A stretch of DNA of 64,000 bases from Sipunculus nudus (taxonomy: Eukaryota; Annelida; Sipuncula; Golfingiida; Sipunculidae). The stretch is from contig CM049311.1 of assembly GCA_026874595.1 (NCBI GenBank), positions 73,534,953-73,598,952 on the forward strand, read 5' to 3'. The notes below the pieces were generated by a model that had not been told where the DNA came from, did no database searches, and was given only the letters and a program-made list of their open reading frames with translations. Of this stretch, positions 1 to 64,000 are shown piece by piece (position 1 is the first letter of the stretch; the number at the start of each line of letters is the position of its first letter). The position numbers and the translations under genes are program-made.

Positions 1-1572
1 TATATTTAAATTCTCATTTTCAAAGTTTAATTCACAAACTGCAGGAGCGTGCTTCGTCTCCAACTGTACGTTGACTTAGGTGACGGTTCCGTTTGGTATT
101 TAAACTTCCCGCCCTAACTTCACCTCATGTCCAAGCCATGTGTCTAAATCTTGACCATGCAAAATATATAGGCCTTCAGGGATTTCAAATTTTCAATGTA
201 CGAGGCGCTTGGGTAATAACCCCATCTTATTTGTCAAATATTGTATTAAATACCTGAGGCCGTGAAACAGGTTTTCAGTATTTCCTTGCAGATCTGGTAA
301 AGTATTTATCTCGCTTTAGCGACATATGGATCTATTAGTTCCTTTGCCACCCCTCTTCTTTTTGCTGCGTCCTTCGATATTTGTGAATTTGTGCAATTAT
401 ATATTAAAAATGACAGAACTACCGAAATCTGACACAAACATCTATCTTATATCCCAAGTGTTTACTTTGGCTCTGCTATACTTCTCCTAGAATTTATCAT
501 TTCTGATATCATTTCAATTTCCTTTATGTAATACAAACCCGAATTCTCTAGCCGGCCATTTGATATTTCACATGTGTCTTATTGAAAGACATATTGCATG
601 TCAGTTTTTAACGCCTCAGTCTACTAGGAACCTTTCATTTTAATCTCATAAAGAAGTTTCAAGTGGATGTCTGACCTTATGCATTAGTTTCCCTTTAAAT
701 TGTCCCAAGTGCCATTTGCGTTTTTTTGTTTGAGAGATATCTCATACCGTTCTCTTCGTTTGCTTATTTCATACTTATTTCTGGCTAATAGCTTAAACCA
801 ATCTTAAGTGAAACGTGTTTGTTTTCTTTCTATACATAATATGTGGGCATGATTGATTGCCACTTTACATGGGGTCCCTTGTTTTATTGATTGTTAAACA
901 TTTGTCACCACGTCTCCGGAGACCGATTTTATTCCTATATTATTACGTTAGTGCCTGGATCTAGTAGTTTTTATACTTTCAGAGATGTACTTCAATAGGA
1001 ATAAAACTGAGTCAAGTGAAATATGGATATCACATGTTACCAGATATCATAAAAAGCTTGAATTTTCCGGGAAGCGATTCAGTATAAAAAAGTCCATATT
1101 AGATAAATATATTATCAGCCAGGGCCGAATCCACGAAGATGGGGTTATGGAGGTTGCAACCCCTTACATACCTTCAAATATTTATTATTTTTACTACAAA
1201 ACTCAGTAAATATATTCATTTCAGTTGAACAGAATTATATAATTATAAATAAATTATATTTTATTGTATTATTTGATTTGTAATAAAACCATGGGCCTTT
1301 TCATGGTTTATTATCCTTTTCGTGGATTAGTCCATGACGACCATCTGCTCATAAAGGAATCCTGGACCCAGTCCTTCAGGTGTTCTCTTCTAAGGACAAT
1401 GAGCAACGCCGAATGTTAAATTACTTAAAAGAATTAAGAATAAACAGATTTGGTAGGACAAATTAACCCTGTAGAGTCAACTTAGGTGGAGTTTTAACGG
1501 GCCACACGAACGACATGCGAAGGATGCAAATGTCGAAGAAATGACAAAGTTAAACATTCGTATTTAGGGCTG
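1..1572. other. No gene recognised; presumed upstream intron
   Basis: AT-rich sequence with scattered short open frames and no recognisable protein motif, RNA gene or long repeat. Since the first visible aminopeptidase exon enters in mid-codon, this stretch is inferred to be intron of the same gene. I looked for the family's aspartate-ligand exon here and did not find it. Confidence 0.5.
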
Positions 1573-2625
1573 TAAAAGTTCGTTAAACATGCTCGGGGGT
1601 TCGAATGCATTGTCAATTTTTCAGGAAATTGGGAATTTTAAAAAAAAAGGTTGGAATTTTTTGCGAACGTTTCCAGCATCCCGGGTCGTTTTGTTCGTGA
1701 TTTTGTCTAAAATCCTACGTCATATGCGCACGACCTACTCGTGCGTGTGTTCGCAAAATCTACGTGAAACCGTGAACAGATTCCGACAGCTTGGAGATAA
1801 CGAGCGACATATGTACAAATGCCGCATGATTGTCGCAGTACGTTCGTTATTCGCGAATTATGCGCAAAAAGTTTGCGTGTGTCGCTAAATGACCGCACGA
1901 ATGTTGCCCGAGATTCGTGCGATATTCGTGTTGTTCGTATTTTAGCCCCGTGTTTTTCGTGTATGTGGACTGGCAACGCTACACACGACATTCGCATATA
2001 CTTAGTGAGAATTACGCACAAACTGCGCAAGAATGGTTTACTTCTCGATTGTCGCGATACACTCGGAGAAAAACTTCTTCGAATGTTGGACTTTTCCATT
2101 TTAACGAATTCGCAACCTTCGTAAATCGTTCGCGTGCCCCGTGAAAACCCTGCTCAAGCAAATATTTCACCTATTTTATCATGTCTTGTATTGCAATTAT
2201 CTACTATTGTGTCCCGAGAATGCACCCGTAAACCATTCTTGCGCAGTTTGTGCGCAGTAAGTGCGAATGTCGTGGAGGCACTGCGACACTCCAAACCCCA
2301 TCTCAGACGAAGCTTTTCAGACATTTTGGAGAGAAAGCACGAGAAAATCATAAGCCTGGATGCTGGAATCATTCGCAGGTATTTCGAACTCTTTGAAATC
2401 CACGATGAAATAAAAAAAAAGACTCGAGCGAACAATTTTCGACGCTTCCGATCCCCGCGATATTGAAGAATTTGGACATTTTCGAGAGAGAATCATGAGA
2501 AAATCGCGACCCGGGATGCTGGAAACATTTCACGAGAAATTTTATTTTTTTTAATTCACGCCGACTCCCGCAAACAATTTGGGATGCATCCGAGCCCCCG
2601 TGCATGTTTGTCGAAGTTTTTAAGG
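1573..2625. mobile_element. Fold-back (long inverted repeat) transposable element
   Basis: The left arm (1573-1725) matches the reverse complement of the right arm (about 2466-2625). Shared blocks include TTTCCAGCATCCCGGGTCG and AAACATGC.CGGGGG. Inner arms also pair: 1986-2040 with 2229-2272, sharing CACAAACTGCGCAAGAATGG. The element is GC-richer than its surroundings and lacks a recognisable transposase, so it looks like a non-autonomous fold-back or MITE-like DNA element. Ends are approximate and no clear target duplication was found. It stops about 80 bp before an aminopeptidase exon. Confidence 0.75.
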
Positions 2626-2702
2626 AGTCTAAAATACAAATGTTTGACTTAGTATAGCTATATACCGCCTTAGTGATTATGTTAGTGATGTTGTCCTTAC
2701 AG

Positions 2703-2807
2703 GTAGTGAGATAGACGCCCGGACTCGTACTCCTATCTGGCAAAACGGCTGGAACTACAGACACGGCACTGGTCACGGAATAGGCTACTTCCTGAATGTG
2801 CACGAAG
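2703..2807 (+). CDS. XPNPEP2: Aminopeptidase P exon with HGTGHG motif
   Basis: Acceptor TTGTCCTTACAG and donor G|GTTAGT. The exon enters with two bases of a split codon and leaves with one (the G of a Gly codon). It encodes WQNGWNYRHGTGHGIG and YFLNVHE. The histidines of HGTGHG and VHE are active-site residues of the family. It is the most 5' exon I can find. No preceding exon encoding the FDSGGQY/TTDVTRT-type metal aspartates is seen in bases 1-2702. Confidence 0.92.
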
Positions 2808-5800
2808 GTTAGTAACATTGTTTTTACCTGCGCAAAGCGATCGGTCGATGTTTTCGGTCAGTTTTTGTGTGTGCATGTGTCCCAAAGATATCTGAAGAAG
2901 GGTTTCGTCTATTTTAATGAACTTTGACACACAATCAACTGTATAACAGTCAAAGTGATGGAATTTTGATACAAAATGAGCCTTTTTGGCCTATAAAGCA
3001 CGCTGTTTACTACCAGGGGTAATATCCTGTAACCTCAAGGACAGCAATAAAACCCTTTAAGTTACGTGATGTAACGTCTCTTATAACAATGACGAAAAAG
3101 TCGTGTATCGTTCGTGAATGTTAGCAGTAAGTCAGGATGTAGCTGTATTTTTTCGACGCATTTTAATATAAAATGTAATTCCCAAGAGAAATATAAATTA
3201 ATATCCCCAGTTAACAAATTTACGGTGCGTTCCCTTTGCGTCTTATGTAATATTTCATTATAAAATATGTCTTATCATAAATATAGAATCTTTAATGGCA
3301 TACTATAATTGATGATGTGTCACTTATGATAAGCTAGTGAACATATTGTAGCCAGGCTCTCAAATTATTAAAAAAGATCACCCATAAGGGTATTTCATAC
3401 TTATTGTATCAATCATATCGGTATTGGTCACTTGAATGATTGATTAATCATATCGAATAATCAATATTACGGCTTCATGTTAGACAGAGCACACTTGAAT
3501 TCTTCATTCGGCATATAATTCTGCATTTTTAAGATTTGTTCATTTTATATATTTTTAAATGATGAAGGAAAAGTAACATGCCAAAGACCTTTGGCGAGAT
3601 TGAAAAGCCCACTTCAGCGTCTATTAATGAGGCGAAGGTTTGACAAAGTCAAATAGCACACTGGCTTTTCTGCTACCACAGGACTGTTTTTTATACCTGA
3701 AGTTTGTATTTGTAAAAGTATTTATTATTAATACCATGGCCTTGTTTGCAGAAGCCAAGAATGTATAGTGTTTCCATGATTTGGAGGCAAAGAGCCGCGG
3801 TAATGGCAATATACGCATTGATTAAAATTAGATATATAAAAAATATAGAGGCATCATATTTACCTCGGTTCCGATTTTCGTAACAGTTCTGGGCAGATTT
3901 TGCTGAGATTTTTTGAAGGTTTAGAAAAACACCCAAAGAAAAACTTATAACATATTGGAGGTAATCTGGATCACTATAAACTTTTTTAATTCAAAGGATG
4001 CTGTCCCATTGTTACGACTATTTCATTTTAATAGATTTTAATAATTGATTGGTATTTGCGGGTGGCTTCGTACTGGAGGTGACCAGGATAGGGGTTGTTG
4101 AACCGTGACAGGTGTGTTGACCTACACAACAAAGATCATCTTTTGGGATGTTTAATGTTTACGGTTACATCTTGTTGACATACACAATACTGACGTTAAT
4201 GCTTGTTTCGCCAGGTCCAGCTCGGATAAACATTGGTTCAGTGGCTGCTCCCCTAGAAATCGGAATGTTTTTCTCTGACGGTGAGTGAAATGAACCGGTG
4301 TATCTTAAGGCATTATTTCGGTTTATTACAACAACAGAGAATAACACCAACTCAGCCTCGAGTGGCGCGTGTTAAATGTACAGGTGTTTTAAGGTTTTGA
4401 ATGTTTTAGAAAGGTTTTATTAAATGGAACAAACCCTTCAAGACAGCGGAACAGGCCCTAGACTTATTGCTTCACTATAAAAGATATTTGTACATGATAA
4501 AGATATTTCGGGAAAACATTTGACTTTATACATTTTGTGTATGGACATCCCAGTTAGTTGTGCATATATTCATTAGGGCCCCGCTTGACAAGCGGTGCCC
4601 TATAGTGATCACCGTGTCAGTCCGTCCAACCGTCCTTCTGTAGTTCCGTAGTTCCGTCCTTCCGTCCTTCCGTCAGTGACACTTTCTTTCGCACGCGATA
4701 ACTCAACAACAACATACTGCAGCTTTACCAAATTCACAGGGATGATTGGTACCTATGAGGGCTCCAGACCTGTCGAATTACATACTTGTCGGAATTCAAA
4801 TATGGCCGCCACAGCCAATCACTGATTTTCTTTTGTACGCAATAACTCAACAACAATAAACTGCAGCTTTCCCGAATTCACAGGGATGATTGGTACCTAT
4901 GACGGCTCCAGACCTATCGAATTACAGACTTGTCAGAATTCAAATATGGCCGCCACAGCCCAATCGCTGATTTTCTTTCGCACGCGATAACTCAACAACA
5001 ACCTACTGCAGCTTTCCAAAATTCACAGGGATGGTTGATCCCTATGAGGGCTCCAGACGTATTGAATTACAGACTTGTCGGAATTTAAATATGACCGCCA
5101 CAGGTCAATCGCTGATTTTCTTTCGTGTGCGATAACTCAAGAACAACCTCCTGCAGCTTTCCAAAATTTAGCGGGATGATTGTTACTTGTAAGGGCTTCA
5201 GACCTTTTGAATTACAGACCTGTTGGAATTTCAATATGGCCGCCACTGCCCAGTTGCTGATTTTCTTTCGCACGCGATAACTCAACAACTACCTACTGCA
5301 GCTTTCACAGGAAGGTTGGTTCCTATGAGGGCTCCAGACGTATTGAATTACAGTCTTGTCGGAATTCAAATATGACCGCCACAGCCCGACCGCCGATTTT
5401 CTTTCACGCGCGATAATTCAACAACAACCTACTACAGCTTTCCCAAATTCACAGGGATGATTGGTACCTATAAGTGCTCCAGACCTTTTGAATAACAGAC
5501 CTGTCTTAATTCAAATATGGCCATCACAGCCCGATCGCTGATTTTCTTTCGTTCGGGACGACTCGACAACAACCTACTGCAGCTTTCCCGAATTCACAGG
5601 GATGATTGGTACCTATGAGGGCCCCTAACCAAATGAATTACAGACCTGTTGGAATTCCAATATGGCCAGTTATCTTTCGTGCGTGATAACTAAACAACAA
5701 CATACTTCAAATGAATTACAGACCTGTTGGAATTCCAATATGCCCAGTTATCTTTCGTGCGTGATAACTAAACAACAACATACTTCAGCTTTTCCAAATT

Positions 5801-8800
5801 TACAGGGATCATTGGTCCCTATGAGGGCTCCAGACCCATTGAATTACAGACTTGCTCAAAATCAATTATGGCTAACGGACTGCGTTCGGTGATTTTCTAT
5901 TGCACACATATCAGACATATCTTCTTTAATCCAGTATGATTTTTTCCTTCATGTATAATGATAACTAGATATGTCGGAACGACACGAATGCCCCCGCCTG
6001 GGGCAAATAAGAAAGATTTGTTAAATTTGTAAAATTTTTTTAAGTTCAGGAGGTGTCGTATGGTCAAAAGTAGGTCAACAAGGGCAAAATGCAAACTTGA
6101 TCTGTAATGGGTCATTATCAACCAACACACCAAAAATCAGGCAAGTATCTGCAGGCATTGTGAAAAAAGTCCATACATGTACATTTTTCATAAAAATTTC
6201 TGTCTTTCATGAAATTTCATATGTTCAGGATCTGTCATATGGTCAAAAATAGGTCAACTGGGACGAAACGCTAACTCGATCTGTAAGTGGTCATTATGCG
6301 TCCACAGACCAAACATTAGGCCAGTATCTGTGAGCATTGCATTGCAAGACTAGAATTTAGCAAAAGCTGATAATCAGTTATAAATTTAAATTTGAGAGGT
6401 ATGTACCATGTTTCATAAGAATCCACTAAATGCTTCCTGAGAAATAAGCTCCTAAGTTTTTTTTCTAAACTACGCTCTGTGACCTTGAAAAGTAGGTCAA
6501 GATCACCCATCTTTGAAATTGACCAAGATTTAATTTTGTAAATATCATGCAATAGCACTGAAGAAATGAAGTTCCTGTGTTGAATACCTTTGAAGATATC
6601 CTGCACAAAAGGCCAAATTTGAAAAATCCGAAAAAAAATTCATTAAAAAATCAGAAATTGTAGGTGGCACCACTCAAATTGTGCAGCACGCACAGACCAT
6701 CATTCCAAATGATCATAGTAAGTTTTATGAAAATCCACACAATGGTTCCTGAGATATAAGCTTCTGAGTGTTTTTGTATAATCAGCTCTAAAACAAAGAA
6801 AATAGGTCAAGGTCACCCATCTTTGCACTTGACCATGATTTTGTTGATATACATCTACACTGATGAAATAAAATTCCAACGGTGAATCCTTTTAGAGATA
6901 TCCCGCTCACAAGGCCAAAATTGAAAAATCCGATAAAATTTGATTAAAAAATCAGAAATTGCAGGTGGCGCCACCAAAATTGCGACGCACGTACAGACCA
7001 TCAGTCCCAATGATCATAGTAAGTATTGTGAAAATCCACACAATGGTTCCTGAGATATAAGCTTCTAAGTGTTTTTCTATAATCAACTCTAAAAATGTAG
7101 AAAAATGGGTCAAGTTCACCCATCTTCGAACTTGACAGAGATTTTATCGATATACATCTTCACTGATGAAATAAAATTCCAACGGTGAATCCTTTTAGAG
7201 ATATCCAGCTCACAAGGTAAAAGTTAACAGACACGGGACGGACGGACGGCGGACGGACAGACAGACGGACAGACAGACGGACAGCTTGGGTGACGACAAT
7301 AGCCCATCAGCCTATGAGCTGAGGGCTAAAAACGGCTGTACACGTACATTTGTCATGAAAATTTATATTTTTCATGAAATTTTCCATGTTTAGGAGCCGT
7401 AAAACAATCAAAAGTAGGTCGACCGGGACGAAACGTGAACTTGATCTGTAACTGGTCATTATCTGCCCACACACCAAAAATAAGGCCAATATCTGCAGGC
7501 ATTGCGAAAAAAAGGCCGTACAACTGTTTGATTTCGGAATGACGGAAGGACGAAAGGACGGACATGGGTAAAACTATATGCCCCGGCCACATTGTGGCGG
7601 GGGCATAAAAACCTGTTTCTGTATGTGATATTTTTCAAATTTAACTTAATTTTTCACCAATTTGTAAACTATTCCAGCGCTAGCAGAACGGTGATCAAAA
7701 GTTACAAGTTAACGATTTAATTTATACAGAACACTGAAAATATAATTAACAGATCACCACACGGTGGCGTTGAAAAATCTAAATTAATAAAAATTGGTTT
7801 GGCGTACACACTAGGTGGCGCTTACAAGCAAATGTTAACTATTAACCCTGAATGTATGTAGATGAAAGCATTCTTAAGTCCAACATGTATTCCACAGAAC
7901 CTGGGTACTATGAGGACGGATCGTTCGGTATTCGGTTGGAGACCATAGTCGAAATTGTGAAAGCCAATACTCCGGTATTTATATTTTTTCTGTCATTAAA
8001 AGGATAAAATTCTATTAATGTCAAACATAACTTATAATCAGAATCTCCCTGTTTAAACTTGAGAAGTTCCTTATATAGAGTACTTATAATGCTGAATTTG
8101 CTGGGTCATGGATCACCCTCCATGTCTTATAATAGTCGAAATTTGCAAAACTGTGTCCAAAACCGTGTCGTGCCGTTTGTTATGTGGTGGTGAAAGGTTA
8201 AAACTACATGGGGAACGTTGCCCAACATTATACAATAAGCCTCATGTGACTTTGTTATATTTAATTGTGTCATTCTTCTTTTAAACCTTTTTCGTTCAAT
8301 ATTATTTATAATGCATAATTACAATTAAAGTCGCATGGTTATTCGTTATGTTCTTTGTTTTAGGTGATATATAATGTAGTCTTCTTGGTTCATTTGTTTA
8401 AATCAAAGTTTTATTTCCAGTTCAATTTTGGCGGGAAAACCTACCTGACGTTCCGTCCGGCCACACTGGTGCCCTTCGAGCCGGTGTTGATCAAGTACGA
8501 ATTGCTCACAATGGTTCATGTAAGTAAAACAATATTGTATTTGTTACCACTAGAGGTCCTCCTACTTGACCCTAAAACACCTTCGTCGGCGTGTCCGGAC
8601 TACTTTCTTTTGAACCCGAGTTCAACCAATTTGGCATTCTTCACACAGAGGATCTATATATGAATCATTTGTTCTAATAGATCTAGCCCCTCCCCCTGAT
8701 CTTCTGGCCTCTGCTGACACAACTGGTAAGTTTTAAGAACTATTAGTTATCCACAAAGAAGGAACGTTCTTTGTCTTCCTGTTTAGTACTTACGTTCCGG

Positions 8801-10012
8801 CACATGACCAATTTTGGTTTGTCCTTGACATTTGTGCCTGTTAACATCCAGCTTGTCCCATGGTCAGGAGGCAGAATCATTTTGAAATTGTCAAATATTA
8901 ATTCCTTGACCCCAAAATGGTTATTTGGAATTTTATCCCATGGTTCTAGCTTGTTTAAGTGATGAGATATTAGCAAATTAGGTTTAGTATGGCGGCCATT
9001 TTAAAATCCAAGATGGCTGCCATACATCCAAATGCCAGGATGGAAAAAACTTTTTTTCTTTTCTTCCACTTCTAAAATTAGTTAATTTTACCTGTTTTCA
9101 AATTCTACTCAGAAAATTAAGCAAAATCACAAAATATGCATTGTATGCCATACTGCCACCTGACTACTACTTAAGCCAACAGAAATACAGTTTGGTGAAA
9201 CTTAAATTTAACAAAGTTCAGCTTTTCACTTTTACACGTTGTGTCATGAAGGTTTGATACGGAGAGTGTGTTCCCATAAAATGCCGTTTAACAAATGTGA
9301 TACATTTAACCAAATTTACCTGATTAAAAGATCCTGGTAAACCATTGCCGCAGGTGAATAGAGTTAGTTCGGGGCGTAGTGGGGCGATCTCTGGTGGAGA
9401 ATGCTGCCTGCCACGCCGTTTTATTTCAATTTGCAATCACCAGTTGTCAGTGCGGTCGCTGTCAGCTTTTAATGTTGTTGAATATATTCTAATTAACAAC
9501 AATTCGTTGCATTTTCATCAGATGGCATTGTGTTGGCCCATGTGTGTAAAATATATTTGTAATCGATAATTTACCCAGGTGATATATGTACAACCATACA
9601 TTTAAGCTTATTGAGAGAGGTGTGTTACTCCAGACTGCGTATTTAAACTCCTTAGACTACTTTTTCCGTTTTTCCATTTTCCCGGTTTTTTTTTTAAATC
9701 AGGCATGAATTAAATCATCGTTTGTTCAGATTACCAAAACTTTTGCAGATAAATTATTTCTAAAATGTTAATTTGGGGTGTATTTATTTTTAACAGAGAA
9801 AATGGTTGAATGCATACCACGAGCGATGCCGAAGTGAAATCGGAGAGCAAGTCAAGAATGATCCCATAGCAACGGCATGGCTGCAGAGGCGAACTGAACG
9901 AATCCCGGACAATCCACAGTGGACTTCAGGGACTAGCTCCACCCAGCGGACATCAGACACACTAGTCATGTTCTTGAGCGCTATGATGGCATTGATAGTG
10001 CGACAGTCATAA
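2703..10012 (+). CDS. XPNPEP2: Xaa-Pro aminopeptidase (aminopeptidase P, M24B), membrane type, 3' part of gene
   Basis: Removes an N-terminal residue that precedes proline, using a dinuclear metal site (pita-bread fold, M24B family). Five exons join in frame: 2703-2807, 4215-4280, 7898-7974, 8421-8519 and 9797-10012, all with AG/GT borders, giving about 186 residues and a TAA stop. Visible motifs in order are HGTGHGIG and VHE (proton shuttle and metal histidines), EPGYYED (metal Glu) and FGIRLE (second metal Glu). The two Asp ligands of the family lie upstream, outside the window. The last exon ends in a Ser/Thr-rich stretch and a hydrophobic tail (TLVMFLSAMMALIV then RQS). This fits a GPI signal as in XPNPEP2 and not the soluble XPNPEP1, though the paralogue assignment is inference. 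AATAAA at 10546-10551 and ATTAAA at 10034-10039 are possible poly(A) signals. Introns are full of repeats. Confidence 0.9.
4215..4280 (+). CDS. XPNPEP2: Aminopeptidase P exon, linker before metal Glu
   Basis: Acceptor TTTCGCCAG and donor ACG|GTGAGT. It encodes PARINIGSVAAPLEIGMFFSD, which matches the family segment between the VHE histidine and the EPGYYED motif, including the conserved GM. The split Gly and Glu codons at its two ends are completed exactly by the neighbouring exons, which supports both borders. Confidence 0.88.
4573..5895 (-). repeat. Tandem-repeat element with terminal hairpin, family T1
   Basis: About nine units with period near 143-150 bp (the last two 76 bp apart) carry the core GATAACTCAACAACAAC. 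Examples start near 4697, 4850, 4987, 5131, 5274, 5414, 5557, 5686 and 5762. The left end has an 11-bp stem, GGGCCCCGCTT (4576-4586) with AAGCGGTGCCC (4590-4600), one mismatch, followed by TATAGTGATCACC and GTCC-rich simple sequence. The structure suggests a non-autonomous Helitron/Helentron-like element lying on the minus strand. Autonomous partner unknown. Confidence 0.75.
5631..5783. repeat. 76-bp near-exact direct duplication
   Basis: Inside array T1, a 76-bp segment beginning CAAATGAATTACAGACCTG is present twice in a row with only about one difference (ATGGCC versus ATGCCC). The surrounding units differ much more from each other, so this duplication is recent. Confidence 0.8.
5930..7606 (-). 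mobile_element. Hairpin-ended element T3, split by insertion of T4
   Basis: The two halves, about 5930-6345 and 7327-7606, carry the same repeat unit (ATCTGTAA.TGGTCATTAT, CACCAAAAAT.AGGC.A and TATCTGCAGGCATTG). The right end has a near-perfect hairpin at 7578-7606 (ATGCCCCGGCCAC / GTGGCGGGGGCAT, one mismatch, loop ATT) preceded by GGAC-type simple sequence. The interruption corresponds to element T4. Orientation is taken from the hairpin end. Confidence 0.7.
6346..7326 (+). mobile_element. Hairpin-ended tandem-repeat element T4, nested in T3
   Basis: Three diverged units near 200-300 bp share CCTGAGA.ATAAGCT, AGGTCAAG.TCACCCATCTT and AGATATCC. A palindromic GGTGGCGCCACC occurs at 6964-6975 (variant at 6663-6674). 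The element ends with GGAC/GACA simple repeats (7236-7282) and a hairpin AGCCCATCAGC (7299-7309) with GCTGAGGGCT (7316-7325), then CTAA. The left boundary is inferred from where T3 sequence breaks off. Confidence 0.7.
7898..7974 (+). CDS. XPNPEP2: Aminopeptidase P exon with both metal glutamates
   Basis: Acceptor ATTCCACAG and donor CCG|GTATTT. The first two bases complete the Glu codon of EPGYYEDGSFGIRLE, which holds two metal-binding glutamates. VEIVKANTP follows. The exon ends in phase 0. The donor GTATTT is weak beyond GT, but it is the only one that keeps the reading frame into the next exon. Confidence 0.92.
8421..8519 (+). CDS. XPNPEP2: Aminopeptidase P exon, LTF.P.TLVPF segment
   Basis: Acceptor TTTATTTCCAG and donor CAT|GTAAGT. 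It holds 33 whole codons: FNFGGKTYLTFRPATLVPF and then EPVLIKYELLTMVH. The YLTF and LVPF strand is characteristic of the C-terminal end of the catalytic domain in XPNPEP1/2. Confidence 0.92.
8743..9200 (-). other. Unidentified open stretch in last intron
   Basis: A minus-strand frame at 8743-8976 stays open for 77 codons (LEPWDKIPNNHFGVKELIF near its start) inside the last aminopeptidase intron. It has no splice support and no family I can name. The adjacent bases hold ATGGCGGCCAT and AAGATGGCTGCCAT, typical of dispersed repeats. Probably a repeat fragment, not a gene. Confidence 0.25.
9797..10012 (+). CDS. XPNPEP2: Aminopeptidase P terminal exon with hydrophobic tail
   Basis: Acceptor TTTTTAACAG. 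The exon begins RKWLNAYHERCRSEIGE, the family's WLN.YH..CR..IG helix, continues through AWLQRRTERIP, and ends with a Thr/Ser-rich linker, a 14-residue hydrophobic run and RQS before TAA at 10010-10012. The tail layout (small residues, spacer, hydrophobic run) suggests GPI attachment. The omega site is not determined. Confidence 0.93.
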   Translation, partial: RKWLNAYHERCRSEIGEQVKNDPIATAWLQRRTERIPDNPQWTSGTSSTQRTSDTLVMFLSAMMALIVRQS

Positions 10013-11028
10013 GGAGAACTCATTCCATTAATGATTAAATTGCTGTCTACATAGAGTATGAATTTAGATATTCAGATTATTAACATACCATGCACTCAAC
10101 TAGATTATTATTGGTGATCAATCGACTACAGAAAAGAGTATAATATAATGGTCTCATGTACTTGCAATATTCGAATGGCGGCGACAAAGAATACGATAGG
10201 AATTGCCATGTATAGCTACACTGAAATAGACATTGTCTCTGTTAATAACGTCATTGATTTAACGTCCTCGTCAAAGGTCACAGACACCGAAGGGTCATGA
10301 CCTTCCAGTATCCATTCGGTGGCTGTGCCGTCATGAATAATTGTTTTAATGTGTGAGGACCACTGGTATAATTAATTCTGATATATTTATACTGCCTTGT
10401 CATTGGGGGACTCTATAACAGTTGCGTATGTAACTACAATCACGGTACCACAGCTGATCACAAAGGCTATAAAAAGAAACAACAAATTGGTTTTATTTAT
10501 GTAAGACCGTGTAAAAAAATAGATTTTTTTAATGCCCTCTACTAAAATAAATCTTAACCATGTCATCTCCTCGAACATTATCTTTTAAAAGAATTGGTGA
10601 TTTTTTTAAATTGTGTCGTGCATGTGTACATAGGCTCTGTAAAATATTTTCTTTACCTCAGTAGCACCGTCTGTTGACGTTGACTGTCAAGAGTTTCTGG
10701 CATGCATCTTGTTTCATTTGAAAAAAAAAAACACCAAAACTTGCTCGCTTGGCCGGACCCAGCAATGGGCATGCAAATGGAAGAGTTCTAATATACTGTA
10801 TAATATGTACCCACAGATACCGTTCATTTGTGTATCGTTACAATACTGAAGTGTGTCTTTGATGGAATTGTACAAATGATTCAAACCATCTGTTTTTAGA
10901 TGTTTTTATTTGCAAAAGACTGCATATTTTTTCTCTATATACAGCTGATTTAAACGTGACATGTATATGAAGTTCTGAAGTTTTACTGCAAACAATCAAA
11001 CATTCGAACGACCCTCGGGTTATATATA
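10013..11028. other. 3' UTR and downstream, no other gene
   Basis: Presumed 3' UTR of the aminopeptidase gene followed by AT-rich sequence. It contains a perfect palindrome GGTCATGACC at 10293-10302 next to AAAGGTCACAG. I see nothing else that can be named. Confidence 0.5.
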
Positions 11029-11405
11029 CAGTATAACCTCGTTTATTCGTCACTCATCCACGTGCCAAATTCGTTTGTAGCCGTAAAATGTCCAATTTAC
11101 ATTTTCTGTCTACTTTACCTTACCTGGATCATTCAGTTAAATGGTAATTCTCCAAACATGTGTTGTCATTTATAATGTTTCTCTTGAACTTAATGACAAT
11201 TGGTTTTAAACTTTGTTTACTTACACAGGAATTAACAAAAAAAAAATTATAAATGCTTGTCAACAGTTTGAGGAAAGGATATTGGCGCTATTTTTTACCT
11301 TCTGTTAAGATTTCAAAACCTCGTTAACGCTGGTCATACTTCTCCGTCCCCTGTCGCCAAAATTCCATGGGCTCCTCGAGCTGGCGAAAAAGCGAGGTTA
11401 TTCTG
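11029..11405. mobile_element. pogo/Tigger-type MITE
   Basis: Terminal inverted repeats of about 22 bp: CAGTATAACCTCGTTTATTC at 11029 and, reading inwards from 11405 on the other strand, CAGAATAACCTCGCTTTTTC. CAG...CTG ends with a TA target preference are the signature of pogo/Tigger (Tc1/mariner superfamily) elements. A TA precedes the left end; the right flank is TT, so that target copy is apparently mutated. At 377 bp it has no transposase and is non-autonomous. Confidence 0.8.
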
Positions 11406-14400
11406 TTTGTCGGTCTTACTGATGATGCTTTTATTATCCACTGGTATAAGAAATATACAGTGCGAAGTATTGTTATACAATATATTATGTATTGTATTAC
11501 ATAGAGACATATATATTTGGTTATTTGTAAAGTGCTGGGGCGATAGTGCTTGATTTAAAAGTGCCTTCAGATTACGACAATCAGCATCATTGTCCGATGT
11601 GAATAAAATACCTTCTTTTATCTAGTGAATCTCTGATCTTTTCAAACGAAAACTTGAAACGTCAGTCTAAGCAAGTACAATATGAAATATATGTTTACTA
11701 ACATAACTGGAAACTTTTCGGTATTTTATGTCAATTGCCCAAGCCCGACTTGTCTTAAGCATGGACACTGTTGACGTTATAACAGAATTATTCATAAAAA
11801 AACCTGATTGTTCATAAAGTTAAGTGAAATATCAATACATTGACGCTTTTTTGCTACACTGGACACATAGGAAAGGAAATAAATTGGGTGTACCTTTGAT
11901 ATTTTCATTTTAGCAAGTAATCCAAATGTGTTTATAAATAAAGTAAACCTGTGAATTTGCCACCCTTTAACTTTTCAAACTTACTGCCAGCAAATAATGT
12001 ATATCCCCTAAGCTAAGGTACACTTTAAGCCCCCCCCCCCCCCCCCCCCCCATTTCAGGAGTTATTTCCTAAACTTTCAATCAGTAAATGGTATTGTTCT
12101 ATATATTGCATTCAACAATTGATATCACTAGTGGTATATCATTTATTCCGACATGCGACATCTGCGTTTTATTTTGTAAGAAAGCTTGCGGAACACATGC
12201 GCTTTTAAAATGCCCGAGGAATGATAGGTCAGGGTTTGATATGGGTAAGGAAATATGTAGCGAAGACCGTCTTAAGGCGGATATCTATCGCCGCCCAGAG
12301 TTTTGTGGCGAATCAACCCGTATGGATCGAGGAGAAGCCGGATAAACGATTTTGTGTTACCACGACCAGACCTTGAAATTATAGCAGGGCGAGTCCACTT
12401 TTTTGGGGACTCAGACTTGTATTTGAGTATCCTGGAAATTCACTTTTACTCGGAGTCGGAACTCAGGCTCACTCAGTCGCGAGTCCAGCAGAACAAACGC
12501 CGTCACGTAAAGTCTGACGTTCAGACTAAAAAAAAACAGTATGTAAATTTTTGCGGATACTACATGTTTTCAGCCGGCCACGGCCGCGTAGGTTTCCGGA
12601 GAACTCCTCCGTAACCACTCGACGGAATATTATGAAACTCTGCATTATGATCGGGGCACATGTGAACTGCTGCGCCCTCATTTTTGGTTGACCTCTGACC
12701 TTTCCTCCCTACAGAGCGTCTATCTGTGCGTCTGTTTTCATACATAAACAAACATATCTTGGGAATTGTTTGACTAATCAGGCCGCAATTTTGCATGAGT
12801 ATGGCTCGTGAATAGGTTTATATCATACATAAAAATGGTGGCACCATATATAACCATTTTTTTTTAATTGTTTAGTTGAAGGAAACCACAATGCAAGCGT
12901 ACCTTATGTATATGTACACCTGCAGGTGAAATCACTCATATCTCTGCAGTGGTTGGACTTATTCGCTGGAAATGATGCATATATAGACATTTTGGATAGG
13001 TTTCTCGTTTATATATCAGGTGGCGCCACCTACAATCACTTTACGCTGCAGACATCCATGTTAATACCGCAGGATTAATCCATTCTAATATCTTGTATGA
13101 AAAGCAAATTATAAGCATTTTGCTATGGCAGTTCTTCTAACCAGAATTTAACAAGTAAAAGGCATGTGTTACAATCTCATATTAATTATTTCAACGTGTT
13201 TATTTTCCTTAAAGATATATTTTTTTACTCTGACTCGAAGAAAATGAACTTTGACTCGACTGGCCTGGACCCGCCTACAACACTGGCATTAGAGAATTTT
13301 ATCACAAGGACTATCTGTAGTATGAAGTGTTTTTATATTATTACACCGATAGGGCGTCCTTTGACAATTATGTTCTTATGCCCTTCATTTTGTGAAGTGA
13401 CCTACTAATGACGTCACAGAGCTAACACAAATACATTAGACGTTTCATTGCCATTCTTCATTCATTCATAAATTCACTTTTCTAAACAAAACTTTACTTT
13501 AGATAGGACGTATAAAGTAAAAATAAAATACTGACACGTCTTATAAAGATTGATTCATAAGTTTATCGTTGAATAGAGAAAAATATCTGAAACAATAAAA
13601 TATTTCAGATTATTCATATTGCCGTTAGTGTAATCATACACATAAGACATTCTTTTAGAATGTACAAATGAACTAATATAACTGTTTATTTGTGAATTTG
13701 TTTATTCGTTCCTTAAACGACAGGATAGACGTATGGTCCTAGGTTTCAGACTGTGGAGATGAATGGATCAACCATTTAAGCGTATGATGTCAAATCATCC
13801 TAATGTAAGCGATGCAGAGACTGCGGTACTCACAGGAATTAAACATAGACGTCCTATGTGATCTGATAATTACAGGCAATTATTCTTATGGCGTAGACCT
13901 GACACTTGAGACGTACGGCAGGGAGTTGCTTGCTCGCAGGAGAGTCATTTCATACCGTAAACATTCGAAAACTGGCAGGACCATCACCGCAAACAATCGA
14001 AAGTTCATGGGGCCTTCAACCAAAATTTCATCTGGAAACTTAATTATCACGTTAATCTATTGTGTATTTTATTAATATTTTATAATACTACTAACAACAG
14101 CAAAGCTTTTGAGCTCGTACCCTTTTCCATATTTAATTTATAAGAATGTCAATATGTGAATCTAGTTATTACCGGCTTTAAAATCTTTTAAAAGCCACCA
14201 ACATAGCTGATCGAGCTGATTGAGCTTAGCCTATTCCATGTTTAACATATATTAATGTCAACTTGTATATATCAGTAAATACGTTTGCCAACGAACATGG
14301 CCGCAGTGTTACGCTGGGCGCAGTATATGATTAATGACAATAACGTCAAAATTTATCACGATTTGGTGTACTTGGTAGGCTTTTGGTTATACTATGCGGA

Positions 14401-14511
14401 CAAACAAACATAACACGGGCGGCTGCTTACAATTCCTGAAAGCTTTCGCTAGACAAGACGAAATGAGACAATCTCGCAAGGATAGGAGGGAACACCCGTA
14501 GAGGTTAATGA
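11406..14511. other. Intergenic, C-run and weak repeats
   Basis: No supported gene. Contains a C22 run at 12030-12051 and a perfect palindrome GGTGGCGCCACC at 13019-13030. A two-copy direct repeat of period about 111 bp lies near 14109-14290 (TTGAGCT..., CC.TATT.A...AATGTCAA). Open frames around 12100-12600 and 13810-14075 show no recognisable motif. Confidence 0.45.
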
Positions 14512-14749
14512 ACAACCTGGACAGTCGAGGGGTAAAACGCTTGGCTCTCTCTGCTGTCGACTTGGGTTCAATCCCCGGCGTGGCTATGAGAGTGGGTTGT
14601 AGTCCAAGGCCAGTGGTTTTCTCCGGGTTCTCCGGTTTCCTCCACCTCTACAATCAACCGAAGGCCATAATTTGAGCCATAGAGGGTGCCGCCATTAGTT
14701 ATAATAATTATTTGTACAATCCGTGTAAAATTGATAAGTTTATAAAAAT
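14512..14749 (+). mobile_element. tRNA-derived SINE
   Basis: A Pol III tRNA-like head (AACCTGGACAGTCGAGGGGT..., B box GGTTCAATCCC at 14565-14575) is followed by a conserved body, TTTTCTCCGGGTTCTCCGG and TTTCCTCC. The tail is GAGCCATAGAGGGTGCC then TTAGTTATAATAATTATTTG and TACAATCC. The tail is shared with a second copy at 29805-29922. SINEs are non-autonomous and use a LINE for copying; the partner is unknown here. No clear target duplication is seen. Confidence 0.85.
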
Positions 14750-16482
14750 GAAGAAAACCGTGCGTTACATGGACATGATAAGGCGTTCGATACATGGAAG
14801 ATGCTGTTTGTACATCTTGCGACGTCGTCGGAGAATGAATTGTGTATGGACCAGTACCCACCCCTCTATCTTCCTGTCCCCTTATTTGACATCTTGACAA
14901 TGCTGGTGGTTGTCATGCATGCTTACCGGGTGGCATGTGGCGCGTCTGTTTTTGGATCGTTCGAAACAATCTAAGGGGTTTACATGACTTTCTTTACAGA
15001 GCTGAGAAAGTCGCAGTTACATTTTCATATAAGCATTCCCTGTTTTTTATTTCAACTGATGCATGCAAGTTGTCATGTTTTCTTTTCACTGAATATGACT
15101 GAATTAGGCTTATGCGGAGGATAGGCCACAGGTAGATTTAAAGATCATGAGAATGAAACATACCTATCAAAGGTGTCTTATTCTTTTTAACAGAGGATTC
15201 TTCCTTCCATTTCTCCTTTTTATTTTCCTTTTCTTCCCTTTTTCTTCTTTCTTCTCTTTCTCTTCATCCCTCTTTCCACTCTTTCCTTCCTTTTTTCCCT
15301 TCCCAATTTTTTACCCCCTTCCCGTTAAAGGGGGTCCCGGGGGGGGGGGGCAAGCTGAAAGTTGAAAGTGCGGCCGGAATAATAATCATCTAGAAATCCT
15401 CAATGTTAAGAAACACGACTAGCTGTACATTTTATCTACGATCACGATAATGTGCAGGATCATGAATATAGAAGTGCAGGGGGGTTATATACCCAACGTT
15501 TTAGCAGTTGGAGGACGGTAAATATAATCATGACCCCTGATATTAAGAGAAAAAAATTCATATTGGACATGTTATATAATAATAATTAGAATGATAAACT
15601 TTATTTCCATTTATGAGTTTAATTTGAAATAATTTATATCTATACCTGATTTAGAATTAACATATACTGAAAAACAAAATACTTCATTTGTGTATGTGTG
15701 AAGTTTGGTTCTGTGTGTGTTTATTATGCAATAAAAAGTGGTATCTTTTGCCTTTCATCTAATCGTATGATGACATATTAAATACCAGAAATTATATAAT
15801 TTGCGTGCATAAGCAATAAAGAGAACGGTACATATCCGGATAATTAACATTAGAACAACTAATCGGCGGCCTCAGGATTGGCGGCTTCAGTGCAAATTAC
15901 CAACTGAAGGAAACGTGAAAAAAGGAATACAAAAGCTGTTATACCCGTGGACACATGACACATGTTTCTGGGCGATGTAAACAAGCCAGTCTCTTCCGGC
16001 CCATGCCTGAGATGATTCTATAATGGAATATCGCGACTGTCGGTGCGTCATTCGCTGGTATATATAATGAATTTTATTGTGCAGGTGGCGGACAGACACT
16101 TGTAGATAATACATTCTTAAATTGAGCCATTGCAGTACTATGTTTGCTCTGTGTGACTCATTTATCATCCATCGCAGGTGCTGCACCAGATTGTTTTAAT
16201 ATGACGACAAGAAAGCATCCAGAGACAAATCGCTTAATAGACCAATAGCTGGGCCATGTGGTATTTTTCTTACAAGAAAAACTCAAATGCATAAAAGTTT
16301 ATCTGTCGCATGTGCTGATCCAGACACCTGATACAAAAATCGCAAAATTAACAAATAAGCAAGGAATGTAATAGTTTATCTTAAAAAAACTCCATTCAAC
16401 TAAACCTATTAATTCTAGAGCAGGCATTTGATGTATTTCTTAAACAGCACAATTATTCTCAAATGAAAATTTAAAGTTCAGA
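14750..16482. other. Intergenic with a polypyrimidine tract
   Basis: No supported gene. Bases 15180-15332 form a long C/T-rich tract on the + strand followed by an 11-G run near 15340, the kind of sequence that can form triplex or G-quadruplex structure. The apparent open frame across it is compositional. Confidence 0.5.
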
Positions 16483-16483
16483 A

Positions 16484-16536
<53 letters not shown>
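16483..16536. repeat. (TA)n microsatellite
   Basis: Uninterrupted AT dinucleotide repeat apart from one early TGT. No LINE sequence is recognised beside it. Confidence 0.95.
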
Positions 16537-16540
<4 letters not shown>

Positions 16541-19085
16541 TCTTGGCACTACAATGGCTTTAATGAGGTAGTAAAAATCTAGAACACAAACTTAGGGTAC
16601 ACTTAGTGCTTCGCCCGGCCTGACGTCACTCTGGATCACGTGATATATTTACTTATTTCTAACCTCTTTTCTTCAGGTTGATATATGACATTTATTTACT
16701 GCTGCGTCAAGTGGTTAAATTGATAAATTTCTTGCAAGAAGTTATACTTTTTGGACAAGTTCTCTATTAACTCCTAAGATCATGTCCATGTGACCCCTAT
16801 TATTTGAAGAAGTTACTCTTATCAATGCCTGCTGTTCGCACTTATCTCTGGAGCGACAAATGGGTAATTAAACAGTATTAATAGACAAACAAGTACTCAT
16901 CAAAAACAAAAGATGACAGAAATCAATATATGCCCTCCCGACCTTTCGAATGCCGCCATGCAATTTCCACGGCTGTTAAGTTTCAAATAAAGTCATAGAT
17001 CTAGCTGAGTTTAGGGGCTTGTAGCTGAACATTATTTCTGCGGCCGGTGATCAAAAAGTTTTTGTAAAAGCGTTTGGCATGAAAAGATTAAAAAAAGTTT
17101 GAAAATGTCATTTGTGATACCTTATGGATATTGGAGACCTGTCACATTTATTTACGGAAGGCTTATTAATCTGGTGAGGGTACTGGTCACTTTTTATGCT
17201 TTAAGATGATCAGTAACAGAAGCGGATCCGGACCCCCTTTTTCTGTCGCAGCAACTTTTTTTAAGGTTTCAGATCAAATTTTACGGCCTGGACCACCCCT
17301 TTTTTTTGGTTATACATGAGTCCTCCTGGGTTGCTTCCAATTTTTCTTAATCCTCGATCCGTCCTTGATATCAAGGACCTTTCTCTCAAAAGCAGTTGTT
17401 CTAACGGAGAAATCAAATTTTCTGTTATCAGTATAGAAACTTTGTGCTTCTGGTAGAAAACTCTGGTTGAATTAGCTTGAGTCTTGACTCTTATTAAAAT
17501 GAACCAAGTTTTTAATTTCCCACTTGAATAACCTCAGAACTCAGCATGTTGTGCCTTCTCAGTAGGATAATCTGTCATCTACTCACTAATTTTGGACACA
17601 TTTCATAATTTATAATCTTTTATTCATATATTTTATAATGGAGAGTATAAAGGGAATTATGCCATGTGTGGTTGCAAAGTCGATTCTTGTTCACCAATTC
17701 AGTCGTGAGAAATGTACTTTCCATTAAATCACATACTTCATTCACCAAAATATCATTATTAAACAAACCGCACAGCCTTTGAAATTTATATTTGGTTCAT
17801 GCATACCTTGCAAGAGGAAGCAAACACAGGTCATAGGTTTAGGGATGCTGTTTTGACTGAATTGACGAGCGCTCATTTATTACCAACCCCACAATACTGT
17901 GAAATAAGACCCCAACTGGTCTGTTTATCAGCTTCAGTTCTAATATCGACGATTATTACGCTTGGGAAAATGACTGAGCTTGTGTTTGACAATGTGACGT
18001 CACAGAATTCAGGCATGCGGGGATGTCAATTGAGGTACCATAGAACTAATGAATGGATTATGAGAAAGCTGGCCGTTGGGACATCGCCTATATGATGTGT
18101 TTTTCTGAATTGTAAATTGGCGTTCTTTCCCAAAGGAATTTTCCTAAGAAAGACATACTTAAGAACGCGGTTAGAGCTTTCAAGATTATTGTCCATTCCG
18201 GAATAAAGATATGGCCCAGGAGATTTAAAAAAGAAATACTTTATAATTCGCACCTGGCTCGGTCTTTAACATTTGTGACTAAAAATGATACAAATGGGTT
18301 ACCCTATTTTATTGCGAATGAAGAACTCCAACTTAATATGGGAAAGCTTTAACGACAGGGAAGAATTCCTAAATGCAACAGTAGCTCCGTAAAACCTTTT
18401 TCTAACGTTTTAGAATATATACGATATTACGAAATTCAGCACGTAATTTTCATTTAAACAGACAACATATAGGACTTTGAGCCCGTATATCTACCACCAA
18501 AGAACCCTCAATCTGTATGCAACATAATATCCCTATTTCAAGAAATAATGTTAGACGGCTTATATTTATCTAAGTATTAATTGTAATATACCTAAGTGAC
18601 AGGAAAAATCACCTGCGAGCCGCCTTAGAGGTGCACATATATTGAGTTGTACACGTATAGTTAGAATAAACTGAAATGACTTTTAAATAGAAAATAAATG
18701 ATCTATGTTGTTTCATTTATATACAACTTATAGCTCCTTCTGTGATAAGTTACTGATTATGTTTCAAAGAAATTCATCGGTAGCTGATATAATGACTGAA
18801 AAGGTCAAAGTCTTTATATGCAAGAGTTGGCGATCAAATTGTCACGCTTTGAAAATTACACTGGCTGCTCTGTGTTCAATTATCGTACTTCAATCCTCTT
18901 TGAGACCATGATATACTTAGTGTATTCTACTAAAAAAACTTCACCTGCTATTCGTCATATTTATCTAAAACTCTTTAAAATTAAAACTAGATAAAGATCT
19001 ATACAAAAGAGGAGATGGTGTACCTTTTTTGGAACAAAAGCGAATTGAATTGTAAAGAAATTATTATTGATCTGTCCTTGAACCA
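16537..19085. other. Intergenic, no gene seen
   Basis: AT-rich. At 17220-17335 there is GCGGATCCGGACCCCC followed by further C- and T-rich blocks, resembling a dispersed repeat. The open frame at 17799-18095 has no recognisable motif. Confidence 0.45.
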
Positions 19086-19086
19086 T

Positions 19087-19149
<63 letters not shown>
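19086..19149. repeat. Compound (AC)n(TA)n microsatellite
   Basis: About 23 bp of CA repeat passing directly into about 41 bp of TA repeat. Confidence 0.95.
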
Positions 19150-19151
<2 letters not shown>

Positions 19152-19384
19152 ATTTCATAAGGTGAATTCATAACTTCCGAGATACTGACAGTTCAATTAT
19201 TATGTCATACATTTTTAGGCCAAAATGGTTAAGTTTTATGGCGATATTTGTCTTATGGAGATTTATGTTTTAAATATAGGCAAGACCGTGTTAGCATGAT
19301 ATCAATGAAGGAAATCGTCGACTGTAGATATTTCTCATGAAGCCCTTTATATTGCTTTTTAAATATTACACAGAGAAGTAATAA

Positions 19385-19860
19385 GCTTGAACCGCCATAA
19401 TGGTCCGGCAGTCTGACAGGGGAAGCGTGCATTGGCGTCCGCATAAAATATTTTGCAGTTTCATGACGTTTGGATCCTACTAATAAATATTAAAGAGGGT
19501 GTCGCCCTGACACCTCTGAGCTTTTTGCGTAAAACCTGTTTATATGCAAATTAGTCGTCGCCATAAGCTACACTTATGTTTTCATGGTAGAGGAGTATGA
19601 TGAACCGTTTCAAGCTAACATTTAATGAATTTTAAATATGCAAATTATTCGTCCCATTTTTTGAACGTTTTACCTTGATCGTATCTCTCTTAGTTCGTGT
19701 CCTATTTTAGAGTTTAAGGTGTCTTCACCTATATGTTTTCATGGTCAAGGATTATGATGAACTGTTATAAAAATAAATTTAATTAAATTTAAATATGCAA
19801 ATTATTCATCGCTATTATTGGATCATCTAGTTATAATTGAATCTTTTTAAATTTTCTCAG
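19385..19860 (-). repeat. Hairpin tandem-repeat family C, copy 1
   Basis: Contains GTCCGCATAAAATATTTTGC, a hairpin AGGGTGTC...GACACCT (19496-19515), and two diverged units of about 170 bp sharing ATGTTTTCATGGT, ATGATGAAC.GTT and AAATATGCAAATTATTC. The reverse complement of 23830-24245 matches it through both the hairpin and the flanking GCGTCCGCATAAAATATTT block, so the hairpin is subterminal and not at the very end. Confidence 0.65.
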
Positions 19861-20953
19861 TGTGCATTTACTAGGTCTTAGCTGCATGATTAAAACTGAG
19901 GCACTCGTTATAGGAACAGCACACCCGGTTCTCATAGAGATCTTAAATTTGTTGTTAACCGGCTAATCAAAAGAATTAGGTCTATTTGCAATGGTGTCCG
20001 ATGACTCGAGACGACGTTAGTAGGAATGTGTCTACTTAAGCCACCACCAGTAGCGGTGAAATTTGCTTGATATCTGCTGGAGAAGGGAAAGCAATGAGAA
20101 ACTAGTTTCGTACTGACTGCTATTTCTGACTAATTGAATGGATTCCGCGAAATGAAGAAGTGCAGTCGTTTCGCTGCTGCAAAAAGCACAAAACTGGCTA
20201 CACCATTAGTGCAAGGGGATTTGCACCCATTACCTTCAATGCTCGTAGAGTTGCGTCTATAGCGTGAGAGGTGTCCAATTGATTTCAATAAGTATGTCGA
20301 AAATGGAGCTCAATATTCTAGAAATATCTGCCTCAATTCTGGCAATGATGGAAGTCCCTTATTACAGCATTCAATACTTGAAACTTAACACCCCCAGCTA
20401 CTTATCCCGTTTTATCCTAGCTGGTATTACATTCGTCTAGAACAGACTGTGTGTGCCTCGTTGTATATAGACAGTGCGCCAGAGAAAGGCTAGTCCAAAA
20501 CAATCAGGAAATTTAGAATTAAAGGTTCTCTACAGAATAAGCATAAATTTCCTTTCGTTTAATGTGGGTGTATAAAATCAGCGACGCTGTTCACTGGTAA
20601 GTGCTTCATCGAGATATCCTAATGATATCAATGTTCTTAAGTGTTCCTCGTAATGGATGAAACACAGTCCTTGTGGCATTTAAAGACGGGTTGTTCATCA
20701 TGTCTGCTTCCAGGTCTGCCGCTTTGCCGTCCTGTCTTTCTTTGGTGCTTATAATGATAGGGAAACAATCTGATCTGGCATTTATCAGCGGTTTCTCAGA
20801 TAAGAATGACTGGAAATAGCATTTTATTTTCAATTTGCAAAGTACAATAATGTGCAAATATGAAAACGGTATGTTTTTTTCAAACCTTATATTTGGTACT
20901 GGAATTAAATACTGAGAGACGTTCATGGCAACTTGTTAAAAAAATCAAGTGAA

Positions 20954-21984
20954 TAACAAGTGACCCATTGGTCATGACGCTCAGCTGACTGGGAAGAGAT
21001 TTGCAAAAGGAAATTTCATCATCTGAATGGTAGTATATAACCATTGAACTGAAGCATCAAACAGATTAACCAACAGGCTGAGATTGTGTCTGTATTAATA
21101 TATCTCAAGAATAGAGAAAAAATGCGTAAAATTAAAAAAAAAATACAGGTGGCTCCACCAGTCTGCAGAAACTAATAAAACACTTAATGGACAATATCCA
21201 TGCAAAGAAGCATGGTGGTCTCTGGATTAGTTGTTAAGATACTTAAGCTTTTGTATCAGATTTTCCATTATTCTGAGGGATACTTTGGAGTTCTATAGCT
21301 TGAAGGATATGGGTAACAGAGACCTAATTTCAGGTTTCCACAGACACTTTTCATGGACCTCTTTGCATGACAAGAATGAAGATTCTAGGTCCAGTTGTTA
21401 CAATTTGTACCAAGTTGACAAATAACCACATCTTTAAAGGTCTCAAAAATAGAGAAAATAATTCCTAAAAAAATTTAAAAAAAATAGAGGTGGCGCACCG
21501 AGTCTGCTGAAACTGATGGAACACGTCATGATCAATATGTATGCCAAAAATCATGAGTATCAGTGTTGTAGTTTTTGAGATACTGGAGTTTTTGTATCAA
21601 ATTTTTCATTATTCGGGGGGGGGGGGATACTTTGGAGCCATACAGCTTAATGTATATGGGTAACAGAGACCTTATTTCAGGTTTCCATGGAGATTTTTCA
21701 TGAGTCTCCCTGTGTGTAAAGAATGAAGAATCTAGGTCCAGTTGTTATGATTTGTGCCCTATTAACAGATGTTCATATCTTTAAGGTCTCAAAAATAGAG
21801 AAAAAAATTCGAAAAAAGCCCGAACAAATACATGTGGTGCCATCAGGCTACAGAAACTGATGAAACACTCCGTAACCAATATCCATACAAACAATTATGG
21901 TGTTCTCTGCATTAGTTGTTCAGATATTTCAGCTTTTGTATCAATTTTTTATTATTCTGAGCTGTACTTTTTAGTGCCATATAG
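20954..21984 (+). mobile_element. Hairpin tandem-repeat element family B, 3' truncated copy
   Basis: Begins with the same AACAAGTGACCCAT.GGTCA and GCTCAGCTGACTGGGAAGAG as the complete copy at 61353. It carries three units (period about 341-345 bp) marked by GGTGGCTCCACC at 21148 and GGTGGCGCACC at 21489. It stops at about 21984, where Penelope sequence begins. Its GTCC-rich 3' end is missing. Confidence 0.75.
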
Positions 21985-22411
21985 ACAGCCCCAGAACTGC
22001 CCCCTCGACGGCCACTGCCTTACTGAATGTGTTGTCTACAAGGCTACTGTCTCCGCCTCCAGCAAACCTGCACGCCATTATTACGGACTGACCGAAGGGC
22101 CATTCAAAACCCGTTTTAACGCGCACTCCCGGTCATTCCGTTCTGAAAGCTGCAGAAGAGAAACAGAACTGTCCAAATATATCTGGGATCTCAAAGACAA
22201 GAATCTTGATTACGAGGTCAAATGGAGCATCGCACAACGTGCAGCTCCATATAAATGTGGCACACGGCGGTGTGATGTCTGCCTTCCAGAGAAAATGGTG
22301 ATCGCCACTGCTGATCCGACCACAATGTTAAATAAACGAGCAGAACTCGTATCCACCTGCCGCCATCGGGCAAAGTTCCGATACGACAAGGTTTCTCATA
22401 CTCCCACTTGA
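21985..22411 (+). pseudogene. GIY-YIG endonuclease domain of Penelope-like element
   Basis: An open frame starting upstream at 21860 enters the domain at about 21985: NCPLDGHCLTECVVYKATV (a Cys-containing GIY-YIG entry), YYGLTEGPFKTRFNAH (the second YIG-like strand with the catalytic Arg), ELSKYIWDLK, then CGTRRCDVCLPEK and ELVSTCRHRAKFRY. This order and the paired Cys motifs are typical of the C-terminal endonuclease of EN+ Penelope-like retroelements, which nicks DNA for target-primed reverse transcription. The first 40-odd codons belong to the neighbouring repeat, so the open frame is a fusion by accident. No disabling mutation is seen within the domain, but without the reverse transcriptase the copy cannot move itself. 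Confidence 0.85.
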
Positions 22412-22871
22412 GACAGCCGAAACCCCTGAAACACGCGTGAGAGGCCCTTGGGCCCCCTTTTTTTTTTTTTTTTTTTTGGGCCCTGTATGGTGCCCTCTCT
22501 CTCTCTCCTACCCTTTTCGCCAACCATCCATAATCACAGGAAGCTAGGTCAAGGGCACTTGGCCAGTGACTTAGAACATGTAAACAGACTACAAGGGAAC
22601 CATCTGGACTCTGCATTTTTTACAATGCCAGTAAGTCGGACCACAAAATTATACAACAAGTTGTGCTATACCAAATAATGCTATTGAGCATTCCGACTAT
22701 CAATACCGTAACCGGAGCTGTCACGTTTTTAATATCATTACGTCATATTATTCAGTAATATGTGTGTGACCCACTCTTTGTTTAATGTTTAATATGTTTC
22801 TCCCTTACTGATACCGGTTGCTTAGTATATTAAGATACTTCATTTCTGTTTCTGTTATTGCAGGTTCAAAT

Positions 22872-22940
22872 ACATGTGGCCTGATGATTGTCGCATTTAT
22901 CATAAATGCAACATGAAACCTCAGGTAGCCATAAACATGT
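22872..22940 (+). ncRNA. Type I hammerhead ribozyme (Penelope-associated)
   Basis: Core CTGATGA at 22881-22887 and GAAAC at 22915-22919. Stem II is TGTCGCATTT with AAATGCAACA, ten positions with one C-A mismatch and loop ATCAT; a T-T pair lies at its base. Stem III is ACC/GGT with loop TCA. The predicted cleavage site is after A22927 (GTA). Stem I is TGGC (22877-22880) with GCCA (22928-22931), then internal loop TAAA, then ACATG (22872-22876) with CATGT (22936-22940). Short stem III and a looped stem I match hammerheads described in Penelope-like elements and retrozymes. It lies downstream of a GIY-YIG domain on the same strand. Confidence 0.82.
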
Positions 22941-22957
22941 AAAGCCACTCGAACCCA

Positions 22958-22961
<4 letters not shown>

Positions 22962-23017
<56 letters not shown>
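22962..23017. repeat. (TA)n microsatellite after Penelope 3' end
   Basis: About 56 bp of TA repeat starting some 20 bp after the hammerhead motif. Confidence 0.95.
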
Positions 23018-23019
<2 letters not shown>

Positions 23020-23829
23020 AAACCATTTTCATTGCGTAACCATGAAGGATGAGAAAGTTTTTGAATACGTAGTATGTAAAATGTTAAATTCGTTGTTTGA
23101 AACCGTTTTGCCTTTTTTGTGAAAGTGGTAAGCGTTTTTTATTGTATAAGGTTATGTTTATGATTTACAGTCTAACCAGCTCATTTATAATAACTTTTCA
23201 TTTTATAGTTACTTCAATTACCACTTTCATTTGGTGTTTTGATATCATGCCAATTGATTGTTCACTTTCGTAGACTTATATTCCCTCAATTTGCCACCAT
23301 CAGGGACTATTGAGACTTAAAATACAATACTTTTAAACAGTAGGTGCAGAAGGTCAAGGTCACAGACGGATACCACCAAACTGCATTTTCAGTTGTAAAA
23401 AAATAAATGTGAATTCGCAAATACTAAATGTTCAACGTAATCCTTCATCATAAAAATTTGGATTGTAGTCATGTTAATTTTTTAGAACAACCAAAGCTGT
23501 TAATAACATAAGCATTCTGCAATATATTTAAATTCGCAAAGAGAGGACGTAATTGCTCAAGATTTATCTGCGAATGCGAAAAAAACGGTCATCTTATGAA
23601 ATCCCGTAAATGCACGCTAATAAGCTTATTCGCCACATTTGTAAAATAGCATTAACTTTCAATGTTATTTTTATCTGTAACAATAACGAAACAAACATTG
23701 TTTTATGTTTGTGTAAAGTGATGTATTAAAAAATAACGAAACAATAAGATACAGATGGTTATTTATTTTTACAAATATGTTTTATAAATTATATTTTATA
23801 AATTTCTTTTATTTTAACTTAATTTTTCA

Positions 23830-24245
23830 TATCAATCCCTAAAACTCTTCAAAGGGTATATTATTTTACTCTTCATCATCAACACCTGGATGTAGATACC
23901 TTGATCTCTAAGATAGGACAAGGACTAAGAGAGATATGAGCAAAACTAGTTCCAATAATGGCAATAGCTAATTTGTATATTAAAAATACATTAAATGGTA
24001 GTTGGAAATGGTTCACTGTAATCTTTTGCCATGAAAACATGGATGTAGACACCTGGATTTCACAGATAGGTGAAGATCACAGAAAAAAGGGAGTAAAAAT
24101 GCTTAAGGGTGTCATGGCGACACCCTCTCTAATATTAATAAGAAGAACCCAAAGGTCATAAAACTGCAAACAAATATTTTATGCGGACGCGAACACATGC
24201 TTCACTCGAAATGGGGGGTTTGACTGTCGGGCCTATAGAAAAATG
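23830..24245 (+). repeat. Hairpin tandem-repeat family C, copy 2 (inverted)
   Basis: Reverse-orientation partner of 19385-19860. A perfect 8-bp hairpin AGGGTGTC (24106-24113), loop ATGGC, GACACCCT (24119-24126) is followed by AATATTAATAAGAAG and ATATTTTATGCGGACGCG. Two units to the left share CACCTGGAT and ATGTAGA.ACCT.GAT. Confidence 0.65.
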
Positions 24246-25640
24246 TTATACGCAGAACATTTGTTCATTTCGTTATCAACGTGATGTAGTCCTTCAGAAA
24301 TACATATATTTAAACGGGTGCCGAATTATCAGTCACTATTTGTAATCATATGACATTATTTTAATTTCCTAAACTTAATATTTCACAAATAATCGAAGGC
24401 AACGGCTGTTTATGACATGGCTTCCGTGGCATGGAGGTGCCACCAGCAGCTTCTACTTGTTTTGATGCAAGGCACGGTTTGCCCTAAAATAAATGAGCGT
24501 ACACGTTAATGAATGATTTCATGTCAAACCTCCATTAACCAGACTAAACGTTTCATTTTGATATCCAGCTCACATTATTAGACTATTATAATTAACATAT
24601 AGATAGGTCTTTATTGAGACTGTCAGTTATTATTCGACCAGTAAATCTATTTCCCTTTGAAATTGATAAAACGCTGGTTATAGAAGAACTTGGCGTTTCT
24701 TGAGCAAACTTTGAGTTAGCCACATCATTGTCGGTATGGACTCCTGCCATGCACTGACACAACGATCATTGCATGTTAATCAAAAAGACGGGGCCTCAGT
24801 CCCTGTTGTTCAATACCCGGTCTCACTTACACTTCCGGTGTCACATAAACATTGACACTCAAATAATCCATCGGGTATTATGTCTTAATTTGTTATCCGG
24901 ATACTACACACATTTACGCCGCACGTTGGCCCCCTTTGCAAGATTGTAATTTTAGCTCACAACAAATAGTTGTATGATTTTACGATAACACAATTTACGG
25001 ACATCAATAAATCACGTCTTCCCATAGTGCGTCAAATTTAATCAGATACACGTTTTGTGTATTAATGACAAAACCCCAATCTAGTATATACGGTACGCTA
25101 TGTCATACTGCCGAATGTTCAAATAGACTTTTACTAACATACTTTGTTTGGAAATTTGTATCACAATGTAACTAAGAATCGATGTTTGCATTTTATTCTT
25201 CCGCCATCTTGTATAAGTGGCGGCAATATTAAAACCAGAGCTATATTTCACTCGAAAACAGCAATTATAGACAGAGGTAACCCAAAAACAATTTGAGAAT
25301 CCTTCCTATAGAATCGATTTCTGCTATAAAATGTTGTATTGAACATAGTTAATTGAATAATTTACATAAATTTGCATATCTGAATAAATCAGTGAAAATA
25401 AATATATATAATAAACTAGATTCGGTCGGACAATTGTTCTCAGAGGGCCCCCCATTTCTTGTAGTGCTGGACTAGCTAACATTATTAACACCAGCTTATA
25501 TATTAAAATATTTAGTTAATTTACAGTTTAAAATATGACAAACAGAAACAAGTTTATATCAGTATGCATACGGGGACGAAATCCTTCTGGTTCAAATCAT
25601 ATCAAAGAAGATATGTCTGAAATAATGTGTGCAATTCAAA
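24246..25640. other. Intergenic, no gene seen
   Basis: AT-rich sequence with no open frame, repeat array or RNA gene that I can support. Confidence 0.45.
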
Positions 25641-25649
25641 ATCACAGAT

Positions 25650-26408
25650 AGCTCTGTAGTTTCCATATTGGAATTCCGACAGTTCTATAATTCGATAGGT
25701 CTGGAGCCCTTATAGGTAAAAATCATCCCTGTGAATTTGAAAAAAGATCAAGCATGTTCTTGTTGGGATATCGCGCAAGGGGGTGGTGTGGGGGGGGGGT
25801 TATTACTGATAACGCTGTGGCGGCCATATTGGAATTCGGATAGGCCTGTAATTCAATATGTCTGGAGCCATCAATCATAGTTAGCAATCTGCCCCATTAT
25901 TTTGAGAAAGATTATGCATGCTCATGTTGAGATGTCGCACACGAATGAAAAAGATCGATTCTGTGGAATTCCGACAGGTCTGTAATTCGACCGACCAAAA
26001 GCCTTCATAGAAATAAATCATCTCTGTGAATTTGAGAAAGCTATAGCATGTTCCAAAACCGCGAGACAGATAATCACCGATTGCGCTGTGGCGGCTTCAT
26101 TGGAATTTCGACAGGGCAGTTAATCGAAAGGTCTCGAGCCCTCATAGGTACGAACCATTCCTGTGCATTTGAAAAAAGATGCACTTATTGCGCTGTAGCG
26201 GCCAATTTGTAATTCCGACAGATCTGTTAATCGACAGGTCTGGAGCCCTCATAGTTACCATCATTCATCCCTATAAATCTGAGAAGGATCAAGCATGTTC
26301 CTGTTCTGATATCGCGCGAAAGAAAGCGTCATTGACGGAATGACGGAAGTACGGAAGGACGGACTGACATGGTGATCACAATAGGGCACTGTTTGCCAAG
26401 CGGGGCCC
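25650..26408 (+). repeat. Tandem-repeat element family T1, inverted copy
   Basis: About five units near 140 bp share GGAATTCCGACAG, TCTGGAGCCCT and ATCCCTGTGAATTTGA, the reverse complement of the 4573-5895 array. The right end has GGAC/GGAA simple repeats, TGGTGATCACAATA and a decayed hairpin GGGCACTG...CAAGCGGGGCCC (26384-26408). More diverged than the copy at 4573. Confidence 0.75.
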
Positions 26409-27712
26409 TTATAAGTTTATTGATTATTTGTCTTTTTATAGAAAATGTAAAGTATTGCGGGTATACAGAAAATTCAAATTTCATAAGATTGGACGTATTA
26501 TTATATAGGCTCGTATATTTTTAATTAGTAAAATGCAGATAAATTAGGCAAATTATTGAGATTAAAGGTAGTAGTCTTTTCATAAAAAAATCAAAACGGA
26601 AATAGTTTCTCATTATTTCATTCATTAGTCGTAAAATGTTTTATTTTATTTTTAAAGCTAATTTACATATTTGCCTTATGTATCAACTAATTTGCAAATA
26701 TAGATATGTATATTTCAAATGGGCGATACGCTTTGGGAAATTTACTTTAAAATGTTTTTTGGAAGAGGTTTTTCAGTTTTCCAGTTAATATATAATTTGC
26801 TTTATATAATATGAAACGGGTCGAATCGTGATCTTCATGGGGTCTTCGGTGAGCATTAATACATGGATTGGTTTTTGATGGCAAGGTGCGGGAAGCCAAG
26901 GTTGTACATGAAATTTATAAATAAACTGAAGCACCATATGAAGGAAATATTTTAATTCATCCATATCAGCATAAATTAATGGAACAAAGGAAAAAAGAAT
27001 GCCCAACTCATGTTCGTGTTATATTTGGCTGAAAGTAAAAATGTTATCCCTTCACGGTGTCAGAATTTTTGCAGTTTGTCCTTTGGTATATTTATAGGGG
27101 CTCATTTGCAAAAAAAGCAAATTTAACAAAAATGAGGATTTCAATTAAATTTTACAATTGATCATTATGGATGATGTTTACGCAGTAAAATGCTTGGTCC
27201 GCATAAAAATAATATGGTCAAAGAATGATAAAAATGTGAACTATATATGAGCAAAAACAGTAATAGAACTCCGTTTTTTATAGCCATGGTGTCTGGGTAT
27301 GAAATACTCTTTTAGTTTACAAAATACAAAAAAAGGGACTGTGCTTGGATAAACGTCAATGACAAAGGTCGATAAGTGGTTGGGGAAACCGAGGAGACTT
27401 GAAGACATATGAGTAACTATAAGGGTGCCAGTCTTTAAGGATAAAAGACTTCTACTTGCTTCTGATCGACAGTTAGAACATAACCTGAAACGGCATTGCC
27501 TTTTTATACACATATATTTATTTCATAATCCAATACATACAATTTCAACTGTCACATATTACAAGTTTACAAAACATACATGGAAAAACATGGAAACAAG
27601 CATTTACAAAAAATTAAAAAAAAAATACACATACAACCACATATGTTTAGAAAGCATGTACTCAAAACATTTCATATTTCACGTTGTTACATGCAGGTGC
27701 TCTTTTTTATTA
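26409..27712. other. Intergenic, no gene seen
   Basis: AT-rich. A minus-strand frame at 26785-27006 (contains PWLPAPCHQKPIHVLMLTED) has no recognisable family. Nothing else is supported. Confidence 0.4.
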
Positions 27713-28095
27713 TGTGACACGGGCGTAACTCCTGTTGTGGCACTCGTGTCTGGCCGCGTATTACATTCTATGTTTATTCCGTACTGGTTGAACTCTCGTT
27801 GTCATGTTTAGCTTTGGGTTTTCAGGCTTGGTCGTGGGTCACGCGATGAGCCTGGTATGTGGAGATACACAGCGCTGTTTTTCTGGAGAATTCCTGAAAC
27901 GCGTGTAGACTGTGTTGTGCAAGATCTTATAGACTGTTCGAGAAGTGGAAAATTCTCGGCTTGAGGTTTGAAGGTATATGAAGGGGTGTGTTTTAGAACG
28001 GAAAGGCAGAGAGAGCAGAGCAGATTTTCCAGCGGACGTAATAGCGTGTGTGAGTTTCTAGGACCTAGGATGCGGCAATTATAGATGTTCAAAGA
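27713..28095 (+). mobile_element. LTR fragment related to the LTR at 47309
   Basis: Bases 27936-28050 match 47520-47620: TGGAAA.TTCT.GGCTTGAGGT, a TATA-like stretch before GGGG.TGTGTTT, and CCAGCGGAC...GAG..GTGTGAGT. A TGTGACAC at 27713 may be the LTR start. It is truncated on the right where a LINE relic of opposite orientation begins. Confidence 0.55.
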
Positions 28096-28099
28096 CTGT

Positions 28100-29101
28100 C
28101 TCCTGCATGGATTTTATGCATTTGGAATTACAAATAATATATAATTACAAATATATAACAGTTTTGACAATGCCAGTAACTAAATACCTGAATCCTTCCA
28201 TAGACAGTTAATTGTGTTCCTGGCCAAATGTTAAGAACTGCTTTAAAATCCCCCTCAGGTTTTTCGAAAATTAAGAGTATTAGGTAATTGTGTGTTGTAT
28301 GTGAAATGAACTCCATGTATTTTCAAACTTTCATTCTTAAGATTAACCCATTTGCAGTCACCTATGTGGTGTGTTCTATCTTTCCAACTATCTATCCAGG
28401 CAACCTCTGATTTATCATAATTCATTTTAAATGAAGAATATTTTGAGAAAATTTCCAATGTCTTCATCATATGCTGGAGAGATTGTTCATCGTTTCAGAA
28501 AAATGTGCGATCATCAGCGAATATCCATTGCTTTATTTCTGTACCTCCGATATAAATACCATTAAAATTTCTATGCTGACGGACCATACAATCTAAAATT
28601 TCAAATACCAAAATAAAAAAATGAGCTAATGGATCACATTGTCTTGATCCTCGTTCTATTGTAAAATACCTAGTGGTTTTACCATTGTTTAAAAAATCAA
28701 CTTTCTAAGTTATGATGCATTAATCTAACCCAATTTATCAAAGATTATTCAAAACCAAATTTTTCGAGGACAGCAAACATAAATGAGTGATCCACAGAAC
28801 CAAAAGCAGCTTTGAAATCTGCAGCCATGATTATTCCACCTTTATTTTCTGTGTCTGTAAATTTCATCCTATCTGTAATTAATCTCGCTGATTCTCCTAT
28901 ACACCTACCAGAAACAAAAGCAATTTGATCTTCATTTATTAGAAATGGTAAAACCTTTTTAAATCTGTTATTGATTATCCTACTTAAAATTTTCACATCC
29001 ACGTTAATCAAACTAATTGGGCGCGAGTTCTTAATTAACCGGTTGTCCCTTCCGGGTTTTTCTATTAATGTAATGACTGCTTGTCTTTGGCTGGGAGTCA
29101 T
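28100..29101 (-). pseudogene. LINE reverse transcriptase relic (Tx1/L1-like)
   Basis: Read on the minus strand from 29101: RPISLINVDVKILSRIINNR (RT fingers), INEDQIAFVSGRCIGE, AADFKAAFGSVDH (the F.KAFDS block with D changed to G), then in a second frame RGSRQCDPLAHFFILV (R.G.RQGDPL with G to C), IFADD (catalytic YADD-type box), and in further frames NYDKSE, IHGVHF and ALSKLLYICNYI. At least three frameshifts and stops break it. A reverse transcriptase copies the element's RNA into DNA at a nicked target; this copy is dead. It covers the palm to thumb, lacks the endonuclease and the C-terminal end, and abuts an LTR fragment at about 28100. Confidence 0.85.
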
Positions 29102-29189
29102 TTTGTTTCAACTCAAAGCAATAGTTATAACAATTTAGTATACAGTTCCAATATCAGAGAGGAAAAACAAATAAAATTCTTTAGATAAC

Positions 29190-29191
<2 letters not shown>

Positions 29192-29233
<42 letters not shown>
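29192..29233. repeat. (TA)n microsatellite
   Basis: About 42 bp of TA repeat lying on the 5' side of the minus-strand LINE relic, so it is not that element's tail. Confidence 0.95.
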
Positions 29234-29236
<3 letters not shown>

Positions 29237-29804
29237 TGTATTTGAATAATAATAATTGCAAATTTTATCACATGATGTATCAGTGTGTAGTTAATAAAAT
29301 AATCATTTGTTGAAGCTTATTGCGTAAATATTACTTATGGATAAAGGAGTATACTCCATTAATATATGATCATTGATCCTTTATCCTGAAAAGTCCAGTT
29401 TCCACAGATTAACTGAGAATTGACAAAATCATACTCTATAACACAACCAATGTAAAGTATTAAAATAAGGATTGGAAATGGGAACAGCAAAAAATCAGGG
29501 TAAGGAAACAATATAACTATTACTGTTATATAACTATATTTCAATAAAGTTACATCTCTATAGGCGATTTTTTATTAAAATTATACATGTTTTGCCAGTA
29601 TTTGGCTCAGATGGCAATGTCATCGTTTTTACATGATTTAATTTCACATCCATATGTGATTCATACACATGTATTGATATAAGAACTGGCGTGAGATAGA
29701 GCCGAGATATTCAATCGATGCAGGAGGACAGATATGATAATCCATAGCTCTGACAAGAATCAATACGATTATTGATTATTGGTATGATTTTTATATTATA
29801 ATAT

Positions 29805-29922
29805 TATAAACTTATTTATTTTACATGGATTGTACAAATAGTTATTATAACTAATCGAGGCACTCTCCATGGCTCCGGTGATGGCGTGGAGGGGTGGAGG
29901 AAACCGGTTCCGTTGAGAAAAA
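29805..29922 (-). mobile_element. tRNA-type SINE, 5' truncated copy
   Basis: The reverse complement reads CCGGTTTCCTCCACCCCTCC ... GGAGCCATGGAGAGTGCCTC then TTAGTTATAATAACTATTTG and TACAATCCATGTAAAAT, matching the body and tail of the SINE at 14512-14749 with scattered substitutions. The tRNA head is absent. Confidence 0.8.
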
Positions 29923-30142
29923 ATTGAAATAAAAATAAATGACATGACCAAAGGTATATACTACAAACATCCTTAAACCTGAAGGGGTGAAATATTCTTT
30001 TTCTTACGGCAAAACTACACCAGAACATGAGGTTGACGCCCTCTACACCTCATAAATGTTATATATATGGACAGATTAAAGGGTATATAAATGGCCCTGC
30101 TTGTTGTATTATTCTTGATTCCACACTTCGTCGAAAAAAGGT

Positions 30143-30144
<2 letters not shown>

Positions 30145-30189
<45 letters not shown>

Positions 30190-30204
30190 AGTGTGTGTGT
30201 GTGT
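30145..30204. repeat. Compound (TA)n(GT)n microsatellite
   Basis: About 40 bp of AT repeat passing into a GT/GA-rich repeat. Confidence 0.95.
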
Positions 30205-31014
30205 ATTTGTAAGAGATAACAGAGGTAAAGTCTTTATTTTTATGTCGTTTTGAAAGCAGTCGGATAACGTACAACGGATCATTTGCATCTAAGGAGTTTA
30301 TCTGAATAAACCATCACTATGTACGTGTAGTCATTGGACTCCTTAATATAGGATGTAATACAGAGTTCCAATTAATCATCCTAAATTCAATGACACGATG
30401 TATCTTGTTCGCCAAACCATAGACAGAGCAGGTTTTTACATACAGGCGTCAGCATTGTTTTTGCCGTTTGTAAAAAGGTGACGCGTATGATTCCTGGGAT
30501 CACTGAGCCCTTGCCGTTTTACAGGTATCTCACATCCTGCATATCATGACTGTGTTTGATATACTATACTTTAAAATGTTAAGTTATGAAAAAAGTAGTT
30601 TATGTATAGATGTCCATGTAGATTAAAAAACAAAACAAAGAAAAAAAAAATGTGTGAAGTATATGAAAATCTATAAAGTTATTTCCAAAGCTTGAGAAAG
30701 GTATTTACAACTTTCGTAGCAGACACGTGCTGTTAAAAATTATTATTAACGATTAAATTTTATAAATAAATTAAAATAAATATAGTTATAATCGGTGGCT
30801 CGAAGATTTTAAATAAAACAAAGACGGGATTATCGAAGACTCGACAAGGACAGATACGAAAAGCGATTTCTCTGATTAGAATCTATATTAAATTTATATG
30901 CTTCATGCTCTAGTAGGGCAAAATGGTCATATTTTAGAAGCTTAATAATTATGTTACAGACAAGAGATTCAAACACACAGCCTTTTTTGTTGTGGTGTAC
31001 ACAATACTGCTTAA

Positions 31015-32899
31015 AGCCGGGTGCTCACTACCCGATTTTATCAAGCGACATTGTCGGGCGATTTTTTGGGCAGATTTTCTCAAAATCGGCTGAAAATCGG
31101 CTTGGTTTAGTTGGCCGATTTTCGGTGTCACATTTACCGACGCGCTTAATTGTTCCCACCTCTCGATTATCGGCGAAGGAGTCTGTCTCATTATAGCGAT
31201 CTGATACAGAGCTTTCTATGAGAAAAAAATAAAAGGAAATATTTGTTCGCTTTGTGGCTTGTCCAAAGAAAAATATACTGTGGCAGCAGAGTGACCTGTC
31301 GGTTAAACCTTGGCTTGAAAGAAGAGATAAACTAGTGGCATGAAAATAATACACTTGTATGCGAACTGAGACAGGAGGGTTGAACCGTCCATCATCAATT
31401 TAATGGTTTTCTCCGCATATATCAGGGGCGGGTCCAGGATTTAAGAAAAGAGGGGTCCAACCCAGGAGCACTAATAACAAAACCTTAAGAAAGGTCCCCA
31501 GGTCCGGAAAATGTCCGAAAGGATTGGTCTTAAACCCTTTAAACGAATGCTGCGGCTGATCTGCAGGATTTAGAAAACCGAACATCCACCATCATGATAC
31601 TACATTCAGAAGGGCTTTTTCACAAGACACGAACTCTAATTTAAAAAATGACATTCTACTTGCATGTTTGTGTGATTTCTAGGATTTCCTATTTCTAGAA
31701 ATTCAAAGAAGTGATATGTTTTTTTCTTCTGTCCTGTATAAACCAGAAACACTTTATCATCCGGTTTTATTTGACTGCTACACGTGCACAACAAACGCCA
31801 ACAGCAGCAGATATGTTGCGTGATTAGGTTTTAATCTATATTATTAATTCCCGTAGCAAGTAATGATCAGTTATATATCTGGCGACTCTCTGTTATGTCA
31901 GATAAAATATATTAAAACGTATTAAAGTACAGCATCACCACCAATGCCGCCGACTCCGTGAAAAAGATTAAGTGTACCAGAGATCCGTTCACGCTTTTGC
32001 CTATTGGGTTACCTGTAAACATCAGGACTGGTATGCTGCGTGCACTGGACTGAATGTTGCATCACTCAAAAGTTTTCGGCTATTCATTCATATCTTCTCT
32101 CATTTCCTCTTAATTTGGGCTTATTATTTTATTTATACACTTTCTTCTCTGGCACCTTTGTTTTTGCTAACTTTAAGGAGAATCTGTGATAGGACAAAAC
32201 ACTGTGATGGGACAAAAAACTATATTAAGGAAAGAAATTTATAATGATGGTTAGAGATTACAAGCAGATATACAGTTGATTATTGCCATCCCTGATATGT
32301 AAATATTGATTTGTGTTATTTTTCCCAGGAAACTCTTACATAAGCTTGAGCTAATTGTTCAGAGTAACTCGGAAGGATTGCTAAACAGCCCAGCAATAAA
32401 TAGGCGTTTGCAAACATACACCTTGTTCGTTCAGTCTTATGTTTACAGAAATGTTCGCACATTGTAATTATATGAATGGGTACTCCTTTATAATGATTAA
32501 TAAATTGCAGGTCGTCTTATAGGAATACATGAAATTTGAATCTTTACCAAAATCTGTCTTTATTTCTTTTTCAAATACAGAAATATTTCATTATACAATA
32601 TATACTTATTATGACTAATAGTGACAACGTACAAAACGTGAACTCTGACATACAAAAATAAACAAAATCGGCCGACTTTGTCGCAAACATTGGCTCACTA
32701 CACGATTTCGGTAATCGCCCGACAAAATCGGCCGATTTTCTTTGACAGTGCCAGACTCTTGGCGACGGCGATTTTTCACGCCGACGCCGACAAAATCGCG
32801 TCGCTTGGGGTGTCACACTACACGACAATGTACCCCCATCGGTACATAGTCGGCCGATCCTATGAATCGACCGATAAAATCGGTAAGTGAGCCGCCGGC
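31015..32899. mobile_element. 1.9-kb DNA transposon with TTAA target site
   Basis: Flanked by TTAA on both sides (31011-31014 and 32900-32903). Terminal inverted repeats of 27 bp agree at about 23 positions: GCCGGGTGCTCACTACCCG... on the left and GCCGGCGGCTCACTTACCG... reading inwards from the right, both ending GATTTTATC. Both ends continue into blocks rich in AAAATCGGC and GTCGGGCGATTT. No transposase is recognised, so the copy is non-autonomous. A TTAA target suits piggyBac or Kolobok; a 3-bp TTA target (Harbinger) cannot be excluded. A dispersed repeat (GGGGCGGGTCCAGGATTTAA) lies inside at 31425. Confidence 0.72.
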
Positions 32900-32903
32900 T
32901 TAA

Positions 32904-35900
32904 GTCATCTAAGAGTTATTGATTACCATGTGTCTGTTGTGAATCCGCCTGGCCATACAAAAACATCAAAGTATTCCATCTCTCGGCCATTCAGATATGA
33001 AACACAGTTAACAGTGAACTCAATGACGGCTTTTATACATGAAGAACTTACTATTAGTGTTAACTTTATCATGACCAATAATATTAAATCAACAAGAATT
33101 AAGACTTGTTAAACAATTCTATAAACCAATGATAAAAGTAGTCAAGGGCATTGCAAAGTGTTTTTTTTTTGTTTTAGAATATTTGTAACCTGAATTACTT
33201 TAGAATGTATCAACTATGACACATTTAAGACAATTAAGTATGGAAGCTATTGGCTTTAATACAGGTACCACTCATTGAAGTGATATCTATGTTTGTATTT
33301 TTTAAATTAGTTAAACCCTTAAACCATCTTGTTTTGTTTACATTCCGGCCAGAGTTTACTTATTGTTTTGCTACCAGGTATAGGCTTTTTTTCTATCCTG
33401 CAAACTATTACCACCTATAAATTCAGTCAAATTTTAAGTCTCAGTCCTGGTCTTAAATATATTACACAGGATCCACTGTAAATGTACTCTGAAATAAATT
33501 TTAACAGCTGTTGGCAAAAGTATCTTATATCAAATCCTAATATGGAAAATTACTCTCATTTTATTATATGATTAGGACATTTTGGTAACTATAAATTGGT
33601 TTTCAAACGTATTTTCTAAAACATGTTTTACATTACAATTAACTTGATTTTAAAACATGTATCATATGCAGAGCAAATATTGTTTTTTACATTGTTGAAA
33701 CGTCTTTTTCCCTGAGAAACGGCAAATCGCATGGGGTATATAGGATCAAAGTGGGACAAGCTGCCGTTTCTAGATCTAAAACTAGATCCGTACCTCCAAC
33801 AACAAGGACACGCTAAATGTGCATGTCAGTGTGCAATTAGCTGCATTCCTTTTCTCAATAATGCTGACGATATATTTGTATTACCTAGACTTCGTGTTGA
33901 ACTAACGCATTGGTTAAAATTGCAACTATATAATTCTTTAAATTTGCAACTGCCTCTATACATGCAGTCAAAAAGCTGTCATTAAATCGGCGATTTCACT
34001 TGAGTGTGGAAAACCTTGTTTTTCAAATGCAAATACAGTTCTAACTGTTCAATAAAAATTCCAACGATTTTAAAAGTGTTTCTGATACATGCTTTCAATG
34101 GCATAAATTGCTATCAAATGATTTAAAAATTGTTAGCATCCTTTATTACGGAACGAAATATAGTTAAATTGCAAATGCAATTATATTTGATAAATTACAC
34201 CCGTGGAAAATCCAAGATTCTATATGATAAACAGTTTTTAATGAGGAGACTGAATGTTGCATATTTTAATCCTGTGCATTTCGCTGTTGTCCATGATATA
34301 AAGATCACTCGTGCAAGGATTCTCCAGGACAACCCCCCCCTAAAAATGGTAAGCAAAAATAGCAAATTATGCTATTCGAGAATTCAAACAAAGACGTAGA
34401 CGTGAGGCATTTAAAGGGTATACGAAATTTGAGAATGAATTTATTTCCCGATAAACAACATGGGCACGACATCATAATTTCCGGAGTGATGACGTTTGTA
34501 TATATAAGCTATCTAAACTGTGAAAACAGTTTTTAAAAGAAATTATATGACTGTATATAGTTGTCAATTTATGGAAGTCTTGGGTATAATAACACACACA
34601 ATTATGTCATTGAAGGCTTTTCCATAGGAAATTTAACTAAATGCTGTCAATGTGGATGGGCAGGCTCAGGCGAATAGACTCCAACAGTATTAAATCCTTG
34701 TCCTAAGTTTTAATTGTTGATTGTCATCAGGTTGATCGAAAACTGATGATTCAACCAAATAAACGACAGCTTTACATCTTTTGGTGCAACTACCTGTCAA
34801 AGAATTAACTTTAATTAACCTCCGTCCGTTACGGTGCTTTGCCTTAAGTCAAATTAACGTAAAGAGGTATATCCGGATTTTCAGTAAATTTGTATTGGGC
34901 TAGTGTAAAACCGTATGAACAATCCATTAAATTTTGGAAGTAAGCAGAATCAACATATTTCTTTTCCTTATATATCATTATGACAAAAGAGGAATTCCTT
35001 TGTCCCCTTGTAGAAGCCAGCTATGCGTATTCATTTATCTGCCACTCGACAGTTGAAACCGGGTCACTGAAGCGTGTCAGTGTTTATACATGAAAAGTGC
35101 ACACTTGAACCCTTGACTGATCCAGGTGGAGTTTTTTAAGACTCCTACTGCAGAATCTAGTTAGGTTATAGAAACACTATCAGATTAAAGATGTATACTG
35201 GTAATATATTTTCATGTTTCAAAGTCTCTGGAGATCGTGGATCCTAACAAATGTGTGCATGCATTGTGTGTTCTTGTAAACAGACACACATGGGTTGTGT
35301 TTACTAACACGCAAAACCGCTCCAAGGGAGTTAATGAGACCGTGTGCTGGGATGTAAACTTTTGTTTAAAGCAAAAGTGAACTGATAGTGTGAAAGAATA
35401 GGCATAAAATTAGCTCCTGATTATGTCCCTTTAAAGTGGCATTGTATCTGCCAATATTTTGTTAATGCTGACACTTGTGTAAATAATCTTGCAAAGGGCG
35501 CAATCACTGGTATAAATACAACATAAATACAGCGCTTGTGCCACCGTGTGGCCGTACCGCGTAACTTCAAAAATCAAGATTTTTAAGCTTTAAACCAGGA
35601 ATATTTCTGTGTTTACTTTTCTCGATTCTTCTGCTCGTTTGAGAATTGGCACGCACGCGCAAAATCGGATCTTCTTTAATGGTAAAAACACACGCGGTAT
35701 GTGTGAACTCACATATGGAACTATAGGAACGCGTGAACGGGATGTAGTAAATCTGTAACTTATTATCAGCCAATATAAACAAAAAGCGTGAGATAATTCA
35801 TGTGTTTTACATTTTGTTGGGTGGAATATTTATTTATGCACATATTTGTATAGAGATATGGTCACTGGGCAATACATGAAGCACGTTCCTTGGTGAATTG

Positions 35901-38013
35901 ACCTATCCATGAACTCTATATGACCTTAATGCATATTCATTCGATGAATAATCATAAGCATTGGACTAACGAGCAACCAATCAGGTGATCTTTAATATTG
36001 TAAAGTGTCAATCATGTTACAAAAACAAAATTTTGCATAATTTGACAGAGCTCTGTCAAACATGTCAAACAGAACACGTGTTGTCTGTACCAGTAGGCAG
36101 TACCCAGGTCGGCATGATTTCCGGGATTTATTTTATTTATTTTTTTTTTCAAATGGGACAGTAAAAAATCTAGGCTATAGGCTGCAGGAGCCATTCCTCT
36201 GACTACCGAGTATATAATAATGTCTAACCTTGCATGTAATTCGTATGACACAAATAATCCAAAATATTGCAAAACAGTTCACAATGACTGCGATATAACT
36301 ATAAGGACAGCGATACCAGTTGATGACGTCAGTCAATACGACGTCATGCGTCGACGACCTTTGTGACGTCATTATTATATTGTATGACGATCTCGCTACC
36401 ATGGGCATGTAAGACCTTCTGTGTGGTTGCGTTTTGGGAGCTCATTGTAATAATCAGGTTAAAAGGGCGGAGCATTTGGGCTCTGGTGGATAGGTCAATT
36501 GTGAATGATGTATATGTGGGACGGGGCGTCGAGTTCATCCTACTATAATCTCCGTATGAGGGCGTGGTCTTTCCAAGAGGATCCCTATGGCTTCTACTTG
36601 AAATTACGGGTCTCATGCCCAACATACTCTGTGTGAGACTGTTCTTTCCTTTTGTATTTCTAAACCCTTATCGAATTCACATCGCGCAAAAATTTCGAAA
36701 CGGCTTATGGAGGGCTGCCGTTTTGCGTACAAGTTAAAACTCGGATATTTCAAGTCGCATATTTCAATTAAGGATAAAACGCACAGGTGTGTATTCCTGT
36801 CCCTCTTTTTTACAATGGTCAGGATAACCATGTAAAAACCTGTTAATTAATTAAATGTGAAACAAATGATTTGCTGCTGTTACATACGTTATAAATGTAT
36901 GATAATACGGCAGTAACCTTGTTTAGATAATTGAAATAATAATACTGAAGTTAACAGTAAACGTATATTAATATTCTTGTCTGATGAATATTAAAATATC
37001 ATTCCCTGGTTTATTTAAGGAGTATAATATTCTTGTGTTTTTTTCATGAACATGATAACTAACTTGATCTTTATTATATTTTATTTCGGTGTTTAACTAT
37101 TTGAAAACGATTTCACGAGAAAAAAATGTTTTAAGTGCTTTCTACTATTATGAAACCTCGGAGCTTCTTAGCCGAAGTCGGATGTATAAAATGCGCAGTA
37201 CTATAAGCGAAGAAAGAAGCTCGGAAACGGCCAGGCGAATGCCTCGTTCTTTATTGCTGTACATGCTTTGAGAGGAATGTCATTTTGACTTTTCTTGGTT
37301 AGCTTGTTTTTGCCTGATGCTGTCACCGCAGCTTACGGGTATAATTTGTTGTGGTTTATTTTGGATAAATATTTTTACACGCAGGTACACGTTTAATTCT
37401 ATTTTCAAGATTATTGGGGGTGGGGGGTGGGGGGGTAGACGGCACTAGCCCGCTGCGCCCCATCCTTCCCCGTTCCTGTAGGAATTATGGTCATGACCTT
37501 AGTGGGCATTGATGAATTGCCTTCTGTCAATCAGAATCTGCTCGGAATATTGACCATGTTCAGCGCACTCAACACAATATCGTGGTGTCATCATTTTGAA
37601 ATTGTACCGGGCTGCATTATAGATGAGAACTGCCGTCTGCATCCCTCAAGCGTTATCCTAGGCTTGGACTAGTTGATGGACATAAGGCAGTTTATTTCTC
37701 CGAGGCCCATTACTGAATTGACAGTGTGTGACACTACCTTGACTTGACTGATGAATATTCTATCATTCCTGACATTGAAATTTCCCACGCCGTCACTATG
37801 CTCCTGGCCCCATTCTGTACTCCAGTATCTATTTTCGGATGTTTATTCACTTCCGTCGGTTTTCCAATTATGCTATAACCATATAGGTACTTACTGAGTA
37901 TTACCAATCACACACGTGGTACAAATTGTCGGCCTTTGCCTATGAAATAGTAAAACAAATATACAAATAGATACAATACGCTTTAATGATCTCTACTTTT
38001 CTTTGACTATTGC
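32904..38013. other. Intergenic, no gene seen
   Basis: About 5 kb of AT-rich sequence without recognisable coding sequence. Local features are an imperfect hairpin with arms GAGCTTCTT/AAGAAGCTC at about 37167-37223 and a G-rich run GGGGGTGGGGGGTGGGGGGG at 37415-37434 (possible G-quadruplex). Confidence 0.4.
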
Positions 38014-38061
38014 AGGATCGATAAACTGCAATTATAGCTGCCAAATAGTAGAGGGGAAAAC

Positions 38062-38935
38062 ATGATGCTTTTCAAATCAAATTGTAAATTTAAGGAACTC
38101 CTATGTAATATTGACAATATGCCTATGTTTTATAAAATAATAATTGAGACTATTCTTAATGTCAAAGAATTACACTCAGATGTCTCTTTATACGATGTCA
38201 TATGGAATAACAAAAGTATTAAATATAAAAGTAAAACACTGTACTTTAAAGAATGGATAAAGTGTGGAATCATATTTGTGTTTCAAATTGTACATGATCT
38301 GAAACTTTATTCATTGCAAGAAATAAAAAGAATGGTTGAAGACAAGGATATGCTACATTTTCAATACTTAGCTTTGAAGAATGCCATGAACAACATTTTG
38401 TTCAGTACAAGGGAAGACAAAAAGGATAAATATTATTCTTCCAAGGAAATTAAATCAATTTTATTTATTCAGACTAAGACAGAACCAATAAGTCATCATT
38501 ACTGGGAAAATAAGTTTACATGTGAACTTGACTGGGAATATGTATGGACTACTCATTGTTTTGCTTTAAAAGAACCTCGTGTTAACTCACTTATGTGGAA
38601 AATAATCCATAATATATATCCAACAGCTATATGGTTATACAAAATGAATATAAAGAATGATGAATGTTGTACATATTGCAATGAAGTTGAATCTATGGAG
38701 AATTTTTTATTAACTGTAAACAAGTAAAGGGCCTTTGGAGTTATGTCGGAGATTTATTTCATGTAAAGTTAGGCCTGAAACAATATTTTTTGGAATACAC
38801 ATTGAAGACTCTGATTTGCATAAATATATTGGTATAGCACTTGTGTGCATTAGTAAATTTAAGTATGGGTCATATCAAAATCTCCTATGTTTATTTCATC
38901 ATGAATGTCATATGAGAAAAATAAATATGTAATAT
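38062..38935 (+). pseudogene. LINE ORF2 C-terminal relic
   Basis: A 221-codon frame (38062-38727) reads LYDVIWNNKSIKYKSKTLYF, KEWIKCGI, WENKF...LDWEYVW, VNSLMWKIIHNIYPTAIWLY, KMNIKNDECCTYCNEVESME and then NF. This is the connector and zinc-knuckle-like (CxxC) end found downstream of the RT in Tx1/L1-like LINEs. A one-base slip in a T run near 38703 moves the true frame to INCKQVKGLWSYVGDLFHVK, and a second shift near 38780 leads to FFGIHIEDSDLHKYIGIALV. It probably belongs to the same broad clade as the relic at 28100. The endonuclease and RT domains are lost by 5' truncation. Confidence 0.85.
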
Positions 38936-38962
38936 GTTCGTGTATACATTTTATCACTTTCT

Positions 38963-38964
<2 letters not shown>

Positions 38965-39010
<46 letters not shown>
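38965..39010. repeat. (TA)n tail of LINE
   Basis: TA repeat ending in AAA directly before the second target-site copy at 39011, so it is the element's own 3' tail. Confidence 0.9.
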
Positions 39011-39012
<2 letters not shown>

Positions 39013-39633
39013 GATCGATAAACTGATCTGAACCGATCAAATACTTCTTTAGAAAGCACTCACAAAGCGCATGTCTTAGCCAACGCCGTGTCCACGTTAA
39101 GGTCTGCTTCAAACCTCAATCATGTCATATCCCAGCATTCCACATAAACTCATCTAAAAAAAAACAGGTGGTATCGAAAAAAAAATTAAATAGAATTCTG
39201 ACACAAGGAACCAGGGCAATGCCTGTAAACATGCGGTTTCCCATCTTTAAAACAATTTGCTAATTAAAAACATGAAGGCAGTTTTTTTTAATTTCTGTGT
39301 TGGATTTGACGAGTGGCCAAGCTGAGATGTTACGGGTGTAGGCGCCGATATGATTACCAACAGTGACACTTCATCAAAATACACATTTGGGCATGGCTGC
39401 TTGAGTTAATGTGTTTATATGAAATCAAAATATTGCTTTTTTTGTATATAGAGAAAAGAACTTTCATAAAACAGAAAATCATGGTGAGTGTATTGAAACA
39501 TTAATGTATTGAAGTGAGTGTATTGAAACACGACCCTTTCCTGTCGGGAAAATACAGAGCCATGCAGATAACTGCCCATTAGCGTTTTTCTCACAGATTC
39601 AAAATCTTAGGTTTTAGCTGCGTGAATAATCCG

Positions 39634-39635
<2 letters not shown>

Positions 39636-39689
<54 letters not shown>
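39636..39689. repeat. (TA)n(TG)n microsatellite
   Basis: About 46 bp of AT repeat ending in TGTGTG. Confidence 0.95.
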
Positions 39690-39908
39690 ACCGGGTGTGA
39701 TTGATGTGGTCACTATTATGGTTAGTGTGATAGGCTGCGACAGGTGTTGTCAGAATAATGAAAGTCTGTTATGTTTTGCTTTACGTGGTACCCGCTTTTA
39801 CCTGTTAACCGCTTGGTGGACATACAAGCACACTTGTGACTAAAACATCGTTTTTAAGGTCGAATGATAGGTTAGGAAATTCGAAGTGAAGACTGCAAGC
39901 CGGGCGCT

Positions 39909-39912
<4 letters not shown>

Positions 39913-39986
<74 letters not shown>
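39913..39986. repeat. (TA)n microsatellite, 74 bp
   Basis: Pure AT dinucleotide repeat. Confidence 0.95.
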
Positions 39987-39989
<3 letters not shown>

Positions 39990-40204
39990 GGTTCTCCATT
40001 CCTTTACTATATAGATTGTAGGAATGTTGCAAATTTATGAAATAATGCAAAGCGCGTTAAAATTGTTGCAAATGTAAGCTCGTCAATGGCTCGCCCGCTC
40101 GTTGTACCTCCCTATTGTTTTTGTAAGTGGAGAACCCAGACAAGAGGTGCTAAGCATATGGGATTATGTATATAAATTGTTACGAAAACAATTATTTAGG
40201 GGAA

Positions 40205-40290
40205 AAACATTCGGCCAATCCCGGATTCGAACCCATGTCGGTGGCGCACAAGTCCGGTTACCAACCGCTTCGCTAGCAAAGCAAGCTTCA
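40205..40290 (-). repeat. tRNA-like sequence, SINE head or tRNA relic
   Basis: The minus strand carries an A-box-like TAGCGAAGCGGTTGG and, at about normal tRNA spacing, a B box GGTTCGAATCC. The acceptor and anticodon arms do not pair well, so a functional tRNA is unlikely. A tRNA-derived repeat head is the better reading. Confidence 0.45.
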
Positions 40291-40334
40291 CCAGCGGGAT
40301 AGTTCGGTCCGCTTTTATGTTACCCCGTAACAAG

Positions 40335-40454
<120 letters not shown>

Positions 40455-41879
40455 GGTCCGGATGTACTTAAATGTATATCGTGCAAACATTGTGCAAATA
40501 CCAAGTTCACTGTAGCCTGCTCCACTATAGATATGAATCAAAGTATCTGACAAATTTAGTTAATGCTGTTTCAGTTTTAGGGGTTGACCATTCTAAAGGT
40601 ATCGTCACAATGAGTTTTGCTCACATTTTTTTTTAAATTAGGCAATTGCAGACCGCAACCTTTTCTTTGCAGTGATTTTTATTAATCATACTTTTCTCTT
40701 AGAAATTTTACATCCAATTATTTCATTTTGGACTTAGTGAGGGTTGTATTTAACGTACACGGTGTGGTAAATCAATACGTCACTGAGAACAAAAATCCAT
40801 AAAAACTCACTATCTTTGAAAACATTCAGTTGTAGTATTTCCTAGAGGCCTTGGTAAATGCATTTTTCTTGAATTTTTATTCGGTGGGTTTCAAGTTAAA
40901 TCATTAATATTGCTTTATTTGAATATTACATTTAACATTAAAGTAACAAGTCTAATAACCAGTAACTAGGATGAATTTAAAGAGTGCGCATTGTTTCTGA
41001 CATTACACTGAAAATTTTGGATTACACACCTTTTCTTTACAAACTTGATTCAGTACTTATCGATGGCTTTACCGCAGTCAAGATGCAGAAAAAGAATGAA
41101 AAAGTAAGATAAAGTGCATGACTGCTATGGTTCTAACCAAGCAAGAATAATGGATAGATTAATTGATTTTAACCTATAAATGTATTCTTGGACTTGCCCC
41201 TTCGTATATTCTAAATAATAACGCCATAAAATAAAACTCATTCAACAGCTTACTCCGATGTCCGTCTTCTGAAATAAAATGATCCTTTTAGACAAGGAGT
41301 GTTCTGTTGTAGGGGTGTATGTTTACTCTTAAAATATGCCAACACACGGTAGATGATTAAATGCTAATGTTCATATGCTTTTTACCTCTGTTGTACATGT
41401 ATACAGTGAATAACGCTACTGTTTTTTACCTGTACATCGCTTTTAGCTTTGTTAAATTTACGTTACATGATGTTACTTACTTTCACTTCAAATCTTTGTA
41501 TTGCATCCGTTTAAAGTTAAATGGTCGCAAATAATATTTTTTTTTAATTCTTTATATGTATTCCATGCAGGGACCGCATGTTGACATACATTTATCATGA
41601 TATGTGTTACCCTGGAAGATCTTGTATTAATGAATTATTATAAAAGATAAAATGAACAATAAATGACAAATCCACATCTGCTTAATTTCTTTTCAGTTAA
41701 TATTATAAATTACCGTGCTAGAGTTTTTCACGGAGAACTAGAAAAGCACTAAGAAAGCGTAGGCCTTCGCCAGGGCCACTCATATCCCCATACACTTATG
41801 TCAGAAATGCAGCATTTTTCCTTTAAAATATCTCTAGATCCAGATAGTGACCCGGATCAACAATGTTATATTGCGTTAT

Positions 41880-43663
41880 AGTTTTTCGTGTGCAGCGCCC
41901 CTTGGTGGCTATTTTCCGTTAATGGAAAAATCACTTTCGATATATTAGTAGAAAACATAAGACGTACCAGTTTCAAAAGGATTCCTGCAAAATTGTGGCC
42001 TGTAGAATACCATATGTCATGCGCAAGAACAAGCGAGCAGGCATATTGAGGACAACAGACAAACGTACCGACATAGTGGCAAAGTGACACATTTGAGTAA
42101 AAAGTAGATATATAATTTATAATTGAGTAAAAAGTAGTTTATAATTTTGGAGATATGGCGAAAAAATTTGACGTTGTAGTGTTTCAAGGGCTGCGCCCCC
42201 TTGTGGTCGTATACCAAAAATAAAAAATAAAAAAATTTCGAGAAATTTGTGAAGGACAATGATATCTCAGTTTCAAGATTTGCCTACTTGTGGTCTTAAG
42301 GTATTACTAAGTGATATCTCAAAATATCTCGAGATATTGTGCAAGATATTGCAAGACTTGATCTAAAATCTTATAATACTAAATAGATGCGACTATATGC
42401 AAAAAATCTAAACCTCTCTAGCTTAAAAACGGACAAAGTAAGATAAATAGACCTTTTATTTTTAATATAATGACTTTTCGAGCAGATTTGAGGCAGCTAC
42501 ACAGTAGAAAAAAGGCCTTGTAATAACAAATAAAATGAGGTATAGTTGAAGTAGCTATGACCAGTTGTGACAAAGATATGAAGATAAAACATTTTAAGTA
42601 GTGTTGATGGCCTTGACCTTGATCTTTGACTTATATTGAACCTTCTGTAACTTCTGATTGTCACTTAACTATGTCAGTCTGAAAGAGATTGCAAGACCAC
42701 CAGAGGTCGAGCGCTTGCCAGAAATTATGTGAAACAGTCTAACGAATGAGCAATGGCGAAGATGAGCGAAATAACCCGATCTTATGACATCAGAACCAAT
42801 ATTGAGAAAGTTATAAGGAAAAATAAGAAATTTGATATGTTTTAATGACCTTCACCTTAAACTTTGACCTTTATCAATTATACACATACGGCTTCAAGAA
42901 ATCGTTCCGATATACGAAATGTATAAGTTATACAGTGATTTCTGCTCAACGGCGGCATGTTGAATACTATATGTTATGTAGTTTTGGAGATATTGCTAAA
43001 AATACGTCATAGTGTGTCAAGTGCGGATACCCCTAGTGTTCATATTCAAAAAAATATAAAAAAAATCAAGATATAAGTGTGATATAAGATATATCAGTTT
43101 CAAAGGAATCCTACAATCTGGTGGCGTCAAGGCTATCACTAAGTGATATCTTGCAAAATCTCGATTGACGAGATATGGTGCGAAACTTGTGATAAAATCT
43201 TGTGATACTTATTGGATGCTACCTAATGCAAACAAAAACAAGACCTCTCTATTATTCAAACTGGCTAAGTAAGAAAAAATCGACTTTTTGTTTCGAATAT
43301 TTATACGCAAAAATGCGTAACCATGATTACAGTAGATTTAAGGCAGCTACACATAAGAAAAAGGCAATGGAATGACAAAGTAAATTAGCTATAATAACTG
43401 CGGCAATGATGACCATTAACGAATTTATATAGAGAAAAACACATTTTGCGAAGTTTTGATGACCTTGACCTTTAACCTATGTTGACCAAAAACAATAGGC
43501 TTCCAGGACTTTTGATTGTCATCAACTGTGTAAGTAAGTGTGCAACTAAGTAAGTTTGAACGCAATCGATGAAAATTATGGCTTGTAGAGAGGGACAGAG
43601 ACAGACAATCAGACATACGGAACTGACAAACATGTTTGCCGAAATCGAAGATATCCGGCAAGC
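41880..43663 (+). repeat. Tandem-repeat element family D with terminal hairpin, copy 1
   Basis: Two diverged units of about 800 bp share CAGTTTCAA...ATTCCT, TAAGTGATATC, ATATCTCGAGATAT-like blocks, TTTAAGGCAGCTACAC, TTGACCTTGA and GATTGTCA. The right end has GAGACAGACAATCAGACA-type simple sequence and a hairpin GTTTGCCGAAATC (43634-43646) with GATATCCGGCAAGC (43650-43663). The reverse complement of 63254-64000 is the same family. Confidence 0.7.
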
Positions 43664-46600
43664 AACAAACAAATGGCAGCAATGTTTATTTCTTTTGTGT
43701 CAAAGGTATAGAAGCGGAACATCAATATATTTTTGTCATATTAAATCTAATAAAAGGTCTTAACAACCGCCCAGGGCTTCATACATTTGACACAATTCAT
43801 CTGGGCTTCCATTTCGCACGGCCTCTGAACAAACATATCATTACGTTTATCACTCCGAGAGATTCATTACAACACTTAGACTCTCTCCGTTTAAATGGTG
43901 TACTGAAGCCGGTGTACAGATTCAATGTTACCCCCCCCCCCAAAAAAAAAAACACCACTCTCTTATTTCAGGTTATCCCCCGATAATTTAAATTGATTTC
44001 AGATAACCCCATGGGCAGTCTGATTGAACTGAATGATATATTCTCAAGCTTTGACTCCTGATATATTATTTCAAAAAGCCACTGAAAAGATTAAGGAGGG
44101 ACTCTATATATGAACAATAAAATTATCGCATTTTTTAAAAGAATATTTTACTCATTCACTTCACCAAAACATATGACACGTGACATGCAAACATAAGATA
44201 TACAAAAAATTAAGTTTAAGTAAATAAATATAAAGAAACAACTGCTTTGAAGCGGTAATCTGAAATCTTAGGGGGTATTCTGAAATCGATTTCAAGTTAC
44301 CACCAGGGTAATGTGATATCGATTTTGAGAAATCGATTTCAGATTAACCCCCTCCGTAATCTGATGAGGGGGAAATCTTAATCGCTACACAGCAATTGTG
44401 CTTGATTCAGAGGAATAATGAGTAGCAGGACGCAAGGAATCAGAGGAGTTTATCGGTACTGGTTAAGACTACGACACTAATAAATTGCATCCACCATAAG
44501 GAAATTATCCAATTACAGGCTGCCGAAGTTAAGTGTGGTCCCTACGTGAGCTCCATTTGATTTCAGTTTAATTGCCAAATTAAACAGCTGGCAAATGACC
44601 ATAAGAAAAGATTTAAGAGAAACATCATTTAAACTTACCAATTCTCAGATTAAGTTCCTTGAAGGGCACAACTTGTTTTTCACGTGGTTCAGATTAATCA
44701 AGATCAAGTTGACACAGGCGTCATCTATTTTCTTTTCATATCCCTTTCAAACCGAGTGAGAGAGACAGCCATGGTCGCTTTGTATAGTGCGGTTCCAGTC
44801 CACTAAATAACAGTAAATGTTCTATTTATTTTACAAAACATTATAGCATGATCACGAACGTTCATGGTAGCACACATACGCTTGCACAGGAGTGATTCGA
44901 AACCCCAGCTGTCATTTATCTTTCATAGAACGACAATTGTCATTAAGTTGTTTCACAAAACCATATTTCAGATCGAATATGTATTATTTTTATTCTTGAG
45001 TTTATACATGGGTTAAAATGTATCCTTACCCGAATGTTTCTGAGCATAGAAAATCGATAGTCGAAAATATTATGAGGGTACTATGTTTATATTTTATATA
45101 AAACAGGGACTGTCAAATTCACGGAGCATGGTCCAAAGGTAAGTTACGAAATACGATGAGAGTGCAGGGTGGGTGGGGGGGGGGGGGGGGGGGGTAGTCA
45201 GTTTATTTTACCGGGGCTCGGCGGGAGCGAGCCGGACAGTTTTTTTCCTATATGCGCCAATAAAATGTTTCAATATGCAGAAGTCTCTTTTATCTCGTTG
45301 GTGTATCAGCATATGCGTACAATGTGCATAAAGTGTGACCAAAAGGGCCTACATTGGCCAGGGCCAGTCAGGAGTTTCCCACATAAATTGCATGAGAAAC
45401 TGCTTGAAATGGGGAAATCTCGTTTTGACATTTTTGTTAATTTACAATAATACCGCTTTATCAAGGAAGGCACAACAAGGCCCGGGCCGGGTATTAAGTC
45501 TCCTATAGTGCCTAATCAAATTCTTTAAATTGAGGAAAATTTATGTTCGTGATAAGAAGGGCCTATGGGGGCTCGAGTTTACAAGGACATCTTCAATGAT
45601 TTAAGATACGAAGGTCCCCTTTGTCTTAAACTACTTTACATAATTTTTAAACTGATGAACAAAAAAGAACCGGGCTGGTCAAAATATTCTTAGGACCCAA
45701 TATAAATGCTTGAAAATGAATAAATTCCGGAGTGATGGGATTCATTAAGGTATTTCAAAATGACCAAGCATATGGAGTTTGAACCAGGGGAGCAATTTGC
45801 GTTTAAAATGTGGGGACTTCCTATCTTCCTCTACCCCCCCCCCCCCCCCCCCGCCCCTCCCCTCAACACCAAATACCGTGCCTGCCGCCAACCCCCCCCC
45901 CCCCACACACACAAACACACAAACAGGCCTCGTAATGAGGTACATCATCTTTAACTGTTTTCTCTCAGAACCTAATTCCCAGCGTTGAGGGCAATTACTT
46001 TCATCAAAGCACGTATGTCGATGGCATGTATCTGCTGAGTGAATTTGGTGTCCCCTTGGCGTTGCAGATTTTTTATACTTTTTTCATATAAAATTTAAGC
46101 CATTTAAGCATTCTGTGTAGATAAAAGAAAATTTACAAAATCAAACAAAACGTAATAACATTTTCCCTTGTGCAACTATGGCTTCGCCAGTATTTGTTTC
46201 GCAAAAATAATTGCCTCTGCCAATAGGGTATGCCTTCATCATTAGTTCGTGTTCGTGTATGTGTGTTTGTTTAGTCTCATGAAATGTTCGGAGGGTTTTG
46301 GGAACGGGCCAGTAGAAAATAATTGATTTTGGAACGACTCCGACACATGATCCGGATAAGGAACTCAGTCAAAAATATTCATAAATGTTAAGTCACTTAA
46401 GAAAAATTAACCTGGGAACACTAGCCGAATAGGTGAAAGAAAGGAAGCGAACTAAAATTTATTTGCTTGCATCCTGCAGGATCGTTGGATAGTCTCTTCC
46501 GTCAGCTCTTTTAAATGTGAAAATATTCTTTCTTTGAATAACATAATGCAGACTGATATTTGTAATTAGATTTTTTATGTAAAAGATTTTGCACATAATC

Positions 46601-47308
46601 ACAGCAGTGATCGATACATCTCTCACTGTCAATCTTACATTAGGGTCAATACCTTTGAATAGGCAAACCTCTTGCTGCCACCGAATATGTTAAAATATAC
46701 GCACCTGCGCTGTACCCGTTTCAGCCTGTTTTGTCGTTATTATAAAAAAATGTTTTGTTGATAGTATATAGACAGCATAAGGAGTAGTAATTCTACATTT
46801 GGATAACCCCTTGATCGTTTCCTCCTTTGAGGTAAAATTTATGCTTGCTTAATTTGATTTGATTACAAATTTACCTGTCGTTAATGAATCAATTAAATTT
46901 AGACTAGTCTGCCTTCTGTGTAAAGGTTTGGTCTACGCGAATAACGTAATTGAATACAAAACGTTTGTTCATATAAGTTTTATTACTCTAATTATTTTAA
47001 TACACGAAACGTTTCGTGTATTGTTGATGTATTCTTAAGACCACCAGTTTTTGCTTCAATTTATCTAGAAATAGATATAAATATTCCATATGCCTCAAAA
47101 CTATGACACTTGCTTGACAGTAGACAATTCATAGAGGCATTATGAAAATATCATGCATGATCATGAAAAACAGGTGGACTTTTATCTGGATACGCTATAG
47201 CATAGATAGGGGTATAGGATCGACAAAACAATGTGTAAAGTCTACTAACTGATGTTTTGCCTCCCTCCCTCACTCTCTGCCTGTCTGTCTGTCTGTCTGT
47301 CTCTCTCT
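43664..47308. other. Intergenic: simple runs, small inverted repeat, dispersed repeat
   Basis: No supported gene. Contains C and A runs at 43931-43951, an inverted repeat at 44271-44352, a G20 run at 45175-45194 preceded by GGGTGGGTG (possible G-quadruplex), C runs at 45835-45910, and at 46240-46390 a fragment with TTTAGTCTCATGAAATGTTC, GGAACGGGCCAGTAGAAAAT and GATCCGGATAAGGA. The last resembles a very widespread invertebrate repeat with a GATCCGGATC core. Confidence 0.45.
44271..44352. repeat. Inverted repeat with ATCGAT cores
   Basis: GGGGGTATTCTGAAATCGAT (from 44271) pairs with GAAATCGATTTCAGATTAAC and CCCC (44329-44352), with a loop of about 35 bp and few mismatches. A related half, TGATTTCAGATAACCCC, lies about 300 bp upstream near 44000, so this may be one end of a small transposon. 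Confidence 0.6.
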
Positions 47309-48067
47309 GTTACAGGTATCTGTTTTATTATGCGCGGGATATTTCATAACTTGGCATTCGCTAGGCTTCTGATTCGTGTTAAGCGCAGACCCTGAGCGCT
47401 GCTGTGGGAGCCGCACTTGCTAAACTCTCGCGGAGTGCAAACACAGCGCTCGCTCTAGTCTAGAATTTTCGGGTCTGTTCATGCGCATTGGGTGCGCGGG
47501 TATTGTTGTAGAGGGATCCAGAATGGAAAGTTCTGGGCTTGAGGTGAAAAAGCTGTGTATAGGGGCTGTGTTTATAGCCGACAGAGAGAAAAATACCAGC
47601 GGACACGGAAGAGTGTGAGTCTCTCGTCAGTTTTGCAGAACTTATAGATATTCTTCGGACTCTGTGAAAGATATTATACGGATTGTCTTTAGTTTGCCTT
47701 TGGGATTATTACCAGAACATCACTTTTGGATTACAACATATTGTTTCCGCGATTTAATCGGCCTATTCTCTGAGAAGATTTACATGATCTGTTCATCTGG
47801 AATATTTGTGTTAAAGGACTCTTGTTGATCTGTGACAGTGGTGGTATCTAGAAATCAAAGCCTAGGATCCGTACACTCTTGTACTGTCTATTTTTTATTG
47901 TTGTTTTACTGTGTAATTGTATTGATTTAGTGTATTGTAATGTTAGGATTGTTTTAAGAATAAATTATAATTATTTGCTAACAAAAACTACTGACTTCTT
48001 TGTTAATTCCTCTAGACATTTCACGCATCCTAGTGTTGCAGAATCTGATTTGTTTATCTCCGTAACA
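47309..48067 (+). mobile_element. LTR of a retrotransposon (Gypsy-like), 759 bp
   Basis: Begins TGTTACAGG and ends CCGTAACA, giving 6-bp terminal inverted repeats with TG...CA. Inside are a TATA-like GTGTATAGGGG near 47560, a poly(A) signal AATAAA near 47960 and about 100 bp of U5. Directly after the end comes AAATTTGTGCTCGTCACGA, similar to the primer-binding-site context TTTGG.GGCTCGTCCGG seen in Gypsy elements. This suggests a 5' LTR whose body has been lost. No gag or pol is recognised downstream. A fragment of the same LTR lies at 27713-28095. Confidence 0.7.
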
Positions 48068-48706
48068 AAATTTGTGCTCGTCACGACTACGTGATCTGTA
48101 TTATTAGGTTCCGTTTCACTCTCTCATTCACATAAATGGACACAAACATAAAATTTGGAGTTGCATGGTCTCGTCAAATTTGGCAATTTAAACAAAGGAA
48201 GTAATCTTCTATTATTCATCAAAAACGGTTAAAGGGTTAAAAAAACTGCTCACACAACTGGTTTTGTCGGCTGTTCTTGCAGCGTATAAACAATAGGAGT
48301 TCGCGTCCATTTCATGTGATTGAGACGTCATCGGCCATGTCTTGAGGTAACTCGTGCTACGCAAGAGCTCCGCCAGGCAGAATGTAGCAGACATTACGGG
48401 AATGAAACCTGTGCCTGGAATATACGACACTGGGACAGTTAACGCCCAGCAACCAATCACTCCAGTAAATAAAGCATATTACATCTTCCAGTTATTCCTG
48501 CAACTACCCAAAGGATTTCTTTCGTTTGGGCCCTAATTTTTTATGATGAAGAATGTTTATTTATTTTATGTAGCTATGTTCCAGATATTTTCATGCAAGA
48601 TTTTACTCTTTAGAAAGGGTTTCCATACAGCCTTTTTGCATATTGATTGAGGTTTCCGTCCAGCCTCAAATATTTTATGATAAATAATGTATGAATATAT
48701 TATATA

Positions 48707-49740
48707 TACAGACTATACAGAGACGACTGTCTCGTCGCATGCCACTTACAATTAAGACAAACCGAGGGGGCTAAAAAGAAAATTTGCCAGATATTTAACA
48801 AGCTTGGCCTAAAAATTACAATCGAAGCCAACAAAAAAATAGATCTTTTGAACTTTTGACCTGAATAAAGCAGAATATATAAACCTTTCATGAAACCGAA
48901 CAATACCCCAATATACACCCACAAAGACAGTAACCATCCCCGACCCATAATAAGAAATATACCTAAAAGCATAACAAAAAGGTTGTCGAACATCTCCCAA
49001 AATGAAAATGTTTTCAACAAGGCTGCCCCACCATATCAGGAGGTATTCGCAACAATGGATGCAATTTTAAACTCAAGTACAACCGCTCACAACAATCCAG
49101 CACTGACGGAAAGAAGAGAAACAGAAGGAGGAACATAACGTGGTTCAATCCCCCATACAGCGCCAACGGGAAAGCGAACATAGGAAAAAAGTTCCTACAG
49201 CTCCTTGACAAATGTTTCCTCCTGACCACAGTTAACACAAAATCCTGAACCGAAACACCGTAAAAGCAGATATTGTTGCATGCCTAACATATAGCAGGTC
49301 ATTTCAGCACACACAAAAGGGCGACTCAACAATGACAGGATTATAGAAACGAAAACAGAAAGCATAAACAAACACTGCAACTGTAAAAACCCGAAAGAAT
49401 GTCCAATAAAAGTAGGATGCCTCACTCAAAGCATAATTAACCAGGCAACAATTACAAGACAAGACAACAAAAAAGTGGAAACATATCGGATTGACAGAAA
49501 ACGTATTTAAAACGAAATACTATGGACACATCAGCAGTTTGAGGAATGAAAAATACAGAAATAGTACAACACTAAGCCAGTACGTGTGGACTCTGGAGAA
49601 AAAAAAAACATACCCCATTCGTTAAAATAGTAAATCATGGCTAAATGTAGAGCTTATTCCAACACGTCCACTAACGTCTACTAACAGTAGAATGAGCTGA
49701 CATCGTCATGCAAACATAGAACTAAATACCTTCTTTTAAC
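48707..49740 (+). pseudogene. Penelope-like RT/GIY-YIG protein, broken
   Basis: Frames in order: LYRDDCLVA (RT YxDD-type catalytic box), KKKICQIFNKLGLKITIEAN, KPNNTPIYTHKDSNHPRPII, NIPKSITKRLSNISQNENVF, NKAAPPYQE (thumb and linker), ITWFNPPYSANGKANIGKKF, then CNCKNPKECPIKVGCLTQSI (Cys-rich GIY-YIG entry), YGHISSLRNEKYRNSTTLSQ, YVW, and finally IMAKCRAYSN and NELTSSCKHRTKYLL. Many stops and frameshifts and a deletion of the second Cys pair region near 49675-49690 make it non-functional. A different subfamily from the copy at 21985, judging by residue differences. Confidence 0.85.
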
Positions 49741-50334
49741 CTTAAAGTATTTTAAAACGACAATAATAAAGTTAAATATGCAGTCTCAAAAACCCAGCCG
49801 ATCTATTGAGGAACAACCAATTGGACTACTAATCCACTGATCCCCAGACCGAACCAACACCTGGGGCTTTGATTAACTTTAAGCAAACTAACAGACCTTT
49901 GAGCGCTTCATAATCGTCCTTATACAGTACAATAAGCCAGGCACCCAGTAACCCCAATTCACAACATAACAAAAACTCTTACATACATGCCTTACCGAAC
50001 CTAGTAACCCAAGATTAATTCTACCTATTATGACAACCTTAAATAATTTAAAACCGACAATAATAAAGCTAAATATGCAGTCTCAAAACCCAGCCGATCT
50101 ATGGAGGAACAACCAATTGGACTACTAATCCACTGATCCCCAGACCGAACCAACACCTGGGGCTTTGATTAACTTTAAGCAAACCAACAGTTCCTTGAGC
50201 GCTTCATAACAGTCCTTATACAGTACAAAATGCCAGGTACCCAGTTACCCCAATTCACCAGCATAACATAAACTCTTAAATACATGCGTCACCGAACCTA
50301 GTAACCCAAGATTAATCCTACCTATTATGACAAA
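49739..50334. repeat. 296-bp tandem duplication in Penelope 3' UTR
   Basis: Unit 1 (49739-50034) and unit 2 (50035-about 50330) share long identical stretches, for example CAGCCGATCTAT.GAGGAAC and ACTACTAATCCACTGATCCC, with a few percent differences. The duplicated part lies between the end of the coding relic and the ribozyme. Confidence 0.88.
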
Positions 50335-50360
50335 CTTCACCCACGCATCTGATCACTCTA

Positions 50361-50424
50361 GCTTGTACCTGAAGAGAGAGCCGGCTTGACTGCTGCTCCC
50401 ACGAAACAGATCTGTCGCACAAAC
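50361..50424 (+). ncRNA. Hammerhead ribozyme, partly decayed (Penelope-associated)
   Basis: Core CTGAAGA (50369-50375, a CTGANGA match) and GAAAC (50403-50407). Stem III is ACAG/CTGT with loop AT, followed by C50416, so the cleavage triplet is GTC with the cut after C50416. Stem I pairs GCTTGTAC (50361-50368) with GCACAAAC (50417-50424) at six of eight positions. Stem II is imperfect: GAGAGC pairs with GCTGCTC with one bulge, leaving CCAC unpaired before GAAAC. The core is intact but stem II decay may reduce activity. It sits at the expected 3' position of the Penelope relic. Confidence 0.68.
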
Positions 50425-50530
50425 TGATGAAGTCAAACTAACCGTGCATGAATTATTTATAAACGCTCCCATATGGTAGAGCACTATCACCGCGTTGTAT
50501 TGAATAAATGTTATATGAACAATATAAATC

Positions 50531-50533
50531 ATA

Positions 50534-50572
<39 letters not shown>

Positions 50573-50604
50573 ATATATATATATCTATATATATAGATAT
50601 ATAT
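50531..50604. repeat. (TA)n microsatellite with TCTA steps
   Basis: TA repeat interrupted by two TCTA steps and one TAGA, so the right half is partly self-complementary. Confidence 0.95.
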
Positions 50605-51674
50605 TTAAGCGGAAACTCCTCGACATATACCACCTTCGCACAGAATATCCCCCTTGGTTATAACTGATTTCTTCTATGTTACTAAATAGAGCTTGGACAC
50701 ACAATACTTCTGTGAAACAGGTTTACCATTATATGCATGGAAATCTTTGAGTTTACTTATAACTAACTCAAAAACGCACTCCATTCCAGTTTAAACGGTA
50801 AATGTCTTAACGAAGTGTTTGAACCTGCTTTCTTCGAGAATCCAATATCTATACACGAGTTCATAAAGTTCTCGATGAAATTAAGTCGGATTGGTGTATG
50901 TGTTGATGTATCTGGGAATGTTTTAATTACCATTATGTGAAACCTTTCAGTTATGTTTGAAAAGGAAAGTAGTCTTAACTTCAGGAATATCCGGTAAAAT
51001 GCAAATGTATGCTAAAAAAAACATATGCTCTGTCTAATACATGTTTTTTGACAGATTGGACAAACGCCAGTTGTTTCATCTTTAAGTTTCAGGAGCTAAT
51101 AATTTTACCCTTTCTCTTGCTCTCTCTCTCTCTCTCTCTCAGAGTACAGTTGTATCGAAGGGTAAATAATAGCAGTATTCTAGAAAGCAGCCAAGCACAA
51201 TACAAACACAAAGATAAAACATGTAGTTCCACCCAGCATCTAGACATCTCATTTTGTCCACCGTTAAATACTTTCAATGTAGGGACGTGTGGCCGTTATG
51301 GTGGCCATTCTCCAGGGTGAGGCCATTGTGTGATATTACTAGAAATTTAGTAAAAATAATAACAACGACCAGCTTTATCCACATTCCACTGAAAGAAGTT
51401 ATAGCTATAATACAATTTGATTACACAAACTTTTCAACTGGTACTCTTGTACCTTCCGTAATCGTTATAACTTTAAATAAGCCCCTCATTATAACACGTA
51501 GTACCCATATAATATCAACCGTTGTTTTGTTGGACTGATTAGAAAGTGTGTTTTATACAGAACCAATGTCTTGTCAATGATTCCTTACAACCCTGATTTA
51601 CTGCATATTGTCTCATGTTCTGTAGTTCTACGTTGTATTAAAACATAGGTATATAACGACATCTCAATCTCCCT

Positions 51675-52440
51675 TGCGCCACAATAGTCCATGGGCCAGA
51701 GCAGATATTGGTACCACCCAGGGTGGCAAAACTTATGTAGGTTTTCTTAAAGGTCTATGCCTGTAGATGATATTTTAGTATGATCACTGATCCAGAGTGG
51801 TAGCTTAGTCTTACTTATCCGTTATTGAATGCAATGATCCAGATGAAAATTCAAACTTTGAGCCGAATCGCCTTTTCCACAGTATTTATTTAATAACTTC
51901 ATTAATACAAAAAATATAACAAGTATGATCTAAACAGATAGCTAAGACCCAGGGCTTTCTTACAGTATGTCAAATGTGGCAGTTGTTTACAAATGTCATC
52001 AGTGGCAGATACTAATATTTACCCCTACCCCATATAATTTGCTAAAAAATTGGTATTTTTATTAATTTATTTTAAGATTTCAGGAACTTATGATATTTTC
52101 GCTGTTGTCATTTATTCTTTGAAATAATCTTAGGTCTCAGCTTGGTTTTCCTTGTCTCTTTTTAATATTTTTTCCACCTTCAGGCTAACACTTTAATGAC
52201 GTATGATTGACCCCTATATGAAAAGTTAACCCTTGAACTGTATCGACTTTTCCACAGTATTTGGTTATTAACTTCTTGAATACAAAAGATATCATAACAA
52301 ATTTGATCTTAGTCGATTGCTAAGACCCATGGCATTTAAAGAGTGTGTCAAATGTGGCAGTTATATACATTTATCATCAGTGGCAGATATTAATATTTAC
52401 CCCTACCCCTTAAACCTGTTGAAAATTCTATATTTCTATT
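51675..52440 (+). repeat. Left arm of a mirrored repeat pair
   Basis: Starts near CCATGGGCC, then GGTACCACCCAGGGTGGCAA, CTTAAAGGTCTATGCCTG and AGAGTGGTAGCTTAG, then two units of about 365 bp (TTTTCCACAGTATTT, TGCTAAGACCCA.GG, TGTCAAATGTGGCAGTT and ATCATCAGTGGCAGATA). Everything is matched in reverse complement and in the same outer-to-inner order by 54690-55475. Confidence 0.78.
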
Positions 52441-53445
52441 GTCAGCTACTTATACGGAACACCATACTTGTTTTATTATTGTTTTTAAGTGTATGATAGT
52501 TTGCTTGGGAGTGCGCTTAACGTATTTTTTTTATTTTTTTCCGTTGAAGGAACCGGCCCGATTTATAGTCAACCTGTGAGCTCATGCGATGGTGCGGCGT
52601 CTTCCAACTGGCATCCACCGTATGTAAACCTATGCCATCTCCAAATCATCAGAGCTAGCAGCGCCAACTTTTTAAATGTCAGGCAGATATCAAATATTAT
52701 CCGATTGAAATTATTTGAAGTTACAGAAAGCTAAACTTCGTCATTTAGCCAAATAAGCATACTAAAATTACAGGAGCTATCAACACCAGATTTAATGCAA
52801 ACGTTGGTCACATGGGTCATATTTAAAATTGAAGTTATTATGGCACCACCTATATTAAACTATTTTTTAAAAAAACCTTTAATTTTAGCCTCTTTCAGTC
52901 ACTAATTTAGACATGTTTTGTAATTTAACTGTTCTCTTATTGCAGGGGTCTCTCAGTTGCATAAGAATAGATCTGGTTCATTGATTTTTTGAGTCATAGA
53001 AAGCTGAAGTTAGTCTGATATAGGCCTACTCGGCCTTAAGATTGAGGGGATGCAATAGTCTTTTCTGAAAAAAACTGTTGTTTCTAATTCATAGCAAAAC
53101 ATTACTTTTAGGTGGCATTTTTCAAGTTTGCTTAAATAATTTTGCCTGAATTATTGAACCTTGAACAGTGAAAGGACTGTGAGACTAAACCTAATTGATT
53201 TATTTTATTAATAGACTGAACTGTGTAGGTATATAATCACAGCCGTACAGGCAACATAAATAATTGGTGTTCATGTTCAACTTATGTGTGTGATAAATCC
53301 ATAAATAAAATATATCTGTATTCTGATTTAGCTTTCAATAAGCTTTTATTATTTTCCTAAACATTTTGATTAAAAAAAATCTTGTGAATATGTCAGCTTG
53401 ATAAAGCATTGTAGTTAAAGTCTTTCAGTATGTATAGACAGATTT

Positions 53446-54245
53446 GGCAACAGGCCAAGATTTTGTATCTATAAATAGCTTGGCAGACTGCAAACTAGTT
53501 AAAACATTGCAACAGGCCAAGTTTCAGTTTGTGTCTATTTATAGCTTTGGCAGACGGCTAACTGTATCAGACTAGGAAACAGGTCAAGAGTAACGTCAGC
53601 GAAGGCCAAGGTACAGGTCAAGAGTTCACTAATTGGACTAATGGCACTTCGCTTGACTTGGTTGACAACTGCCTCCCTTCGGTGAACTTGGTCTACCCAG
53701 TGCACCTTACTCAAGAGAAGGTTGATGTATCAACCTAAAATTTAGCCTGTTCATCTATATTTATTGGCTTTCTTGTACACAAGACTTGTGTCGCCACCTA
53801 CAATGATTTTTGCACAGTGTATGTAAATACTCATTTCTCGGGATTTGTTATATATCACCCTGACACTGTGCTTATTTGTATTTTCATGGATAAGTTGGTA
53901 TTTGTACACCTCGTCATAAACAAGACTGATAGCGTCACCAGCAAAAATTTTGGCACAGTAAATGTCCCTGCTTATTCACAGGAGGGATTTGATATATATA
54001 TATGTTGAAATTGGGCAACTTTTTACATCTCGGATAGCTTCGTTGTATACAAGACTTATGTGCTACCTGCAGTTTTGTTGTTGTTGTTCCAGGCATCTGT
54101 GCACCAAGCTCGAAAATAGAAAATATCTGCCTGAAATTTGGCATCTCTATACATCCTCAATGGATTCCTCATTCACAAGACTGGTAGCACCACATGCAAT
54201 CATTTTTGTGTTGTATATACATCCAAGCCAGTATTTCAGGAGTGA
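53446..54245. repeat. Two short tandem arrays between the mirrored arms
   Basis: First array: three units of about 62-66 bp around GCAACAGGCCAAG (53446, 53507, diverged at 53575). Second array, about 53735-54245: four diverged units of roughly 130-160 bp sharing CAAGACT..T, GC.CCAC.TGCA and TTTTTG..CA.TGTA. No protein is recognised. Confidence 0.55.
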
Positions 54246-54689
54246 TTTTTGGTTCTTTAACTCGGGTTCAAAATGGCCATGCATATTATCATGTAAGCAT
54301 TATACCTGATGTATATCCCATTTCACAGGTTCGCATTAGGTATGTAGGCTTTGTTTATGATGTCATATGTTATAAGTATTTTGGACTTCGTGACAAGGTG
54401 GTAGCATGTTATTTTGTATCCTGTGGTCAACCATGCCTTGTGATTACCTCACCTGCGGCTCCTGGGTGTGTAATCAACCCCATTGCATAACACCGAGAAA
54501 TGCTCATGACAAAGTCTTTTGTGACAGAAACACAGCTGTGGGACACAATCTTACCATAAACATTGGATGGACCACTATGACCCACTCTCAAAGCCAAATT
54601 AAATAAAAAAAAATTAAACAGAGACTAAGAAAACCAAGATGGTATCAAAGAATAAAAGAAAATGGCGAAACGTTGTAAGTTCCCGCAAT

Positions 54690-55475
54690 ATTTAGTTAAA
54701 TGAATAAAAATATCGAATTTTCAGCAATTTTTAAGAGGTATGGGTAATTATAAGTATCTGCTACTGATGATAAATGTATATAACTGCCACATTTGACACA
54801 CTGTCAGAATGCCCTAGGTCTTAGCTATCTATTGAGACTAAATTTGTTATGATATCCTTTGTATTCATGACGTTATTAACTGAATACTGTTGAAAAGTCG
54901 ATGCAGTTCAAAGGTTAACTTTGCATATAGGGTCACTCATACTTCATTAAAGTGTTAGCCTGAATGTCCACAAGTATTAAAAAGAGACAAGGAAAAACCA
55001 AGCTGGTACCTAAGGTTAAATTAAAGAATAAAAGACAATAGCGAAATTTTCATAAATTTCTGCAATCTTTGAATAAATGAATAAAAATATCAAATTTTCA
55101 GCCAATTTTAACGGGTAAGGGTAAATATTCATATCTGCCACCGATGATGAATGTATTAATGCCACCTTTGACACACTCGCAGAAAGCCCTGGGTCTTAGC
55201 TATTTACTCAGACCAAATTTATTATGATATCTTTTTTTATTAATGAAGTTATTATCTAAATACTGAGGAAAAGGCGATGCAGCTAAAAGGTTAAATTTTT
55301 ATCTAGATCATTACATTCAGTAGCGGAAAACTAAGACTAAGCTACCACTCTGCATCAGTTATAATACTAAAATATAATCTATAGGTATAGACCTTTAAGA
55401 AAAACCTACTTAAGTTTTGCCACCCTGGGTGGTACCAATATGTTAAAAATGAGCTCTGGGCCCATAGACTACAAG
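54690..55475 (-). repeat. Right arm of a mirrored repeat pair
   Basis: Reverse complement of the left arm, ending outwards in GGTGGTACCAATATGTT and GGGCCCATAGAC. It contains two units (about 54700-54960 and 55070-55330). Divergence from the left arm is appreciable (indels and substitutions), so this is not a recent duplication. Confidence 0.78.
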
Positions 55476-55839
55476 TAACGGAATTTGTGTTCCAATCATT
55501 AATTTTGTATAATTTTCAGCTTTAGGAAAAGCGTCTATATCTTAATACATCTCAACCACTTTGCGCACTGAAAGTTAGATAAACGCTGGAACGAAAACAA
55601 GCCTCTTTAATTGATTTATTTTCTGTGTTGACTTCTGTTACTTCTTTTGAATCCGGACATAAATTGGTATTAAATGTTCAGTATGTATGAAAGAGAGGCA
55701 TTCTCTCCCAAGAAAATCAGGTAGGTGTTGTTTCCATCGGTTTTTGCTTACACTATGAGGGTGCCACCATCTATCGGGTGTTTTAGGAAATTCGCATAAT
55801 TACCCAGTAATTTGCGTTAGGGGTTGTGTCGAATCAGGG

Positions 55840-56200
55840 GCGACTCCTGTGAATGGATTCTATGTGTCAGGCTAAGTGCAAGAGTCCCTTATGTCATTTT
55901 GGGGCACCCAACCCAGGTTAATACAAACTGACACGCCAGGTACCGACCATTCAATATCTCCACTATGATAGCTCCAGTGTCCCGGCACAATGACCAACCC
56001 CATTCCTAGTAGTCAAGGTCAATCCCTGCTTCAGATAGAAACCTGTATTTCGTAAATATCCCAGTTTATTTTCCGAATCTTAGGTAAAGTTAAATGTCCG
56101 CTATGGTCCAAAACCTGCCATGGTCAGACTCGAACCCACATCAGTAAACCGGCTCATTAGTCAAACACTAACAAATTGACAACACGACCGGCCATCGCCT
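55840..56200 (-). mobile_element. Possible tRNA-derived SINE
   Basis: On the minus strand a B box GGTTCGAGTCT (rc of 56125-56136 region) follows an A-box-like TGTCAATTTGTTAGTGTT at roughly tRNA spacing. The sequence then continues into a non-tRNA body ending near 55840. Only the tRNA head is reasonably supported; the body is unlike the SINE at 14512. Confidence 0.4.
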
Positions 56201-57889
56201 GATGATGAATAATAAATGATCTCTTTCAAGGTTCCTGGTTTACCAGTCCTAGACTGAGGGAAGTCATTCTCTTAATTCCCTTCAAAAGCCTGATGAGATA
56301 AATAAAGTCGAAACCAGTCTTGTAAGAAGATAACTTTAAGGGCATGGAATAATCATTCACAGACATGCGAGGCCGATCAGACCACATGTTATAATGTGGA
56401 CGGAACCTTCAGTAAGTCGTTATTACTCCCAATTACTTAAAATCCTCTGTTTGTGCGGATCTCGAATAATACTTGATGAACACGAGGGACTGTTGCATTC
56501 AGATAACATTGCTTATACATGATCTGGTCTAAATTAAGGTAGTTTTCTTGTTAACATTGGCATTTAAATCAGGCTGACAAAGGCTACTAAGAGCTATAAC
56601 AGCACACATTAAGTGACAGCAGCGCAAAGTTGGTATTTCATATTTTACCGACCCTATCACAAGAAAAAGCCTGCGTTCTTAGTAAGTTTCTTGAATAATT
56701 AATTCTCAAGGTATAAATATTAACAAATTAATGGTGAAATCCAATTAAGCCCCAACCGAGTGCCCACAGCTAATGAGTGCAAATGATGCATAGAACTCTT
56801 ACAGAGACTTGTTTGTCCCTGCACCAGGCGTCAGAAAGTCAGCCGTGATGTAGGCCAAATAGATTCCTGTTCTGACGTCTGGGGACAAAATGAAAACTGA
56901 CATACAAGCAGCCCAATATGACTTCCCCAACTCTTACAGGCGAAGTGTGTGGTGTTAGAAGTATATACTTAAAACGGCTGAGAGGATTGTGACCTGGAGA
57001 TATGCAATTACAAAGCCATATTGAATAACAATGTTACTAAGTGACTAAAGCAATTCTTTTACAAAAAAAAGTTTATTAATAATTCATGCCATTTTTACAT
57101 TACCATATCTTCTCCGACAGAGAAAATACAAACAAATAATAAATAAATGCCTTCTACAACGTTAGACAAAACAAACGAGTTATCAAAGGTTATTATTGGT
57201 ATCGTTCTTTTAAATATAGTGGTGTCCATATAACATTGAATAGATACGTACATGTTTTTTCGAATATTAATATTTTCGAAAAATTAAAGATAATTAAAAA
57301 ATAAATTTAGAAATTTTTGTTAGTCGCAGTTGGAATATTTTTCTAATTTTGTAATTGTACCCTTTTTGCCAACTTATAGTCTCACTTATGTATTCATGTT
57401 TTACATGAATGGGATGATTTGGGACTCTTATATTTGTCTTGACAAGTATGTTGTTAAAAATTGTGAATTAATAAAAAGTATATTGAATATTCCTTTTCTG
57501 TGAGAAAAGTATATTTTAAGAGACTTTAACATTTATTTATTGTTTATATAGGAATATCTGAATTATTTTTTTCAATCCCTCTGTAACCTGCGCATATTAT
57601 AATATTCAAATAGGTAAATTAATAACTATTATTTGAAGCTCACTTTATGATCTGAAAGTACCATTTTCTTAATTTCCATCCCTTACGAATATAAAATGAC
57701 AAGCATTTATTCATAAATATAATTTTTCTTATGACCTCATAATGTGAATTCAGTTCGTCCACTGCAGATGAAAATTCTTGTCTTTTTTTTCATTTATTAT
57801 ATCCCGATATCTCTTAACACAGCGTGCTTTATCATATCAACCAAGCGACTTTTTTTAAAATATTATTCTGCGTCACTTTCTTCTTTGTT

Positions 57890-58860
57890 CTCACTCTCCA
57901 GGTAGTGTCTGTTCACATCCCACACTAGGCTTTGTCCACTTCGCCTTTGTTCCACTACATAAATATCACCTGGGGATGTAGGTATCCCTCTCCTCGTGGG
58001 TGTTTCTAATTCCACTGACAAGCATGCTGTCATCCTTTAAAAGATTCCTTTTTTTCATTTCGTTTCCTGATTCTTATTCACGTTCATACATATACCGTAC
58101 CTTTTCTATCAGTGAACCATACAATGTATTACCTGGTCTGTAATCAGTCTTTGTCACTTCTGTTAAATAATTTGACCGTCATTACTTATTAGCTACGGCA
58201 CTTACCATTGGTAATGTTCCTGTTGCCGTTTGAGTATTCTGGAATTTATTATATTTCCCATGATTTCTATTTCATCTCTGCTCACAGTTCCTGCTGAATG
58301 TAACCTTTTACTAAGTTTTAGCAATACCTGCGTGTTGAGCATTCAATATATATTTCCTCTGCTAATCTATCTGGTCCATGCTCATAAGCACACCTGTTTT
58401 GGAAAGCATGCTCGGCACTTTTGAATGCTTGTCTATACATTTCCAAAGTACATCGGAATGCATTGGAGAGTATATCTGTGCGTCCTGGTCTCATCGATGT
58501 TACCATGACATAACACCCACATTGTTTACCTGCTGCCTTGCTCTTATATTTTACCGCAAATAGCACAAGTCTGATCACGGAACTGGTCTTGGTGAAAACA
58601 CCTACACTTGAGGCTGCCAATCTGTCGAGTTCTTTTCAAGGGGTTGTTTATAGGAGTCTTCTCAAATAAAAAAATCCTGATCCATGTTTGTAGCTGGTCA
58701 AAAGACCTTTTTTCTGGTCCTCTCATACTCGTATTTCATCTCTGAGCAAATGTCTAATTTATATTATGTTATTTGGTCCTCCGCAATGCGCTGGTTGTCA
58801 GAGGTGGGCGGTATATCATCTCCAATTGGGGACTCCTTTTCTTTTCTATTGCTGTTGGGT
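57890..58860 (-). pseudogene. Degenerate coding relic, family unknown
   Basis: Reading the minus strand, protein-like segments run across shifting frames: SPIGDDIPPTSDNQRIAEDQ, YKLDICSEMKYEYERTRKKV, NPLKRTRQIGSLKCRCFHQD, QFRDQTCAICGKI, then DYRPGNTLYGSLIEKVRYMY and SMLVSGIRNTHEERDTY. The CxC...CxxC spacing hints at a zinc-binding module. Frame changes and stops imply decay. I cannot assign a family and chance composition is not excluded. Confidence 0.25.
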
Positions 58861-61352
58861 TTTCCTATAATTGAATATATTTTTTACTAAGTGTCATCAT
58901 TTCTGAAAAGAGTGGTATCCTGGCTTCATCTGATTTAATATAAACTCTTAAAGATTTTTTTTTATATTTCTTTTAGCAATATCCTAATTTTTGGACCAAT
59001 GGTATAAGCAGTATTCTTCATGTATTCTCATGAAATCTTGTTAATTTCTGTTTGAATATACACAATCATTTGTCAAGTACACAGGTAAACCAGGGGTAAC
59101 CAATTGTTTCTGTTGATTTCCCACAGAAGCTCTAAATATTCGGTTACGTAAATATCCAAGTTGGCTCGTTGGAAAATATCATCAATAAAACTTGCCTCTA
59201 TTTCTGATAAATTGAACAAAAATCCCGAGCTTTTTGTGAATGCCTCTTTGCTGAGTGCACACTAGCGTCCTCTCTGCGGTACTTAAGCAAATCTATTCTC
59301 GTAGGTTGAACATAAAGTAAGGTCATTTTTTGATAGGAGACATTTTATTATCCTTTTCCTCATATGTGTTGTGGTGGTTTAAATAGAAGAATTGATATTT
59401 ATTAAAAAAAAGTCTCTAAAAGTTATTTGTAGAAGTATACATAGCCGGTTGCTGCTCAATATTCTCTCATTTCGAATATTTCATATAAAATTAATTGTTT
59501 GAGATTGATGGATCTAATGATTTTATGGTTTGTTTCCTCTACCCCTTAATTGCATTTTATGCAGCCGGGGGCTTAACTTATTACGTTTAACTTATATTAA
59601 TGCTGGTTTATGCCAGAAAGTGATGGTCTGCAGATAAAAGTGATAACACTTTAAAGTAATTAATTCAACTGAAAGGCACATTATCAAAGACATAAACAGA
59701 TATGGACTTTCATGCAATACATAATTAATAACTTATGTCTAATCAAACACTGCCGTTTCCTTCATGTTGAAAACCGGAGTTTCGCCTTTTTACCTCTATT
59801 AACGTACTTATGAAGCTACAAGTGACATTTTTGGGTGGTTTTACAGAATTAATTATATTCGTATATGACGAGGGGTATAATTATTGGCTTTATCTTTGGG
59901 TTTACGAATAAATGTGGCATCTCTCCTAAGCCGTTCATGTGAGAGGGCTGATCCGAGAAGGTTACATCTGCCAATGCATTGAAGTCAGAAGAAAGGCTTT
60001 ATCTTGGAATGGAATATTTCGAATGGACGATAAAACATTATACTTGCCGAATAAAAACGTAACGACTACAGGAAAATTTTCTTTTTAATTTGTTTATGTA
60101 CTAAGCCCATTTTATGATGGGAAAAAAATCCCACTTATCAGTTGTGCTTGTCTGACTCTTAATTTTATGCTACATTTACTGCTAAAGCCGACAAATACGA
60201 CAAAGATCTGGATAAAATATAGCCGTTAGAGTCATATGATAACATTTCTGAAAATGTTCAGGAAAGGTCATCATGTAAAAGGAATTTCCTTGCAATTTTT
60301 TTTGCCCCTACCCCTAAATTACGTTTTTAAGCACGAAAGGGCTTACCCGGAATTGTAGTTTTCACGTAATATTTACCAGGAATTAATGTGCAACAGATCA
60401 GGTGATACCATTTTATAATCAATGAAACAAACCCGACAGGCATTAAATTTTCGAAAGACGAAGATTTGCTTCCAATACACGTTGCAATACACGTGTATTA
60501 TTAATGTTGGAATAACTTACTGTCGTATACTACAATGGTTGACCACACGGAGAATATAAACCACGGAGCATAAGGACCAAGGTAACATATATTATATACT
60601 TGTAAAAGATAATATCAACGTTTAGGCTAGGGGCGGGATAATTCAGATTCTGGGTTTATGGCGTTTAAGGGCCCCATCTGGCCGAGGTAAGAAATAGCAT
60701 ATTGATTAGCCGGGTAATCCTTGAACCGGCACGGGCGTTAATAACAAGTACGTTGTCAGCAAATCATTTTGTCATTTTGAATTCACCCTTTTTCAATTTT
60801 ATAAACTTAAAAAGTAAAAAAGGAGTTTTAGTTTCTCATGTGTCTAAAACATTGTACCCTGGAGTTTAAAGATTTTAATTAAGTTGAAGGTTCTTTTCAA
60901 ATTACAACAAACAAAAAAGCTTTTTTGTCAATAATTTTTTATAATATCGTCTTACTTAAGAACAAACTTCATAACCTTCTCAGGGGAGGATCCAGTATTT
61001 AAGAAATGGTTGCTACGGCCTGGATCCTTTCAGGGATCGGAGATTCATCTGTAAACGAAAATAAAATGAGCATGATCATTAACAGTAATACAAAGTTAAA
61101 AAAATATATAAAACGTGGTAATTACAGCCTGTTAATCACAGCCTGGTAATTCTACACCTACCGAAGTTCACACATTTTTCGGGAAACTTTTCGAATCGAA
61201 AAACCACAAAAACCGCCTCTTGTAGAGTACATTTAATTAAAACCATTGTGTGAGCTGCAATAATATCAAGCTACTTTTACCGTTATTTCCTTTCTGTGCA
61301 ATGTTGGCAGAAATTATATATTCTACATTAGAATTAAGATTAAACTGATATA

Positions 61353-62892
61353 TAACAAGTGACCCATGGGTCATGACGCTCAGCTGACTGGGAAGAGATT
61401 CGCAAAAGGATATTTTGTCATCTTAATGGTAGTATATACCCATTCAACTGAAACTTCAAACAGATGAACCAACAGGCCAAGATTGTGTCTGTATTTATAT
61501 TTCTCAAAAGTAGATAAAAAATGCGTAAACTTAAAAAAAAATACAGGTGGCTCCACCAGTCTGCAGAAACTAATAAAAACACTTAATGGTCAATATTCAT
61601 GCAAAGAATCATGGTGATCTCTTCATTAGTTGTTCAGATACATAAATTTTCCATTATCCTGAGGGATACTTCGGAGTCCTATAGCTTGAAGGATATGGGT
61701 AACAGAGACCTAATTCAGGTTTCCACAGACACTTTCCATGGGCCTCCTTGTATGACAAGAATGAAAATTCTAGGTCAAGTCGTTACGATTTGTACCCTGT
61801 TGACAGATAACTACATCCTTAAAGGTCTCAAAAATATAGAAAAAAATTGTAAAAATTTGAAAAAATACAGGTGGCTTCACCAGCCTGTAGAAACTAATAA
61901 AAACACTTAATGGTCAATATTCATGCAAAGAATCATGGGGATCTCTTCATTAGTTGTTCAGATACTCAAATTTTCCATTATTCTGGGGGGTAATTGGAAG
62001 CCCCACAGCTCAAAGGATATGTGTAACAGAGACCTTATTTCAGGTTTCCATGAAGAATTTTCATAGGTCTCTCACTGTGAAGAATGAGGATTCTAGGTCC
62101 AGTCTTTACAATACAATTTGTGCCCTGTTAACAGATGTTCATATTTTTAAAGGTCTCAAAAATAGAGAAAATAATTTGTAAAAAAATCGAAAAATACAGG
62201 TGACGCCACCAGTCTACAGAAACTGATGAAACATCTCATGATCATTATATATGTATGCCAAAAATCCTGACCATCAGTGATGTAGTTTATGAGATATTGA
62301 AGTTTTTGTACGAAATTTTTTACTATTCTTGGGGTACTTTGGGCCCCATAGCTCAAAGGATAAAGGTAACAGAGACCTAAATTCTAGTTTTCATGGAGAC
62401 TTTCCATAGGTCTCTCAGTGTGTCAAGAATGGAAGATTCTAGGTCCAGTCTTTACGATTTGTGCCCTGTTAACAGATGTTCACATTTTTAAAGGTCTCAA
62501 AATTAGAAAAAAAAATTTGCAAAAAAATCGAAAAATACAGGTGGCGCCACCAGTCTGCAGGTGATGAAATATCTCATGATGAATATGTATGCCAAAAATC
62601 ATGACCATCAGTGATGTAGTTAATGAGATATTTAAGTTTTTGTATGAATTTTTTTACTATTTTTTTTTGGGGGGGGGGGTAATTTGGGGACTCATAGCTC
62701 GAAGGATATGGGTAACAGAGACCTTATTTCTGGTTTTTCAAGGACTCTCAGAATGTCAAGTTACAAGATTCTAGGTCCAGCAGTTACGATTTGTGCCCTG
62801 TTAACGGACAAACAGACGGACAGCTGGACAGACGGACGACGGACAAAGACTGATCACTATAGCTGAGATGACTTACAGTCAGCTGAGCTAAA
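61353..62892 (+). mobile_element. Complete hairpin tandem-repeat element, family B
   Basis: The 5' end has the palindrome TGACCCATGGGTCA (61360-61373) and GCTCAGCTGACTG (61378-61390). The 3' end has its reverse complement CAGTCAGCTGAGC (62876-62888), giving a 13-bp perfect subterminal inverted repeat. Four units with periods 324, 329 and 341 bp are marked by GGTGGCTCCACC (61546), GGTGGCTTCACC (61870), GGTGACGCCACC (62199) and GGTGGCGCCACC (62540). GGAC-type simple repeats precede a 14-bp terminal hairpin (62860-62873 with 62877-62890, two mismatches). Architecture fits non-autonomous Helentron-like (DINE/HINE-type) elements, by inference. Confidence 0.8.
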
Positions 62893-63253
62893 AACGGACA
62901 TTAGTACCTCTAATATCCAATAGCATTCCAATTCACTTTTGAATAAACTGTCATGATATATTATTTGCTTATTTGTGGACAATTAATATACTACTATTAA
63001 ATTTGCTTTTCAAGTTCTTGCTGTGGTTCATTAACATTTTTTTCTCATTTCATAGTGAAAGGGAAACATATTTTAGAAAATGTGCTCAGGGAACCTGTGA
63101 CTGTTGGCCGGTTAAAAGGCTCAAGACTCCCGAGTCAAACAGACAAAGATACAAGCTCTTTTATTAAGGGAAGACAAGGCTAGTTCAACATAGAGCATAT
63201 CATTTAAAATGCAACATATAGATCACACATTTTTCCAAAACCTGAATTTCCGT

Positions 63254-64000
63254 TTTATTGCTTGCCGGAAATCTTCGATTTCGGCAAGCATTTTCGGCAG
63301 TTGCGTATGTTTTGTTGCTTTGTTTGTCACGACTCTCCAGGCCACACTTTTGCATCAATCAACTTGAAACTTACAGGCTTGATTGACAAACCGATTTCTA
63401 GGAACCCTATTGTTTTTGGTCAACATTGCTTCAAGGTCAAGGGTCAAGGTCACGACAGGTATGGTTAACGGTTTTTGCACTATAACTTCGCCATAAATAG
63501 GCTTATCCACTTCTGCAATAGCTCATTTTTTTTCGTCATCACCTGGCCTTTCTTTTGACATGTAGCTTACTTAAATTTGCCGTTACCATGGTTACATTTT
63601 TTGGGGAGAAATCATGGAATTTCATGATATTTTTCAAATTTGCAGCAATCGCCCTGATTCTGAGATATTTTATGTAACATAAGAATATATCGAAATTGTT
63701 TTTTCAGATTTTGGAAATGGCCGCCAGGGGGCGTTGCAGATGAAAAAACATGAACATTTGTTTTGGTGCTATACCTCCACAACTATTAAACATTGGGCCA
63801 TTTCCATCACAGCACCTTAAACTAGAGTCCATGGGCTTATTTTTGCGCATAGGTGAAAAAGTGCGCTATTGCCAGATTTCTCTATTTTTGGGGTAAAACT
63901 TTTTTTGTTTGTTTGTTTGTCACGACTCTCCAGGCCACACTTTTGCATCAATCAACTTGAAACTTACAGGCTTGATTGACAAACCGATTTCTAGGTGCCC
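63254..64000 (-). repeat. Tandem-repeat element family D, copy 2, runs off the edge
   Basis: The left end has a hairpin GCTTGCCGGAAATC (63260-63273) with GATTTCGGCAAGC (63277-63289), a single bulged base, loop TTC. About 90 bp starting CACGACTCTCCAGGCCACAC at 63328 recurs essentially unchanged at 63921 (period 593 bp). TCAAGGTCA occurs at 63431 and 63444. The reverse complement matches 41880-43663 (TTGACCAAAAACAATAGG). Confidence 0.75.

Follow-up and report, generated by a model that had tools for sequence, protein, structure and literature searches.

A probable type I hammerhead ribozyme in the 3′ terminal region of a Penelope-like element of Sipunculus nudus and related motifs in its sister families

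The window analyzed here is a 64-kb stretch of DNA from Sipunculus nudus. On its forward strand, the 3′ part of an element of a family designated F1 is followed by a TA microsatellite, and a hammerhead motif is located between the coding remnant and the microsatellite. The parts of the element are arranged as follows.

21983–22411, + strand: C-terminal GIY-YIG-like endonuclease domain and stop codon, remnant of the reverse transcriptase (RT)-endonuclease (EN) ORF of F1
22412–22871, + strand: 3′ UTR from the endonuclease stop codon to the ribozyme, common to copies L014, L019, L020, and L021
22872–22940, + strand: motif of a type I hammerhead ribozyme, with cleavage predicted between 22927 and 22928
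22881–22887, + strand: core CTGATGA (CUGAUGA), kept whole in 34 of 40 copies
22888–22914, + strand: stem-loop II with a U·U base, 10 pairs, one C·A mismatch, and a UCA loop
22915–22927, + strand: GAAA, stem III (ACC/GGU, loop UCA), and A17
22941–22962, + strand: element tail beyond the ribozyme, where copies end and pass into (TA)n
22963–23017, no strand assigned: (TA)27.5 microsatellite, presumed target of the insertion in view of the tandem repeat and the TA runs at the 5′ junctions of copies

All the hammerhead parts claimed in a first-pass annotation of this DNA are present, in order, at 22872–22940. Stem I comprises TGGC/GCCA and ACATG/CATGT, separated in the 3′ strand by a bulge of four bases. 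Stem II (22888–22914) consists, from base to tip, of a T·T pair, 3 bp, a C·A mismatch, 7 bp, and a TCA triloop; 10 of its 11 positions are paired, which is equalled by 0.07% of random 27-mers from the window. GAAA occupies 22915–22918, stem III pairs 22918–22920 with 22924–22926 around a 3-nt loop, and A17 is 22927. The cleavage triplet GUA is weaker than GUC. With a strict descriptor (at least 4 bp in stem I and at least 3 bp each in stems II and III), the motif is the sole match in the window. Second-order Markov sequence of 240 Mb, matched to the window in composition, gave eight such matches, corresponding to 0.004 per two-stranded window, and two (0.001 per window) when stem I was required to be at least 6 bp. 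The bare core alone is not significant, either as a tighter pattern (two matches in the window; 5 of 100 shuffles reach two) or as a looser one (13 matches versus 7.9 expected; 14 of 100 shuffles reach that number). The second match of the tighter pattern, at 56290, was rejected as a hammerhead, being without stem I.

We searched the genome assembly (1.43 Gb, 153 contigs) with window positions 22800–22970. F1 copies were found at 40 places at least (the best 40 of 83 candidates), and five of these scored places, including the window's own, are identical over all 171 bp. CTGATGA and GAAACCTCAGGTA occur at the right spacing at 31 places in the genome, and at none in the reversed control. The other 39 copies were read out, 20 with about 10 kb of context and 19 with 0.8 kb. 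The 20 copies read at length share a 3′ end composed of the motif, a tail of ~20 nt, and then (TA)n, and their 5′ truncation points vary. The window copy is truncated at about 21982, and L014, L019, L020, and L021 match the window sequence from 21982 onward. A TA run of at least 8 lies within 80 nt of the 5′ junction in 15 of 18 copies (the 20 without L014 and L021), compared with about 5% for random places, a figure that is slightly low because of skipped draws. From the common 3′ end, the differing 5′ ends, and the TA runs at the junctions, the picture read from these sequences is that of a retrotransposon that inserts into TA microsatellites and is truncated at its 5′ end. The window copy itself sits at the end of the first of two related ~347-bp tandem repeat arrays (21103–21961 and 61352–62808).

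In L014, a 568-codon frame has RT-like motifs upstream of the C-terminal domain known from the window; in L059, a 653-codon frame likewise has an RT-like part preceding that domain. The endonuclease domain of the window has five other F1 copies at 88–95% identity. FYPSI, YRDD (YRND in L059), and VYK..Y(Y/I)G-like motifs are found in one frame in each of L014, L058, and L059. We take ADK..N, FYPSI, YRDD, FLD..YRKP..SNHP, and VYK..YYG to be Penelope RT and GIY-YIG motifs, and the F1 protein is called Penelope-like from these motifs and from the insertion behavior. Pfam recognized neither the RT-like nor the GIY-YIG-like domain in the F1 and F2 frames, NCBIfam gave only a sub-threshold RT match in L059 (Drt3a, E 0.0016), no usable domain match came from the Pfam, NCBIfam, and PDB sequence searches, and peptide patterns of the endonuclease had no match in viral_contigs. 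The Penelope GIY-YIG domain placed by the first-pass annotation ~460 bp upstream on the same strand is present as a domain, but it has no Pfam GIY-YIG match and its name comes from its motifs.

L059 (C15:54545500-54549100) is a nearly full-length F1 copy whose ORF starts directly after (TA)n. This copy stops just before the ribozyme, at a TTGCAGG resembling a 3′ splice site, which counts against the ribozyme reading. In the window, a pyrimidine-rich stretch at 22840–22864 resembles an intron acceptor, ending in TTGCAG before a G just 5′ of the ribozyme. It may be part of an intron spanning a unit junction.

Conservation within F1 was counted in 40 aligned copies. GAAA is retained in all 40, and A17 and the preceding U in 39 each; T is found at 22914 in all copies and at 22888 in 38. 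Among core columns, 3 of 12 vary when the free position N7 is left out, versus 60 of 91 in the flanks (Fisher p 0.008), and 4 of 13 vary when N7 is counted (p 0.018). Mismatches affect 5 of 506 core letters and 139 of 2555 letters just upstream. In the other 56 motif columns, variability is not clearly below that of the flanks (35 vary, p 0.40). No covariation was found within F1 among 26 distinct rows, as is expected because dead copies decay freely. The cleavage-position A and the T·T base of stem II, regarded as unusual at the first pass, are indeed unusual, but they are features of the whole family rather than a peculiarity of one copy. The odd U·U pair is common to F1, F2, and a further family F1b. 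An axolotl hammerhead with tested activity is likewise reported to carry a U·U mismatch at its helix II base (PMC7229834).

The sister families were found by tblastn with the endonuclease domain. Among the best 150 of 2,686 candidate places, which were scored, six are F1, one has 61% identity, and 143 have 54–56% identity and constitute F2. The F2 unit in L058 has a clean hammerhead, ATTCAC-CUGAUGA-U-CGGG-loop-CCCG-U-GAA-ACA-loop-UGU-U-GUGAAU, in which the stems ATTCAC/GTGAAT, CGGG/CCCG, and ACA/TGT surround the same core as in F1. The F2 core with stem II occurs in 1,593 exact copies in the genome, and in none with the reversed control. In F2 stem II, only 2 of 82 mutants are compensated, nothing beyond neutral decay. 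In F1b (L060, 61% protein identity), the motif stands about as far before (TA)n as it does in F1, with one extra C before the core. A third type, F3, has its motif in L018, L063, and L025 and at 50363–50422 of the window, the first three being better preserved; the F3 motifs also stand before (TA)n, as does that of F1b. The F3 features in the window are as follows.

48713–49729, + strand: decayed RT-EN coding remnant of F3, from tblastn and endonuclease pieces
50363–50422, + strand: hammerhead-like motif of F3, with CUGAAGA at 50369, GAAA at 50403, ACAG/CUGU, and C17 at 50416
50522–50604, no strand assigned: AT repeat on the 3′ side of the F3 remnant

The stretch 48713–50604 is a second Penelope-like element in the window, decayed, from another family, and absent from the first-pass annotation. 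Its coding remnant has 32% identity to the F2 protein over 48713–49468 (tblastn, E 8e-26), with endonuclease pieces at 49482–49604 (E 9e-8) and, weakly, at 49694–49729 (E 0.7). Stems I and II of its motif are partly decayed, and the motif folds no better than shuffles. A 296-bp tandem repeat (two copies, 92%) lies at 49738–50337, between the coding remnant and the ribozyme-like motif; it was rejected as a retrozyme, being without any core match.

Comparison between families gives what is, in our view, the strongest evidence for a ribozyme rather than a look-alike. Changes on both sides of a pair that keep it paired are found at pairs 2, 3, and 4 of stem I, pairs 2, 3, and 4 of stem II, and pair 3 of stem III, with the motifs split by eye and with mismatches in F1, each F3 copy, and L060. 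The compensatory changes that the first-pass annotation had proposed to look for are missing among the close F1 copies but present between families. The arrangement that it described, with a type I hammerhead downstream of a GIY-YIG-like domain of Penelope type, recurs in the copies and in the related families.

The covariance search proposed at the first pass did not identify the motif: Rfam gave no hammerhead match to it at the gathering threshold or at E up to 10. This is a weak test here, because the clean F2 hammerhead was missed too. RF00163 had no match over the whole genome and none in 14 control genomes either, so that this search is uninformative. We weigh the Rfam miss against the hammerhead name, not against function. 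A covariance model built from F1 gives 58.6 bits to the F1 copy in L063 and finds F2 in L062 weakly (16.4 bits, E 0.2), misses the L058, L060, and F3 motifs, and gives 20.9 bits to the window's own reverse strand; it is too narrow for most sister motifs. The predicted minimum-energy fold of the window motif pairs CCUG with CAGG at −19.0 kcal/mol, versus −14.7 kcal/mol for the hammerhead, to whose core folding programs give no credit. For the F2, F1b, and L063 motifs, folding is not significantly better than for shuffled sequences (z −0.4 to −1.6); among them, stems I and II of a hammerhead are found in the best fold of the shorter F2 piece only.

The ends of F2 copies bear on the use of the motif. 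F2 copies read to the end have two recurrent 3′ ends, at about positions 745 and 808 of the L058 unit, both 3′ of the ribozyme. Because copies run unbroken through the cut site to the 3′ end beyond, the RNA that was reverse-transcribed was uncut at the ribozyme. L067 and L069 each contain two F2 ends head to head, one at each 3′ end point. The L067 pair lies between TA repeats, and the L069 pair is flanked by a 13–14-bp duplication, as read from its sequence. Such insertions are very short, with two 3′ ends that each bear a ribozyme placed head to head; a comparable pair of F3 ends is present in L063. On C1, which has 98 exact F2 motifs, neighbors within 5 kb are oriented minus-plus 10 times, plus-plus 5 times, minus-minus 3 times, and plus-minus never. 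Tandem or partial-tandem copies, head-to-head copies, and target-site duplication, which are Penelope-type features, are thus all found for F2. Tandem or head-to-head arrangement and target-site duplication were not seen for F1 itself. The two 3′ ends and the head-to-head pattern of F2 fit priming on both cut strands with RT starting at two internal sites. At the 5′ side, TATATA lies at most 12 nt before the cut-site letters at 13 distinct F2 loci (25 rows), four of which begin exactly there, one ambiguous; at a neighboring control anchor this is found at 8 distinct loci (19 rows), and five begin at one other point. These five shared starts are probably due to microhomology, and two of them are perhaps one duplicated copy. 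The cut site does not hold a convincing surplus of F2 5′ ends, and we base no conclusion on these counts.

Other explanations of the motif should be weighed against these observations. The stretch could be a conserved 3′-terminal RNA structure to which RT-EN binds for the initiation of reverse transcription; CCUGA would then pair with UCAGG, and the hammerhead would be incidental or vestigial. This structure is the predicted minimum-energy fold, and a binding role agrees with 3′ ends of copies just 3′ of the motif and with uncut templates. The fold, however, leaves GAAA unpaired and unexplained, though it is invariant in 40 of 40 copies, and in F2, F3, and F1b the letters after GAAA give no UCAGG whereas the hammerhead stems still form. 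We consider this explanation improbable. That the motif is a chance look-alike, carried and copied by an unrelated repeat, is more improbable still. The 4/3/3 descriptor would give chance matches across 1.4 Gb, and the Rfam search found nothing, but the expectation in a 64-kb window is low, and the same type of motif, with different stems, occupies the same place in several families.

Coding constraint is the remaining candidate for the cause of conservation, since a frame of 22 codons from the ATG at 22874 is open across the motif. Distinct substitutions in it are 8 silent and 37 changing, that is, 18% silent versus 15% by chance; a peptide over the motif was rejected because the substitutions are without coding constraint, and the chance left for a short coding ORF is very small. 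The stretch 22872–22940 is, with high probability and as judged from sequence comparison, a genuine type I hammerhead of the 3′ terminal region (pseudo-LTR and tail) of the F1 Penelope-like element. The RNA would self-cleave after A22927, possibly with the element's protein or as a dimer, ways reported for other Penelope hammerheads, and cleavage would cut multi-unit or read-through transcripts into element units. Since the template is uncut, cleavage, if any, would serve another step, such as transcript trimming or end definition.

F2 forms large arrays of head-to-tail coding units of ~2.92 kb, with the hammerhead at those junctions that were read and with open frames that reach about 770 codons. 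On C17 (42,719,119–42,871,602), 47 scored places stand at steps of about 2.92 kb or double, so that the array comprises about 52 units; its left end is a 5′-truncated unit, and its right end is composed of the ribozyme, the tail, and (TA)n. The run of frame lengths in this array repeats after about 38 kb, which points to an internal duplication by unequal exchange or to an assembly repeat. On C1 (55.95–55.97 Mb) and C12 (49.44–49.51 Mb), arrays stand head to head, with plus units after minus units. A non-coding tandem unit of ~300 bp with a hammerhead, as in a retrozyme, is represented neither by F2 nor by the 296-bp repeat. These arrays prompt a further suggestion, which is speculative and rather doubtful: the F2 hammerhead may cut multi-unit transcripts into unit-length, perhaps circular RNAs of ~2.9 kb coding for RT-EN. 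Such circles, or else concatemers, may then be reverse-transcribed from both nicked (TA)n strands, which would give head-to-head pairs of head-to-tail arrays. If true, Penelope-like elements would be akin to retrozymes but autonomous and protein-coding, and would generate their own satellite DNA.

Penelope-like elements are known to carry hammerheads (Cervera and De la Pena 2014, as described in PMC7761336, PMC6155905, and PMC11167929), and the present motif is an addition to these. The likenesses are that the hammerheads are of type I, lie in the terminal repeat or UTR of an element with RT and GIY-YIG, and occur in tandem or partial-tandem copies; AT-rich targets (also PMC3846280) and, in rotifer Penelope elements, head-to-head copies (PMC3846280) are also described. 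Contrarily, Penelope hammerheads are typically minimal and usually without helix III (PMC7761336, PMC6155905), whereas helix III here has 3 bp (4 in F3), stem II of F1 is long with a U·U base, and the targets are (TA)n microsatellites. For the Poseidon element PAc of Anolis carolinensis, in vitro work describes RT starting 3′ of the hammerhead at two nearby internal sites, cutting and extension of both DNA strands, unprocessed RNA as the main template, and hammerhead cleavage only with the protein (PMC11167929). The two RT start sites 3′ of the hammerhead, the use of both strands, and the uncut template resemble the pattern seen here. The PAc hammerhead overlaps the ORF start, whereas in the F1 copies about 460 nt separate the hammerhead from the stop codon before it, and in the F2 unit of L058 the cut site lies about 170 nt before the presumed next ATG.

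In the Terminons of bdelloid rotifers, a 3′-terminal hammerhead directly adjoins the simple repeat at the insertion place, as here, but the repeats are telomeric instead of (TA)n, and the endonuclease is described as dispensable for attachment at telomeres, whereas the ORF here carries a GIY-YIG-like domain (PMC6431247). Metazoan non-LTR retrozymes likewise have type I hammerheads in tandem arrays, but their units are non-coding and a few hundred bases long, in contrast to the coding F2 units of ~2.92 kb (PMC7229834). In a narrow search of titles and the starts of abstracts, we recognized no prior account of the F1, F2, F3, and F1b families.

A review calls the in vivo activity and the role of Penelope hammerheads a mystery (PMC7761336). 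In the Sipunculus nudus genome, at least three families with a hammerhead occur next to one another, together with young identical copies; the 3′ ends of copies mark the RT start relative to the cut site, and the arrays carry the ribozyme at the junctions read. Taken together, the families, copies, 3′ ends, and arrays make the role of the hammerhead directly testable in this genome.
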